Assembly: GCA_016218705.1 (NCBI GenBank)
Contig: JACRDC010000066.1
Coordinates: 1-50,205, forward strand
Length of the DNA stretch: 50,205 nucleotides
Direction of reading: 5' to 3'
Origin: Desulfarculus sp.
Lineage (GTDB): Bacteria > Desulfobacterota > Desulfarculia > Desulfarculales > Desulfarculaceae
In this document: positions 1-50,205 of the stretch, piece after piece
Numbering within the stretch: position 1 is the first letter of the stretch
How the letters are laid out: each line of letters starts with the position of its first letter
The notes under the pieces: generated by a model
The model's input: the letters and a program-made list of their open reading frames with translations, nothing else
Told to the model about the DNA's origin: nothing
Database searches by the model: none
Position numbers and translations under genes: made by a program

Positions 1-62
1 CCAAAATGCGCCTCTAAAAACCGCATCTTCCGAACCTCCTGCAACAGCTCTGTCCGCCTCAT
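1..62 (-). CDS. Transposase, N-terminal fragment (cut by window edge)
   Basis: The minus strand reads ATG at 62 and runs off the left edge after about 20 codons, beginning MRRTELLQEVRK. I recognise this as the usual opening of an integrase-type (DDE) transposase with an N-terminal helix-turn-helix found in many proteobacterial insertion sequences. The family recognition is from memory and rests on few residues. A strong ribosome binding site (GGAGG, 70-74) precedes the ATG. The short directly repeated sequences upstream (92-131) fit the inside end of an IS. The rest of the gene lies outside the window. Confidence 0.6.
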   Translation of the reverse strand, partial: MRRTELLQEVRKMRFLEAHF

Positions 63-84
63 CGGGGCACCTCCATGGACCCCA

Positions 85-140
85 ACTCAAACCGGACAAC
101 TCATGTGCTACAAGTCCGGACAGTTTATGTGTCAGCTACA
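85..140. mobile_element. Insertion sequence terminus with direct repeats
   Basis: Two near-identical 16-bp direct repeats lie at 92-107 (CCGGACAACTCATGTG) and 116-131 (CCGGACAGTTTATGTG), just upstream of the transposase start. Repeated terminal motifs of this kind are typical transposase binding sites at an IS end. The exact outer boundary (around 133-140) and any target-site duplication cannot be fixed, because only one end is visible. Confidence 0.55.
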
Positions 141-240
141 GCCCGGCCCAAATTGGTTGCCAAGCGCCGGCCTTGCGCTAATATAGCACTCCAGCGATGC
201 GTTTTGGCCAGCTTGCTTCCGGCCGCCAGGAGGTCCCGCC

Positions 241-1788
241 ATGCCCTTTGCCCTGGAATGCACCCAGAACGAGGCCCTGCCCAAGCTGGCCTGGCTGGCC
301 CGGGTGGACCGCCGAGAGCAGGTGGCGCGGGTGGTGCACGGCGCCGCCCTGGAGAAAGGCGACGGCTGGCTGGTGGAGGGCGTCTGGGACGGTCCCTTTG
401 GCCAGGGCGACTTCCACCAGAGCGAGAACTTCTTCGGCAGCGGCATCCGCCTGGTAGGCGAAGAGGTGCACTTCGTGCCCTCCACGGCCAGCATAGACCG
501 CCTGCTCTACTGCGAGCACCAGGGCCAGGCCTTGGTCAGCAACAGCCTTATCCTCATGCTGGCCGCCACCGGGGCCACCCTGGACGACGATCACGACTAC
601 TGGCGCGAGTGCCTGTCCATCATCAAGGGCGTGGACCGCCACGACCGCCGCTTCGCCGTGCGCCACCCCACGCTTGAGCACCTGGAGCAGGTTTTCTACG
701 AGAACATAATCATCTCGCGAGAACCCACGCGCCACGAGCTGCGCATACGGCGCCACCGCATAGATTCCTTTGAGGACTACGTGGGCTCGCTCCAGCAGAT
801 ACTGGGGGGCATCCTGCGCAACATGGCCGACCCGGCCAGGCGTTTCGCCCTGCGGGGCTACAGCACCCTGTCCTGCGGGTACGACTCGGCGGCGGTGGCG
901 GTCATCATGCGTGGCCTGGGGGTGAACGAGGCCTTCACCGGCCACCCGGTGCGCCAGCCCCTGGAGCCCCTGCTGCCCCGGGGCTGGAAGGAGGACGCCC
1001 GGGGCATCGGCCGCCACCTGGGTCTGACCGTGCACTGGCTGGACGACCGCCGCCAGGGCATCAGCCAGGACGAGCTTTACTACCTGTGCACCAACTACCC
1101 CAAACACCACAGCGGCCACTGGTCGGAGCTGAGCTTCCACTCCATGGCCCAGCACATAGCCCAGAGCGGCAGGTTGGGGGTGGTCTTCACCGGCAACCAC
1201 GGCGACACGGTCTGGGACGTCAACACCCCCGAGCGCCACCTGGCCGAGCACATCCGCCGGGGCTGCCTCACCGGGCTTAACCAGACCGAGATACGCCTGC
1301 ACGCCGGCTACATCACGGTGCCGGTGCCCTTCATCTGGGCCCATGAGGTACTCAAGATCAGGCAGGTGACGCTCTCGCCGGAGATGGCCCCCTGGCGCCT
1401 GGGCAACGGCTACGACCGCCCCATCCCCCGCCGCCTGCTGGAAGAGGCCGGGGTACCCCGCCAGCTCTTCGGCTTCGAGAAAAAATTCATCTGCGCCCGG
1501 GCCATGTGGCCGGTCAACCCATCCCTGCGCCGGCGCTTCCTGCGCCATCTGCGCCGGCGTCACGGCCTGCCCTTCTGGATGGTCTACCTGGAGTACTTGA
1601 AACACCTGGCCCTTACCAAGGCCGCCCTCAAGCGTTTCTGGGGCATCGAGCTGGCCCGCAAGGAGAACCTGTTCCTCAAGCCCGAGGTGGACCTGTTCTA
1701 CCACATGGTGCATTGGGCCACGGCCCAGATGGCCGGCCGCGCCGCCGCCCGCCTGGGCCTCGAGTACCCGGCGCGGGCGGGCCGCTAG
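241..1788 (+). CDS. Asparagine-synthase-like PP-loop ATP-dependent amidoligase
   Basis: A 515-aa protein with a diverged PP-loop, SCGYDS, at residues 211-216, preceded by a short hydrophobic strand. This matches the SGGxDS pyrophosphatase loop of asparagine synthetase C-terminal domains, which adenylate a carboxylate. The N-terminal ~140 residues resemble the position of the Ntn glutaminase domain but start MPFALEC and lack the catalytic Cys2. By analogy with beta-lactam-synthetase-type homologues, it may not use glutamine. AGGAGGT at 229-234 sets the ATG at 241. It sits just inside an IS end and 109 bp before a glycine/sarcosine methyltransferase. The substrate is unknown; a role in making or amidating a small amino-acid-derived compound is inference. 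Confidence 0.7.
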   Translation: MPFALECTQNEALPKLAWLARVDRREQVARVVHGAALEKGDGWLVEGVWDGPFGQGDFHQSENFFGSGIRLVGEEVHFVPSTASIDRLLYCEHQGQALVSNSLILMLAATGATLDDDHDYWRECLSIIKGVDRHDRRFAVRHPTLEHLEQVFYENIIISREPTRHELRIRRHRIDSFEDYVGSLQQILGGILRNMADPARRFALRGYSTLSCGYDSAAVAVIMRGLGVNEAFTGHPVRQPLEPLLPRGWKEDARGIGRHLGLTVHWLDDRRQGISQDELYYLCTNYPKHHSGHWSELSFHSMAQHIAQSGRLGVVFTGNHGDTVWDVNTPERHLAEHIRRGCLTGLNQTEIRLHAGYITVPVPFIWAHEVLKIRQVTLSPEMAPWRLGNGYDRPIPRRLLEEAGVPRQLFGFEKKFICARAMWPVNPSLRRRFLRHLRRRHGLPFWMVYLEYLKHLALTKAALKRFWGIELARKENLFLKPEVDLFYHMVHWATAQMAGRAAARLGLEYPARAGR

Positions 1789-1897
1789 GCCGGCCCGGGG
1801 CCGGTGGGCAAGCCCCCCGGGCGGGACAAAGCCCTCCTTGCCCCCACGGCCCTGAATGGTTATGATTGCCTCTGCTACCTGTCACAAGGGAACGACC

Positions 1898-2767
1898 ATG
1901 CCCCGGCAGCAACCAGACCAGCCGCCCGCCGCCAACGACAGAGCCGACTGGCCAGAAGAGGAAGACCTCGTGCAACAGACCTTTGGGCCAGACCCCCTGG
2001 CGGTGCGCCACACCGACCACTATTTGCAGGAATACGTGCAGAGCCTGGCCGAGAAGTGGGACGAGATCGTGGACTGGGAGCTGCGCGCGGCCAGCGAGGG
2101 TGACTTCTTCATTGACCTGCTGCGGCGCCACGGCGCTCAACGGGTGCTGGACGTGGCCACGGGCACCGGCTTCCACTCCTGCCGCCTTTTGGCCGCCGGC
2201 TTCGACGTCACCAGCGTGGACGGCAGCCCGGCCATGCTGGCCAAGGCCGGCCAGAACGCCACGGCCCGGGGCTTGACCCTCAAGCCCCTGCGCGCCGACT
2301 GGCGCCACCTGAGCAGCCAGGTGCCGGGTGGTTTCGACGCCATCATCTGCCTGGGCAACTCCTTCACCCACCTGTTTACCGACGCCGAGCGCCGCAAGGC
2401 CCTGGCCGAGTACCACCAGTTGCTCAAGCCCGGCGGCATCCTGGTGCTGGACCAGCGCAACTACGACCTTATCCTGGACCAGGGCTACCAGAGCCGCCAC
2501 ATCTACTACTACTGCGGCCGCGACATCATCGTGCGCCCCGAGTACATGGACGAGGGCCTGGCCCGCTTCTGCTACGTCTTTCCCGACCAGACCACCTTCT
2601 ACCTCAACATGTGCCCCCTGCGCATAGACTACCTGCTGGCGCTCATCAAGGACGGCGGCTTCAAGTCCGTGCAGTCCTACGGCGACTTCCAGGACCCCTT
2701 CTCCCGCGAGCAGACCGAGTTCCTGGTGCACGTGGCCACCAAGCCCAACGGGCAAGACGCGGGGTAG
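1898..2767 (+). CDS. Glycine/sarcosine N-methyltransferase (GSMT-type)
   Basis: A class I SAM-dependent methyltransferase of 289 aa. Across its length it closely matches remembered halophile glycine/sarcosine N-methyltransferases: FGPDPLAVRHTDHY near the N-terminus, the SAM motif DVATGTGFHS, acidic VTSVDGSPAMLAKA, then ICLGNSFTHLF, LDQRNYDLIL and YYYCG. These enzymes methylate glycine to sarcosine and dimethylglycine, the first steps of glycine betaine synthesis. An upstream in-frame ATG at 1856 has no ribosome site, while ATG 1898 has AAGGGA about 6 nt before it, so 1898 is preferred. The dimethylglycine methyltransferase that would finish betaine is not nearby. It may be cotranscribed with the preceding PP-loop gene. 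Confidence 0.87.
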   Translation: MPRQQPDQPPAANDRADWPEEEDLVQQTFGPDPLAVRHTDHYLQEYVQSLAEKWDEIVDWELRAASEGDFFIDLLRRHGAQRVLDVATGTGFHSCRLLAAGFDVTSVDGSPAMLAKAGQNATARGLTLKPLRADWRHLSSQVPGGFDAIICLGNSFTHLFTDAERRKALAEYHQLLKPGGILVLDQRNYDLILDQGYQSRHIYYYCGRDIIVRPEYMDEGLARFCYVFPDQTTFYLNMCPLRIDYLLALIKDGGFKSVQSYGDFQDPFSREQTEFLVHVATKPNGQDAG

Positions 2768-2804
2768 GCCAAACTCCGGGGGGCTTCTTTACCCATACCA
2801 AAAA

Positions 2805-2931
2805 AGCTGTCATTGCGAACGCAGTGAAGCAATCTTCCGCTTCGCTCTTTTTCCAGGGAAACCATCCCCAGGAACGAATCGGAAGATTGCCGCGTCGCAT
2901 CCCTCCTGGGATGCTCCTCGCAATGACAGCT
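2805..2931. repeat. Dispersed palindromic repeat (GCAATGAC family)
   Basis: A 127-bp element with long imperfect inverted termini. AGCTGTCATTGCGAACGC (from 2805) pairs with the reverse complement of the sequence ending at 2931, and the arms continue into GAAGCAATCTTCCG / CGGAAGATTGC. Elements with these TTGCGA/CAATGAC ends are scattered through many Deltaproteobacteria and other genomes (recognised from memory). It fills the convergent gap between the methyltransferase and hemA and could act as a bidirectional terminator. A partial relative is at 31487-31516. Confidence 0.8.
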
Positions 2932-2962
2932 ACCACTCGCCAAAAAGTGTACTGGCTTCGGC

Positions 2963-4249
2963 CTAGTCCTGGTCGTCCTGGCTGAGGCTGAAGACCCGGC
3001 GGGCCAGGGCCAGGTGGGTGCGCTGGGCCTCGTCGCTCTTGTGCCCCTGGTCGCGGATGAAGCGGATGGGGTCGTGCAAGAGCTTCTTGACCAGGGATTT
3101 GGTCAGACGCTCCAGGGCCTCGGCCTGCTCGGGCGCCAGGGTCCCCAGGTCTTTCAGGGTGCGCGCCAACTCGGCCTGGCGCAGTTCCTCGGCCTTGCCG
3201 GTCAGCTCGGCGATGGTGGGTATGACCGACAGGGAGCGCAGCCAGGCCGTGAACTTGACCACCTCCTCGGCCACGATGGCCTCGGCGGCCTGGGCCTCGC
3301 CGGCCCGGCCCGCGCGGTTGTGCTCCACCACCTGGGTCAGGTCGTCCATGTCGTAGACAAAGCAGCCGTCCAACTCGCCCACCTTGGGCTCCACGTCGCG
3401 GGGCACGGCGATGTCTATGAAGAACAGGGGCCGGCCCCGGCGGGCCTTGAGGCAGCGCCGGGCCATCTCCCAGGTGATGACCGGCTGGCTGGCCCCGGTA
3501 CTGCTGATGACGATGTCCACCTGGGCCAAGGCCCGCTCCAGGCCCTCCAGGCTGTAGGCCGCGCCGCCGCCCAGGCGGCTTGTCAGCTCCACGGCCCGCT
3601 CCAGGGTGCGATTGGCCACAATGATCTCGCCCACGCCCTGGGCCAAAAGGTGCTCGGCGGCCAACTCGGCCATCTCGCCGGCGCCTACCAACAGGGCCTT
3701 GAGCCCCTTGAGCTCGTCGAAGATCTTCTTGGCCAGCTCCACGGCGGCATAGGACACGCTTACCGCCGAGCCGCCGATGCGCGTCTCGGAGCGCACCCGC
3801 TTGGCCACCTGGAAGGTCTTGTGCAGAAGCTTATTTAGCACCGTGCGCGTGGCCCCGGCCTCGGCGGCCACCCGGTAGGCCTCCTTGATCTGCCCCAGGA
3901 TCTGGGGCTCGCCCACCACCAGGGAGTCCAAGGAGGCCGCCACCCGAAAGAGGTGGCGCACCGCTTCCTGGTCCTGGTGCCGGTAGAGGGCGGCCTGGAA
4001 GTCCTGGCGCGCCACCGGCTTGCCCTGGGCCAGCCAGTCCTCCAGGCCGGCCTGGGCCTCGCCGGCCTCTTCGGCCACGGCCAGCACCTCCACCCGGTTG
4101 CAGGTGGAGACCAGCAATACCTCGCGCACCCCCGGCAGGGCCAGGGCCTGGTGGTGCAGCTCCTCCAGGGTGCCGGCCGGCGGGGCCAGGCACTCGCGCA
4201 AATCCACCGAGGCCGTCTTGTGATTGAGGCCTATGAGGACGAGGTTCAC
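2963..4249 (-). CDS. hemA: Glutamyl-tRNA reductase
   Basis: Reduces glutamyl-tRNA(Glu) to glutamate-1-semialdehyde, the entry step of C5-pathway tetrapyrrole synthesis. The 428-aa length fits the family. The catalytic cysteine is C50 within STCNRVEV, the nucleotide-binding core carries LLVGAGEMAELAAEHL, and the C-terminal dimerisation helix is present. The start is GTG at 4249, giving the standard opening VNLVLIGLNHKTA. The reading frame stays open upstream, but that stretch is only the shadow of the HemX gene. GTG overlaps the HemX stop (GTGA), so the two are translationally coupled. It is the last gene of a three-gene operon. Confidence 0.95.
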   Translation of the reverse strand: MNLVLIGLNHKTASVDLRECLAPPAGTLEELHHQALALPGVREVLLVSTCNRVEVLAVAEEAGEAQAGLEDWLAQGKPVARQDFQAALYRHQDQEAVRHLFRVAASLDSLVVGEPQILGQIKEAYRVAAEAGATRTVLNKLLHKTFQVAKRVRSETRIGGSAVSVSYAAVELAKKIFDELKGLKALLVGAGEMAELAAEHLLAQGVGEIIVANRTLERAVELTSRLGGGAAYSLEGLERALAQVDIVISSTGASQPVITWEMARRCLKARRGRPLFFIDIAVPRDVEPKVGELDGCFVYDMDDLTQVVEHNRAGRAGEAQAAEAIVAEEVVKFTAWLRSLSVIPTIAELTGKAEELRQAELARTLKDLGTLAPEQAEALERLTKSLVKKLLHDPIRFIRDQGHKSDEAQRTHLALARRVFSLSQDDQD

Positions 4250-5091
4250 GGCAGCGGCCCCGTCAGGGTGGGCAGGGCCTCGAAGCTGTGGTAGCCGCTG
4301 TAGAGCAGGCCCACGCCCACGAAGGTGAACATCAAGGCCGCGAAGGCCGCCACCCCCAGCCAGGCCCCCCGCCGGCCCCGCCAGCCCTGCACCAGGCGGG
4401 TGTGCAACAGGGCCGCGTAGCACAGCCAGGTTACCAGGGACCAGACCTCCTTGGGGTGCCAGCGCCAGTAGGAGCCCAGGGTGATCTGGGCGTAGACCGC
4501 GCCGGTAATCAGCCCCACGGTCAAGAGGCAGAAGCCGGCCACCAGGGCCTGTTGCCCCAGGGAGTCCAGGCGGGTCAGGGAGGGCAGGCGCTTGAAGACC
4601 GCGCCCAGGCGCTTCTTGCGGATCAGGCCGTCCTGCACCAAATAGAGCCCGCCACCCAGGCAGGTGAGCGCCAGCAGGCCGTAGCCGGCCAGCAGGCTGA
4701 GCACGTGGATGATGATCCAGGTGCTTTTCAACAGGGCCGGGGGCGGGGCCGCCGGCAGGGGCAGCACCGCGGCGGCCATGAGCAGCAAGGCGCACAGGGG
4801 CGCCGATAAGGCCCCCAGGACCATGATCTCCAGGCGCAGGTTGACCACCAGGGTGGCGGCCATCAAGGCCCAGGAAAAAAGATCCAGGGATTGGCGCAGG
4901 GTTAAGGCCGGCAGGGCGCCGGTCTCGATCCAGGCGGCGGCCAGGGCGCAAGTGTGCAGGCCCAAGCCCGCCCACAAGACGGCCCGGCCCATGGCGTGCA
5001 ACCCCCGGCGCTGCCAGATGACAAAGCCCAGGTAAACGCCGGTGCCCAACAGATAGGCGGCCAGGGTCAGCCAGTGCAGGGTGGTGCTCAT
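4246..5091 (-). CDS. HemX/CcsA-like cytochrome c assembly family membrane protein
   Basis: A 281-aa polytopic inner-membrane protein with about eight hydrophobic segments. It has the signature WHPKEVWSLVTWL, equivalent to the tryptophan-rich haem-handling region of CcsA/CcmC/HemX proteins. In many bacteria such a gene sits beside hemA, where HemX either affects GluTR level or works in cytochrome c haem delivery. Here it overlaps hemA (GTGA) and its own ATG at 5091 overlaps the upstream stop (ATGA), strongly linking it to haem synthesis. A longer frame starting at 5148 lacks a suitable start and is ignored. Whether it acts as a regulator or a haem exporter cannot be decided from the sequence. 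Confidence 0.85.
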   Translation of the reverse strand: MSTTLHWLTLAAYLLGTGVYLGFVIWQRRGLHAMGRAVLWAGLGLHTCALAAAWIETGALPALTLRQSLDLFSWALMAATLVVNLRLEIMVLGALSAPLCALLLMAAAVLPLPAAPPPALLKSTWIIIHVLSLLAGYGLLALTCLGGGLYLVQDGLIRKKRLGAVFKRLPSLTRLDSLGQQALVAGFCLLTVGLITGAVYAQITLGSYWRWHPKEVWSLVTWLCYAALLHTRLVQGWRGRRGAWLGVAAFAALMFTFVGVGLLYSGYHSFEALPTLTGPLP

Positions 5092-5777
5092 GGTTGGGCC
5101 TCCGCCGCCGGCTGTTCCTGGCGCCAGCCCAGGGCGGCCAGGCCGCATTCCGGCCCCAGGATGCCGCGTAGGACTTCATCCACTCCAGCCAGGTCGCCGG
5201 CGGCCAGGCGCCGCAAGAGGTCGGAGTCGGCCAGGGCGAAGAACAGGGGCCGGTTGGCCTCGGCCGGTCGGCCCTGGGCCTTGACCCACTGGCGGGCGGC
5301 GCGCATCAGGCGCAGGTAATCGCCCCACTCGGGGCCGTATTGCCCCTCCAGGCCCTCGCGCAGGCGCCGGGCCACGGCCGGGCCGGCCCCTCCCGTGCTC
5401 ACCGCCAGGCACAGATCGCCCCGCCTCAGGGACGCCGGCACGATGAAGCTGCACAGCTCGGGCACGTCCACCACGTTGACGAAGACCCGCCGGTTCTCGG
5501 CCTCGGCGGCCACCGCCCGGTTGAGTTCCTCTAGGTTGGTGGCCGAGATGACCAGCCAGGCGCCCTCCAGGTCGGCGGGCGCGAAGGCCCGCGCCAGGTG
5601 CTCCACCTGGGCGTGGGGCAGCAGGGCCGCCGTGGCAGGGTTGAGCTCTGGGGCCACCAGGCGCACCCAGGCCCCGGCCTCGAGGAGCGAGGCCACCTTG
5701 CGTCCGGCCACCTGGCCACCGCCCACCACCACGGCCAGCCGGCCGCGCAGGTCCAAAAAGGCGGGATAATACTGCAA
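5088..5777 (-). CDS. Precorrin-2 dehydrogenase / sirohydrochlorin ferrochelatase (Met8/CysG N-terminal type)
   Basis: A 229-aa protein with the Rossmann motif VVVGGGQVAGRKV near the N-terminus, followed by FVNVVDVPELCSFIVPA and STGGAGPAVARRLRE, all typical of the siroheme synthase N-terminal module. It oxidises precorrin-2 with NAD+ and may insert iron to give siroheme. No uroporphyrinogen methyltransferase domain is fused. In sulfate reducers siroheme also feeds the alternative haem route, which suits its place at the head of an operon with HemX and hemA. The start chosen is TTG at 5777 (opening QYYPAFLDL) with AAGGGA 7 nt upstream. A TTG at 5798 has a poorly spaced ribosome site. Confidence 0.9.
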   Translation of the reverse strand: MQYYPAFLDLRGRLAVVVGGGQVAGRKVASLLEAGAWVRLVAPELNPATAALLPHAQVEHLARAFAPADLEGAWLVISATNLEELNRAVAAEAENRRVFVNVVDVPELCSFIVPASLRRGDLCLAVSTGGAGPAVARRLREGLEGQYGPEWGDYLRLMRAARQWVKAQGRPAEANRPLFFALADSDLLRRLAAGDLAGVDEVLRGILGPECGLAALGWRQEQPAAEAQP

Positions 5778-6158
5778 GCTATCTTCCCTTGCTGCCAAAT
5801 CCTAAGATTTTTTAGCATATCACCTCGCCAGGGCGGCGGCAAGACAACCCGGTGGCCGCGAGCCGCGGCGGGCATATACGAGTCGGTTGGCGCTGCACCA
5901 TTGACGTAGGCCAGCGGCTCCCGCCGAAGGCCCGCGCCGGGAAATCTCCGGGCGGGGATAAACCCCGCCCCTTGTATGTTAAACAGGGTTAGTACGGGAG
6001 CCGGTGAAGCCCGTCAGGGGAGAGCGCCGCCCGATCCGTTAATGCCCGTCCGGGCACCGGGCCGGCCCGTATAAGCCCAGCCGGGGGCCCCGGCCCTCGG
6101 CCTTGCCTATGGGGGCCGGCTGGGGTAGAAAGGGACGAACCCCAAGGGGAGTCAGGAC
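5778..6158. other. Divergent intergenic region with a dispersed GC-palindrome element
   Basis: 381 bp between the divergent haem operon and the sigma-54 activator. At 5950-5970 is the palindrome GGGCGGGG-ATAAA-CCCCGCCC. It is followed by about 65 bp (to ~6035) that align with the element at 13511-13600, sharing CTTGTATGTT, TACGGGAG and GGGAGAGCG. No convincing gene or RNA is visible. AAGGGGAG at 6144-6151 is the ribosome site of the next gene. Confidence 0.6.
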
Positions 6159-7577
<1,419 letters not shown>

Positions 7578-7578
7578 C

Positions 7579-8388
7579 ATGGCCATCGAGGGACGCATAG
7601 GGGTCTTGGGCGGCGGCAACATGGGCTCGGCCCTGGTCAAGGGGCTCTTGCAGGGCGGCACGGCGAGCGCTGGCCAGGTGGTGGTGGCCGAGAAGCTGGG
7701 CAGCCAGGCCGTCAAGCTCAGGGAGCAACTGGGGGTGGAGGTGGTGGACTCCCCCGCCGGCCTGGGGCCGGTGGACCTGCTCCTGGTGGCCGTCAAGCCT
7801 AAGGACGTGGCGGCCGCTCTACACGCCTGCCGGGATGGCTTGTCACCCCAGGCCTTGGTCATCAGCATCGCCGCCGGGGTGCGCCTGGCCACCCTGGCGG
7901 CGCTCTTGCCACCGGGGCAGCACCTGGTGCGGGCCATGCCCAACACCCCGGCCCTGGTGATGAAGGGCGTCAGCGCCCTGTGTCCGGCCGAGCACACCCC
8001 GCCCGAGGCCCTGGACCTGGCCCGCCAGGTCTTTGCCGCCGTGGGGCAGGTGGTGGTGGTGGCCGAAGGCCTCATGGACGTGGTCACCGGGCTCTCGGCC
8101 AGCGGCCCAGCCTATGTGTTCATGATTATCGAGGCCTTGGCCGACGGCGGGGTGCTCATGGGTCTGGACCGGCAGAGCGCCCTGACCCTGGCCGCCGGCA
8201 CCGTGGCCGGGGCGGCGGAGCTCATGATCCAGACCGGCCAGCACCCAGCCCTGCTCAAGGACATGGTCACCAGCCCCGGCGGTACCACCATCGCCGGCCT
8301 GCGCGTCCTGGAGAACGCCTGCCTGCGCGGCGCCCTCATGGAGGCCGTGGCCGCCGCCACCAAGCGCAGCCAGGAGTTGGGCGGCTGA
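7579..8388 (+). CDS. proC: Pyrroline-5-carboxylate reductase
   Basis: Catalyses the last step of proline synthesis, reducing 1-pyrroline-5-carboxylate with NAD(P)H. At 269 aa it is family length. It has the N-terminal Rossmann motif IGVLGGGNMGSALVKGL, then VAVKPKD, the RAMPNTPALV segment, and the C-terminal signature MVTSPGGTTIAGL. GAGGAGG lies just upstream of ATG 7579, at the end of the sigma-54 activator gene, only 1 nt past that stop. Coupling of proC to a sigma-54 activator is unusual. A GC-rich hairpin at 8418-8445 probably ends the transcript. Confidence 0.95.
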   Translation: MAIEGRIGVLGGGNMGSALVKGLLQGGTASAGQVVVAEKLGSQAVKLREQLGVEVVDSPAGLGPVDLLLVAVKPKDVAAALHACRDGLSPQALVISIAAGVRLATLAALLPPGQHLVRAMPNTPALVMKGVSALCPAEHTPPEALDLARQVFAAVGQVVVVAEGLMDVVTGLSASGPAYVFMIIEALADGGVLMGLDRQSALTLAAGTVAGAAELMIQTGQHPALLKDMVTSPGGTTIAGLRVLENACLRGALMEAVAAATKRSQELGG

Positions 8389-8417
8389 CCGGGGCCCTGG
8401 CGCCAGCCAGGCCGAAA

Positions 8418-8445
8418 CACGGGCGGGGGGCAACCCCCGCCCGTG
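8418..8445 (+). terminator. GC-rich hairpin downstream of proC
   Basis: The perfect inverted repeat CACGGGCGGGGG / CCCCCGCCCGTG has a short loop and lies 30 bp after the proC stop. It lacks a clear T-run, so intrinsic termination is only likely. Its core resembles the GGGCGGGG/CCCCGCCC palindromes scattered in other gaps of the window. Confidence 0.45.
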
Positions 8446-8496
8446 CGTTGATACAAATTAACCAATGAGTTTTCTTGATGATGCAACGGCGGAGTT

Positions 8497-8800
8497 ATAC
8501 GCATTTCAGATCAGACGCATGGTTTTCTCGACAGGTTTCCTCTGGGTACAGCCCTTACGGTATAGGCGGCCCAAGAAAGCCTAAGCGGTTTCTTTTTGTG
8601 TCCCGCTAGAGCCGCCCGGCCATACTGGCTTTGCTAATGCGGGTGCCGGCGCGGGGTGGATTCTCCGCCCTGGCGTGGGGCAGGGGCCGCAGTGACCCGG
8701 TATCCCCCCCGGGTTGGATCATAGCAGCCCCCTGCCGGTGCCCTAAGAATGGCCGGGCTAAGAGCGGGACACGGGGCTTGGGCGGCCAAAAACCAAAGCT
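8497..8800. repeat. ~300-bp dispersed repeat, copy 1
   Basis: About 304 bp nearly identical, by reading, to 49897-50205. Shared blocks include ATACGCATTTCAGA, CGACAGGTTTCCTCTGGG, AGGCGGCCCAAGAAAGCCTA and GGATCATAGCAGCCCCCTGC. Internally it has inverted segments: GTGTCCCGCTAGAGCCGCCC (8598-8617) pairs imperfectly with GGCCGGGCTAAGAGCGGGAC (8751-8770), and GGCGGCCCAAG pairs with CTTGGGCGGCC. This suggests a long hairpin, either a miniature mobile element or a structured RNA. It carries no convincing gene and fills the gap after proC. Confidence 0.85.
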
Positions 8801-8855
8801 CGCCGGCCAGAGGATGCCCGGATCAAGGGGCAGCAACCTAATACTGTATGATTGT

Positions 8856-8904
8856 CATTCCCTATGGGTCTGATACCCCGTAGCTTGCTGCGGGGTAGTT
8901 CATT
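8856..8904. repeat. REP-like hairpin element
   Basis: CCCTATGGGTCTGATACCCCG is followed by a small hairpin (CCCCGTAGC / GCTGCGGGG) and TAGTTCATT. The same CCCTATGGG-CTGATACCCCG-CTTGCT-CGG pattern recurs at 49837-49871, in both cases close to the 300-bp repeat. Similar hairpins occur in many bacterial genomes (from memory). Its mobiliser is not in the window. Confidence 0.6.
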
Positions 8905-8913
8905 AAAATGGTA

Positions 8914-8974
8914 TTAATCCCCGCCCGCCGGTTGTCCACGCCAAAAGCTAGGGCGGGGTTTACCCCCGCCCGCT
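8914..8974. repeat. Paired GGGCGGGG/CCCCGCCC palindromes
   Basis: An outer CCCCGCCCGCC (from 8919) and a compact hairpin GGGCGGGG-TTTAC-CCCCGCCC at 8951-8971 lie 45 bp downstream of the selenoprotein gene on its strand. This is the same palindrome class as at 5950, 13513, 27367 and 27428. It may serve as terminator for the minus-strand gene. Confidence 0.5.
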
Positions 8975-9016
8975 GTTGGCCTAGCATAATCTGACCGGCT
9001 GGACCTCTTCCCCTGG

Positions 9017-9343
9017 CTAGCAGCTACAGGAGGTGCTGCCGCAACTGCCCCCGCCGCTGCCCAAGGGGTTGGCGGTGGAGAGAACAAAACCCTGCTGCCA
9101 GCCGTTGTCCACGAAATCCACCTTCACGTCGCCGCTCTGGCCGCTCAGTTCCTTGTCAATCAGATAGGTGAGGCCATCCACCTCGTACTTGTCGTCGTTG
9201 TCCTTTGGTTCATCCAGAACCAATCGCAGCGACGGGCCGCTTCAGCCGCCGGCTTGCAGATAGACCCGCAGGGCGGAGTCCAACTGCTTCTCCTGCATGA
9301 AGGCCTTGATGGCCTTGCTGGCGCTCTCGGTTACCTCGATCAT
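9017..9343 (-). CDS. HesB/IscA-like selenoprotein (in-frame UGA = selenocysteine)
   Basis: The frame from ATG 9343 (AGGAAGGAA upstream) gives 108 aa with one internal TGA at 9244-9242, codon 34. The sequence around it, YLQAGG-U-SGPSLRLVLDEP, is the A-type Fe-S carrier motif in which the UGA replaces the first conserved cluster-ligand cysteine. The other two ligands remain at the C-terminus (GGSCGSTSCSC; C101, C106, C108). A 7-bp stem with a UGGAU loop follows the UGA at bacterial SECIS distance. HesB-like selenoproteins are a known prokaryotic selenoprotein family. Automatic annotation would give either a truncated 68-aa protein from 9223 or a pseudogene. Likely role: Fe-S cluster assembly or delivery, or a redox function. 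Confidence 0.9.
9205..9244 (-). promoter_or_regulatory. Bacterial SECIS element of the HesB-like gene
   Basis: After the UGA (9244-9242) come 18 nt, then the perfect stem TTGGTTC / GAACCAA (9223-9217 and 9211-9205) around the pentaloop TGGAT. The loop begins 25 nt after the UGA and has G at its second position. Both features fit the bacterial SECIS consensus recognised by SelB. Confidence 0.85.
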
Positions 9344-9527
9344 GTTGCTGTGTTCCTTCCTGCCCGGCGCGGGGCTTGCTTACTTTTTCTCAAAATATGG
9401 CAATGATTTTGGCGAAGGGCAAGGGCAGATGGCATTTTTTTGGCCGATACCCTAGCAGGCCGCACGGCCATGGCCATGTTGCTTATGATTTCTGGTTAGT
9501 TAGGCCTTATGGCCCGCCGCCGCCCCG

Positions 9528-10307
9528 CTAGCGGCCCTGGAAGACCGGGGGGCGCTTCTCCAAAAAGGCCCTGGTGCCCTCCTGGTAGTCCTGGCTGTCG
9601 TAGACCTGGCGCCTAAGCCCCTGGATGCGCTCGAAGGCCTCCGGGTTCATGGGCCGCGAGTCGCCCAGCAGGCGCAGTTGCTCCTTGATGGCCGCGATGG
9701 CCAGGGGGGCGTTGCGGGCGATCTGGCCGGCCATCTGGTAGGTGAAGGCCTCCAACTCCTCGGCGGGCACCAGGTGGTTGAGCAGCCCCAGGTCATAGGC
9801 GCGCACGGCGTTCATGGGCTGGGCGGTGAAGAACAGCTCCTTGGCGATGTGCAGGCCCACCACGTTGATGAAGTGCAGCACGCCCGAGACGTTGTAGGGC
9901 ACGCCTATCTTGGCCGGGGTGATGGCGAAGGTGGCGCTGGGCGCTCCCAGCAATAGGTCGCAGACGAAGGCCAGCTCGCAGGCCCCGCCCCATACCCCCC
10001 CCTCGATCATGGCCAGCACCGGGGCCGGCAGGCGCTGCAGGGAGCGCAAGAGCTTCTCCAGGGGGTCGTAGTAGGCCAGGGGGTCGCGGCCGGGCTGGGG
10101 CAGCTCGTCTATGGCCAGGCCGGCCGACCAGACCTTGGCCCCGGGCTGGGCGCGCAGCACCACCACCCTGAGCTTGGCCGCCGCGAAGTCGTCCACGGCC
10201 TCCAGAAGCTCGCCCAGCATCTGGCGGCTCAGGCTGTTGCGCTTGGCCAAGTGGTCAAGGGTGATGGTGCCGATCTGTCCCTGGACATCCACCTTTATCA
10301 AGGCCAT
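9528..10307 (-). CDS. scpB: Methylmalonyl-CoA decarboxylase (ScpB/YgfG type)
   Basis: A 259-aa crotonase-fold enzyme. It matches E. coli YgfG (ScpB) over its whole length as remembered, including AGLAIDELPQPGRDPLAYYDPL, EGGVWGGACE, ITPAKIGVPYNVSG (the conserved tyrosine region), and the C-terminal NPEAFERIQGLRRQVYDSQDYQEGTRAFLEKR. It decarboxylates (R)-methylmalonyl-CoA to propionyl-CoA, linking succinate and propionate metabolism. ATG 10307 follows GGGATAGG. The upstream prenyl synthase gene ends 24 nt before it, so they may share a transcript. No mutase or epimerase gene is nearby. Confidence 0.9.
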   Translation of the reverse strand: MALIKVDVQGQIGTITLDHLAKRNSLSRQMLGELLEAVDDFAAAKLRVVVLRAQPGAKVWSAGLAIDELPQPGRDPLAYYDPLEKLLRSLQRLPAPVLAMIEGGVWGGACELAFVCDLLLGAPSATFAITPAKIGVPYNVSGVLHFINVVGLHIAKELFFTAQPMNAVRAYDLGLLNHLVPAEELEAFTYQMAGQIARNAPLAIAAIKEQLRLLGDSRPMNPEAFERIQGLRRQVYDSQDYQEGTRAFLEKRPPVFQGR

Positions 10308-10331
10308 GCGCCTATCCCTTTCCTTGGCGGG

Positions 10332-11369
10332 TCACGCCCTGCGGGTGATGACGTAGGAGGCCAGGCCCAGCATGGTCAGCAGGTCGGGGTTGGCCTGGCC
10401 ACCGTCCAGCAGGGGTTTTAGCGCCGCCTGGGCGCGGGCGGCGTGGAAATTGGCCCAGGCCACGGTGGCCTCCACCCCGCCCTGGGCGCGAATGATCTCC
10501 TTGGCCTCGGTCAGCACCTGGGGCTCCTGGCGGCCCCGGCGGGCCAACTCCAGCAGGCGGGCGCGCATCTCTGGCGAGGCGTGGTCGCGGGCGTGGATGA
10601 AGGGCAGGGTGATCTTGCCCTCCTCCAGGTCGTGGCCCACGGGTTTGCCGAACTCGTGCTCGCTGCCCACGTAGTCCAGGGCGTCGTCCACCATCTGGAA
10701 GGCGACGCCCAGCTCCATGCCGTAGTCGTAAAAAGCGCGCACCGTCTCGTCCGAGGCCCCGGCCTGGATGGCCCCCATTTGGCAGGCAGCGGCCAGGAGC
10801 ACCGCCGTCTTGGCCACGATCACCCGCAGATAGCCCTGGTGGCCGAGCTCCAGGTCGTCGGTGTGGATAAGCTCCAGCACCTGGCCCTCGGCCATGTGGG
10901 TGGTGCAGTCGGTCAGGGCCCGCACGAAGCGTAGGTCAGGCACCTCCACCGACAGCGAGTAGCTTTTAGAGAAGAGAAAGTCGCCCACCAGGATCACGGC
11001 GTCGTTGCCGTACTTGACCCGGGCCGCCGGCCGGCCACGGCGTAGCCCCGCGTCGTCCACCACGTCGTCGTGCAAGAGGGTGGCGGCGTGCAGGTATTCA
11101 AAGATAGCCGCATGGCGGGGTTCGGCCATGCGCCCCAGGGCGCGGGAGGCCAGCAGAAAGAGCACCGGCCGTAGCCGCTTGCCCCCGCTGAAGATGATGT
11201 AGCCGCTGACCTCCTCGATGAAGGGCACGTGGCTGGTGAGGTTGGCGGTGAGCGCCTGGTCGGCCGGCTGGGCCAGGGCCAGCACCCGCTCTTTGACCTC
11301 CTGGTTGCTCAAGGGGGCCAGCAGCTCCTGGGGGGCCGGGGGGTGCTGGGGTACTTCCGGGGTAGCCAC
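10332..11369 (-). CDS. ispB: Polyprenyl diphosphate synthase (octaprenyl type)
   Basis: A trans-isoprenyl diphosphate synthase of 345 aa. It carries SGGKRLRPVL (isopentenyl-PP binding), the first Asp-rich motif LLHDDVVDDAGLRRGRP with D101-D105, and the second motif FQMVDDALDY with D228-D232. Length and the residues before the first Asp motif suit a long-chain (C35-C45) product for menaquinone or ubiquinone side chains. The exact chain length cannot be read reliably. A ~20-residue Pro-rich N-terminal extension precedes the first helix. It lies upstream of scpB in the same orientation. Confidence 0.88.
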   Translation of the reverse strand: MATPEVPQHPPAPQELLAPLSNQEVKERVLALAQPADQALTANLTSHVPFIEEVSGYIIFSGGKRLRPVLFLLASRALGRMAEPRHAAIFEYLHAATLLHDDVVDDAGLRRGRPAARVKYGNDAVILVGDFLFSKSYSLSVEVPDLRFVRALTDCTTHMAEGQVLELIHTDDLELGHQGYLRVIVAKTAVLLAAACQMGAIQAGASDETVRAFYDYGMELGVAFQMVDDALDYVGSEHEFGKPVGHDLEEGKITLPFIHARDHASPEMRARLLELARRGRQEPQVLTEAKEIIRAQGGVEATVAWANFHAARAQAALKPLLDGGQANPDLLTMLGLASYVITRRA

Positions 11370-11613
11370 GGCGGCTCCTCTCGCATGAATGGCGTTGCCC
11401 CCCTGTACCCGAAGCCGAAAATGTTGTCAACTTAATCGCGTGGGGGCCGGTGGGGGGGGCACCTGGCCGCGCCCTTGCCCCCGCCTGGAGGAGGGGCCGG
11501 GTTGAGCGCGGCCAAACCCAACGCCTTCATTACGTCCGGGTTGGCGGCAATGAAGATGTTGGGTTGCGGGGCGAAGCGCCCCTAACCCAATCTACAAGAA
11601 ATGGAACGCAAAC

Positions 11614-12315
11614 TTAGGTCCACAGGCTGTCCACCAGGCCGGGGTGCTGGCGGCAGACCTCCAGGATCAGGCCCTGGCTGGCCGAGAGCACCTCCTCGGG
11701 AGGGCGCAGGCGCTCGGGCTCCTGGTCCAGGCCCAGGCGTTCCAGCGAGAAGGGGCGGAAGCACAGGGCCTCGGCCGAGGCCGCCGTCTCGCCGGGCGAG
11801 AAGTTTACGCCCAGTATTTTGCGGCGCTGCAACTCCACGGGGTCCAGGTCGCGCAGGTAGGAGGCCAGGCTAAGGAAGTCGTGATTGCGCTCGAACTCCA
11901 GGATGTCCCGGTTGACCTCCTCGCGCAGGCCAAGGGCCTTTTGGCGCTCCTGCGCCAGGTCCTGGCGGGTCTGCCACAGGTCCAGGTACAGGCGCTGGAT
12001 CAGCTTGAGATAGCGGCGGCAGCGGGTCCAGGCCTTGGGGGGGATGAAGACCAGGTCCGGGGGAGCGCATTGCTCCTCGGGCGGGTTGAGGCCGGCCAGC
12101 AGGAAGAAGCGCCGGGCCGCCTCGGGCGTGAGCAGGGCACGGGCCAGCAGCATCTTGCCCTTGTCCCAGGCGCTCAAGCCCCCGTGAAAGGCGCAGCAGG
12201 TCTCGAAGAGCAGGTTGCCCTCCTCCTCGATGATGCGCCGCTCGCGGGCGTAGTTCTCCAGGACCTCCTGCTTGACCGCCTGGTTGAGGGCCGCGATCAG
12301 GTCTTCGTCGCTCAT
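11614..12315 (-). CDS. Conserved-looking hypothetical helical protein
   Basis: I do not recognise this 233-aa protein. It has no signal peptide or membrane span, is rich in Leu, Glu and Arg, and is mostly predicted helix, with a likely coiled coil at about residues 110-150. Features are a CC pair in FETCCAFHGG, a basic patch TRCRRYLKLIQRLY, and a C-terminus ending GLVDSLWT. ATG 12315 (opening MSDEDLIAALNQ) is preferred; the frame remains open to 12420, but the extra residues are Arg/Pro/Ala-rich and shadow-like. It is divergent from nadK with ~180 bp between. A 178-bp gap to the prenyl synthase suggests its own transcript. Confidence 0.7.
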   Translation of the reverse strand: MSDEDLIAALNQAVKQEVLENYARERRIIEEEGNLLFETCCAFHGGLSAWDKGKMLLARALLTPEAARRFFLLAGLNPPEEQCAPPDLVFIPPKAWTRCRRYLKLIQRLYLDLWQTRQDLAQERQKALGLREEVNRDILEFERNHDFLSLASYLRDLDPVELQRRKILGVNFSPGETAASAEALCFRPFSLERLGLDQEPERLRPPEEVLSASQGLILEVCRQHPGLVDSLWT

Positions 12316-12493
12316 GGCTCGCCGCGCCGGGGTTGGGGGTTGGGCCTTGTGGCTGGGGGCGCTTTCTGCTAGCGTGGCCCCAGGCCTGGGCCGGGCGGCT
12401 GACCGCCGGCCGTCCATCACTCTAGGCGAAGTTTAAGGCCGGCGGGCCGGCTTTACAATCATCTTGGCCCTAGGGCAACCCGGGGGATGTTTC

Positions 12494-13351
12494 ATGCCCA
12501 AGGTGGCGGTCATCTACAAGGCGCACACCCCCGAGGCCGGGCACCTAGCCGGCGAGTTGGGGGACTGGCTGCGCGCCCAGGGGGCCACGCCCCTGCTCTG
12601 GGAGGCCGGCTCCAGCCAGGCGGCGGCCTCCCCCGCATCCACCACCTCCAGGCTGCCCGCCGACACCGGCCTGGTGGTGGTGCTGGGCGGCGACGGGACC
12701 ATGCTGGGGGCGGTGCGCGAGGTGGTGCTGGCCGGCCTGGAGGCGGTGCCCATCCTGGGGGTCAACCTGGGGGGCCTGGGCTTTTTGACCGCCCTGGCGC
12801 CCGAGGAGCTGATGCCGGCCATGGAGCGGGTGCTGGCCGGCAGCTTCGCCGCCCCGCCCCGCCTGATGCTTCAGGCCGAGGTCACCAGACAGGGCGGCCC
12901 GCCCCGCCAGGTCACGGCGCTCAACGACGTGGTCATCAACAAGGCGGCCCTGGCCCGCATCGTGGAGTTGTGCCTGGAGGTGGACGGGCACCACCTGACC
13001 ACCTTCAGGGCCGACGGCCTGATCTTCAGCACCCCCACCGGCTCCACGGCCTACAACCTCTCGGCCGGCGGACCCATCTGCCATCCCTCCCTGGAATGCA
13101 TCGTGGTCACGCCCATCTGCTCCTTCGCGCTGAGCAACCGGCCGCTTCTTCTTTCGCCCCACATGACCCTGGAGCTGACCCTGGGCCAGCGCGCCCAGGA
13201 GATCACGCTGACCTGCGACGGCCAGGTGGGGCTGGAGCTTCAGCCCGGCGACCGGGTGGCCATCCGCCGCTCGCCCCAGGCCGTGCGCCTGGTGCAGTCG
13301 CCTTTCAAGGAGTACTTCGAGATTCTGCGCACCAAGCTGGGTTGGGGGTAG
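12494..13351 (+). CDS. nadK: NAD kinase
   Basis: Phosphorylates NAD+ to NADP+. The 285-aa protein carries the diagnostic LGGDGTML (GGDGT at 65-69), NLGGLGFLT, the NDVVI segment, RADGLIFSTPTGSTAYNLSAGGPI, and the C-terminal TCDGQVGLELQPGD. ATG 12494 with GGGGGAT upstream gives the normal N-terminus MPKVAVIYKA. An earlier in-frame codon at 12464 is less likely. A tandem hairpin array lies directly downstream and probably terminates transcription. Confidence 0.95.
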   Translation: MPKVAVIYKAHTPEAGHLAGELGDWLRAQGATPLLWEAGSSQAAASPASTTSRLPADTGLVVVLGGDGTMLGAVREVVLAGLEAVPILGVNLGGLGFLTALAPEELMPAMERVLAGSFAAPPRLMLQAEVTRQGGPPRQVTALNDVVINKAALARIVELCLEVDGHHLTTFRADGLIFSTPTGSTAYNLSAGGPICHPSLECIVVTPICSFALSNRPLLLSPHMTLELTLGQRAQEITLTCDGQVGLELQPGDRVAIRRSPQAVRLVQSPFKEYFEILRTKLGWG

Positions 13352-13360
13352 AGCACCCCA

Positions 13361-13480
13361 AGACCACCCCCAAAAGGCCGCGCCTTTTTGGTGACCCCGC
13401 ACCACCCCAAGAAAACTGCGTTTTCTTGGGGACCCCGGAAGCCACCCCAAAAAGGCTACGCCTTTTTGGGGACCCCGGAA
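13361..13480. repeat. Three tandem 40-bp units, each a hairpin
   Basis: Units at 13361-13400, 13401-13440 and 13441-13480 share ACCACCCC at the start and GACCCCG near the end. Each centre is a perfect or near-perfect hairpin, but the arm sequence differs. Unit 2 is CCCCAAGAAAAC-TGC-GTTTTCTTGGGG; unit 3 is CCCCAAAAAGGC-TAC-GCCTTTTTGGGG; unit 1 has CAAAAGGC-CGC-GCCTTTTTG. Complementary changes in both arms preserve pairing. It sits 10 bp after the nadK stop. Confidence 0.85.
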
Positions 13481-13510
13481 GAAGAGGCCAAAAGACAAAA
13501 GCAAAAATAC

Positions 13511-13600
13511 ACGGGCGGGGATAAACCCCGCCCCTTGTATGTTCAACATGGCCACTACGGGAGCAAACGGGGTTGGTTACGGGAGAGCGTCTCCCGACCC
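13511..13600. repeat. Dispersed GC-palindrome element
   Basis: The palindrome GGGCGGGG-ATAAA-CCCCGCCC at 13513-13533 is followed by CTTGTATGTT, TACGGGAG and GGGAGAGCG. It aligns with 5950-6035. Inverted GGGAGAGCGTCTCCC and GTCGAGGCACTCGAC hairpins follow to ~13625. It is confined to the gap between nadK and the convergent methyltransferase gene. Confidence 0.7.
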
Positions 13601-13694
13601 GCATTGGGAGTCGAGGCACTCGACCCCCGCCCGTCTTGCTTCCCTGCCAAACGCCCCCGCCCACCCCAGGCGGATTGCTCGTGGCTCTCGCGGC

Positions 13695-14384
13695 CTAGGC
13701 CTTCTTGAGGGCGTAGAGGATGATCCTCAACGGGCCGTCCTCGCCGCGCAAGGTGCGCTGGGTGGCGCGTATGGTGAAGCGCTCCTGGGCCAGTTTGAAG
13801 AAGCCAATGGCGAAAGGCCGCTCCTGGTGGCTCAAGTAGGCCGTGCCCCCCGGAGCCAAGAGGCCCCCCAGGAGCGTCACCAGGCGGGGGTACAGCTCGG
13901 GCTGGTAGAGGACCTCGGCCCCCAAGATGGTGGAGAAGCCGGTCAGGTCCGGCGGCGGGGCGGTCCAGTCCAAGGAGCGCACCTGGCAAAACTCCTCCAG
14001 GCCGTTTATCTCCACGGCGGCCTGGGCGAACTCCAGGGCGTCGGGGTCCAGGTCGCTCAGGATCACCCGCCGGCCTTGGCTGGCCGCCGCCAACCCGGGG
14101 AGCCCCAGACCGGCCCCCAACTCCAGGATAGGGCCGCCGCCGGGCTTGAGGGCCAGGGCTAGCTCGGCCAGCACCAGGGCCGCCGGCCATACCTTGGTCC
14201 AGTAGGGCAAATCGCCCTGTCCCCGGCCCTCGATGTAGGCCAGAGGGTCCGGCAATTCGGGAAGGAACAGCCGCTGCTGGCCCAGGCGCACCTCGGTCTT
14301 GTGCAGCTTGAAGCGCTGGCTAAGGCGCCGCCAGGCGCCGGGGCTGCCCGGCGCGGGGGCCGGGTGTTCAGGCTGATTGGCCAA
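13695..14384 (-). CDS. Class I methyltransferase (lysine-methyltransferase / PrmA-like family)
   Basis: A 229-aa protein with SAM-binding motifs ILELGAGLGLPGLAAA and VILSDLDPDALEFA, a later ILGAEVLYQPELYPRLV, and an N-terminal PYWTKVWPAALVLAE. This layout is typical of the Methyltransf_16 group, which includes eukaryotic protein-lysine methyltransferases and bacterial ETF-beta methyltransferase. The protein substrate is not knowable here. The start chosen is TTG 14384 (LANQPEHPAP) with GGGAG 7 nt upstream. The frame is open much further, but that is a shadow of the YihY gene. It lies 56 bp after yihY in the same direction. Confidence 0.8.
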   Translation of the reverse strand: MANQPEHPAPAPGSPGAWRRLSQRFKLHKTEVRLGQQRLFLPELPDPLAYIEGRGQGDLPYWTKVWPAALVLAELALALKPGGGPILELGAGLGLPGLAAASQGRRVILSDLDPDALEFAQAAVEINGLEEFCQVRSLDWTAPPPDLTGFSTILGAEVLYQPELYPRLVTLLGGLLAPGGTAYLSHQERPFAIGFFKLAQERFTIRATQRTLRGEDGPLRIILYALKKA

Positions 14385-14440
14385 GGGGAATCTCCCAGAA
14401 TATGGCGTAAGCAGGTGGTGGAGGAGTGGAGCCGGCGGCT

Positions 14441-15769
14441 TCAGCCCCGCACCAGGTCCATGAAGTTTACCTGGCCCAGGGTCTGCCGTCCGCACTGGGC
14501 GGCTTCCTGCAACAGCGCGAAGAGGCGCTCCTCGCCGGGCTGGCAGTCGCCGGGCGCCGGCGCCCGCAACTGGCCCTGCACGGCGTCCACCACCTCGGCC
14601 ACCAGGATGCCCACCAGGGTGCGGGCCGGCAGCAGCCGCCGCTGGGGGTCGGTGCAGGTGAGGATCCTGGCCTGCTCCAGACAATCCACCACCCGCTCCA
14701 CCTCGCCCAGGGGCAGGCCCAGCTCGGCGGCCAGGTCCTGGGGGCGCAAGGGCTCGTTGCCCTGGTGGAAGCGCAGGCCCACCCGGTACATCAGGCGCAG
14801 GGCCAGCGCCTGGCGCTGGGCCGGGCTCATGCGGGGGCGGGCCTCCCGGGGCAGGGGGCCGTGCAGGCAGACGTGGTAGGCGCGGGCCAGCTCGTTGCCG
14901 AACAACAGCACCATCCAGCTCACCTGCACCCAGATGAAGAACAGGGGCAGCGAGGCGAAGCCGCCGTAGATGGCGTTGTAGCGGGCCACGCCCACCTGGA
15001 AGTAGATGTAGAGGCTTTGCACCGCCCACCACAGGATGGCGGCCACCAGGCCGGCGGTCAGGGCCGACCCGAAGGGCACGCTGGTGTTGGGCAGGAACAA
15101 GTAGATGAACACGAAGGCCGCCGTCAGCAGTAGAAACGGCCCCAGGCTCAGGCCCGTCTCGGCCATGGGACCCAGCACCGCCAGGCCCAGGAACCAGCGC
15201 ACCACCACGTTGGACGAGAAGCCGGCCCAGATGGCCGCCGAGGCCACCACCAACAGCGGGCAGATGACCAGCACCGACAGGTAATCGGTGAAGCGGCGCA
15301 AAAGCGTGCGCTGGATGGGCACCTCCCACACCCGGTTGAAGGTCTCCTCCACGCTGGAGAGCGTCCACAGCAGGGTGACCAGGAGCACCGCCAGGCCCAC
15401 CACGCCCAGGGTGCCCACCTCGGTCTTCTGCACGTAGGTTATGATCTGGCGAAAGACCTCGGCCTGGCTGGCCAGGAACTCATTGTCCACCAGCAGGCGC
15501 TCCAGGGCCTCGGCGAAGCCGAAGCCCTTGGCCACCGCGAAGCTGATGGCCAAGGCCGGCACCAGGCCCAAGAGGGTCATGAAGGTCAGGGCATTGGCCT
15601 GGAAGGGCAGGCGGTCCAGGTAGGAGCCGCGCAGGGCCAGGTAGAGCATCTGCAAGACCAGGTGCCCCCAGCCGGCCGGGCCTTTGCGGGGATAATCCGG
15701 CCGCCAGAACCAGGCCACCAGGCGCCGGTCCAGGGCGATGAGCCAGTCTTCCTCATGCGGCGCGGCCAC
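14441..15769 (-). CDS. YihY/BrkB family inner-membrane protein with a C-terminal helix-turn-helix-like tail
   Basis: A 442-aa protein. Residues ~30-310 have about six membrane segments and the family's QANALTFMTLLGLVPALA, the NRVWEVP turn and YNAIYGGFASLPLFFIWVQVSW. The last ~130 residues are soluble, with PLRPQDLAAELGLPLGEVERVVDCLEQARIL resembling a winged helix, and end with a conserved-looking QAAQCGRQTL segment. YihY was once called RNase BN, but that activity belongs to another gene, and the true function is unknown. The start is GTG 15769 with CGAGGT upstream. The tail suggests control of folding or signalling at the membrane, which is inference. Confidence 0.85.
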   Translation of the reverse strand: MAAPHEEDWLIALDRRLVAWFWRPDYPRKGPAGWGHLVLQMLYLALRGSYLDRLPFQANALTFMTLLGLVPALAISFAVAKGFGFAEALERLLVDNEFLASQAEVFRQIITYVQKTEVGTLGVVGLAVLLVTLLWTLSSVEETFNRVWEVPIQRTLLRRFTDYLSVLVICPLLVVASAAIWAGFSSNVVVRWFLGLAVLGPMAETGLSLGPFLLLTAAFVFIYLFLPNTSVPFGSALTAGLVAAILWWAVQSLYIYFQVGVARYNAIYGGFASLPLFFIWVQVSWMVLLFGNELARAYHVCLHGPLPREARPRMSPAQRQALALRLMYRVGLRFHQGNEPLRPQDLAAELGLPLGEVERVVDCLEQARILTCTDPQRRLLPARTLVGILVAEVVDAVQGQLRAPAPGDCQPGEERLFALLQEAAQCGRQTLGQVNFMDLVRG

Positions 15770-15942
15770 GGCCTGACCTCGTTGGATGCCATTCCCTTCT
15801 GGGGGGAGCCCTGGAGGCCGGCGGGCAAGGCGCGCCCTAGCGGTCCGGCCCCGATTTTATCCGAGCTTAGCACCATGTGCCGGCGGGGGCAAAGCAAACC
15901 GTGCTTCAGCCCCGGACAGCCGGGTCCAGGCGGCCCCGTTGG

Positions 15943-17727
15943 CTATTCCAGGTTGCACAGGCGCTGGTAGCGCCGCCAGGGGCCGGGCGGTGCCTGGGCC
16001 GCGCCGGCCAGGGTCATGATTCGCCGCCGGAACCAGGCCCCCAGGGGGGCGAAGCCGGCGCCAGTGAGAAGCCAGGGCGCGGGCTCCTCCTGCCCCAGGG
16101 GCGGGCCGGCCTGGCTCAGGCCCGCCAGGCGGGTGCCGGCCAAGAGCCAGGCCGCGCCGTCGCGGCTCACCGGGGCCAGGGGCAGGCCTTGGCCACGTCC
16201 GGCCAGGCGCTCCTCCAGGCCGGGCCAGGGGCCGGACCCTGGCAGGGGACGAAAGCCCACCAGGTGGGCATCGCGGGCCGCCGCGATGAGCGCCGCCTCC
16301 AGGTCGCTTGGCTCGGCCTGGCCGGCGAAGGCCCCCAGGCCCCTGAGCGCCAGGCCGGGGCAGAGCCGCGAGGCCTCTTCAAGGATGCGTCCCAGGGAGG
16401 CCGTGGCCGGGTGGGGGGTTTCATCCATGAGCAAGAGCAACGGCGGGGAGGGGCCGCCGGCCAGGAGCCCGGCCAGGCCGGCCAGATAGGCGTGGTCCCC
16501 GCCCTTGGCCGTGGAAGCGGCGAACTTGTCGGCATAGGGCAGCACCAGGGCCTGGCCCCCGCGGGGGCGGCCCAAGGCCCGGGCCAGGCCGGCCACCAGG
16601 GTCAGGGCCGCCCGCCCTTCCCGCTCCAGGGCGCGAGCCTGGGCCAGGGCCGCGCGCGCCACGGCCAGGGCTGGGCCGGGCGGCCGGCCGGCCAGGGCCA
16701 GGGTCAGGCGCCCGGCCCGCAGGCCTTCGATATTTTCTTGCGGCAGCCAGCGCCCGGCCTGGGCCAGAAGGCGCTCCAGGGCCGCGCGGCCCCGGCCGTG
16801 CAGGGCCACGCCGGCCCGCGCCTCCCACAGGGCCTGCAAGAGCGCCGGCCCGCCCAGGCGCGCGGCGCGCAGGCGGGCCAGTTGCGCAATCTCCCGGCTG
16901 GGCCTTGGGGCCGCCAGAGTGGGCATGGCCACGCCCGGTTGCCAGGGGCCGGGCATGGCCCACAGGGGCGGGCCACCCAGGGAGGCGTTGCCCAGGAGGA
17001 TAACCAGGCGCCCCGTGGCCAAGGAGGCCTTGACCGCCAGATCGGCGGCGGCCAGGCCTTCGCGGGCGGTCAGCGCCGCCATCTCCTCCAAAAGGGCCAG
17101 GTCGCCGCCCGGCCAGGCCAGGGGGGCGGCCCCGGCGGCAGCCGGCGAGTAGCCGGCCAGGGCTTGGCCCAGGACCATGGCGGCCGCGCCCAGGCCGGCC
17201 AGGGCCGGCCAGTCCCGCCGGGCCAGCCGGCGGCGCACCCGGGCCTGACCGGACCGACCCAGCTCCCGCCGGGCCAGCCAGACGGCGGGGACATGGCCGC
17301 CGGGCAGGCCATAATCGGGCGGCAGATGGGTCACCACCTCCCGCGCCCAAGGCTGCTCCTTGGCCAGGGCCAGCAGGCGGGCCAGGGGCCGCCGCCCGGC
17401 CAGGGCCAGCACTCCGGCCAGGCCCGGGCTCCACCAGGGACCGGGCCTCTGGGCCACCAGGTCCAACAGCGACCCGGCCTGGCCGGCCAGCTCCAGACCC
17501 AGTTCCCAGTCCGGCTCGGCCTGGAACAGCCAGTCGGCGGCGGCCTCCACCACCCCCGGCGGGGCCATGGCCAGGGCCGCCAGCATGCGCCCCAAGGCCT
17601 GGGGGCTGGCCAGGCGCAGGGCGTGCAGGTCTTTCTGGGCGGCCCGGGCCGCCGGCGAGCTGCCGCCCTGATGGGCCGCCCGCCTGAGCAGGCCGGCCAG
17701 ACCGTCATGGCGGGCGGGCAGGCTCAA
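15943..17727 (-). CDS. Unrecognised 594-aa Ala/Leu/Gly-rich protein coupled to adenine deaminase
   Basis: I do not recognise this protein. It is cytoplasmic-looking, extremely rich in Ala, Leu, Gly, Pro and Arg, with local hydrophobic stretches (LAGLGAAAMVLGQALAGY, PPLLLLMDE) but no clear signal peptide. The best-conserved-looking part is ALVLPYADKFAASTAKGGDH, near residue 410. The start is TTG 17727, overlapping the adenine deaminase stop (TTGA), so it is translated by coupling. The opposite strand also has a very long open frame, but its composition (Gln/Gly/Arg/Pro) is shadow-like. The minus frame has a normal Leu/Asp/Glu pattern and an operon fit. A purine-related role is only a guess from context. 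Confidence 0.62.
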   Translation of the reverse strand: MSLPARHDGLAGLLRRAAHQGGSSPAARAAQKDLHALRLASPQALGRMLAALAMAPPGVVEAAADWLFQAEPDWELGLELAGQAGSLLDLVAQRPGPWWSPGLAGVLALAGRRPLARLLALAKEQPWAREVVTHLPPDYGLPGGHVPAVWLARRELGRSGQARVRRRLARRDWPALAGLGAAAMVLGQALAGYSPAAAGAAPLAWPGGDLALLEEMAALTAREGLAAADLAVKASLATGRLVILLGNASLGGPPLWAMPGPWQPGVAMPTLAAPRPSREIAQLARLRAARLGGPALLQALWEARAGVALHGRGRAALERLLAQAGRWLPQENIEGLRAGRLTLALAGRPPGPALAVARAALAQARALEREGRAALTLVAGLARALGRPRGGQALVLPYADKFAASTAKGGDHAYLAGLAGLLAGGPSPPLLLLMDETPHPATASLGRILEEASRLCPGLALRGLGAFAGQAEPSDLEAALIAAARDAHLVGFRPLPGSGPWPGLEERLAGRGQGLPLAPVSRDGAAWLLAGTRLAGLSQAGPPLGQEEPAPWLLTGAGFAPLGAWFRRRIMTLAGAAQAPPGPWRRYQRLCNLE

Positions 17728-19484
17728 TCCGTGAACAGCTCCACCGGGGCGAAGGCGTCCACGTCCACCAGGCCCCGGTCGGTGAGCTTGAGGTGGGGGA
17801 TGACCGGCAGGCAGACAAAGGACAGGGGCATGAAGGGCTCGGGGTGGGCGCAGATCAGGTCGGCCCCCTGGCGCAGGTCCTCCAATTGGCTGAGCACCCG
17901 CTCCAGGGGGTCCGGGGTCATCAGGCCGGCCAGGGGCAGGGCCAGCTCGGTCAGGACCCGGCTGCCCAGTGCCGCGCAGAGCCCGCCGCCCATCTCGGCC
18001 ACCCGGCGGGCCGCCGTGAGCATGGACTTTTCGTCCATGCCCGCCACCACCAGGTTGTGGCTGTCGTGGGCCACCGAGCCGGCCAGTGCCCCGCCCTTGA
18101 GCCCCAGGCCCTTGACCAGGCCCTGGCCCACGCGTCCGCTGGCCTGGTGGCGCTCGATGACCGTCAGCCGGGCCAGGCCCCGCGAGGAGTCGGCGGCCAG
18201 CCAGCCGTCCTTGGCGGGCGTCTGTTCGACGAGGTGCTCGGTGAGTATCTGCCCGGGCACCAGGCCGATGACCCGCGCCCGGGCGCCGGCGGCGGCCACC
18301 CGGAAGGTGCCCAGGCTCAACTCGCCCACGCGCATGCGGTCCCGGGCCAGGGGCGGGAAGGGTGTGGCGCAGGGGGCCAGGCATCGGCCCTCCCGGGCCA
18401 CCAGGCGGCCGGCCTTGAAGACCATGAGCGCCCGGAAGTCCTTGAGGTCCTCCAGGGCCACCAGGTCGGCGGCGTACCCCGGGGCCACGGCACCCTGGCG
18501 GGCCAAGCCGAAACGCCGGGCCGGGTTCAAGGTCACCAGGCGCAGGGCCGTGAGCGGGTCCAGGCCCTGGGCCACGGCCTGGCGCAGAATGTCGTCCAGG
18601 TGGCCCTGGTGGGCCAGGGTGTCGGGGTGGCGGTCGTCGCTGACCAACAGGCAGCGGCGCTCGCTGTAGGGCGTGACCAGGGGAAGCAGGTCGGCTAGGT
18701 TGTGGGCGCTGGTGCCCTCGCGGATCATCACCCACATGCCCCGGGCCAGCTTTTCGGCGGCCTCGCCGAGTTGCGTGCACTCGTGGTCGCTATCAGGGCC
18801 GCCGGTTAGATAGGCGTTGAGGCCCAGGCCGCCCAGCAGGGGGGCGTGACCGTCCAGGGGCCGGCCGGCAAAGGCCAGCACCTTGTCCAGAACCTGGGGG
18901 TCGCCGGCCACCAGGCCGGGGAAGTTCATCACCTCGGCCAGGCCCAGCACCCGGGGGTGACGGGCGGCCTCCACCAGGTCGGCGGCCAGGAGCACCGCCC
19001 CGGCGTCCTCCAGGGGGCTGGCCGGCACGCAGGAGGGGGCGTTGAAGTAGAAGCTGACCGGCAGGCCCTCCGAGGCTTGCAGCATGGCCGCGATGCCCTC
19101 CAGGCCCATGACGTTGGCGATCTCGTGGGGGTCTGCCACCAGGGCCGTGGTGCCCCGGGCGCAGATCACGCGGGCCAGCTCCGCCGGGCAGAGCATGGTG
19201 GACTCCACGTGCAGGTGACCCTCGATGAAGCCGGGGCACAGATAGGCGCCACCCAGGTCCAGGCGCTCAAGGCCCTGGTAGGCGCCCAGTCCCACCACCC
19301 GGCCCTGGTGCACGGCCACGTCCAGCTCCTCGATCCGGCCGCTGAACAGATTCACCACCCGGCCGCCGGCCAGCACCAAATCGGCGGGAGCGTCTCCCCG
19401 GGCCACGGCCAGGCGCTGGGTCAGCAATTGACGCTCCTGGACCATGTCCGGCGGGAGGGCGGTAAGGCCCTGGGTTGGTTCCAC
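17724..19484 (-). CDS. ade: Adenine deaminase
   Basis: An amidohydrolase converting adenine to hypoxanthine and ammonia, 586 aa. It shows the metal-binding GFIEGHLHVESTM (H90, H92), DPHEIANVMGLEGI, VSDDRHPDTL, the NPARRFGL region, SVAHDSHNLVVAG and the C-terminal PLSFVCLPVIPHLKLTDRGLVDV, the last two being diagnostic of this family. GTG 19484 has GGGAG 8 nt upstream and lies 1 nt after the stop of the 114-aa gene. It belongs to a minus-strand operon: phosphotransferase/kinase, 114-aa protein, ade, 594-aa orphan. It serves purine salvage. Confidence 0.93.
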   Translation of the reverse strand: MEPTQGLTALPPDMVQERQLLTQRLAVARGDAPADLVLAGGRVVNLFSGRIEELDVAVHQGRVVGLGAYQGLERLDLGGAYLCPGFIEGHLHVESTMLCPAELARVICARGTTALVADPHEIANVMGLEGIAAMLQASEGLPVSFYFNAPSCVPASPLEDAGAVLLAADLVEAARHPRVLGLAEVMNFPGLVAGDPQVLDKVLAFAGRPLDGHAPLLGGLGLNAYLTGGPDSDHECTQLGEAAEKLARGMWVMIREGTSAHNLADLLPLVTPYSERRCLLVSDDRHPDTLAHQGHLDDILRQAVAQGLDPLTALRLVTLNPARRFGLARQGAVAPGYAADLVALEDLKDFRALMVFKAGRLVAREGRCLAPCATPFPPLARDRMRVGELSLGTFRVAAAGARARVIGLVPGQILTEHLVEQTPAKDGWLAADSSRGLARLTVIERHQASGRVGQGLVKGLGLKGGALAGSVAHDSHNLVVAGMDEKSMLTAARRVAEMGGGLCAALGSRVLTELALPLAGLMTPDPLERVLSQLEDLRQGADLICAHPEPFMPLSFVCLPVIPHLKLTDRGLVDVDAFAPVELFTD

Positions 19485-19485
19485 G

Positions 19486-19830
19486 CTATAGCTCCCACGT
19501 TATCTGAAAGACCGCCCGCCGTCCCTGGCGGCGCAGGACAGCCCCCTTGGCCGGCGGGCAGAACAGGGCCGGCACCAGGCCCGGCGGCGTGGCCTGGCCC
19601 TCCAGGTCGCAGGTCAGGCTCAGGCCCAGGTCCTGGGCCGAGCGCCCCAGGCTGAGCAAAAAAACCCGGCCCCCGGCCAACACCAGGGCCGACCAGGCCG
19701 CCACACCCCCGGCCAGCACCGGCTCCGCCGCCAGGCCCTCCAGGCCCAAGGCCTGGCAGGCGGCCTGCATGCGCTCCTGCATGGCGCCTATCTGCTCCAG
19801 GCTGTCGGGGGGATGGAACTCAATGGCCAT
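19486..19830 (-). CDS. Small hypothetical protein (114 aa) in the adenine deaminase operon
   Basis: Unrecognised. It opens MAIEFHPPDSLEQIGAMQ, has two helical stretches with a hydrophobic centre (AAWSALVLAGGRVFLLSLG), then a Cys-containing segment SLTCDLEGQ and a beta-like end RRAVFQITWEL. It has no signal peptide and no known motif. ATG 19830 follows GGAGGAG and overlaps the upstream gene's stop by 11 bp. Its own stop is 1 nt from the ade GTG. The tight packing on both sides argues that it is real and made together with adenine deaminase. Confidence 0.68.
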   Translation of the reverse strand: MAIEFHPPDSLEQIGAMQERMQAACQALGLEGLAAEPVLAGGVAAWSALVLAGGRVFLLSLGRSAQDLGLSLTCDLEGQATPPGLVPALFCPPAKGAVLRRQGRRAVFQITWEL

Positions 19831-21421
19831 GGCCCATCTCCTCCAGACGGCCCAGCACCTGCGCGAGCTTGGCCTCCAACTCGGCCCCGCCGTCCACCAC
19901 CAGTCCGTGGGCCGCCAACAGCGGCCCGGAATCCTCCCAGGCCGTGGCCTGGCGGTCCAGGAGCTCTGGCCGGCCGTCGCTCTCGGAGCGGCCGGAGGCC
20001 TGGCGGCGGGCCAGGCGCTCCAGTACCACCTGGCGGCTGGCGCGCACCTCCACGAAAAGTGGCCGCGCGCCGTACTGGGCGGCCAGGTCCAGGAAGCGCC
20101 GGCGCCAGCGCTCCTCGCGGAAGGAGGCGTCCACCACGGCGCTGTCCCCCTGGGCCAGGCGGGCCTCGGCGGCCTCGTAAAGCTCCTGGTAGGTGGCCTC
20201 GCTGGCCTGGGCCCCGTAGAGCCCGCTGCCCCAGGCGTCGTAGCTCTTCTGGGTGGGGGCCAGGCCGGCCATCTGCTTGCGCACCACGTCGGAGCTGAAG
20301 TGCAGCCAGCCCCGCCGCCGGGCCAGCTCGCGGGCCAGGTAGGTCTTGCCCGTGCCCATGAGGCCCATCATGCACACCAAAAAGTAGGGCGGCTCGCCGC
20401 CGGCGTAGCGGGCCGCCAGGCGGAAGTAGGCCCGGGCCTTGCTGATGTCCTGGAACTTGTGGGCCGCGTCCTCGCCCTGGTCGTCGAACATGAAGCCGGC
20501 CACCTTGGCCCGCACCACGGCCCGGTAGCACTTGTAGAAGTCCAAGACCTGCGTGAGCCCCTGGTCGCCGCTGTGGGCGAGGTAGGACTCCACCAGGGCG
20601 CTGGTCAGGTCGGGCCGGCCATGGAAGTCCAGGTCCATGGCCAAAAAGGCCAGGTCGGCGGCGGTGTCCTGATAGCGGAAGCGTTCGTTGAACTCGATGC
20701 AGTCGAAGACGATGGGCGCCCCGGCGCTGGGCAGCACGATGTTGCCCGAATGCAGGTCGCCGTGGCCGTCGCGCACGCGGCCCTGGCGCACCCGCTGCTC
20801 CAGCAGGTCCCGGTGCTCATCCAAAAAGCCCAAGGAGTAGTCGCGGATGGCCCGCCAGCGCGCCCCGGCCACCGAGACCTCCTGGTAGTTCTCGGTCTGG
20901 CGGAAGTTCTCCTCCACGTTCAGGCGCACCTGCTCGGGCCGGCCAAAGAACTCCACCGCCGGGCCGCCCTCGGCCTGGGCATGGAAGGCCGCCAGCAGGC
21001 GTCCCAGTTCAGTGGCCTGGCCGGCGGTTACCTGGCCCTGGTCCAGGAGCAGGTCCATCTGGCGGCCCGGCTCCATCTGGGCCATCTCCAGGCAGTACTC
21101 CACCACCTGGCCGCCGGGGGCCTCCAGGGGGGTCAGGGCCAGGCCGGCCGAGGTGCGCGCGATGGCCAGCACCGCCAGGTAGATCTGGGGGGCCAGGCGG
21201 CGGTTGAGCCGCAGTTCCTCCAGGCAGAAATGCCGGCGCCCCTCCAGGCTGCTGAAGTCCAAAAAACCCATGTCCACGGGCTTCTTGACCTTGTAGGCCC
21301 GGCTGCCGGTCAGGAATACATGGCTGATATGGGTCTGCACGTGCTCCACCCGCTCCACGGCGTGGGGGTAGAACCCGGGCTGGAGCATGGCTTCGATGAT
21401 TTCGCCCTGAACGCCTGGCAC
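19820..21421 (-). CDS. Fused aminoglycoside-phosphotransferase-like / P-loop kinase
   Basis: About 533 aa with two modules. The N-terminal part (to ~residue 320) is APH/choline-kinase-like, with a HVFLTGSRAYKVKKP lysine region and the catalytic loop DGHGDLHSGNIV followed by VFDCIEFNERFRYQD. The C-terminal part has a P-loop, MMGLMGTGKTYLAREL, and a nucleotide-kinase-like rest. This COG2187-COG0645 fusion occurs widely in bacteria with no assigned substrate. GTG 21421 has GGATGGAG nearby; TTG 21445 is an alternative start. It heads the operon with the 114-aa gene, ade and the orphan. A small-molecule (possibly sugar or nucleoside) kinase is the best broad call. Confidence 0.83.
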   Translation of the reverse strand: MPGVQGEIIEAMLQPGFYPHAVERVEHVQTHISHVFLTGSRAYKVKKPVDMGFLDFSSLEGRRHFCLEELRLNRRLAPQIYLAVLAIARTSAGLALTPLEAPGGQVVEYCLEMAQMEPGRQMDLLLDQGQVTAGQATELGRLLAAFHAQAEGGPAVEFFGRPEQVRLNVEENFRQTENYQEVSVAGARWRAIRDYSLGFLDEHRDLLEQRVRQGRVRDGHGDLHSGNIVLPSAGAPIVFDCIEFNERFRYQDTAADLAFLAMDLDFHGRPDLTSALVESYLAHSGDQGLTQVLDFYKCYRAVVRAKVAGFMFDDQGEDAAHKFQDISKARAYFRLAARYAGGEPPYFLVCMMGLMGTGKTYLARELARRRGWLHFSSDVVRKQMAGLAPTQKSYDAWGSGLYGAQASEATYQELYEAAEARLAQGDSAVVDASFREERWRRRFLDLAAQYGARPLFVEVRASRQVVLERLARRQASGRSESDGRPELLDRQATAWEDSGPLLAAHGLVVDGGAELEAKLAQVLGRLEEMGHGH

Positions 21422-21668
21422 GGCACTCCATCCACTGGCGGTCAACCTGGCCCCCTGGCGGCGACGCTGCCCTATTTAGCCCGCCTTGGCCTGGCTACGC
21501 AACCCCTGTCCTTGGGGGCTTGTAGCCTATAGCATACCATTTGCGGTATAGTGAATACTTGGTATTGACCCCAGGCGGCTGGTTTTTGCTTTATCCGGGC
21601 CACCCCCACGAAAGGCCTTGACCCATAGCCCAGAACCTCAGAGCGGGCGGGCCGCCCTCCACCTTGGC

Positions 21669-23591
21669 ATGCGCCGGCTGAGCCCAGGCCAGCCCGGTCC
21701 TGGCCGCCCCTGGCGGCGCCTGCTGGCCGGCGGCCTGGCCCTCTTTTGCATGTGGGCGGGGCCAGTCTGGGCGGATGGCCAGGGGGCCGCGTCGGCCCCG
21801 CCTTCTCCCGCCGCCCTGGCCGCCACCGAAACCACGCCCGCCGAGGAGGCCCTCTGGCGCATCCAGTCCGTGGAGTTCCTGGGCCTGGAGCACATCACCC
21901 GCCAGCAGGCCCTGGAGGTGATGGAGACCCGCCCGGCGGTCCTGCTCTCCCTGGCCCGGGGGCCGGAGCTGGACACCTCGCGCCTGGAGCGCGACTGCGC
22001 CAGACTGCAGAAGCTCTACCAGGAATTCGGCTTCTTCGAGGCCCGCATTAGCTTCCACCTGGACCGCGACCAGGAGACCCGGCAGGCGCGGGTGACCTTC
22101 AGCGTCGCGGAGGGCCGCCCCACCCTCATCAGCCAGGTGAACCTGCTTGTGCCCGAGGGCCCGGAGAACGCCTATTGGCGGGAGCAGGTAAAGGCGGTGC
22201 TAAGCCTGGCCGAGGGCCAGCGCTTCGATCTGGAGGCCTACGAGCAATCCAAGAAGGCCATCGTGCGCCTGATGAACAACCAGGCCCGGCCCCAGCACAA
22301 GCTGGTGGGCCAGGTGCGGGTTTATCAGGCCGAGCAGCGGGCCGAGGCGATCTTCAAGCTAGACCCCGGCCCGCGCCTGCTCTTCGGGCCGTCCCGGGTC
22401 AACGGCCAGGAGCGCATGGCCCCGGCCTTCATTTTGCACGAGCTGACCTACGCCCGGGGCCAGCCCTTTTCCCAGGACGTCCTGGAGCAGAGCCAGCGCG
22501 CGCTATTGGACACCGGGTTCTTCGCCAGCGTGAGCATCGTGCCCGACTTCGACAACATCGAGGGCCAGCAGGTGCCCATGATCGTGCAGGTGAGCGAGAG
22601 CAAGCACCACACCATACGCCTGGGCGTGGGCTGGGGCAACGAGGACCAGTTGCGTTTTCGCATCACCCAGGTCAACCGCAACATGCTGGGGCTCAACGAT
22701 ACGCTCACCTTCGAGGGCAAGATCAGCTACATCTACTACGGGCTCACCGGCCGGCTTAAGCTGCCCTACATCGTCAACCGCGACACCAACCTGCTCTTGT
22801 CGGGCGGGGTGGAGCAAAAGGACAACCAGGCCTTCATCAACCGGCGCTACTTCATAAGCCCGGTGCTGGAATACCGCCTGGGCGGCAAGTGGATCTCCTA
22901 CCTGGGCTACAACAGCGAAAGCGACCGCATGCGCGAGCTCAAGGCCCAGGTGCCCAACCCCAGCCAGGAGAAGAAGGCGCACTATATCTCCTCGGTGCCC
23001 CTGGGCCTGCGCTACGACAGCCGTGACTCCATCCTGGACCCCAAGCGGGGCCTGTACCTGACCCTGGAGATGGAGACGGCCAGCCAGGCCCTGGGCTCGG
23101 ACCTGGCCTTCACCCGGCCCATGGCCGAGGCCCGCCATGTGATGCCCCTGCCGCTGTTAAAGGACTGGTACCTGGCCTCGCGGGCCAAGGTGGGGGCGGT
23201 CATGAACCTCGCGGGTATTGACCGCACCCCCATGGTGCGCCGCTTTTTCCTGGGCGGGGCCGACAGCGTGCGCGGCTACCCCTACCAGAAACTGGGCCCC
23301 CTGGACACGGCGGGCAAGCCCCTGGGCGGCGAGGGCATGGTGGAGGGCAGCCTGGAAACCCGCTTTCCCCTGTGGGGCGATTTGGGCGGGGTGATATTCT
23401 TGGACATGGGCAATGTCTACGAGAGCCTCAACTCCGACGTGGGCAAGCTGCGCTTCACCACCGGCGCGGGCCTGCGCTACAACACCCCCGTGGGACCCAT
23501 CCGCCTGGACTTCGGCTACCAGCTCAACCCGCCGGCCGGCGACGACCTGGACCGCTACGAGGTCTATCTCAGCGTGGGGCAGGCCTTCTGA
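21669..23591 (+). CDS. tamA: Outer-membrane assembly factor, TamA/BamA (Omp85) family
   Basis: A ~640-aa protein with an N-terminal Sec signal peptide (RRLLAGGLALFCMWAGPVWA, cut before DGQ), POTRA-like repeats to about residue 310, then a 16-strand-type barrel with GLRYDSRDSILDPKRGLYL, the FFLGGADSVRGYPY lid-lock motif and a C-terminal strand ending in phenylalanine (YLSVGQAF). It inserts or secretes outer-membrane proteins with its partner TamB, encoded directly downstream with a TGATG overlap. ATG 21669 lacks a clear ribosome site. TTG 21618 is in frame with AAAGG close by, so the start is uncertain. The barrel is strongly supported. Confidence 0.88.
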   Translation: MRRLSPGQPGPGRPWRRLLAGGLALFCMWAGPVWADGQGAASAPPSPAALAATETTPAEEALWRIQSVEFLGLEHITRQQALEVMETRPAVLLSLARGPELDTSRLERDCARLQKLYQEFGFFEARISFHLDRDQETRQARVTFSVAEGRPTLISQVNLLVPEGPENAYWREQVKAVLSLAEGQRFDLEAYEQSKKAIVRLMNNQARPQHKLVGQVRVYQAEQRAEAIFKLDPGPRLLFGPSRVNGQERMAPAFILHELTYARGQPFSQDVLEQSQRALLDTGFFASVSIVPDFDNIEGQQVPMIVQVSESKHHTIRLGVGWGNEDQLRFRITQVNRNMLGLNDTLTFEGKISYIYYGLTGRLKLPYIVNRDTNLLLSGGVEQKDNQAFINRRYFISPVLEYRLGGKWISYLGYNSESDRMRELKAQVPNPSQEKKAHYISSVPLGLRYDSRDSILDPKRGLYLTLEMETASQALGSDLAFTRPMAEARHVMPLPLLKDWYLASRAKVGAVMNLAGIDRTPMVRRFFLGGADSVRGYPYQKLGPLDTAGKPLGGEGMVEGSLETRFPLWGDLGGVIFLDMGNVYESLNSDVGKLRFTTGAGLRYNTPVGPIRLDFGYQLNPPAGDDLDRYEVYLSVGQAF

Positions 23592-26500
23592 TGGCCTGGG
23601 CCTGGGGCAGGATAGTGGCCTGGGGCCTGAGTGTCTTGGCCCTGACGGCATGCGCGGCCTTGGCTGCCCTGTGGGTGTTGGCCGACAGCGACTGGGGCCG
23701 CGGCCAGTTGCGCCACCATCTAGAGAATGAGGTCCTGGAGAAAACTGGGTTCACGCTCCAGTTGGAGGGCATGGCCGGCAACCTATTTCGCGGCCTGACC
23801 CTGGAGGGCCTGAGCCTGAGCCGGGAGGGGCGCACGCCTTTGCGCGTGGCGCGGGTGGAGCTGAGCTACAACCCCCTGGCCCTCTTGCTGGGCGGCCGCC
23901 TGAGCCTGGGGCGCCTGCGTCTAGACCAGCCCCGGCTGGAGCTGCCCCTGGTCCTGCCCTCCGGGGGCGGAAGCGCCCCGGTCTTAAGCCTGACCATCTC
24001 CCACCTGGAGGTGACCGGGGGCACCCTGCTGGCCGGCGGCCAACTGGGGCCGCTTAGGCAGGTGAGCAACCTGGACCTGGGCGGCCACTTCAGCCTGGAC
24101 AGCCGCGGCCCGGCGCTCACCACCCACATATCCCAGGCCGAGTTGGTACTGGATGGCCTGCCCCAGCCCCTGGGCCTGGCCGGCCAGGCCAGCTACAGCC
24201 ACCAGCGCCTCAAGCTGCCGGGCTTGCGCTTGAGCCTCGGTCCCAACCAAATGGAGGTCAAGGGCGGCCTGGACTGGCGCCGCCAGGCCCAATTGGACCT
24301 GGAGGCCACGGGCCAAATAAGCGACCTGACCCAACTGGGCGCGCCGGCCTGGGTCCCTGGCCGGCCGGCCTCGCCCCTGGAATTGAGCCTCAAGGCCCAC
24401 GGCCCCCTGGCCACCTGCCGCCTGGAGGCCTCCCTGAGCCGGCAGGGCCAAAGCCTGCGCCTGGAGGGCCAGGCCGGCCTGGAGCGGCCGGCCCTGGACC
24501 TGCAAGGCCAGCTCAAGGGCGTGGACCTGGTGGCCTGGGGCCTGGCCACCCAGCCGGCGCTGCTGGAAGGCACCCTCTCCTTCAGCGGGCAGGGCCTGCC
24601 CGGCCAGCCCCAGGCCAGCGCCCGCCTGGGCCTGGACCTGGCCAACCCCCTGGGGCCGCAGTTGGGCCTGCGCCGGGTGGTGCTGGAGGCGGACCTGAAG
24701 GGCGGGCAGGTCACGGTGGAGGGCCTCAAGCTCAGCGGCGAGGCCGGCAGCCTGGAGGCCAGCGGCCAGGTGCTCCTGCCCCTGGGCCGGCGCGCTCTGA
24801 GCCTCCAGGCCGAGGCGCGCTTCAGCGACCTTACCCCGCCGGCCGCCCTGGCCGGCCACCTGCCCGAACCCTGGCGCCAGGCCCGCCTGCAAGGCGGCCT
24901 CAAGGCCAGGGGCAACCTGGACGACCTGGCCCTGGAGTTGGACCTGGGGCCTTCGCGCCTGGCGCCGGGGCTGGAGATAGCCCGCCTGACGGCCAAGGGC
25001 GTCCGCGCGCCCGAACGCTGGGTCATCAGCAGTCTGGAGGTCCTAGCCGGCTGGGGCCGCCTGCAAGGCAAGGGAGCGGCCAGCGCCGAGAAAGGCGAGC
25101 TGGAATTCAGCCTGGAGGTGGCCGACCTGGCACCCCTGGCCCCCCTGTGGCCGTCCCTGGGCTGGCAGGAGGCCGCGCCCCAGCGGGGGGCGCTGTCGGT
25201 CAAGGGGCGCCTGGCCGGCCCCTGGTCCGCGCCTTCCTTGAGTCTGAGCGGCCAGGCCGGCGAACTGGTCCTGGCCCAGGCCCTGGCCCGCCAGGTGGAA
25301 CTTGACCTGGAGACCCCCCGCCTGGGCCTGCCCCTGCAGGGCCGCCTGCGCCTGGGAGTGCAGGAACTGGCCGGCGGCGGCATCACCTGGAACAAGGTCT
25401 CCCTGGAGGCCACCGCCCTGGCCGAGGGCACGCGCTTGGCGCTCATGGCCCAAGGCCCCCAACTGACCTTGAGTCTCAAGGCCGCCGGCACTGGCGCGGC
25501 CCAGTTACCGCTCAGGCTCACCTTGAGCGAGCTGCGCCTGACCCCCCAGGGGCACAAGCCCTGGACCCTGCGCGACCCGGCCCAACTGCTGCTGGCCAGC
25601 GACGGCCTGGGGCTCAAGGGGCTTATGCTGACCCAGGCCGAGCAGACCCTGGCCCTGGAGGGGCAGGCCAGCCTGGCCGGAGGCGTCAACGCCAGCCTGC
25701 GCCTGGGGCGGGTACGCCTGGACCCCTGGCTTCCGCCTCGCGTGCTGCCCCCCGAGGCCAGCCTGGACCTGGAAGCCAGCCTGAGCGGCGCCCTGGCGGC
25801 CCCCCGCCTGGAACTCTCGGGCCGCCTGGCGGGACTGGTCTGGCCCAGGCTGCCGGCCAGCGAGGTGCGCTTCCAGGGCGGCTACGAGGACGGCGAACTG
25901 TCCCTCACCGGCCAGGCCCTGACCCAGGGCCGGGCCAGCCTGGACCTGGAGGCCAGCCTGGGGCTCAAGGTCAGCCTGCACCCGCCGCTGTTGTCGCCCA
26001 CCGGCCAGGGGCTCAAGGCCTCGGCCAGCGCCCAGGACCTGCCATTGGCCCTCTTGGAGCCCCTGATCCCCGGCGTGGGCGGCCTGGAGGGCCGGGTCAA
26101 CCTGGAGCTGGAGGCCAGCGGCCCCCTGGCGGCCCCCCTGGTCACCGGCGAACTGGAGCTCAAGGGCGGGGCCTTCGTCGTACCCAACACCGGCCAGGCC
26201 TTCCAGGACCTGAACATCCACCTGACGGCCAGGGGCCGCGAGATCACGGTGCACAACCTCTCGGCGGTCAGCGGCGGGCCGGCCAAGGTACGCGGCAAGA
26301 TTTGGTTGCCCATCGGCGACCCCGGCCAGGTGGACCTGACCTTCCAGGCCCAGGGGCTCTTGATCGGCATGGGGGGCATCGGCAAGGTCATCACCGACGC
26401 CGAGTTCCGCATCACCGGCACGGCCCTGAGCCCCCTGGCCATCGGTTGGACCAGGCCCAGCCGGGCCAACATCCACCCGGCCCTGGCCACGCCCCTGGCC

Positions 26501-27319
26501 CTGGGCGAGGTGGTGGTGCTCAAGCCGGGGCAACAGCCGCCGCCCCTGGAGCGCCAGCGCGCCAGCCGCGCCCCGCGCATCGTGTTGGGCGGGCTGCTGG
26601 AGTCGCTGACCCTGGAGGGGCGGGTGGACTGCGGGTCCGGCGTGCGCGTGGACCTGGACCAGGGCTTCATGATGCTCAGCGGCGCGGCCCTGGTGCGCAA
26701 ACAGCCGGGCGGGCCGCTGGTCTTTTACGACAGCTTCGGGGTGGGGGGCGGGGCCATGAACATCGTGGGCCGGCGCTTCGTCATCACCGGCGGGCGCACC
26801 CTGTTCGCCGGCAAGGACGTGCCCGACCCCGACCTGGACGTGGACGTGAACCTGGGCATGGGCTCCACCCAGGTCTACATCAAGCTCCAGGGCAGCGCCT
26901 TCTCGCCCAAGCTGGTCTTGAGTTCCGAGCCGCCCATGAACCAGACCGACATCCTGAGCACCATCATCTTCGGCCGGCCGGCGGCCTCGCTCAACGCCGG
27001 CGAGACCCGCCAGCTCTCGGCCCAGGCCTTGGCCCTGTTGGGCCTGCGCGGCCGCGAGCGCCTGGAGAGCGTGCTGGGTCCCACCCTGTCGCCCGACGTG
27101 GTCACGGTGTTCACCGAGGCCCAGTCCGGCTCCTCCCTGGAGGCCGGCAAGTACCTGAGCCAGGACCTCTACCTGCGCTACCGCCAGAACCTAGGGCCCG
27201 ACGGCGGCCAGAACGTGGGCCTGGAGTACCGCCTCAACCGCTACCTGTCGGTGGAGAGCCAGATCGGCACCACCCGCGACAGCGGCGTGGACGCCGTCTT
27301 CACCTGGGACTTCAAGTAG
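23591..27319 (+). CDS. tamB: TamB-like translocation/assembly protein
   Basis: A 1242-aa AsmA-type inner-membrane-anchored protein with one N-terminal transmembrane helix (VAWGLSVLALTACAALAAL). A very long Leu/Gly-rich beta-repeat body (LxLxG patterns) spans the periplasm, and the C-terminal DUF490 domain contains VRGKIWLPIGDPGQ, VRVDLDQGFMMLSGAALV, MNQTDILSTIIFGRP and the closing LSVESQIGTTRDSGVDAVFTWDFK. TamB proteins span the periplasm and help place outer-membrane proteins or phospholipids. ATG 23591 overlaps the tamA stop by 1 bp. An upstream open extension in this frame is a shadow of tamA. Confidence 0.92.
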   Translation: MAWAWGRIVAWGLSVLALTACAALAALWVLADSDWGRGQLRHHLENEVLEKTGFTLQLEGMAGNLFRGLTLEGLSLSREGRTPLRVARVELSYNPLALLLGGRLSLGRLRLDQPRLELPLVLPSGGGSAPVLSLTISHLEVTGGTLLAGGQLGPLRQVSNLDLGGHFSLDSRGPALTTHISQAELVLDGLPQPLGLAGQASYSHQRLKLPGLRLSLGPNQMEVKGGLDWRRQAQLDLEATGQISDLTQLGAPAWVPGRPASPLELSLKAHGPLATCRLEASLSRQGQSLRLEGQAGLERPALDLQGQLKGVDLVAWGLATQPALLEGTLSFSGQGLPGQPQASARLGLDLANPLGPQLGLRRVVLEADLKGGQVTVEGLKLSGEAGSLEASGQVLLPLGRRALSLQAEARFSDLTPPAALAGHLPEPWRQARLQGGLKARGNLDDLALELDLGPSRLAPGLEIARLTAKGVRAPERWVISSLEVLAGWGRLQGKGAASAEKGELEFSLEVADLAPLAPLWPSLGWQEAAPQRGALSVKGRLAGPWSAPSLSLSGQAGELVLAQALARQVELDLETPRLGLPLQGRLRLGVQELAGGGITWNKVSLEATALAEGTRLALMAQGPQLTLSLKAAGTGAAQLPLRLTLSELRLTPQGHKPWTLRDPAQLLLASDGLGLKGLMLTQAEQTLALEGQASLAGGVNASLRLGRVRLDPWLPPRVLPPEASLDLEASLSGALAAPRLELSGRLAGLVWPRLPASEVRFQGGYEDGELSLTGQALTQGRASLDLEASLGLKVSLHPPLLSPTGQGLKASASAQDLPLALLEPLIPGVGGLEGRVNLELEASGPLAAPLVTGELELKGGAFVVPNTGQAFQDLNIHLTARGREITVHNLSAVSGGPAKVRGKIWLPIGDPGQVDLTFQAQGLLIGMGGIGKVITDAEFRITGTALSPLAIGWTRPSRANIHPALATPLALGEVVVLKPGQQPPPLERQRASRAPRIVLGGLLESLTLEGRVDCGSGVRVDLDQGFMMLSGAALVRKQPGGPLVFYDSFGVGGGAMNIVGRRFVITGGRTLFAGKDVPDPDLDVDVNLGMGSTQVYIKLQGSAFSPKLVLSSEPPMNQTDILSTIIFGRPAASLNAGETRQLSAQALALLGLRGRERLESVLGPTLSPDVVTVFTEAQSGSSLEAGKYLSQDLYLRYRQNLGPDGGQNVGLEYRLNRYLSVESQIGTTRDSGVDAVFTWDFK

Positions 27320-27363
27320 TATCCTGGGGTTGGCATATCCCGTGGGTTGGCGCGCCTACACAA

Positions 27364-27451
27364 GACGGGCGGGGATTAACCCCGCCCCTACGAAGAAAAG
27401 GCCTTTCGATGCCTTTGGCTTTCGAAGGGGCGGGGTTTATCCCCGCCCGGA
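27364..27451. repeat. Inverted pair of GGGCGGGG palindromes
   Basis: A palindrome GGGCGGGG-ATTAA-CCCCGCCC at 27367-27387 and its reverse-oriented mate GGGCGGGG-TTTAT-CCCCGCCC at 27428-27448 flank TACGAAGAAAAGGCC / GGCTTTCGAAG, which also pair partly. The structure sits between the convergent tamB and cytidylate-kinase-like genes and could end transcription from both sides. Confidence 0.7.
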
Positions 27452-27542
27452 TTTTATCTCGGCAACCTAACAACGGGAGCCGCCGGCGCCCGCCAACACC
27501 GCCAGCCCGCTCGACCCGTATACGCCTGGCCGGGCACCGGCC

Positions 27543-28361
27543 CTAGGGCAGGAACTTAAGCAGGGTGGGTGAGACTTCCAGTCTGGACTGCACGCGCTCC
27601 ACGCCCTCCACCTCCTCGCAGACGGTCTGGGCGCGCTTCTGGTCCTCGCGGCTGCCCACGTAGCCGGCCAGGGTGAGCTGGCCGTCCAGGGCCTCCACCT
27701 CCAGGGCGTGCACGTCCACCTCCTCCACCAGGCGCCGCCTGGCCCGCGCCGCCAGCACCATGCCCGCCAGCATGCGGTCGCTCTCCGAGGAGGGCTGGTA
27801 CTCGGGATAGGCCGTGAGGTCCAGGATGGTGCTGAGCGCCTGGTCAAAGGACAGCCGCCCCAGGTTGAGCACCAGGTCGTAGTTGAGCGGCGAGGCCCAG
27901 TCGGCGGCGAAGATGTGGGCCATGTAGGTGCGGCGCTGCTGGTCCACCACGCTGGCCAGTTGGCGGGCGCGTTCCAGGTCCAGGTTCTCGCGGGCGGCCA
28001 GGCGCTGGGCGCGCAGCTCCAGGGGCGCCACCAGGCGCACCCGTAGGACCCCCGGTACCAGCCTGAGCAGGAAATTGCCTCCCCGGCCCACGATGACCAC
28101 GTTGCCCTTCTGGGCGTATTGCAGAACCACCAGCTCCAGCAGGGCCGCGAAGACCCGGCGGCGGCGGTCGCTCAAATCCAGCATGGCCGGCCCCTGCTCG
28201 GCCAGCAGTTGGTGCTCGTCGCGGTTTATGTCCACCAGCCCCTGCACGGCGTCCATGAGGGTGCGGGGGTCAACCAACTCCAGCTTGCCCCGCTGGCAAA
28301 GCTCCTGGGCCAGGTCGTCGCGCAGGGCCCCCATCTCGCTCGAGATCGTGATGATGCTCAT
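27543..28361 (-). CDS. Cytidylate-kinase-like protein with a degenerate P-loop and a C-terminal BON domain
   Basis: A 272-aa protein. The first ~200 residues match the cytidylate kinase-like (AAK6/PF13189) fold: MSIITISSEMG, NVVIVGRGGNFLL, VRLVAPLELRAQRL, LVLNLGRLSFDQALSTI. The P-loop position reads ISSEMGALRDDLAQEL, without the Gly-rich GSGGR/GK of active members, so catalysis is doubtful. The last ~65 residues form a BON domain (ALDGQLTLAGYVGSREDQKR, then VEGVERVQSRLEV), normally found in envelope proteins. No signal peptide is present. ATG 28361 has GGAGG upstream. A regulatory nucleotide-sensing role is inference. Confidence 0.8.
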   Translation of the reverse strand: MSIITISSEMGALRDDLAQELCQRGKLELVDPRTLMDAVQGLVDINRDEHQLLAEQGPAMLDLSDRRRRVFAALLELVVLQYAQKGNVVIVGRGGNFLLRLVPGVLRVRLVAPLELRAQRLAARENLDLERARQLASVVDQQRRTYMAHIFAADWASPLNYDLVLNLGRLSFDQALSTILDLTAYPEYQPSSESDRMLAGMVLAARARRRLVEEVDVHALEVEALDGQLTLAGYVGSREDQKRAQTVCEEVEGVERVQSRLEVSPTLLKFLP

Positions 28362-28464
28362 GGTTCCTCCGCGGGCGATTGGTTAGCCTATGCGGCCGCG
28401 CCGGGGCGGCCTTTTGCTTTCTAATTATTAGGGTAACACAACCACCGTGGCCGGGCTGGCAAGC

Positions 28465-28492
28465 AAAAAGGCCGTCCTGGTCCGGGACGGCC
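28465..28492 (-). terminator. Rho-independent terminator after pncB
   Basis: On the minus strand GGCCGTCC-CGGACCA-GGACGGCC forms a strong hairpin followed by TTTTTGCTT. It lies 66 bp beyond the pncB stop. Confidence 0.85.
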
Positions 28493-28557
28493 CCCGCCGG
28501 GCCTAATCGCCCTGCTTCTGGCCTAGCCGGGGGTAGAGAGGCTGGCGGCGGGTGGGA

Positions 28558-29919
28558 CTAGGCCCCGATGTTGGCCTGGCGCTTGAGGGTGGCGGCGCGC
28601 ACGTGCTCCTGTAAATCCTGGAGGGCCGGGGTGATCTCCAGGTGGGGGGGGAGATGGCCGCTCAAGCGCAGGGTGGCGGGTGGCACCTGGGCCAGGTCCT
28701 CCTGGAACCGCGCCTGGGCTTCGCGCCAGCCCTGGCGGGGACCCAGGCGCCGGCCGCCTTGCATCACCGGCTCCAGGAGGGGCCGGCCGGGGTGGTTTTC
28801 GTGGGCCAGGCCCAGCAGGTCGTGGTCCAGCGCGCCGGCGTCGTCCAGCCGCCGCCAGACCTGCTTGGCCCCGGCCCAGGTTTCCTTGCCGGCGCTGAGC
28901 TTCAAGGTGGGGCGGCCGTCGTAGCTGACCAGCTTGTAGGCCATGTCCAAAAAGGGCGCGTCGGCCGAGGACCCCATCTTGGTGCCCACGGCGAAGAGGT
29001 CCACCTGGGCGCCCTTGGCCAGCATCTCGGCGATGCGCGTCTCGTCCAGGCTGCCCGAGACCACCACGCGCGCCTGCTCCAGGCCGGCCTGGTCCAGGAT
29101 GGTGCGGGCCTGGCGGCTCAGGCCCACCAGATCGCCGGAGTCCAGGCGCACTCCCACCAGGCGGTGGCCCTGGGCCAAGAGCTCGCCGGCCACCCGCACG
29201 GCCCGGTGCAGGCCGGCCACGCTGTCGTAGGTGTCCACCAGGATCACGGTGTGGTCGGGGAAGGTGCGGGCAAAGGCCCTAAAGGCCGAGATCTCGTCGC
29301 CGAAGGCCTCCACGAAAGAGTGGGCCATGGTGCCCACGGGGGTGATGCCGTACTGGCGGGCGGCGGCCAAATTGCTGGTGCCGTGGAAGCCCACCAGGGA
29401 CGAGGAGCGGGCCGCGGCCATGCCGCCGTCCACGCCGTGGGTGCGGCGCAGGCTGAAGTCCACCAGGCCGCGCCCCTGGGCGGCCAGCAGGCAGCGGGCG
29501 GCCTTGCTGGCCAGGGTGGAGTGCAGGTTGATGACGTTGATGAGATAGGTCTCCACCAACTGGGCCTCCATGAGGGGGGCCGTCACCTCCAAAAAGGGCT
29601 CGTCGGCGAAGCAGATGGTGCCCTCGGGCAAAGCGCGCGCCTGGCCCGTGAAGCGGGTGTTGGCCAGCACTTGCAGGAACTCGGGCTTAAAGCGCCCCAG
29701 GGATTCCAGGTAGGCGATGTCCTCGGGCGCGAAGGCGAAGGTCTCCAGATAGTCCAGGGCCTGTTCCAGGCCCGCCGCCACCAGAAAGCCGCGCTCGGGG
29801 GGCAGGTGGCGGGCGAAGAGGCTGAAGCAGGCCTGGCCGGCCATGCCGTGGGCGTGATAGGCTGCGGCCATGGTGATCTGGTAGAAGTCGGTCTGCATGG
29901 CCAGGGAACCGCTGTACAT
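28558..29919 (-). CDS. pncB: Nicotinate phosphoribosyltransferase
   Basis: Makes nicotinate mononucleotide from nicotinate and PRPP in NAD salvage. The 453-aa protein opens LAMQTDFYQITMAAAYHAHG and carries INLHSTLASKAARCLLAA, FSLRRTHGVDGGMAAARSSSLVGFHGTSN, the phosphohistidine-region GTMAHSFVEAFG, VDTYDSVAG and VRLDSGDLVGLS, then DLFAVGTKMGSS, all family landmarks. ATG 29919 follows GCGAGG. A good sigma-70-type promoter is found at 29968-29996 and a strong terminator follows the stop, so it appears to be a single-gene unit. Confidence 0.94.
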   Translation of the reverse strand: MYSGSLAMQTDFYQITMAAAYHAHGMAGQACFSLFARHLPPERGFLVAAGLEQALDYLETFAFAPEDIAYLESLGRFKPEFLQVLANTRFTGQARALPEGTICFADEPFLEVTAPLMEAQLVETYLINVINLHSTLASKAARCLLAAQGRGLVDFSLRRTHGVDGGMAAARSSSLVGFHGTSNLAAARQYGITPVGTMAHSFVEAFGDEISAFRAFARTFPDHTVILVDTYDSVAGLHRAVRVAGELLAQGHRLVGVRLDSGDLVGLSRQARTILDQAGLEQARVVVSGSLDETRIAEMLAKGAQVDLFAVGTKMGSSADAPFLDMAYKLVSYDGRPTLKLSAGKETWAGAKQVWRRLDDAGALDHDLLGLAHENHPGRPLLEPVMQGGRRLGPRQGWREAQARFQEDLAQVPPATLRLSGHLPPHLEITPALQDLQEHVRAATLKRQANIGA

Positions 29920-29967
29920 CGAAACGCCTCGCAGGGTGTGGTGGGGCAGACGGCACGGGTGGCCACA

Positions 29968-29996
29968 AACCTAGACCAAGCCTGGCCTTTAGTCAA
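29968..29996 (-). promoter_or_regulatory. Sigma-70-type promoter of pncB
   Basis: On the minus strand TTGACT (29996-29991), a 17-nt spacer, then TAGGTT (29973-29968), about 50 bp upstream of the pncB ATG. Confidence 0.5.
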
Positions 29997-30022
29997 CGCC
30001 CCTGGCCCTATCCCGCCCTTGG

Positions 30023-30050
30023 TTGACAGCCCGGGCGGGGCGGGTTAAAA
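30023..30050 (+). promoter_or_regulatory. Sigma-70-type promoter of the NtrC-type regulator
   Basis: TTGACA (30023-30028), a 16-nt GC-rich spacer, then TTAAAA (30045-30050), 32 bp before the chosen start codon. The TTG of the -35 box is in frame with the gene, but the extra residues are unlike the family. Confidence 0.55.
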
Positions 30051-30082
30051 AGAGGGACAACCGGCCACCGCTGGGGCAGCCA

Positions 30083-31432
30083 TTGACCAATCAATTAAAA
30101 ATACTGGTTATTGACGACGACGTCACCATGCGTGACGCCTGCCGCGAGATTTTGACCCGTAGCCACCACGACGTGGAGCTGGCCGAGTCGGGCTCCCAGG
30201 GCCTGGCGCTCTTGTCGCGCTGGGCCTACGACGTCATCCTGCTGGACCTGCGCATGCCCGACCTGGACGGCATGACCGTGCTGAGGCAGATACGCGAGCA
30301 GGACCCCGAGGGGGTGGTGATCGTCATCACCGGCCACGGCTCCATCGGCGCGGCCGTGGAGGCCATGAAGCTGGGGGCCTTTGACTTTTTGCCCAAGCCC
30401 TTTTCGCCCGACGAGCTCCGGCAGGCCGTGGACAAGGCCCAGGAGAAGCGCCACCTCTTGCTGGAGAACGCCTACCTCAAGGAGGAGCTCAGGCGCCGCT
30501 CCTGGCCCACGGACATCGTCTGCGCCTCGCCGGCCATGTCTCGAGTCATGGAGATGGTGCAACGGGTGGCCCCCACCGACACCACGGTGCTCCTGACCGG
30601 CGAGAGCGGCACCGGCAAGGGGCTGTTGGCCCGGCGCCTGCACGAACTCTCCCCCCGGCGCGACCACGCCTTCGTCTCGGTGGACTGCTCCACCCTGGTG
30701 CCCACCCTGTTCGAGTCCGAGGTCTTCGGCCACGTCAAGGGCGCCTACACCGGTGCCGACTCCAACAAGATCGGCAAGTTCGAGCTGGCCGACCACGGCA
30801 CCCTGTTCTTCGACGAGGTGGCCAACATCTCACGCGACATCCAGGCCAAGCTCCTGAAGGCCGTGGAGGACCGGGCCATCACCAAGGTTGGCTCCCACCG
30901 GGTGGTACGCGTGGACACCCGCCTGGTGGCCGCCACCAACCAGGACCTCAGGCAGGCCGTGAAAAGCGGGGCCTTCCGCGAGGACCTCTTCTACCGCCTC
31001 AACGTGCTGCACATCCACCTGCCCCCCCTGCGCCAGCGCCCCGAGGACGTGCCGCTCTTGGCCGAGTACTTCCTGCAACGCTTCCGCAACCTGGGGCCGC
31101 GCCGGGTGCGGGGCTTGACGGCGGCGGCCCAGGAGACGCTGGCCCGCTACCCGTGGCCGGGCAACGTGCGCGAGTTGCAGAACATGGTGCAGCGCCTGGT
31201 GGTCATGGCCAGCGGCCAGTGGATAGACGCCGCCGACCTGGAGGGCGCCGGCATCCTGGCCACCGAGCGGGCCGACGAGCAGGGGCCGCTACGTCTGGAG
31301 GAGATGGAGCGCCTGCACATCGGCCGGGTGTTGCGCCAGATGGGGGGCCGGCGCGGCGAGACGGCAGAGGCCCTGGGCATAGACCGCAAGACACTGCGCC
31401 AGAAGCTGCGCCGCTATGACTTGGACGCCTAG
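30083..31432 (+). CDS. NtrC-family sigma-54-dependent response regulator
   Basis: 449 aa: a receiver domain (KILVIDDD, phospho-acceptor D55 in LLDLRMPD, the FLPKPF lysine), an AAA+ domain (Walker A GESGTGKG at 173-180, FFDEVANIS) and a Fis-type helix-turn-helix at the end ([22 protein letters not shown]). The sigma-54 contact loop is GAYTGA (220-225) rather than GAFTGA, and the residue after the Walker A lysine is Gly instead of Glu. No histidine kinase is adjacent, so it is an orphan regulator. TTG 30083 is taken as the start because it gives the family N-terminus. A promoter sits at 30023-30050. Confidence 0.9.
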
Positions 31433-31445
31433 GGTGCCGATCAGC

Positions 31446-31521
31446 AATCAAAGCCATGGATGGCTTTGATTGCATATTGGTATAAGAGATTGCTTCGCCG
31501 CTAACGCTCTTCGCAATGACA
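31446..31521. repeat. Hairpin plus partial GCAATGAC-family repeat
   Basis: GCAATCAAAGCC / GGCTTTGATTGC (31446-31474) is a long palindrome directly after the regulator stop, probably a terminator. AGATTGCTTCGCCGCTAACG and CGCAATGAC (31487-31516) match one arm of the palindromic repeat at 2805-2931. It separates the regulator from convergent genes. Confidence 0.6.
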
Positions 31522-31620
31522 AAAAGCGGGATTTGCTGGGCTACCCAGGCACATTTGGCTGGGCGCGGGGCCGGGTGCCCCGGGACTAAAGGCGTATCGG
31601 GGGTGTCGCCGCCTGTGCCC

Positions 31621-31977
31621 CTAACGGCTGGCCCCGGGGTTGGCCGGCTCTTGGGGTGGCGCGGCCTGGGGGGGCGGCGCCGGCGCGGGCTGGGGGTTGG
31701 GCGCCGAGGCCCCCGGCGGCCCCAAGAGGCGGCGCTCCTCCTTCTCCCTCTGGCGCTGGGCCTTCTCCTCGGCCAGGCGTTTCTTTTGTTGCAGGCCCTT
31801 GTCCAGCCGGCGCTTGAGTATCTGCACGTCGGGGTGGTCGTCGGTGTAGAGGATGCGTAACCTCTCCAGCTCCACGCGGATGGCGTCGGGAGAGCCCTCC
31901 TCGTCCCGGCCCGCCAGGGCGGCCGGCGGGGCGGCCAGGAGCAGGCCGGCCAGGGCCAGGGCCACTGCTTTCTTCAT
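31621..31977 (-). CDS. Small secreted protein with a Wzz-like motif and Pro-rich tail
   Basis: 118 aa. It opens MKKAVALALAGLLLAAPPAALA, a clear Sec signal peptide cut before GRDEE. The mature part has IRVELERLRILYTDDHPDVQ, which resembles the tether motif of Wzz/exopolysaccharide chain-length proteins (LRxxYTDxHPDV). It continues as a Lys/Glu/Arg-rich coiled coil (about 60-85) and ends in a Pro/Ala-rich tail from residue 86. No catalytic motif is seen. It follows the M16 peptidase by 29 bp on the same strand. A periplasmic structural or scaffold role is inference. Confidence 0.75.
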   Translation of the reverse strand: MKKAVALALAGLLLAAPPAALAGRDEEGSPDAIRVELERLRILYTDDHPDVQILKRRLDKGLQQKKRLAEEKAQRQREKEERRLLGPPGASAPNPQPAPAPPPQAAPPQEPANPGASR

Positions 31978-32006
31978 GCTTCGCTCCCTGACGGTTGTGG
32001 CTCGAG

Positions 32007-34613
32007 CTACGGCCCCAGGGTCAGTTCCACCTGGCGGGCGGGGCCCAGCACCTCCTGGGCCACTTGGCGCATGTCCGCCGGCGTCACGGCCTGCACCAGG
32101 GCCGGCACCTTGAGGTAGTGGTCAAAGCCCAGGCCCATCAGCTCGTCCACGGCCATGGCCGTGGCCTGGGCCTCGTAGCCCTGCAAATCGATGGCCTGGC
32201 TGCCCAGGAGATAGCCCTTGGCCCGCTCCAACTCCTCCGGGCTGGGCGGCTCGCGGCGCGCCCGCTCCAGGTGGGCCATCAGCCCCTTGAGGGCCGTGGC
32301 CTCCTTGCCCGGCCCCACGCCCATGTACACCCCGAAGGACCCGGAGTGCCAGGCGCTGCTGTAAAAGGGCTGCACCCCGTAGGCCAGGGACTGGCGGTCG
32401 CGCAGGTCGCTGAACAGCCGGCCGCCCTGGCCGCCCAGCACCGCCTCCCACAACTGCATGGCGAACCGGCGGGGGTCCACCGCCGAGGGGGCCAGGTAGC
32501 CCAGCAATATCTGGGTCTGGGCGGCCTTGGCCTCCTTGACGCGCTCGGCGCGGGGGCCGGCGGCCCCATTCAGGGGAGGCGGGACCGGCGCCTCGGCCCG
32601 GCCCAGGGCCCCGGCCCACAGGCGCTCCAACTCGCCGCGCACCGTCTCGGGCTCCACGTCGCCCACCACGCTGAGCACCAGGCCCTGGGGGCCGGCCAGG
32701 CGCTGATGGGCCTTGATGAGGGCCTGGCGATCCAGGTGGGCCAGGCTCTGGGGGGTGCCCAGGGGGTCCAGGCCGTAGGGGGTGTCGCCGTAGAGCAGGC
32801 GGCGGAAGAGCTTGAAGGCCCGGGCCGTGGGCTGGTCCTCCTGGCTGCGCAGGCGGGCCAGTTGGTCCTCCTTGGCCTTTTGCACCTGGTCGGCGGGGAA
32901 GGTGGGGTGGCGCCAGGTCTCGGTCAAGAGCGACAGCCCCAGGCGCCAGTCCTGGGCCAGGAAGGAGCCCACCAGGCCGGCGGTGCTGCGCGAGGCGAAG
33001 CCGTGCAGGCCGGCGGCCCTGTCCTCCAGGAGGGCGGCGAGTTCCTCGTGGCTGTGGGCGCGGCTGCCCCGGGTGATGGCCTTGGACCAGAGCTGATGCA
33101 GGCCGGCCTCGGCGGGTCCCTCGGAGACCTGGCCGCCGGGGGCGGCCAGCACCAGGGAGACCAAGGGCACGTCGCGGCGGGGCTTGACGATGAGCGTCAG
33201 ACCGCAGTCCAACTGGATGCGCTGGGCGCCGGTGGCCGAGGGGGGCGGGGGCGGGCTCAGCCGGGCGAAGGCCTCCCGCGCCTGGGCCGCCAACTGGGCC
33301 TCGTCAGGGGCCTCGGCCCCCTCGGGCAGTTGGATCACCACGCTTAAACCCTCGGGGCGCAGGTAGGCATGTACCCCGGCGGCCACCTGCTCGGCGCTCA
33401 CCGCCCGGTAGCGTTCCAGGTATTCCTGGGCCTTCTGGTAGCCGCCGCGCAACAGCTCGAAGTAGCCCAGCATGCGGGCCTGGCCCTGCATGGTCTGGCG
33501 GCTGCGCACGAAGTCGGCCTGGTTGTTCACGCGGGCGCGCTCCATCTCGGCGGGGGTGGGCGGCTGGGCGGCCAGGGACAGGGCCTGCTCCAACAGGGCC
33601 GGCCAGGCCTGCGTCACTTTCTCGGGGGCCAGACGGGCCTCCACCTGGAACAGCCCCACCTGGGCCGGGGTGTAGGCCGAGGCCTCCACGCCGTCCACCA
33701 GGCCCAGCTTTTCCTTGACCCGCGACCACAGGCGGCTGGTCTTGCCCTCGCCGGCCACGCTTGCGGCCACGTCCAGGGCGTAGACCTCATCGCTGGGCAG
33801 GCCGGGGATGGGCCAACTGAGGCTTACCGCCGCCTGCTTGACCTTGTCGCGCATGATCTTCAAGCGCGGCCCCTGGGGTACCTTGACCGGCGGAAGATCA
33901 AAGGCGGGCGCGGGCTCCTGGGGCAGGCCGGCGAAGGCCTTCTCGATCAGGGCCAGGGTCTCGGCGGCCCTGAGGTCGCCCACCGCCACCACCACCAGGT
34001 TGGCGGCCCGGTACCAGCGGGCACGGTAGTCCAGGATGACCTGGCGGCTGATGCCCCGCACCGATTCCGGGGTGCCTATCACCGGCCGGCCATAGGGGTG
34101 GTCGCCAAAGGCCAGGCCCAGGACCTCCTGGCCGCGTCGGCGGTCGGGACTGTCCTGGTTCATGCGTATCTCCTCGGCCACCACCTCTTTTTCCCGCGCC
34201 AGGTCGGCCTCGCCGAAGGAGGCGTTGACCACGGCGTCGGCCAGAAGCTCCAGCGCCAGGCCGGCGTGGCGGCTGGCGGCCGTGACATGGTAGTTGGTGT
34301 GGTCCAGGGTGGTGTAGGCGTTGACCTCGCCGCCCAGGGCCTCGATGCGCCGGGCCATCTCGCCGGCGGGGTGGCGGGGGCTGCCCTTGAAAATCATGTG
34401 CTCGATGAGATGGGTGATGCCGTATTCGCCAAGGCGCTCGTAGGCCGAGCCGGCCCGCGCCCAGACCTGGAAGGAGACCACCGGGGCCTCGTGGTTCTCA
34501 CTGATGATGACGGTCAGGCCGCTGGGCAACCGGTGGCGCTGGGGAGCCGCCAGGGCCAGGGAGGGCAGGAGCACCAGGAACAGGAGGGCCGCGCAGCCAA
34601 ACCGCCGTTTCAT
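32007..34613 (-). CDS. Two-domain M16 zinc peptidase (insulinase family), secreted
   Basis: 868 aa with an N-terminal signal peptide (CAALLFLVLLPSLALA). The first M16 half carries the inverted zinc motif HLIEH (H68, E71, H72) with a downstream glutamate in EKEVVAEEI, and a second M16 half starts near residue 440 (LDCGLTLIVKPRRDVPLVS). The second half lacks HxxEH, as usual for the inactive partner domain. It is probably a periplasmic peptidase clearing unfolded or short peptides. ATG 34613 with AAAGGCGGA upstream is preferred over in-frame codons further up. The 118-aa secreted gene follows. Confidence 0.9.
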   Translation of the reverse strand: MKRRFGCAALLFLVLLPSLALAAPQRHRLPSGLTVIISENHEAPVVSFQVWARAGSAYERLGEYGITHLIEHMIFKGSPRHPAGEMARRIEALGGEVNAYTTLDHTNYHVTAASRHAGLALELLADAVVNASFGEADLAREKEVVAEEIRMNQDSPDRRRGQEVLGLAFGDHPYGRPVIGTPESVRGISRQVILDYRARWYRAANLVVVAVGDLRAAETLALIEKAFAGLPQEPAPAFDLPPVKVPQGPRLKIMRDKVKQAAVSLSWPIPGLPSDEVYALDVAASVAGEGKTSRLWSRVKEKLGLVDGVEASAYTPAQVGLFQVEARLAPEKVTQAWPALLEQALSLAAQPPTPAEMERARVNNQADFVRSRQTMQGQARMLGYFELLRGGYQKAQEYLERYRAVSAEQVAAGVHAYLRPEGLSVVIQLPEGAEAPDEAQLAAQAREAFARLSPPPPPSATGAQRIQLDCGLTLIVKPRRDVPLVSLVLAAPGGQVSEGPAEAGLHQLWSKAITRGSRAHSHEELAALLEDRAAGLHGFASRSTAGLVGSFLAQDWRLGLSLLTETWRHPTFPADQVQKAKEDQLARLRSQEDQPTARAFKLFRRLLYGDTPYGLDPLGTPQSLAHLDRQALIKAHQRLAGPQGLVLSVVGDVEPETVRGELERLWAGALGRAEAPVPPPLNGAAGPRAERVKEAKAAQTQILLGYLAPSAVDPRRFAMQLWEAVLGGQGGRLFSDLRDRQSLAYGVQPFYSSAWHSGSFGVYMGVGPGKEATALKGLMAHLERARREPPSPEELERAKGYLLGSQAIDLQGYEAQATAMAVDELMGLGFDHYLKVPALVQAVTPADMRQVAQEVLGPARQVELTLGP

Positions 34614-34988
34614 GGGCAATATCCGCCTTTCGCCTAGCATGTTGCCGAAAAACAACCCGCGGGCGGGCCATGGATGGCGAGTTGAAAAAGTCCAGGGATG
34701 GACTTTTTCAGCATCCTGCCAGAAGTTGGCGCCGCCATCCGCCGCGCCGGCGCTCGCGTTGGCAACAATCATACCGCCAGGCCGGGGCTGTGAAAATAAA
34801 TAATGCTGCCCAGGCCGGCCGGCAAGCGGCGGGCGCCCCCTGGCCGGCGGTTATTACAATATTGAAACCAGAGGTGGGTGATGTGCTAGGATTATCCGGC
34901 TGGCGTCCCCAGGGCGCCGCTAAGCCGCCGCTCCAGGGTGGGGCCGGGACGGGCGGCGGAGGCAGAACGGATCAAGGAAGGAAGCCGC
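34614..34988. other. Divergent intergenic region with a conserved hairpin
   Basis: 375 bp between divergent genes. GTTGAAAAAGTCCA and TGGACTTTTTCAGC (34681-34712) form a hairpin almost identical to 44695-44726. A weak promoter-like pair, TTGAAA (34862-34867) and an extended -10 TGCTAGGAT (34884-34892), precedes the ATP-grasp gene with a long 19-nt spacer. No gene is seen. AAGGAAGG before 34989 is a ribosome site. Confidence 0.55.
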
Positions 34989-35987
34989 ATGAAAATCGCC
35001 TTCATGATGGACCCCCTGGAGTCCATTGACCCGCTTTGGGAAACCACCAGCTACCTGATGTATGAGTGCAACCAGCGGGGGCACACGGTCTTTTTCCTGG
35101 AGCCGCACGACGTCTACGTGCGCGGCAGCCGCCTGGTGGCCCGCATGCGCAACGTCACCGTGAAGCGTGACCTGGCCATGGAGGAATACTGGCGGGCGGC
35201 CATCGCCTGCCTCAAGCGCGAGGAGCTGATCTACGAGCAGATCACCGACCTGGACGCCTTGTTTCTGCGCAAGGACCCGCCCCTGATCTACCAGACCATG
35301 GAGTTCCTCACCCCGGTCAACGAGCAGGTCTTCGTCATCAACGGCACCGTGGGGCAGATGGTGGCCAACAGCAAGCTCTATCTGCTCAACTTCCCCGAGA
35401 TCATCCCCGAGACCCACGTCTCCCGCGACCCGGGACGCCTCAAGAAGATCATCGAGGAGTTCGGCGGGGCCATGGTGGTCAAGCCCTTGCAGCGCTTCGG
35501 CGGCGAGGGGGTGATAAAGGTAAGCGTGCAGGACCGCGACAACTTGAACTCGCTCATCAATTACTACGTGCAGGCCAATGAGCCCTATCCCCGGCGCCAG
35601 GCCATCATGGTCCAGGAATACCTGGAGGCGGTCAAGACCCAGGGCGACGTGCGCATCCTGCTCCTTAACGGCGAGATACTGGGCGCCATGAAGCGCATCC
35701 CCGCCGAGGGCGACTTTCGCACCAACATCCACGCCGGGGCCTCCGCCGCCAAGCACGAGATAACCGGCAGCGACCGCCGCATCTGCGAGCAGATCAAGGA
35801 CCGGCTGGTCAAGGACCGCCTGTTCTTCGTGGGGGTGGACATCATCGGCGACAAGCTGGTGGAGATCAACGTGGTAAGCCCCGGCGGCATCCCGCGTATC
35901 AATCGGCTCAGCAACCTGAAGATCGAGGCCACGGTCATTGACTGGGTGGAGGAGCGGGCGCAGCAGAAGCGCTCCCGCCGTACCTAG
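34989..35987 (+). CDS. Glutathione-synthetase-like ATP-grasp ligase
   Basis: 332 aa matching the GshB family: MKIAFMMDPLESIDPLWETT, FLRKDPPLIYQTMEFL, VNSKLY-type NSKLYLLNFPEIIPETHVS, the ATP-grasp core VVKPLQRFGGEGV, VQEYLEAVKTQGDVRILLLNGEILGAMKR, and the metal-binding DIIGDKLVEINVVSPGGI. GshB joins gamma-glutamylcysteine and glycine, but no gshA is nearby, so another acid-amine ligation is possible. ATG 34989 follows AAGGAAGG. It is 5 bp upstream of an N-formylglutamate amidohydrolase gene, and this pairing suggests a shared glutamate-containing substrate. Confidence 0.85.
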   Translation: MKIAFMMDPLESIDPLWETTSYLMYECNQRGHTVFFLEPHDVYVRGSRLVARMRNVTVKRDLAMEEYWRAAIACLKREELIYEQITDLDALFLRKDPPLIYQTMEFLTPVNEQVFVINGTVGQMVANSKLYLLNFPEIIPETHVSRDPGRLKKIIEEFGGAMVVKPLQRFGGEGVIKVSVQDRDNLNSLINYYVQANEPYPRRQAIMVQEYLEAVKTQGDVRILLLNGEILGAMKRIPAEGDFRTNIHAGASAAKHEITGSDRRICEQIKDRLVKDRLFFVGVDIIGDKLVEINVVSPGGIPRINRLSNLKIEATVIDWVEERAQQKRSRRT

Positions 35988-35992
35988 CGGCC

Positions 35993-36730
35993 ATGACCCT
36001 GCCCCTGGTAATAAGCCTGCCCCACTGCGCCAGCGTTCTACCGCCGGAGATCGCCCCCACCCTGGCCCTGGACCCCTTGCGCTGCCTGGTGGAGGCCGAC
36101 CTGGGCACCGCCGAGGTCTTCGCGGGGCTACCGGTCTTGGCCTGCCTTAAGGCCCAGTGGTCGCGCCTGGCCGTGGACCTCAACCGCGACGCCCACGACC
36201 GCGGCCCCCAGGGGGTGATCGCCCTGGTCAGCTTCGGCGGCAGGCCGGTATTCCTGCCCGGCCAGGAGCCCAGCCCCCAGGAGGTCGAGCGCCGCCTGGC
36301 CGCCTACTACCACCCCTATCACCAAGGCCTGGCCCAGGCGCTTACCACCCCGGGGCTCAAGGCCTTCCTGGACTGCCACGCCATGGACCCCGTGGGGCCG
36401 CCCCAGGCCCCCGACGCCGGTCGGGCGCGGGCCCAGGTGGTGCTGGGCAACCGGGGGGGAGACACCTGCTCCATGGAGATGCTGGAACGTTTGGGCGGGG
36501 AACTGGTGGCGCGGGGTTTTGAGGTGGCCTACAACACCCCCTACAGCGGCGGCTTCATCACCCGCCACCACGGCCCGGGGCTCAAGGCCCGGGGGATCAT
36601 GGCCGCGCAGGTGGAGCTGAACAAGGCCCTGTACCTGGACCTTCAGCGGCAGGAACTCATCGCCGGCCGGCTGGAGGACGTGCGCCGGCGGGTGGAAGCG
36701 GCCTTGCGGAGCTTCGCCGCCGGCCTATGA
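35993..36730 (+). CDS. N-formylglutamate amidohydrolase family protein
   Basis: 245 aa with the family's ISLPHCASVLPPEI near the N-terminus, an EADLGTAEVF acidic metal motif, DLNRDAHD, FLDCHAMDPVG, and the late NTPYSGGFITRHHG. Members hydrolyse N-formylglutamate to glutamate and formate in histidine degradation, but many family members act on other N-acyl substrates. No other hut genes are present. It is five bases downstream of a GshB-like gene and its last 6 bp overlap the convergent transporter-HEAT gene. The substrate is uncertain. Confidence 0.85.
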   Translation: MTLPLVISLPHCASVLPPEIAPTLALDPLRCLVEADLGTAEVFAGLPVLACLKAQWSRLAVDLNRDAHDRGPQGVIALVSFGGRPVFLPGQEPSPQEVERRLAAYYHPYHQGLAQALTTPGLKAFLDCHAMDPVGPPQAPDAGRARAQVVLGNRGGDTCSMEMLERLGGELVARGFEVAYNTPYSGGFITRHHGPGLKARGIMAAQVELNKALYLDLQRQELIAGRLEDVRRRVEAALRSFAAGL

Positions 36731-39700
36731 GGCCTGACCCTCCTGGGGCAGCTCGCAGACCTGCAGGGCCTGCAAGCGGCCCTGCAACAGGCGCACTCGC
36801 CGGCTTAAATCGGTGCAGATGCGCAGCGCCACCTGGGGGTACTCCCGCACCACCTCGCTGAACTCGCGCTGGTGCAGCATGAGGAGCTTGGTCTCCTCCT
36901 GGGCCGTCACCGTGGCCGAGCGCTCCAGGTTGTCGAAGAGGGCCATCTCGCCGAAGTATTCGCCCGGCCCCATGGTGGCCAGCTCCATGCTGCACTGGGC
37001 CTCGGCCAGCTTGGTCACCGAGACCCGGCCCGAGACCACGAAGTACATGGAGTCGCCGATCTCGCCCTCGCGGATGATGACTTGCCCGGGGGTGAAGGAG
37101 GTTTCCTCGCTCACCGCGGCCACGGCGGCCAGCTCGCTGACCGACAGGCTGGCCAGCATCTCCATGCCCCTGAGCAGCAGTATCTTCTCCGACAGGCTGG
37201 TGGTCTTCTCCTCCATGGCCTCGGCCTCCCCTCTGGCCACCCTGCCCTGGGCGGCCACTAGCCTGGTAACCCGCTCCCTGACCACGGGATCATCGAATTG
37301 GCGCAGGCGATCCAGACCCTCCTGCCAGGTGGCGCGGTCGCCCTTGTGGGCCAGATACTCCAGGAACAGGGACAGAGTCACCCAGTTGCGCCGGCTGAGC
37401 AGGTGTTCGGTGAGTTGCCGCTGATCGTCCAGGGCCTGGCCCAGCTTGAAGTGCCTTTGGCCGGCGGCCATGAGTTCGGCTGGGTCGGTCTTCTCCAACA
37501 GCGGCACCATGGCCCGCGACAGGCCCCGGCCCAGGATGGTTTCCAGGGCCTCCACGGCGTTGGCCCTGAGCCGCTTGTCGGCCGAGCCCAGGCCCCTTAG
37601 CACCACGCGCATGTTGCGCGAGCTGTCCTGGGTGGCCAGCACCCGCAGGATGGTCTGCACCCGCACCCGCATCATCTCCAGGAAGTGCTGGCCCAGCAGG
37701 TCGCGGGCCGGGCAGGGCTCCAAGAGCCTCTCCACCGCCCGCTCCTCCAACAAATAGAAGTAAGAGCGCTTAAGCTGGTCGCGGGCGAAGGTCATGATCT
37801 CGCGGTCGCTGATCTTCAGCGACTGCATCAGGTGGAAGACCCCCTCGCGCACCTGGCGGTCGGGGGTGCTCAAGGACTCGATCAACAGGGCGCTGTCCAG
37901 CTCGGCGGACTCGCCCAGCTTGCGCAGGGCCAAATCGCGCAGGCTCTCGGAGCCGTGCCCCAACAGGCCGATGAAGGCCCGCGCCGAGGGCTCGTCGGCC
38001 ACCGCGAAGGACTCCAGCACTTCCCTTGGCAGGGCCTCGGGGTCCTTGGCCAGGCGGGCCAGCACCACCTCGCGCAGCTCGGGGTCGCCCAGGCGCTCCA
38101 GGGCCACCAGCACCCGGCTTACCAGGTGGGGGTCGCCTTCCTCCTTGAGCATGCTCCGCAGGCGGGGCAGGAAGGTTTTTTGCCCCGAGCCGCCGGCGGC
38201 GGCCACGCCGGCCAGGCGCTCCTCCAGGGAGGCCGAGTCCAGCCAGCGGGCGATGCGCCCCGCCATGTCCTGGGGCTCGTGGGGATAGAGGCCGGTGACG
38301 GCCTGGGCCTGGGTGGCCAGATCGAAGCGCTCCTCCAGGAACTGGCGCAGGAAGCGGACGGCCTCCGGCCCCGCCAGGCGCGCGGCGGCCTGGGCCACGG
38401 CCTGGCAGACCTCGGGCCGGGCCGGGTCCACCAGGCTGGCCAGCACCTTGAGGGCCTGGTCCCCGGCCTGGGGCGACAAAAGGGGCAACAGCCCGGTCAC
38501 GGCCTCCTGGTCCTTGTGGGGCAGCATCTCCAGGATGATCTGGTCCAGGCCCTCCACCCCCTGGTCGCGCATCATCTCGGCGTACCACACGCACTGGCTG
38601 CCCGAGGCCTGGCGGCAGGCGGCCACCAGTTGGGACTGGGTCTGGCGGTCCTGGAACAGGTCCTCCAGCTCCGAGCGCTCCAGGGACTTGAGCTCCACGG
38701 TGTCCTTGGAGATCAAATCCAGCAGGATGCGCGGGTAGGCTTTTTTGAGCCAGATGGAGGTGGCCACCCAACCGGCGCCCACGACCAGGCCCACGATGGA
38801 CAGGTAGCGCGGATGGATCAGCCCCTGGCAGAGCATGGTGGCGGCCGAGCCCAGGATTATGCCGATGCGCACCACGGTGCCACGCAGGAAGGTCTTCATC
38901 ACCGCCCGGTTCTGGGGCGGGAACAGCCCCATCAAGACCTCGCGGGCGGGGTTGTTGATGGTGTCGCGCAGCACGTTGGTGGAGATGCGCGAGTATATGG
39001 CCGAGACGATGTCAAAGCGTAGCAGCAGGGCCAGGAAGGCGATCATGTAGTTGGCGGGGTGGAACATCAACGCCACGGGCAGGCCCCAGCGGCCGTAAAT
39101 CTTGCCCACGAACATCAGGATGATGAAGCTGATGATGTAGAGCCCGCCCCGAAACCAGCCGAAGAAGTTGACCATGCCGCCTTCGGACTTGAAGGCCTCG
39201 TTGACCGCGAAGTTGAACTGATAGTTGATTATGGGGATCATCACGTTGGGCAAAAAGGTGATGAGCACCATGATGGCCACCAGGGTGGAGGTGCGGATCA
39301 TGGGCCAGACGTTTTTAAGCTCCTCCATCAGGGAGGGACGCTTCTTGCCCGAGGCCTGGCGGCGCTCGCCCAGGGACAGGGTGGGGAAAATCTGGGAGAT
39401 GCGCCACACCACGCCGGCGGCCATGAAGCACAGCACGGCGTAGAGCAGCATGAAGTTGTCCAGGGTGATGGCCTTGGCCAGGGGCGGGGTGCTGAAGCTG
39501 GCCAGGATGGCCCCCAGCACGCCGCCGGCCGAGATGAGCGGGAACAGGCGCTTGGACTGGCGGGTGTTGAACAGGTCGTTGGCCATGTTCCAGAAGACCA
39601 GGTTGTTCAGGGCCTCCACCTGGGAGCGCAGCAGGAACAGCACCGGGTAGATGAAACTGACCTCCATGGCCACCACGATGCGCAAGGACGCCAGGGTCAA

Positions 39701-39976
39701 GCCGAAGCAGACCAGCATGTTGCGCAAGAGCCGCCCGCTGGGGAAGCGCATCAAGAGCCCCATCAGGGCGCCCATGCTGAAGAAGGTGACCACCGAGTTG
39801 GCCATGTAGACCATGGGCAGGTACTTGACGCCGAAGCGCTTGAGGAAGACCGTCTCCACGAAGTTGTCGAAAATGAGGTCGCTGCTGCGCATCAAAAAGA
39901 AAAGGGCGGCCGTCCACAAGAACAGGCCGATCTCCTCGGGCTGGATGTCCAGCCACTTGCGCCAAGGCGAAGACAT
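36725..39976 (-). CDS. Nucleotide-transporter-like membrane protein fused to HEAT repeats and a cyclic-nucleotide-binding domain
   Basis: 1083 aa. Residues 1-~420 are about 12 membrane helices resembling Tlc-type ATP/ADP translocases or major-facilitator carriers (LFLWTAALFFLMRSSDLIFDN, the NLVFWNMANDLFNTRQSKRLFPLI region). About 420-900 are helical HEAT-like repeats (SGSEKTFLPRLRSMLKEE-like arrays of ~30 residues). About 930-1050 form a cNMP-binding domain with GEIGDSMYFVVSGRVSV and an intact phosphate-binding cassette FGEMALFDNLERSATVTA. This fusion is found in scattered Deltaproteobacteria and other bacteria without assigned function. It reads as a membrane carrier or sensor gated by a cyclic nucleotide (inference). 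Confidence 0.85.
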   Translation of the reverse strand: MSSPWRKWLDIQPEEIGLFLWTAALFFLMRSSDLIFDNFVETVFLKRFGVKYLPMVYMANSVVTFFSMGALMGLLMRFPSGRLLRNMLVCFGLTLASLRIVVAMEVSFIYPVLFLLRSQVEALNNLVFWNMANDLFNTRQSKRLFPLISAGGVLGAILASFSTPPLAKAITLDNFMLLYAVLCFMAAGVVWRISQIFPTLSLGERRQASGKKRPSLMEELKNVWPMIRTSTLVAIMVLITFLPNVMIPIINYQFNFAVNEAFKSEGGMVNFFGWFRGGLYIISFIILMFVGKIYGRWGLPVALMFHPANYMIAFLALLLRFDIVSAIYSRISTNVLRDTINNPAREVLMGLFPPQNRAVMKTFLRGTVVRIGIILGSAATMLCQGLIHPRYLSIVGLVVGAGWVATSIWLKKAYPRILLDLISKDTVELKSLERSELEDLFQDRQTQSQLVAACRQASGSQCVWYAEMMRDQGVEGLDQIILEMLPHKDQEAVTGLLPLLSPQAGDQALKVLASLVDPARPEVCQAVAQAAARLAGPEAVRFLRQFLEERFDLATQAQAVTGLYPHEPQDMAGRIARWLDSASLEERLAGVAAAGGSGQKTFLPRLRSMLKEEGDPHLVSRVLVALERLGDPELREVVLARLAKDPEALPREVLESFAVADEPSARAFIGLLGHGSESLRDLALRKLGESAELDSALLIESLSTPDRQVREGVFHLMQSLKISDREIMTFARDQLKRSYFYLLEERAVERLLEPCPARDLLGQHFLEMMRVRVQTILRVLATQDSSRNMRVVLRGLGSADKRLRANAVEALETILGRGLSRAMVPLLEKTDPAELMAAGQRHFKLGQALDDQRQLTEHLLSRRNWVTLSLFLEYLAHKGDRATWQEGLDRLRQFDDPVVRERVTRLVAAQGRVARGEAEAMEEKTTSLSEKILLLRGMEMLASLSVSELAAVAAVSEETSFTPGQVIIREGEIGDSMYFVVSGRVSVTKLAEAQCSMELATMGPGEYFGEMALFDNLERSATVTAQEETKLLMLHQREFSEVVREYPQVALRICTDLSRRVRLLQGRLQALQVCELPQEGQAS

Positions 39977-40082
39977 GTGGGCGGTTACCTTTCGTGAGGC
40001 CAGGCTGGGGCCATGCTAGCATAATCATTGGGCGATGGCGCGATATTCCGCGCCGGCTCGGCTGGGGGCCGGTCCAGGCCGG

Positions 40083-41033
40083 CTAGCGCCCGCCGCCGGC
40101 CACCCGAAAGCCCACCAGGTTGTGCCCCAACCCCGGCGGACGGCCGTAGCGGCGGGCCGAGCGCACATCCTGGGCCGGCAGGTTCCAGGCCCCGCCGCGC
40201 AGCACCCGCTCGCTCCCCTGGGCCGGCCCTGGCGGGTCGCTGGCCGGGGAGACGGCATAGTAGCCGGCGTCGAACCAGTCGGCGCACCACTGCCAGACAT
40301 TGCCGTGCATGTCCTTGAGCCCCCAGGGGTTGGCGGCAAAGCTCCCCACCGGGGCGCTGTCCTGGCGGTAGATGCCCACGGGGCCGCCGTCGTAGGGGCG
40401 CCGTCCGAAGTAGTTGGCCTGGTCGGTGCTGATGAAGGGGCCGGTGTAAAAGGGCGTGGCCGTGCCGGCGCGGGCGGCGTACTCCCACTGGGCCTCGCTT
40501 GGCAGGTAAAATTCCTGGCCGTGCAGGCCGCTCAGCCAGGCGCAGTAGGCATTGGCGTCATGCCAGCTCACCTGCACCACTGGGTGCTGGCCGCGGCCCT
40601 GGATGCTGCTTTCCGGCCCCGTGGGGTGGCGCCAGTCGGCCCCAGCCACGGCCACCCAGCCCTTCTTCCAGACCTGGCCGGTGCCCTGCCTCTCGGCGTC
40701 GCTGACATGGCCGGTGGCGGCCACGAAGGCCGCGAACTGCTGGTTGGTCACGGGAGTCACCGCCAGCCGAAAGCCCCGGCTGATGACCACCCGGTGCCGG
40801 GGGTGCTCGCGCAGGTAGTATTTCTCCTCGCCGCCGCCCTTCTTCACCACCTCGGCCGGGCTGTGCTCGGCGCCCATGAGAAACTCGCCCGCCGGCACCT
40901 GCACCATCTCCGGCGGTGGCACCGCCGCCGCTGGGCCGCCCCCGCCGGCGGCGCAGCCCGCCAGGCACAGGGCCGCCAGGCACGCACATACCCCACCGCG
41001 CCAGGTCCACATCGCCATCGCCAACTGCCTCAT
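40083..41033 (-). CDS. Formylglycine-generating-enzyme-like (SUMF1) lipoprotein
   Basis: 316 aa. Residues 1-~25 are a lipoprotein signal peptide with lipobox LAGC. The rest is an FGE-sulfatase domain: VQVPAGEFLMGAE, VTNQQFAAFVAATGH, HPVVQVSWHDANAYCAWLS, YLPSEAQWEYAARAG, NVWQWCADWFD and RVLRGGAWNLPAQDVRSARRYGRPP with GFRVAGG. Such domains either make formylglycine in sulfatases or act as binding modules; the copper-binding cysteine pair of true FGE is not evident, so the latter is likelier. ATG 41033 follows GGAGG. It is divergent from the radical SAM gene. Confidence 0.88.
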   Translation of the reverse strand: MRQLAMAMWTWRGGVCACLAALCLAGCAAGGGGPAAAVPPPEMVQVPAGEFLMGAEHSPAEVVKKGGGEEKYYLREHPRHRVVISRGFRLAVTPVTNQQFAAFVAATGHVSDAERQGTGQVWKKGWVAVAGADWRHPTGPESSIQGRGQHPVVQVSWHDANAYCAWLSGLHGQEFYLPSEAQWEYAARAGTATPFYTGPFISTDQANYFGRRPYDGGPVGIYRQDSAPVGSFAANPWGLKDMHGNVWQWCADWFDAGYYAVSPASDPPGPAQGSERVLRGGAWNLPAQDVRSARRYGRPPGLGHNLVGFRVAGGGR

Positions 41034-41259
41034 GGTCGCCACTCCTCCATTCCTTAGCGCCTTCGCGGCACGCCCCCGGCACCCCGGGGCCGCGGGTACC
41101 CCCAGTTTAGCGCAGGCGGGCGGAGTATCGCGACAAATTACCCTTGGCCGGCGCCAAGCTGCCGTGGAAGCCTGGCCGCGAAAGGGGTATTCTAAGGCCC
41201 CAGGACCACAGGCCCCGGCAGACCAGGACCCTGGCCGTGGGCCGGAAAGGCGGCCACCC

Positions 41260-42729
41260 TTGACCTCATCGCCCACAGTGCCAGAGCCCCCCCGCGTGGC
41301 GCTCATCAAGATTTGGCAGGGCACCCTGCAACCGCCCCGGCCGCCCCTGGGCCTACTCTTCGTGGGCGGGGCGCTAAAAAAGGCCGGCTTCGCGGCGCGG
41401 GTCTTCCACTGGACCAGGGACGAGGCCCTTGCCAAGCTGCCCGAGGTCATCGCCTTCCAGCCCTTCCTGGTGGGCTTTTCCATCATCACCGGCGACCCCC
41501 TGAGCCTGGTGCTGGACTGCGCTGGCCGGCTGCGCGCCGCCCTGCCAGGGCTGAAGGTGATGCTGGGTGGGGTGCACGCCACCGTGGAGCCGGCCCAGTG
41601 CCTGGCCGAGCCGGCGGTGGACTTCGTGGTGCTGGGCGAGGGCGAGGTCACGGCGGTGGACCTGGCCCAGGCCCTAAGCCAAGGCCAACCCCACGACCAC
41701 CTCCCCGGCCTGGGCTACAAGCAGGGCGGCCAGGCGGTGATAAACCCCCGCCCGCCACTCATCAAGGACCTGGACCAGTGGGAGCCCGACTGGTCCCTGG
41801 TGGAGATCGAGAAATACATCGCCCCCGAGTACGAGGGCGTGGAGCGTATGCTCTTTGGCTACGTGGCTAGCCGGGGCTGCCCGCATGCCTGCGGGTTCTG
41901 CTACAACCACTTCTTCAACCAGCGCACCTGGCGCCATCCCTCGGCGGCCAAGGTCATCAACGACGTCAACGAGCTGGTCAGCCGCCACCGCCTGGGGGGC
42001 GTGTTTTTCTATGACGACAACTTCACGGCCAACAAGAAGTGGGCACTCACGGTCATCGGCGGCCTGGCCACCAAGGGCATGCACATCGAGACGCGCATTG
42101 ATTACCTCAACCCCGGTTTCATCCGCGAGCTGACCGAGGGGGGCGTGGGCAGCCTGTTCATCGGCTGCGAGTCGGGCTCTGACCGCGTGCTTGGCCTGCT
42201 GAACAAGGGCTTCGGCGTGGCCGACACCCGCCGGGTGATCGGCGAGCTGAAGGCCTATCCGGGCTACGTGATGCTCTCCTTCATCGTGGGGGTGCCCAGC
42301 GAGACCCTGGCCGAATACCAGGCCACCCTGGACCTGGTGATGTGGTGCCTGGAGAGCCTGCCCCGGGTGGGCTTCACCCTGGGCTTCTACCTGCCCTACC
42401 CCGGCACGCCGCTCTATGAGGCCTGCGTGGAGCGGGGCTTTGAGCGCCCCCAGGCCATGGCCGACTGGGAGAAGCTGGACCGCTGGGGCCGCACCGGCAT
42501 GGCCATCCCGTGGACGCAAGGATTTGCCCTGCAATCGGGCGAGGTGCTGGAGCTCAGGCGCGCGCTGCTAAGGATGAAGCGCCTACGCGGCAAGACCGGC
42601 TGGCTGGGCCGCGCCTGGTACCGGCTATTGCGGGCGCGCTTCCTGGCTTCGGCCACGCCCCGGGGCGCCCGCCTGGCCGCCCTGGCGCGCGCCCTGGATT
42701 GGCTGGCCGGACTCAGGAGAGCTTCTTGA
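41260..42729 (+). CDS. B12-binding-domain radical SAM protein
   Basis: 489 aa with a cobalamin-binding-like N-terminal half (GLLFVGGALKKAGF, VMLGGVHATVEP, VVLGEGE) and a radical SAM core with CPHACGFC (C207, C211, C214), then FYDDNFTANKKW, TRIDYLN, FIGCESGSDRVLGLLNKG and LSFIVGVPSET. These enzymes methylate or rearrange unactivated carbons; the substrate is unknown. The start is TTG 41260 with GGAAAGG upstream; GTG 41278 is an alternative. The upstream open frame belongs to a shadow. Its 3' end overlaps the convergent merR by 17 bp. Confidence 0.87.
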   Translation: MTSSPTVPEPPRVALIKIWQGTLQPPRPPLGLLFVGGALKKAGFAARVFHWTRDEALAKLPEVIAFQPFLVGFSIITGDPLSLVLDCAGRLRAALPGLKVMLGGVHATVEPAQCLAEPAVDFVVLGEGEVTAVDLAQALSQGQPHDHLPGLGYKQGGQAVINPRPPLIKDLDQWEPDWSLVEIEKYIAPEYEGVERMLFGYVASRGCPHACGFCYNHFFNQRTWRHPSAAKVINDVNELVSRHRLGGVFFYDDNFTANKKWALTVIGGLATKGMHIETRIDYLNPGFIRELTEGGVGSLFIGCESGSDRVLGLLNKGFGVADTRRVIGELKAYPGYVMLSFIVGVPSETLAEYQATLDLVMWCLESLPRVGFTLGFYLPYPGTPLYEACVERGFERPQAMADWEKLDRWGRTGMAIPWTQGFALQSGEVLELRRALLRMKRLRGKTGWLGRAWYRLLRARFLASATPRGARLAALARALDWLAGLRRAS

Positions 42730-43135
42730 GCAGATCGCGCAGCTCGTCCAGGACCTCCTTGACCACCGGAGGCGGGGCCTGGGAGGCTGGTTGGTCCTGG
42801 GGGGGCGGGGAGGGGGCGGGTTCGGCCGAGGGCGGCACCAGGGCCAGGCGCTGCTGGCCCTTGGCCGGCGGGGCCGGCTGGGCGGCCTTGACCTCGGCCA
42901 GGCGGCGCTTGGCCCCGGCGATGGTGTAGCCCTGCTCGTGCAGGAGGCCCTTGATGTACACGAGGGTCTCCACGTCGGCCCGGCGGTAGAGCCTCTGGCG
43001 GCTGGGGGCGCGCACCGGTCTTAGCTGGGGGAACTCGCTTTCCCAGTAACGCAGGACATAGGTCTCCACTCCCAACAACTCCGCCACCTCGCCGATGCGA
43101 AAGTAGGGCTTTTCCGGGAGTCGAGGCCTGTCCAT
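42713..43135 (-). CDS. MerR-family transcriptional regulator
   Basis: 140 aa. The N-terminal MerR helix-turn-helix is YFRIGEVAELLGVETYVLRYWESEFPQL, followed by the wing SRQRLYRRADVETLVYIKGLLHEQGYTIAGAKRRL. The C-terminal half is Pro/Ala-rich with a short helix (VVKEVLDELRDLLKKL) and no effector cysteines. In many Deltaproteobacteria such a gene closes the infC-rpmI-rplT-pheS-pheT-ihfA-merR cluster. Here it lies 100 bp after rplT, without pheST/ihfA between. ATG 43135. It is convergent with, and overlaps, the radical SAM gene. Confidence 0.88.
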   Translation of the reverse strand: MDRPRLPEKPYFRIGEVAELLGVETYVLRYWESEFPQLRPVRAPSRQRLYRRADVETLVYIKGLLHEQGYTIAGAKRRLAEVKAAQPAPPAKGQQRLALVPPSAEPAPSPPPQDQPASQAPPPVVKEVLDELRDLLKKLS

Positions 43136-43167
43136 CTAGCCTCCCAGGGCCTTAAGGTTGGGGGGCG

Positions 43168-43199
43168 GGCCCCCGCGCGCGCTAGGGGGCGCGGGGGCC
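43168..43199 (-). terminator. Long GC hairpin between rplT and merR
   Basis: GGCCCCCGCGC and GCGCGGGGGCC form an 11-bp perfect stem in the 99-bp gap between rplT and merR on the minus strand. There is no T-run, so it may only partly terminate (attenuate) readthrough into merR. Confidence 0.4.
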
Positions 43200-43234
43200 T
43201 TGGGGCAGGGGGCCGGAGGGGGAGGTGCCCCTTC

Positions 43235-43585
43235 CTAGGCCCCCTTGGCGATGCCGGCCAGGGCGGCGAAGCCGGCCGGATCGCTGATGGCCAGCTCGGC
43301 CAGGACCTTGCGGTCCAGGGCCACCGAGGCCTTGTGCAGGCCGTCAATGAAGCGCGAGTAGCTAAGGCCGTGCTCGCGCACCGCGGCGTTGATGCGCACG
43401 ATCCACAGCTTGCGGAACTCGCGCTTCTTGACCTTGCGGTCGCGGTAGGCGAAGGCCAGGGCGCGTTGCACGGTTTCGGTGGCCGAGCGGAACAGGCGGC
43501 GGCGGCCGCCCACGTAGCCCTTGGCCAGTTTAAGTACCTTGTTGCGTCTTTGGCGGGCCTTGAACCCGCGTCTTGCTCTGGGCAT
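43235..43585 (-). CDS. rplT: 50S ribosomal protein L20
   Basis: 116 aa, opening [35 protein letters not shown] and containing [21 protein letters not shown], the standard L20 sequence. It binds 23S rRNA early in assembly and represses its own operon in model bacteria. It follows rpmI by 29 bp in the usual infC-rpmI-rplT order. The C-terminus is normal length. Confidence 0.97.
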
Positions 43586-43614
43586 GAGGTTTTATCTCCC
43601 CTGGGCCGCGGTTT

Positions 43615-43812
43615 CTAGAGGTAGGGCAGGATGCGGCGCAGGCCCTTGAGGTTGGCCGAATCCACCATGGCGCCCTGGCGCAGGCCGCGCTTGCGCTTGG
43701 TGGACTTCTTGGTCAGGATGTGGCTGGCGTTGGCCTTGTTGCGCTTCAGCCCGCCGCCGCCGCTGGCCCGGAAACGCTTGGCCGCGGCGCGATTGGTCTT
43801 GATCTTGGGCAT
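43615..43812 (-). CDS. rpmI: 50S ribosomal protein L35
   Basis: 65 aa, [20 protein letters not shown], followed by [17 protein letters not shown], the standard L35 sequence. ATG 43812 has AAGGAG 6 nt upstream; an in-frame codon at 43830 lies before that ribosome site and is rejected. It sits between infC and rplT. Confidence 0.97.
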
Positions 43813-43893
43813 GGTTTTCTCCTTGGCCACTTAAGGGGTGGCCCCTAGCCGGCGCGGGTGTTACAACCGCGCCAGGTTCGCGATGCCGGCCGT

Positions 43894-44412
43894 CTACTTG
43901 GGCGCGATGAAGACGGAGAGGAAGCGCCCCTCCATCTTGGGTGAGCCCTCCACGGTGCCCAGATCGCCCACCTCCTCGATGACCCGCTCCAGCAAGCGGC
44001 GCCCAGCGTCGGCGTAGGCTATCTCGCGGCCCCTGAACTGCACCGTGACCTTGACCCGGTCGTGCTCTTCCAGAAACTTTATTATATTGCGCAGCTTGAA
44101 GCCGAAATCGTGGTCCTCGATCTTGGGCCGCAGCTTGATTTCCTTGACCTGGGTCTGGGTCTGCTTCTTCTTGGCCTCTTGGGCCTTCTTGGCCTGCTGG
44201 AACTTGAACTTGCCGTAGTCCATGATCCGGCAGACCGGAGGCTCGGCGTTGGGCGCCACCTCCACCAGGTCCAGCCCCGCCTCGGCGGCCAAGTGCAGGG
44301 CCTGGTCAATGGCCACTATGCCCACCTGCTCGCCCTCGGCGTCCACCAGGCGCACCAGCGGCGTCCTGATGAGTTGATTGACCCGCACGCGATCCTGCTT
44401 GGCTATGGCCAT
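43894..44412 (-). CDS. infC: Translation initiation factor IF-3
   Basis: About 170-172 aa with NQLIRTPLVRLVDAEGEQVG, LDLVEVAPNAEPPVCRIMDYGKFKF, KEIKLRPKIEDHDF and TVQFRGREIAYADAGRRLLERV, diagnostic of IF-3. It checks start-codon pairing on the 30S subunit. The annotated ATG at 44412 is only 2 nt after GGGAGG (44420-44415), too close for normal initiation. Codon 3, ATA at 44406-44404, is spaced 8 nt, so the true start may be the non-canonical AUA. Non-AUG starts let IF-3 repress its own gene in E. coli (AUU). thrS is not upstream; tRNA-Val is. Confidence 0.95.
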   Translation of the reverse strand: MAIAKQDRVRVNQLIRTPLVRLVDAEGEQVGIVAIDQALHLAAEAGLDLVEVAPNAEPPVCRIMDYGKFKFQQAKKAQEAKKKQTQTQVKEIKLRPKIEDHDFGFKLRNIIKFLEEHDRVKVTVQFRGREIAYADAGRRLLERVIEEVGDLGTVEGSPKMEGRFLSVFIAPK

Positions 44413-44520
44413 ATCCTCCCGTTTCTATATTGCAAACAAAAACATACCCCTACCCCCGTGGCACAACCGCCCGCGCCCTCCAGGCTGGCCTGGGAGGCTT
44501 GAGGCGCCCACGGGCGAGGG

Positions 44521-44595
44521 TGGTAGGCACGCCGGGATTTGAACCCGGGACCTCTACCGTGTCAGGGTAGCGCTCTCCCCCTGAGCTACGTGCCT
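44521..44595 (-). tRNA. tRNA-Val (anticodon GAC)
   Basis: 75 nt including an encoded CCA. Acceptor stem AGGCACG / CGTGCCT, D arm GCTC-AGGGGGA-GAGC, anticodon arm CTACC-CTGACAC-GGTAG with anticodon GAC, T arm CCGGG-TTCAAAT-CCCGG and discriminator A. All arms pair perfectly. Confidence 0.96.
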
Positions 44596-44609
44596 GAAAT
44601 CGAAAACAT

Positions 44610-44638
44610 CTCTTACCAGCCCCTCGCGGCACTGTCAA
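44610..44638 (-). promoter_or_regulatory. Promoter of tRNA-Val
   Basis: On the minus strand a consensus TTGACA (44638-44633), a 17-nt spacer and TAAGAG (44615-44610), about 15 bp before the mature tRNA 5' end. Confidence 0.6.
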
Positions 44639-44686
44639 GGAACATCCACCAACGGCGGGGCGCTGGGGGCGGGCCGCCAGGCGATT

Positions 44687-44843
44687 AACAGGTTGTTGAA
44701 AAAGTCCATCCATGGACTTTTTCAACACGAGTTAGCCGAAATGAATTCGGCTAACTCTCCCAAAAAGCTTGGCGCTGAAGCGCCCGCGCTTTTTGGCGGG
44801 CCGTCCATGGCCCGCCAACAGGCTGTTTTCCAACAGCCTGTTA
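44687..44843. repeat. Block of five consecutive hairpins with inverted ends
   Basis: Five palindromes stand end to end: GTTGAAAAAGTCCA / TGGACTTTTTCAAC (44695-44726), GAGTTAGCCGAA / TTCGGCTAACTC (44730-44758), an AAAAAGC..GCGCTTTTT stem (about 44762-44795), GGCGGGCC / GGCCCGCC (44796-44817) and AACAGGCTGTT / AACAGCCTGTT (44818-44842). TAACAGGTTGTTG at the left end is the near-exact inverse of CAACAGCCTGTTA at the right end. The block fills the space between the redox operon's last gene and tRNA-Val. Confidence 0.8.
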
Positions 44844-45272
44844 AAGCACTTGCTCCAATATATCGCCGGCGCTTTTCACGAACTGGGGGCAGAGGCTGGT
44901 GAACAACCCGCGCTCCTGGGCCTGCCGCCGCCCTTCCGGGGTGCCCAGGTCCAGGCCCAAGAGGTCCCGGCAGGCGATGGCGCCGTGGACATCCTGGAAG
45001 CGGCGCAGGAACTGGGCGGCGGCCTCGTAGCAGGCGAAGCGGGGGCCGCGTTCCTCAAGCTGGCGCGGCCCCTGGGCCAGGCCCAGCACCAGGATGGCGC
45101 CGCTCACCGCCCCGCAGGTGAGCCCCCGGCCCAGGCCCATGCCCAGGCCGCGCCCCAGGCGCAAGGCTGTGTCCTCGTCCAGGCCCAGGCCGGGGCCGAA
45201 GGCGGCCAGGATGGCCTGGGAGCAACTATGGCCGGGGCCGAACAGGGCCAGGGCCTGCTCGGTGCGCGTCAT
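44841..45272 (-). CDS. C_GCAxxG_C_C family redox protein
   Basis: 143 aa with the family's cysteine layout: HSCSQAILAAF (first Cys), GMGLGRGLTCGAVSGAILVLGL (second), then FACYEAAA, AIACRDLLGLDLG and SLCPQFVKSAGDIL. Function is unproven; members occur in anaerobes and are sometimes membrane-associated redox proteins. ATG 45272 follows AAGGAGG. It is the last gene of a seven-gene minus-strand operon (55 bp after ccdA), and its stop lies within the rightmost hairpin of the palindrome block. Confidence 0.88.
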   Translation of the reverse strand: MTRTEQALALFGPGHSCSQAILAAFGPGLGLDEDTALRLGRGLGMGLGRGLTCGAVSGAILVLGLAQGPRQLEERGPRFACYEAAAQFLRRFQDVHGAIACRDLLGLDLGTPEGRRQAQERGLFTSLCPQFVKSAGDILEQVL

Positions 45273-45327
45273 GGGTGCCTCCTTGGGCGGCCTGGCCAGG
45301 ATGATAGCCTAACCTGGCCGGCGTTGA

Positions 45328-46032
45328 TCAGGCCTCGATGAAAGGCTTAAACAAGAAGTATATACCCATGACGGCGATGCCCAAGCCCGCCGCCCTGCGG
45401 AACCACCGGGATCCGGCCTGCATGGAGCGGTTGTCCAGTATTCGTTGCACCACCGCCGTGGAGCTGCCGGCCACCGCGATGGGCAGGCAGTGGCCCAGGC
45501 CGAAAAGCAGGATCAGGAGCAGGCCCGTGGCGATCTGCGCCTGGATGGTGATGATGGCCAGGATGGGGGCGATGAAGCCAAAGGTGCAGGAGCCGGAGAG
45601 CACGCCATAGGCCAGGCCCAACAGGAAGGCCCCGCCCAGGCCCTTGACCTTGAGCCGGGCCATCAGGCCGCCGGACAAAAAGGACTTGGCCAGCCCCAAC
45701 ATGTCCAGGGCCACCCAGATCAGCACCGCGCCCACCAGGATGGTCCAGTAAGGCCCCACGTCGCCCAGCATGCGCCCCAGCAGCGAGGAGATGACGCCCA
45801 CCGCGCCGATGGTCAAAAACAGGCCCGAGGTGAAGGCCAGGGCGTAGTGCGCGCCGTGGCGGGGACCCAGGCCCTGCTCCTGGCCGGCCACGTAGCCAAC
45901 CATCAGGGGGATGGCGGCCAGGTGGCAGGGGCTGAAGAGCACGCTGACCATGCCCCACAAGAAGCAGCCCAGGGCGGCGAACGCGCTGCCGCCGGTCATC
46001 CAGGCGTTGAGGGTGAGGAAAACCTGGTCCAT
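45328..46032 (-). CDS. CcdA/DsbD-type transmembrane thiol-disulfide electron carrier
   Basis: 234 aa with six to seven membrane spans and the paired-cysteine motifs FSPCHLAAIPLMVGYVAG and LSGSCTFGFIAPILAI. CcdA proteins carry electrons from cytoplasmic thioredoxin across the inner membrane to periplasmic acceptors for cytochrome c maturation and thiol reduction. ATG 46032 has GGAG 6 nt upstream. A TTG at 46044 has no ribosome site. It is followed by the C_GCAxxG gene and preceded by a signal-bearing thioredoxin that is its likely partner. Confidence 0.9.
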   Translation of the reverse strand: MDQVFLTLNAWMTGGSAFAALGCFLWGMVSVLFSPCHLAAIPLMVGYVAGQEQGLGPRHGAHYALAFTSGLFLTIGAVGVISSLLGRMLGDVGPYWTILVGAVLIWVALDMLGLAKSFLSGGLMARLKVKGLGGAFLLGLAYGVLSGSCTFGFIAPILAIITIQAQIATGLLLILLFGLGHCLPIAVAGSSTAVVQRILDNRSMQAGSRWFRRAAGLGIAVMGIYFLFKPFIEA

Positions 46033-46081
46033 GCCGGGCTCCAACTAGGCTGGTGGTAGGTTAGGCAATGGGGAGCCGGGC

Positions 46082-46480
46082 CTATTCGGCGCAGAGCCGG
46101 TTGAGGATCACGACCATGGCCGGCTTGTCCATGAAGCCCAGGTGGCGGTAGACCTCCTTGCCCCGGCGGTCGTAAAAGACCTGGGAGGGTATGCCCTTGA
46201 CCCGGAAGCGGTCCACGGCCTGCTTGTCCAGGCGCACGTCCACGAAGTGCACCTCCGCCTTGCCCTGGTATTCCCGCTTAAGCTCCTCCAGCAGGGGGGC
46301 CATCATCTTGCAGGGTATGCAGGAGGCGGCGCCCACGTCCACCAGGGTGACCATGCCCTTGACCGGCAGGTCGGCCGAGGTCGAGGCCTGCTCCCCGGCC
46401 AGGGCCGGGCCGGGGTGCCAGCCCAGGGCCGCCAGGGCCAGCAAGAGGGCGGCGAAGGCGTTCTTTAGGTTGTTGCTCAC
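46082..46480 (-). CDS. Periplasmic thioredoxin
   Basis: 132 aa with a signal peptide (NAFAALLLALAALGWHPGPALA), then a thioredoxin fold with active site CIPC at 54-57 (VGAASCIPCKMMAPLLEELKREY), KAEVHFVDVRLDKQAVDRF and cis-proline GIPSQVFYDRRGKEV. GTG 46480 follows AGGAA. It probably takes electrons from the CcdA protein encoded 49 bp downstream. Confidence 0.9.
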   Translation of the reverse strand: MSNNLKNAFAALLLALAALGWHPGPALAGEQASTSADLPVKGMVTLVDVGAASCIPCKMMAPLLEELKREYQGKAEVHFVDVRLDKQAVDRFRVKGIPSQVFYDRRGKEVYRHLGFMDKPAMVVILNRLCAE

Positions 46481-46513
46481 GGGCGTTCCTATCGCGAGAG
46501 GGGTTTTTATGGC

Positions 46514-47035
46514 CTATTCGGGGAAGAAGCGTGCCAGGTAGCCCTCCAACGCCGTGGCCTTTTCCGGCTCCAGCTCGGGGCAGCCGGCGGCCCCCTTGCC
46601 CCCCTCGGCGGCCTGGGCCGCGAAGACCATGCAGGTGGGCTGGCCGCATTTCTTGCAGTTGCTGCGCGGCAGGAGCTTGAGAATCTCCAGGAGCTGGGGC
46701 CGGGGCAGGCCCTGGAAACATGGCTCCAGGCTGTCCCGGTCCCGCCAGGCCTGATTGATCTCGCGCATGAGCCAGGCCAATATGCGGTCGGCCTCCTCCT
46801 CGTCCTTGAGGGCGTTGACCGCGATCAGCCGGGGGTGCACGGTGATGAGCTTGCCATGCACCCGTAGGGTGAGGCTGGGCGGGTCGCCGCTGTATTCGAA
46901 GCCGCCCAACGCGGCGTTGAGATAGGGCAGGACCTCGCCCACGTCCTGGTCCAGGTGGGCGTGGCAATGCAGGGAGGTGAAGCTGGGGTTGCACTCCGGC
47001 CGGAACAGCTCCTTGCGAAAGCCGGTCAGCAGCAT
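46514..47035 (-). CDS. 4Fe-4S-domain protein
   Basis: 173 aa. The N-terminal ~110 residues are soluble with no clear match (FEYSGDPPSLTLRVHGKLITVHPR and a later ILAWLMREINQAW). The C-terminus has a four-cysteine cluster motif NCKKCGQPTCMVFAAQAAEGG then GCPEL (C-x2-C-x4-C-x16-C), like the FeS domain of corrinoid proteins. ATG 47035 lies 10 bp after the extended stop of the [2Fe-2S] selenoprotein gene, with GGAGG at 47045-47041. Its role is presumably electron transfer within the operon. Confidence 0.85.
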   Translation of the reverse strand: MLLTGFRKELFRPECNPSFTSLHCHAHLDQDVGEVLPYLNAALGGFEYSGDPPSLTLRVHGKLITVHPRLIAVNALKDEEEADRILAWLMREINQAWRDRDSLEPCFQGLPRPQLLEILKLLPRSNCKKCGQPTCMVFAAQAAEGGKGAAGCPELEPEKATALEGYLARFFPE

Positions 47036-47045
47036 GGGAGCCTCC

Positions 47046-47318
47046 TTAGTATATTAAGAAGCCCAGGCCCTGTCCTGGCGCGTCCTCCTGACCCAGGAGG
47101 AGCTTGATCTCTGGCGAACATCAGCGCCGGCGTGGGCTCAACTCCCCGCACCGGGCCACAGTGCAGGCCCCGGTGGCGGCCTTGATCTCGGCCAGCGAGC
47201 GCGCTCCCTTGCTCACGGCCTCCATGATCTGCCCCTTGGTCACTCCGGAGCAGTGGCAGACCACGGCCTCGGGGGGGGCGGTTAGCATCTCCGGACCGCT
47301 ATAGACCTTCTCCTCCAT
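47046..47318 (-). CDS. BFD-like [2Fe-2S] protein with in-frame UGA, probable selenoprotein
   Basis: ATG 47318 opens a BFD-like domain VVCHCSGVTKGQIMEAVSKG, then AATGACTVARCGELSPRR. At codon 66 is TGA (47123-47121). Reading through gives UCSPEIKLLLGQE and ends at TAA (47048-47046), for 90 aa. Close relatives, as I recall them, end their domain with RCKELNPxGRCCSxDI-type sequence, so the UGA would replace the first Cys of that CC pair. A perfect 7-bp hairpin with G-rich loop follows at SECIS distance. Readthrough also shrinks the gap to the next gene from 85 to 10 bp, and the next gene's GGAGG abuts the TAA. Function: electron transfer, perhaps to the permease or thiol system. Confidence 0.85.
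47084..47123 (-). promoter_or_regulatory. Bacterial SECIS element of the BFD-like gene
   Basis: Twenty nt after the UGA (47123-47121) the minus strand forms CCTCCTG-GGT-CAGGAGG (47100-47084), a perfect 7-bp stem with loop GGT, or 6 bp around GGGTC. The loop lies 26-27 nt after the UGA and starts with G, as in bacterial SECIS elements. The geometry matches that of the HesB-like gene. Confidence 0.8.
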
Positions 47319-47334
47319 GCCGACCTTCGCCCGC

Positions 47335-48420
47335 CTACAATATGGCGTTGAACAGATAGCCCACCAGGAGGATGCCCAGGCCCACCACGCCGGCGAAGGT
47401 GGCGATCAGGGGCGGCTTGAGCACCTTGCGCAGGATGACCATCTCGGGGAAGGACAGGGCGATCACCGACATCATGAAGGCCAGGGCCGTGCCCAGGGCC
47501 GCGCCCTTGGCCATCAGCGCCTGCACCACGGGGATGATGCCGGCGGCGTTGGCGTACATGGGGATGCCGATGAGCACCGCCAAGGGCACCGACCACCAGG
47601 CTTGTCCGCCCATGATCGTGGCCAGCAGGTCCTGGGGGGCATAGCCGTGGATGAAAGAGCCCACGGCCACGCCGGCCAACACCCATAGCCAGACCCGTCC
47701 CACGATCTCGCGCACCGCGTTCAACCCGTAGTGCACCCGGTCCGCCGGGGTCAGGCGCTCCTCCAGCACCGCTGAGGGCATGGCCTGCATCTGGCGCACC
47801 CAGTCCTCCAGGTGGCGCTCCATGTTCAGCCGGCCGATGACCCAGCCGGCCACCATGGCCACCATCAGGCCGGTGGCCATGTAGATGGCCGCCACCTTCC
47901 AGCCGAAGAGCCCCCACAACAGCACCACCGCCACCTCGTTGACCATGGGCGCGCTGATGAGAAAGGAGAAGGTGACGCCGAGCGGCACGCCGGCGCTGAC
48001 AAAGCCGATGAACAGGGGCACCGCCGAGCAGGAGCAGAAGGGCGTGACGATGCCCAGGCCGGCGGCCATCACGTTGCCCACGGCCTCGTGGCGGCCGGCC
48101 AAGAGGGCGCGGGTCTTCTCGGGGCTGAAGAAGGAGCGCACCAGGCCCACGCCAAAGACCACCACCACCAAGAGCATCAGCACCTTGGGGGCGTCGTAGA
48201 GGAAATAGGCCAGGGACTCGGCCAGGTGCCCGCCGCGCTCAAGCCCCAGCACGTCATGGGTGAGGGCCTGGGACAGGGGCGCCAGGTTCTGGTACAGGAA
48301 CCACCAGGCCAGGAGCAGGGGCAGGCCCCAGGCCAGGTAGCGCCAGAGCCCCGGCTGGCCGGCGCCCATGGCCGGGCTACCGCAGGCGCAGCCGGGCTGG
48401 TCGGTGGGGTTGGTGGACAT
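47335..48420 (-). CDS. DUF318 (ArsP_1-type) permease
   Basis: 361 aa with about eight membrane helices. Its signature TPFCSCSAVPLFIGFVSAGVPLG, then FLISAPMVNEVAVVLLWG, and in the second half GIPMYANAAGIIPVVQAL and SFPEMVILRKVL, places it in the PF03773 permease family. Members are linked to arsenic (including organoarsenical), copper or zinc export and often sit with thioredoxin-like genes. An N-terminal Cys cluster GCACGSPAMG precedes the first helix. ATG 48420 follows AAGGAGG. It is second in the operon, 10 bp after the thioredoxin-like gene and 16 bp before the BFD-like selenoprotein. Confidence 0.9.
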   Translation of the reverse strand: MSTNPTDQPGCACGSPAMGAGQPGLWRYLAWGLPLLLAWWFLYQNLAPLSQALTHDVLGLERGGHLAESLAYFLYDAPKVLMLLVVVVFGVGLVRSFFSPEKTRALLAGRHEAVGNVMAAGLGIVTPFCSCSAVPLFIGFVSAGVPLGVTFSFLISAPMVNEVAVVLLWGLFGWKVAAIYMATGLMVAMVAGWVIGRLNMERHLEDWVRQMQAMPSAVLEERLTPADRVHYGLNAVREIVGRVWLWVLAGVAVGSFIHGYAPQDLLATIMGGQAWWSVPLAVLIGIPMYANAAGIIPVVQALMAKGAALGTALAFMMSVIALSFPEMVILRKVLKPPLIATFAGVVGLGILLVGYLFNAIL

Positions 48421-48430
48421 GGGGTCCTCC

Positions 48431-48925
48431 TTAGCTCCGGCCGGCGGCCGAGAGCCAGTCCTTGATCTGCCGGGGGCTGGGCACGCTGCCCACGCAGACC
48501 ACCTTGCCGTTTATCACCAGGGCCGGGGTGCCCATCACCCCGAAGCGGGCGATCTCCATCATGTCGCGCACGTGCTCCAGATCGGCGGCCAGATTCATCT
48601 CGTTCAGCACCTTCATGACGCTGGCCGTCAGCGACTCGCAGCGGCTGCACCCCGGCCCCAACACCTTGATGGCCAGGCCCCCGGCATTGTCCTCCTCCAC
48701 GGGCAGGCCCCGCTGGCGGCGGTACTCGCGCCCCAGGGCCAGGGCGTACTCCCGCCGGGCCGAGGCGGGTATGTAGTTGCTGGCCGACAGACGCCCCAAC
48801 AGTTCCTGCCCCACGGCCAGAGGGTCCTGCTGGTCCCAGGATGTGTCCAGGGCCTCCAGGGCCTGGTCCAGGCCGATGACGCCCACCTTCTGGCCACCTA
48901 TGGTGATGATGCGGCTGTCGCCCAT
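48431..48925 (-). CDS. Thioredoxin-like small redox-active disulfide protein with an N-terminal extension
   Basis: 164 aa. The C-terminal ~80 residues are the thioredoxin_3/'redox-active disulfide protein 2' fold: LAIKVLGPGCSRCESLTASVMKV with CSRC at 93-96, and GVMGTPALVINGKVVCVGSVPS with its cis-proline. The first ~80 residues are an extra helical domain (GGQKVGVIGLDQALEALDTS...) not usual for the family. ATG 48925 follows GGGGAGG. It is the first gene of the seven-gene operon and precedes the permease, the classic pairing of this small thioredoxin with DUF318 permeases. Confidence 0.9.
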   Translation of the reverse strand: MGDSRIITIGGQKVGVIGLDQALEALDTSWDQQDPLAVGQELLGRLSASNYIPASARREYALALGREYRRQRGLPVEEDNAGGLAIKVLGPGCSRCESLTASVMKVLNEMNLAADLEHVRDMMEIARFGVMGTPALVINGKVVCVGSVPSPRQIKDWLSAAGRS

Positions 48926-48956
48926 GCTGCCGTCCTCCCCAGCACTTAATGGATAG

Positions 48957-48990
48957 TTGGCAATATAACCAAATAGCCAAGCTTTGTCAA
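48957..48990 (-). promoter_or_regulatory. Promoter of the redox/permease operon with a palindromic operator
   Basis: On the minus strand the near-consensus TTGACA (48990-48985), a 17-nt spacer and TATATT (48967-48962), about 37 bp before the first ATG. An inverted repeat TTGGC...GCCAA (48980-48976 and 48961-48957), whose interior reads TATTTGGTTATATT, covers the -10 box. Repressors of the ArsR/SmtB family bind such AT-rich palindromes here. No arsR gene is in the window; the divergent AraC-type gene is an alternative regulator. Confidence 0.7.
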
Positions 48991-49317
48991 GCCCCGGTCT
49001 GGCGGTGCCTAGAGGTAACGACAGCAATTCAATAGGTTGTGACATTTGGTCGGCCAGGACGGGGGCATGGCGGCGCCACCCAAGGGGGCTTGACGAGGTC
49101 TGGAGGCGCAACCCAGGGCCATGCTTGACAATCGGCGCGGATTGTGCCATGGTGACCGCGCCTGACTTGCAACATTACTGCCCGCCCGGCCCTGACCGGC
49201 GGGCGGGGTCATGTCTGCCCCTTTCGGCCATTCCTGTGAATGGCCGTGGGGGTTTCGCTTTTCAGGGGCCATGAAAATTGGGGTGGACCCTCGGTCTGGG
49301 GCCGAAATGGGGGGGGC
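48991..49317. other. Divergent intergenic region with a second palindrome
   Basis: Between the operon promoter and the AraC-type gene. TTGACA at 49125-49130 overlaps the inverted repeat ACAATC-GGCGCG-GATTGT (49128-49145), which could be an operator, but no matching -10 box is obvious. CCGGCGGGCGGGGTCATG follows at ~49195. No gene is apparent. Confidence 0.45.
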
Positions 49318-49719
49318 ATGGACCTGCCGCTGCACAGGCTGGATCTGCCCCGGGGCGAGTTTTCCCGGGCGGTGCGCAAGTCTCTGGCCTACATCGAATA
49401 CCATTCGCCCAGCATCCAATCGGTGCTGCAAATCGCCCAGCATGTGGGCGTCAATTACCACACCTTGCGCTCGCGCTTTCGCCGCGAAACCAGGCTCACC
49501 CTGGAGGAATGCCTCATCCGCAGCAGGGTGGGCCTGGCCTGCCAAATGATCCTTTATGGCGACAAGCAGATAAAGGAAATAGCCTGGGACGTGGGCTACC
49601 AGAACGAGAACCAGCTCACCAGGGCCACCAAGAAATATTTGGGGCTCACTCCGCATATCATCCGCCGGCAAGCAAGGTTGTGCGGCATGGTCAATGATCA
49701 GTTAAACGTAAATTTCTAG
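49318..49719 (+). CDS. AraC-type DNA-binding protein (helix-turn-helix only)
   Basis: 133 aa. The C-terminal ~100 residues form the double helix-turn-helix of AraC proteins: SVLQIAQHVGVNYHTLRSRF and IKEIAWDVGYQNENQLTRATKKYLGLTPHIIRR. It lacks an effector-binding domain, as in MarA/SoxS-like members. ATG 49318 (opening MDLPLHRLDLPRG) is chosen. Codon 49240 is in frame but has no ribosome site, and SD support at 49318 is weak too. Its 3' end and the following ~140 bp are clearly less GC-rich than the window, hinting at foreign origin. It may regulate the divergent operon. Confidence 0.8.
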   Translation: MDLPLHRLDLPRGEFSRAVRKSLAYIEYHSPSIQSVLQIAQHVGVNYHTLRSRFRRETRLTLEECLIRSRVGLACQMILYGDKQIKEIAWDVGYQNENQLTRATKKYLGLTPHIIRRQARLCGMVNDQLNVNF

Positions 49720-49896
49720 CATAGGTAGTTAATGTGATGTTTCTAGGTCATGATACAAGCGAACGTACAAAATAAATTTCAAATATGCCCCATCTTTGAT
49801 GATTTTGGCACTGGTCTCCGCCAATGCCTTTTTATCCCTATGGGCCTGATACCCCGAAACTTGCTTCGGCTTTAAATCTCTTTTCTTTACCGCTTG
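49720..49896. other. AT-richer gap with a REP-like element
   Basis: An unusually AT-rich stretch (ATTTCTAGCATAGG, AAATAAATTTCAAAT) for this genome. At 49837-49871 lies CCCTATGGGCCTGATACCCCG followed by a small CCGAA / TTCGG hairpin, the same element type as 8856-8904. No gene is seen. Confidence 0.55.
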
Positions 49897-50205
49897 ATAC
49901 GCATTTCAGACCAGACGGATGGTTTTCTCGACAGGTTTCCTCTGGGTACAGCCCTTACGATATAGGCGGCCCAAGAAAGCCTAAGCGGTTTGGTTTCTTT
50001 TTGTGTCCCGCTAGAGCCGCCCGGCCATACTGGCTTTGCCGGTGCGGGTGCCGGCGCGGGAAAGACTCTCCGCCCTGGCGTGGGCAGGGGCCGCAGGTAT
50101 CCCGTATTCCTTGCCGGGTTGGATCATAGCAGCCCCCTGCCGGTGCCCTAAGAATGGCCGGGCTAAGAGCGGGACACGGGGCTTGGGCGGCCAGAAAACC
50201 AAAGC
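49897..50205. repeat. ~300-bp dispersed repeat, copy 2 (reaches window end)
   Basis: Matches 8497-8800 in the same orientation with few substitutions and short indels (for example an extra GGTTT near 50000). It keeps the same order of blocks, including the inverted GTGTCCCGCT...AGCGGGACAC arms. It may continue beyond the window. Confidence 0.85.

Follow-up and report, generated by a model that had tools for sequence, protein, structure and literature searches.

The stretch of DNA analysed here, which we call the window, is 50,205 nucleotides long and constitutes the entire contig C29 of the Desulfarculus sp. assembly G000 (4.21 Mb, 126 contigs). As a preliminary description of the sequence had reported, the window carries two copies of a repeat in the same orientation ~41 kb apart; the measured spacing is ~41.4 kb, and the copies match over blocks of 211 bp (88% identity) and 100 bp (95% identity). 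The inverted arms described within the repeat, GTGTCCCGCT and AGCGGGACAC, are confirmed, as is the lack of a transposase: the longest open reading frame that begins within copy 1 spans 80 aa, and neither a transposase nor other coding capacity is found inside that copy. A consensus scan of copy 1 likewise detects no promoter-like or terminator-like site. The repeat itself is real, but its limits required correction, since copy 1 extends from 8498 to 8913 rather than from 8497 to 8800, with TTA direct repeats on either side, and copy 2 starts at 49898 (Table 1).

The CTGATACCCCG hairpin, described earlier as accompanying both copies, is instead a separate insertion within copy 1; at copy 2 it is present in degenerate form, ~25–64 bp outside the repeat. 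Given that its pattern has only three matches in the genome at up to two mismatches, this hairpin does not accompany the repeat family, and we take it as an unrelated later insertion. Upon removal of the 45-bp insertion, the 3′ end of copy 1 agrees with the family consensus TGTCATTAAAATGGTAT.

Table 1. Features of the two repeat copies in the window.
Feature	Position	Strand	Basis
Left target-site duplication, TTA	8495–8497		Identical TTA at 8914–8916; single TTA at the G003 empty site
Copy 1, mobile (type A) element, TACGCATTT...ATGGTA, broken by a 45-bp insertion	8498–8913	+	Family ends; identity to other copies
Structured core of copy 1	8568–8795	+	Covariance model R1 match, 189.9 bits
P2 outer stem, 5′ arm, GTGTCCCGCT	8598–8607	+	Sequence; compensatory changes
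P3 inner stem, 5′ arm, GCCCGGCCAT, almost invariant	8614–8623	+	Sequence; model alignment
P3 inner stem, 3′ arm, ATGGCCGGGC	8749–8758	+	Sequence; model alignment
P2 outer stem, 3′ arm, AGCGGGACAC	8763–8772	+	Sequence; compensatory changes
Foreign hairpin insertion, CCCTATGGGTCTGATACCCCG...GGGGTAGTTCATT, within the 3′ end of copy 1 and bordered by CATT on each side	8860–8904		End minus insertion equals consensus TGTCATTAAAATGGTAT
Right target-site duplication, TTA	8914–8916		Copy 1 sequence; family end analysis; G003 empty site
TGA where the left TNA of copy 2 is expected; right side beyond the contig	49895–49897		Sequence
Copy 2, cut by the contig end	49898–50205	+	Core model match 49973–50200, 186.7 bits

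Elsewhere in the window, a 60-bp repeat at 5942–6001 and 13505–13564 (87% identity) contains a CGGGCGGGGATAAACCCCGCCC hairpin and a GGGAGC end, and palindromes of the form TTGAAAAAGTCC...GGACTTTTTCA occupy 34681–34713 and 44695–44727, with 10 kb between them. Positions 9017–9343 of the minus strand hold a 108-aa open reading frame with one in-frame TGA, placing Sec at residue 34 (QAGGUSGPS), which resembles a gene for a HesB/IscA-like selenoprotein. Ordinary gene calling would truncate this Sec-containing frame.

Copy number and genomic placement

A BLAST search of the genome with the repeat returns 40 scored matches at 89–100% identity (159 first-look candidates), and a covariance model of the structured core yields at least 88 matches at E ≤ 0.001 (150 of 8708 candidates scored); the sister genomes G003 and G001 are positive as well. 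Rather than only two copies devoid of structure and missing from relatives, we find dozens of copies, far beyond the window pair, together with a conserved structure and two positive sister genomes. For the analysis of ends, 78 of the 88 model matches were kept and ten weak, partial or antisense matches were dropped. Copies with mobile ends, referred to here as type A, account for 56 of these 78. Of the 252 contig ends in the assembly, 43 have a piece of the element no more than 450 bp away. The assembly therefore often breaks at this repeat, the window pair being two of many, and the element explains part of the fragmentation of this assembly.

No copy lies inside a gene called by the custom codon-usage caller employed here; this caller assigns a coding fraction of only 0.73 to the window, so genes are missing from the context counts. 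Among 52 gaps that contain a copy and have both neighbours called, 29 are convergent, 22 co-directional and one divergent, compared with 7, 36 and 16, respectively, among 59 gaps lacking a copy (Fisher p = 8e-7 for convergent and 1e-4 for divergent gaps), the control gaps coming only from the window and the sequence retrieved around the copies. Such placement fits selection against damage and, equally, an element useful at gene 3′ ends; the preference could be mere tolerance.

Ends and target site of the mobile form

Across the 78 copies, a 5′ end is readable in 48, a 3′ end in 42, both ends in 34 and neither in 22. The 34 two-ended copies follow the pattern T-N-ATACG...GTAT-N-A, with T at −2 in 33 and A at +2 in 32 of them. 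The base N is identical at both ends in 25 and differs in the other 9; shuffling gives a mean of 9.05 identical pairs, and none of 50,000 shuffles reaches 25. In the simplest reading, type A would be a TACG...GTA element flanked by TNA direct repeats. A search for target-site duplications yields TNA, in agreement with the empty sites.

In G003, three such sites without an insertion point to a 3-bp TNA duplication. Beside C20, the sister genome has TTAA once, with a substitution in one of the two G000 repeats; at the site of the window copy, G003 reads GGATTAATTCC with a single TTA; and at C4 it has a single TGA. The C104 site is also empty but ends in TAG, so that no TNA comparison is possible there, and the C58, C2 and C72 sites are not decisive. 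At the C126 site, the TGA used by type A carries another element in G003, with ends TACCAATATGC. In 10 of the 56 type A copies, the TNA is the exact stop codon of the called neighbour (distance −1).

Type A measures ~370 bp without later insertions, and its terminal inverted repeats (TIRs) are short and imperfect, ATACGCATTTCA and ATACCATTTTAA agreeing at 8 of 12 aligned positions with ATAC and CATTT in common. The TNA duplication, the empty sites, the many copies and the absence of coding capacity together make it a well-supported reading of the sequences that type A is a non-autonomous, MITE-like transposon with a TNA target, recently active in this lineage. On the same grounds, the early guess that the repeat is a MITE holds well for the form found in the window. 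An autonomous partner was sought as an inverted pair of ends ~1–2 kb apart; none is found among 58 matches to the 3′-end pattern and 63 to the 5′-end pattern, in an assembly whose collapse could hide one. Nor is a mobile element without the core found, the sole candidate, at C24, being an internal deletion and hence not an ‘empty’ transposon.

Several individual copies have features of their own. The C24 copy (L287, C24:14422–14607 of G000) is a 186-bp type A copy whose internal deletion is joined at a CCGGCCA microhomology, and the type A copies L011, L015 and L052 show the 5′ end twice over (ATACGCATTTNATACGCATTTCAG), which looks as though it had been added a second time. At the contig start C7:1–140 of G000 (L298), a putative transposase piece, presumably the C-terminus of an IS630-type enzyme, lies directly against the 3′ half of a type A copy. 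A further palindromic element that targets TNA, with ends TACCAATATGCAATCAAAGCC and TACCAAGTTGCGATC, occurs at L305 (G000 C106), L304 (C115), L294 (C98) and L317 (G003 C46). It has inserted repeatedly at the TAA of CCTAAGCGG within type A copies, and in G003 it occupies the same stop codon TGA as type A does in G000.

The hairpin core and its copies without mobile ends

Folding and sequence comparison define the core as a long hairpin, in which an outer stem P2 encloses the near-invariant inner stem P3 (GCCCGGCCAT/ATGGCCGGGC) and the apical part varies. The P2 arms in the window are replaced elsewhere by GTGCCCCGCC/GGCGGGGCAC and others. In a MAFFT alignment of 20 sequences (A1), both sides of P2 change in 5 of 11 pairs, amounting to 26 cells against a shuffled mean of 8.6; because the pattern used to pick these sequences holds the inner stem constant, A1 is uninformative on P3. 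A second alignment (A2) comprises 108 model-aligned matches chosen without the inner-stem pattern and, being fitted to the model, leans to the structure; here both-side changes in P2 affect 7 of 11 pairs, covering 70 cells where shuffling gives a mean of 17, with P3 pairing intact in 98.6% or more of cells. In slid controls, pairing falls from 95% to 26–42%.

The strand of a possible RNA receives conflicting evidence. Read on the plus strand, departures from pairing in P2 and P3 comprise 41 A.C cells and only 15 G.U cells, contrary to the prediction for selection on a plus-strand RNA, and the minus strand fits better; type A, however, folds better on the plus strand than on the minus strand. 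MFE values are modestly below those of shuffles, with z = −1.82 on the plus and −2.89 on the minus strand. Rfam identifies only a tRNA in the window at the gathering threshold, and at E ≤ 5 it gives no match on the core at five loci.

The core model matches 3 of 63 genomes of the class, namely G000, G003 and G001, and has no match in the same-genus genome G002 (97% complete). In a phylum sample it matches 2 of 395 genomes, one of which, G185, gives 22 bits over 63 bp; we take this match as chance rather than as a real core. The exact core pattern, searched across 84,980 species with one genome apiece, occurs in 16 stretches, a count that misses diverged copies and from which near-own records may be absent; all 16 come from two metagenome-assembled genomes (MAGs) belonging to the Desulfarculus-like group of relatives, Desulfarculus sp. 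NC_groundwater_1546 and Deltaproteobacteria bacterium WY2.bin153. Viral contigs contain 0 stretches with the pattern. Among the titles and abstracts of the matches listed in open-licence literature on Desulfarculus repeats, bacterial MITE/REP elements and IS1031 TNA targets, the element is undescribed.

BLAST matches in the sister genomes mostly cover the interior of the repeat only, and no clear end is seen in 21 of 25 aligned G003 copies or in 6 of 6 aligned G001 copies. Two weak end calls in G003, at L089 and L138, have four mismatches and are not counted as ends. Core copies without mobile ends, referred to as type B, make up at most 22 of the 78 copies in G000, at least one of these 22 (C102:48771) being a type A copy truncated where its contig stops. 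Type B has conserved surroundings of its own, with AAAANCCAAGCGGTTCTTTTTT (AAAANCCAAGCGG) on the 5′ side and GGGGTCTGG...TGGCCCCAG on the 3′ side, and type B copies often stand in opposite-oriented pairs. A further module, AACGGGAGCC...GACCCGT...GCCCAGC, lies downstream of many type B cores in a mosaic-like arrangement (L005, L083, L104, L112).

Type B flanks at C20, C59, C117 (a pair), C94, C71, C11 and C106 match the flanks of G003 or G001 copies, several of them at 75–97% identity. Six orthologous pairs, those that align well, were compared; C11, C106, C34 and C57 were left out, their pairing being doubtful owing to several copies or poor alignment. Within the six pairs, the arms are identical at 528 of 572 positions (272/293 and 256/279 by arm) and the apical part at 474 of 620 (Fisher p = 3e-14), with outer flanks at 50/66 and 58/84. 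Type A copies in general are without orthologous counterparts. Among the few exceptions, C20:8635 adjoins a type B locus, the C33 flank resembles a G001 contig with a copy ~2 kb away, and C58, C13:143176 and C102:28821 have an intergenic space in common with an end-less G001 copy or fragment. The G001 pieces in these three spaces have no type A ends, and the one by the C13 tRNA lies in the opposite orientation. Diverged type A copies are present in G003 (L092, L095).

Orthology and the conservation of the arms support the view that the core is a separate hairpin module kept at fixed sites. The main alternative is that the arms may stay alike without any function, through gene conversion between copies or through quasi-palindrome repair. 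The structured RNA family suggested in the preliminary description is partly supported: the conserved hairpin shows compensatory changes, occurs independently of the mobile ends and persists at orthologous positions.

Interpretation and comparison with known systems

The reading we consider probable combines a non-autonomous transposon, type A, with a hairpin core that appears to be conserved separately. Type A inserts at TNA, duplicates 3 bp and has multiplied in G000; it would be moved by a TNA-target transposase presumably supplied in trans. In the simplest history, transposon ends would have captured a type B-like hairpin in an ancestor shared by G000 and G003. The hairpin may act in transcripts at gene 3′ ends, where it would block 3′ decay or read-through between converging genes, and copies would then persist at stop codons and in the gaps between convergent neighbours. 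This specific RNA 3′-end role, modelled on what passages of PMC3733652 say about MITEs and REPs, for which such action has been proposed, we put forward tentatively. It is possible, if doubtful, that the transposon has acquired a conserved functional RNA 3′-end hairpin as its cargo, which it would deliver to stop codons and to the ends of convergent genes.

The hairpin could instead be simply the interior of an ordinary MITE, with type B representing old, end-less copies and the arms kept alike by gene conversion or quasi-palindrome repair. Types A and B have the whole core in common, diverged type A copies exist in G003, internally deleted copies such as that at C24 exist, and A.C departures exceed G.U on the plus strand, all of which suit such an account. 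It is nevertheless rather unlikely, as clear ends are missing from all aligned G001 copies and most aligned G003 copies, type B possesses its own conserved surroundings, and the orthologous arms are far better kept than the apical part. A DNA-level function, for example as a cruciform or as a binding site for a nucleoid protein or gyrase, would accord with the near-invariant sequence of P3 and with the lack of the G.U excess that selection on a plus-strand RNA predicts, and some REPs have been proposed as nucleoid-protein or gyrase sites. Preference for gene 3′ ends over promoters is, however, equally typical of RNA elements, and we regard a role as DNA rather than RNA as distinctly unlikely.

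Were each copy a separate gene of a trans-acting structured RNA family, the long covarying hairpin, its near-invariant inner stem and the many fixed copies would be explained. Against this stand the sheer number of copies, a placement that follows gene 3′ ends, the absence of a promoter-like site from copy 1 and the lack of an Rfam match on the core, which render the proposal very improbable. The earlier suggestion that the window pair serves as a recombination substrate, deleting or amplifying the 41 kb between, draws on two similar copies in direct orientation. With dozens of copies on both strands of the genome and copy 2 merely at a contig break, nothing is particular to this pair, and we give the suggestion almost no credence.

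Bacterial MITEs are usually viewed as deletion derivatives of insertion sequences, their hairpins mattering only by accident. The hairpin described here can be traced apart from mobile ends, as fixed and mobile copies in the same genus, and thus permits a direct question: has a useful structure, whether RNA or DNA, been disseminated by a transposon? If the cargo reading is true, each insertion would hand a gene a ready-made 3′ untranslated structure, and a single genome would contain this mobile 3′-end module in two states, one still mobile and one domesticated (fixed, constrained, end-less).

As to target choice, passages of PMC12016507 describe the IS1031 subgroup of the IS5 family as inserting at TNA, with TGA among its targets and a 3-bp direct repeat exclusively, a rule that type A shares. 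The type A ends, TACGC/TACCA, differ from GAACC (GAACCTGTCTAGTATCT) of ISLrh, the single IS1031 example taken from that source; given these differing ends and no transposase found, type A is assigned to no family. RU elements, according to PMC2759123, duplicate TA, whereas type A duplicates TNA. In the relevant passages of PMC3733652, bacterial MITEs span 70–300 bp with TIRs of 15–30 bp. At ~370 bp type A lies outside this descriptive size range, which makes it a MITE-like variant and not a typical MITE, and its TIRs (8 of 12 aligned positions) are shorter and less perfect.

REP/BIME sequences, as characterised in the same passages of PMC3733652, are 20–40 bp long with GTAG/CGTC tags, lie between convergent or unidirectional genes, may supply stop codons and often form opposite-oriented pairs. 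The elements described here resemble them in position, stop codon supply and opposite-oriented pairing. Unlike them, the core is ~210–230 bp long, and its consensus is without a GTAG or CGTC tag. The 92 stem-loop sequence families that Cozzuto et al. report from 40 genomes (PMC2267715) are, like the core, repeated and intergenic with a common stem-loop, a likeness by description. Also close in outline are bacterial MITEs with stable hairpins, namely NEMIS/Correia, ERIC (RU-1), YPAL (RU-2), RUP and Nezha, which passages of PMC3733652 describe as transcribed and as affecting the genes beside them through their folding. Like type A, they are short, non-coding, dispersed and intergenic, with target duplications; unlike theirs, the hairpin module of type A also stands without mobile ends at conserved orthologous sites.

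Follow-up and report, generated by a model that had tools for sequence, protein, structure and literature searches.

Does the in-frame UGA codon of a small BFD-like gene in Desulfarculus sp. end the protein, or is it read as selenocysteine (Sec)? The gene lies on the reverse strand of the window, by which we mean the whole 50,205-nucleotide (nt) stretch of contig JACRDC010000066.1 analyzed here. Under the standard code, without readthrough, the open reading frame (ORF) stops at 65 amino acids (aa), and standard annotation would cut the selenoprotein there. When the TGA is instead translated as Sec, the frame comprises 90 codons (47318 to 47046, reverse strand), from an ATG at 47318 to a TAA at 47048 to 47046, and reads MEEKVYSGPEMLTAPPEAVVCHCSGVTKGQIMEAVSKGARSLAEIKAATGACTVARCGELSPRRR-U-CSPEIKLLLGQEDAPGQGLGFLIY, followed by the stop. 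The two features at issue are as follows.

47046 to 47318, reverse strand: predicted selenoprotein gene, encoding a 90-aa stand-alone [2Fe-2S] protein resembling BFD and the N-terminal domain of CopZ (translation, PF04324, 24 homologous loci)
47121 to 47123, reverse strand: in-frame UGA (predicted Sec66), followed by Cys67 (UGA in 24 loci; Cys in L082, L017, L019, and L020)

The first-pass annotation had extended the frame past the TGA at 47123 to the TAA at 47046, assigned the product to the BFD-like domain, and noted the GGAGG of the next gene directly after the TAA. Each of these points was borne out. Translation gave the 90 codons described above, the Pfam model Fer2_BFD (PF04324) matched the product with 39.4 bits (gathering cutoff, 26), and GGAGG directly follows the TAA, with the next ATG, that of an FeS-domain gene, at 47035. 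On its other side, the selenoprotein gene begins 16 nt past an ArsP_1 permease gene.

The same UGA, frame, and hairpin (described below) were found at 24 nonredundant homologous loci, the total after duplicates were removed, which represent five or more families of the phylum. Among 20 genomes of the family, nine loci had one in-frame TGA each, at the codon equivalent to that of the window, and further loci had no stop. When 395 genomes of the phylum were searched with a profile, 15 proved to contain relatives, and in ten of these the TGA was present. A TGA-specific DNA pattern run against 84,980 named genomes had 27 hits, 20 of them real relatives and 7 due to chance; the record names of the relatives include Desulfarculaceae, Desulfarculus, Desulfatibacillum, Desulforhabdus, Desulfobacteraceae, Desulfovibrio, Trichlorobacter, and Geobacter, among others. 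No relatives were found in plasmids or viral contigs. A single-protein scan of genome contigs with peptide patterns gave no match, because those patterns took codon 66 to be Cys.

At all 24 loci Cys directly follows the UGA and is itself followed by a conserved tail, mostly CSxEIxxLLGQ. The translated loci of the family share the motif C-x-E-L-S-P-R-x-R-U-C-S-x-E-I, with the tail running to LLGQ. Cys takes the place of Sec in the homologs L082, L017, L019, and L020; the closest homolog lacking the UGA, L082, reads ...NPRGRCCSVEI (GRCC), that is, ...TGACIKGDCKNTNPRGRCCSVEIVKFL. The proposal that the UGA occupies the position of a conserved Cys thus agrees with the homologs, which have UGA or Cys at codon 66 and a conserved tail beyond it.

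Two further findings concern related sequences. In a congeneric genome, the frame of the copy at L016:1501-1668 (the same gene as in L053) is interrupted 5' of the UGA, where a run of G close to the CxC motif seems to contain one G too many, which reflects either an assembly error or decay. Separately, Cys-only BFD-like paralogs with an N-terminal CGCGCG-rich stretch (L017, L023, L024, L030, and L032) directly precede a gene for a CooC-like ATPase in several genomes of the family and form a separate conserved pair. BFD paralogs such as L017, L023, and L030, whose ATPase neighbor was identified by sequence, belong to a different group from the selenoprotein.

Downstream of the UGA lies a potential Sec insertion element.

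47083 to 47101, reverse strand: bacterial SECIS-like hairpin with an 8-bp stem and a GGT loop (published bSECIS model, covariation)

The stem strands are TCCTCCTG and CAGGAGGA (47101 to 47083), and the GGT loop occupies 47093 to 47091. A stem-loop had been proposed at 47100 to 47084; its presence held, while its extent needed correction, the stem being slightly longer. The published bSECIS model specifies a loop of 3 to 9 nt with G in the first two loop positions, a stem of 4 to 16 bp, a distance of 16 to 37 nt from the UGA, and a minimum free energy of no more than −7.5 kcal/mol (PMC13188914). The window hairpin, 27 nt after the UGA and with −11.8 kcal/mol, agrees with the model on every point. 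No Rfam match was found at the hairpin.

A hairpin with GG in the loop was present in 24 of 24 loci. In 21 loci the hairpin follows the UGA by 26 to 27 nt. The three Geobacter-group loci have a spacing of 19 nt and form a different stem, of comparable geometry, around AGGT. Fifteen of the 24 hairpins satisfied the energy limit (≤ −7.5 kcal/mol) against 1.7 expected under synonymous recoding, a sample that is not independent because the loci are related; the remaining nine missed the energy limit only and kept the position and loop. Across 21 loci, 88.7% of cells were paired versus 79.4% in shuffles, and the covariation score was 0.246 versus 0.123 in shuffles (0/500). When the partner strands were slid, the paired fraction fell to 54 to 65%, and one slid version (−1) gave a covariation of 0.229, close to the observed value. 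These results sustain the SECIS assignment of the first-pass annotation. As a control, a loose hairpin test was applied to the 49 TGA-TGY contexts of the window; two frames of low complexity likewise passed it, and the hairpin by itself was accordingly rejected as sufficient proof. The hairpin evidence becomes decisive because 24 nonredundant loci conserve the UGA, the frame, and the hairpin together.

The same genome encodes SelA (610 bits), SelB (368 bits), SelD (364 bits), and a tRNA-Sec with anticodon TCA, which answers the earlier call for a search for the Sec machinery. The selD gene (L043:1501-2421) has one in-frame TGA of its own, which fits a Sec-containing SelD.

Could the UGA nevertheless be an ordinary stop, leaving a 65-aa BFD-like protein as the product? 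That shorter ORF already holds C21, C23, C52, and C57, which in principle are enough for a cluster. Against this reading, the 24 loci preserve the protein encoded downstream: 3' of the UGA, mean entropy peaks at third codon positions (1.03 versus 0.45 and 0.38), the pattern expected of translated sequence. Homologs have Cys at the place of codon 66, the SECIS-like hairpin is conserved, and the TGA-independent searches (20 genomes of the family and 395 genomes of the phylum) gave TGA or Cys at this place and never TAA or TAG. We therefore regard termination at the UGA as very unlikely. An error of sequencing or assembly that turned a Cys codon (TGC or TGT) into the TGA might be imagined for a draft assembly of 126 contigs; it is refuted by the independent assemblies of many projects and families that carry the identical TGA, and its probability is negligible.

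Coding continuity across the UGA, conservation of the SECIS element, and the presence of the Sec machinery are direct results of computation. Together, the conserved UGA, the Cys homolog, the hairpins, and the machinery make a real selenoprotein gene very likely, and we conclude with near certainty that codon 66 is read as Sec to yield a 90-aa CopZ-N-terminal/BFD-like [2Fe-2S] selenoprotein. None of the contrary findings anticipated by the first-pass annotation (a genome lacking the machinery, homologs lacking the tail, a sequencing error) appeared. The hairpin, starting about 20 nt downstream, would direct Sec insertion through the SelA, SelB, SelD, and tRNA-Sec of the genome.

The earlier hint of novelty needed correction. 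A (2Fe-2S)-binding protein, copper chaperone CopZ family form 1, is listed as a predicted selenoprotein with motif GxUC and domain cd10141 (PMC13188914, Table 1), with reference sequence WP_245779778.1 and a function given as unknown in that 2026 review. Form 2, the Csac_0668 family 2Fe-2S cluster-binding (seleno)protein, has the motif CU (PMC13188914). Both forms had been listed by 2022 (PMC9312934); the 2008 source paper does not mention CopZ in its main text. Form 1, compared by its listed motif only, resembles the window protein in domain type and in having Sec directly before Cys. Its motif is GxUC whereas the window copy reads RRUC, but half of the loci (12 of 24) read GRUC, and form 1 is for this reason most likely the same kind of protein as that encoded at these loci, as far as sequence motifs indicate. 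Form 2 is more distant. Its model, NF045877 (CopZ_Nterm_CU), aligns at residues 19 to 72 of the window protein with 38.3 bits, far below the curated cutoff of 190 bits, and is covered only in its C-terminal part (99 to 153 of 161); moreover, Sec is second in its CU motif and first in the UC motif of the window protein. No NCBIfam model reached its cutoff for the window selenoprotein. What is new here is the small stand-alone form, its distribution, and its recurrent linkage to arsenic genes; the kind itself had most likely been listed before.

HMMER and Foldseek agreed in matching the protein with Bfd and with the N-terminal domain of Archaeoglobus fulgidus CopZ (2hu9), the Foldseek E values being weak (best, 0.078) and the predicted model of moderate confidence (pLDDT, 76.7). 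Bfd, the bacterioferritin-associated ferredoxin (PDB 6e6r and 4e6k), gave the best matches in both searches; the HMMER match spans residues 19 to 60 and stops before the UC motif, and the window has no visible bacterioferritin context. Among solved structures with a CC motif, the CopZ domain is the closest. Counting CopZ residues from the chain positions shown in the alignment, C75, C77, and C109 align with C21, C23, and C57 of the window protein, and C118-C119 align with Sec66-Cys67. The CopZ domain differs in being larger, in having Cys for Sec, and in offering no counterpart of C52. The copper chaperone CopZ carries a fused copper-binding C-terminal domain; translation and Pfam revealed no such domain in the 90-aa window protein. 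Because the alignment places the Sec-Cys pair at C118-C119, a Sec-ligated cluster can be entertained, yet direct ligation of the [2Fe-2S] cluster by Sec66, or by Sec66 with Cys67, seems improbable. We take the cluster ligands of CopZ to be C75, C77, C109, and C119, in which case Cys67 would be a ligand and Sec66 its free neighbor. Were Sec ligation true, it would be a natural selenocysteine-ligated Fe-S cluster in a metalloid detoxification protein.

The arsenic and metal context of the operon, absent from the first-pass annotation, was added by this analysis. In the order of the presumed operon, the neighbors of the selenoprotein gene, which follows the permease gene, are as follows.

48431 to 48925, reverse strand: MTH895/ArsE-family thioredoxin-like protein, first gene of the presumed operon (TIGR00412, over cutoff)
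47335 to 48420, reverse strand: ArsP_1 permease (PF03773; weaker resemblance to SaoE and SO_0444 efflux transporters)
46514 to 47035, reverse strand: protein with a C-terminal 4Cys FeS domain (PF04060), beginning just past the selenoprotein stop
46082 to 46480, reverse strand: thioredoxin-like protein, putatively exported as judged from its N-terminal sequence
45328 to 46044, reverse strand: CcdA/DsbD-type membrane electron transfer protein (PF02683)
44841 to 45272, reverse strand: C_GCAxxG_C_C redox protein, Cys form

Beyond the last of these genes, positions 44691 to 44789 (reverse strand) resemble the TD-2 sRNA with 41 bits, below the Rfam cutoff of 48.7 bits.

Computation likewise established the neighborhood at the other loci. 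In about 16 of the 24, the window included, one or more of four genes lie nearby, namely those for an ArsE-type thioredoxin, an ArsP-like permease, a thioredoxin-type ArsC, and ArsM. At many other loci the selenoprotein gene has a homolog of the ArsE-type thioredoxin close by, and at several it adjoins an ArsP-like permease. The ArsP-like neighbor in Desulforhabdus sp. TSK (L057:3316-3828) aligns in its first and last parts only, its middle seemingly missing. Geobacter-group copies adjoin CDF transporters, and L067 also has a CzcA-type pump. No ars neighbors were detectable at three loci (L061, L062, and L063).

These neighbors argue for metalloid or metal handling. The chemistry, meaning the ligands of the cluster, a redox or metalloid role, and the partners, is our inference. 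The most likely role would be that of a redox or metalloid-handling carrier for detoxification, and a part in arsenic handling specifically is a tentative proposal drawn from the neighborhood. The selenoprotein would act in the cytoplasm as part of the detoxification of metalloids (arsenic). It might serve as an electron donor for partners with a disulfide or selenenylsulfide, for example the ArsE-type thioredoxin and arsenate reductase; alternatively, soft metal(loid)s of the As(III) type may be bound at the Sec-Cys pair beside the cluster before their efflux through the ArsP-like permease. A different function, which would leave Sec decoding unaffected, is general Cu/Zn/Co homeostasis as in CopZ, with the ars linkage opportunistic. 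The closest solved CC-motif structure being that of CopZ, the CDF and CzcA metal pumps beside the Geobacter-group copies, and the three loci lacking ars neighbors speak for it, but the arsenic-related genes near about two-thirds of the loci, the window among them, speak against it, and we consider it possible but rather unlikely.

The predicted selenoprotein is well supported and widely conserved. It extends a group of CopZ/BFD selenoproteins that is listed without a function to a small stand-alone form and links that group with the detoxification of arsenic and metals. Selenium beside an Fe-S cluster in an arsenic operon offers a testable case for Sec retention in anaerobes, the idea to be tested being that anaerobes retain Sec as a soft-metal ligand or as a fast redox residue.
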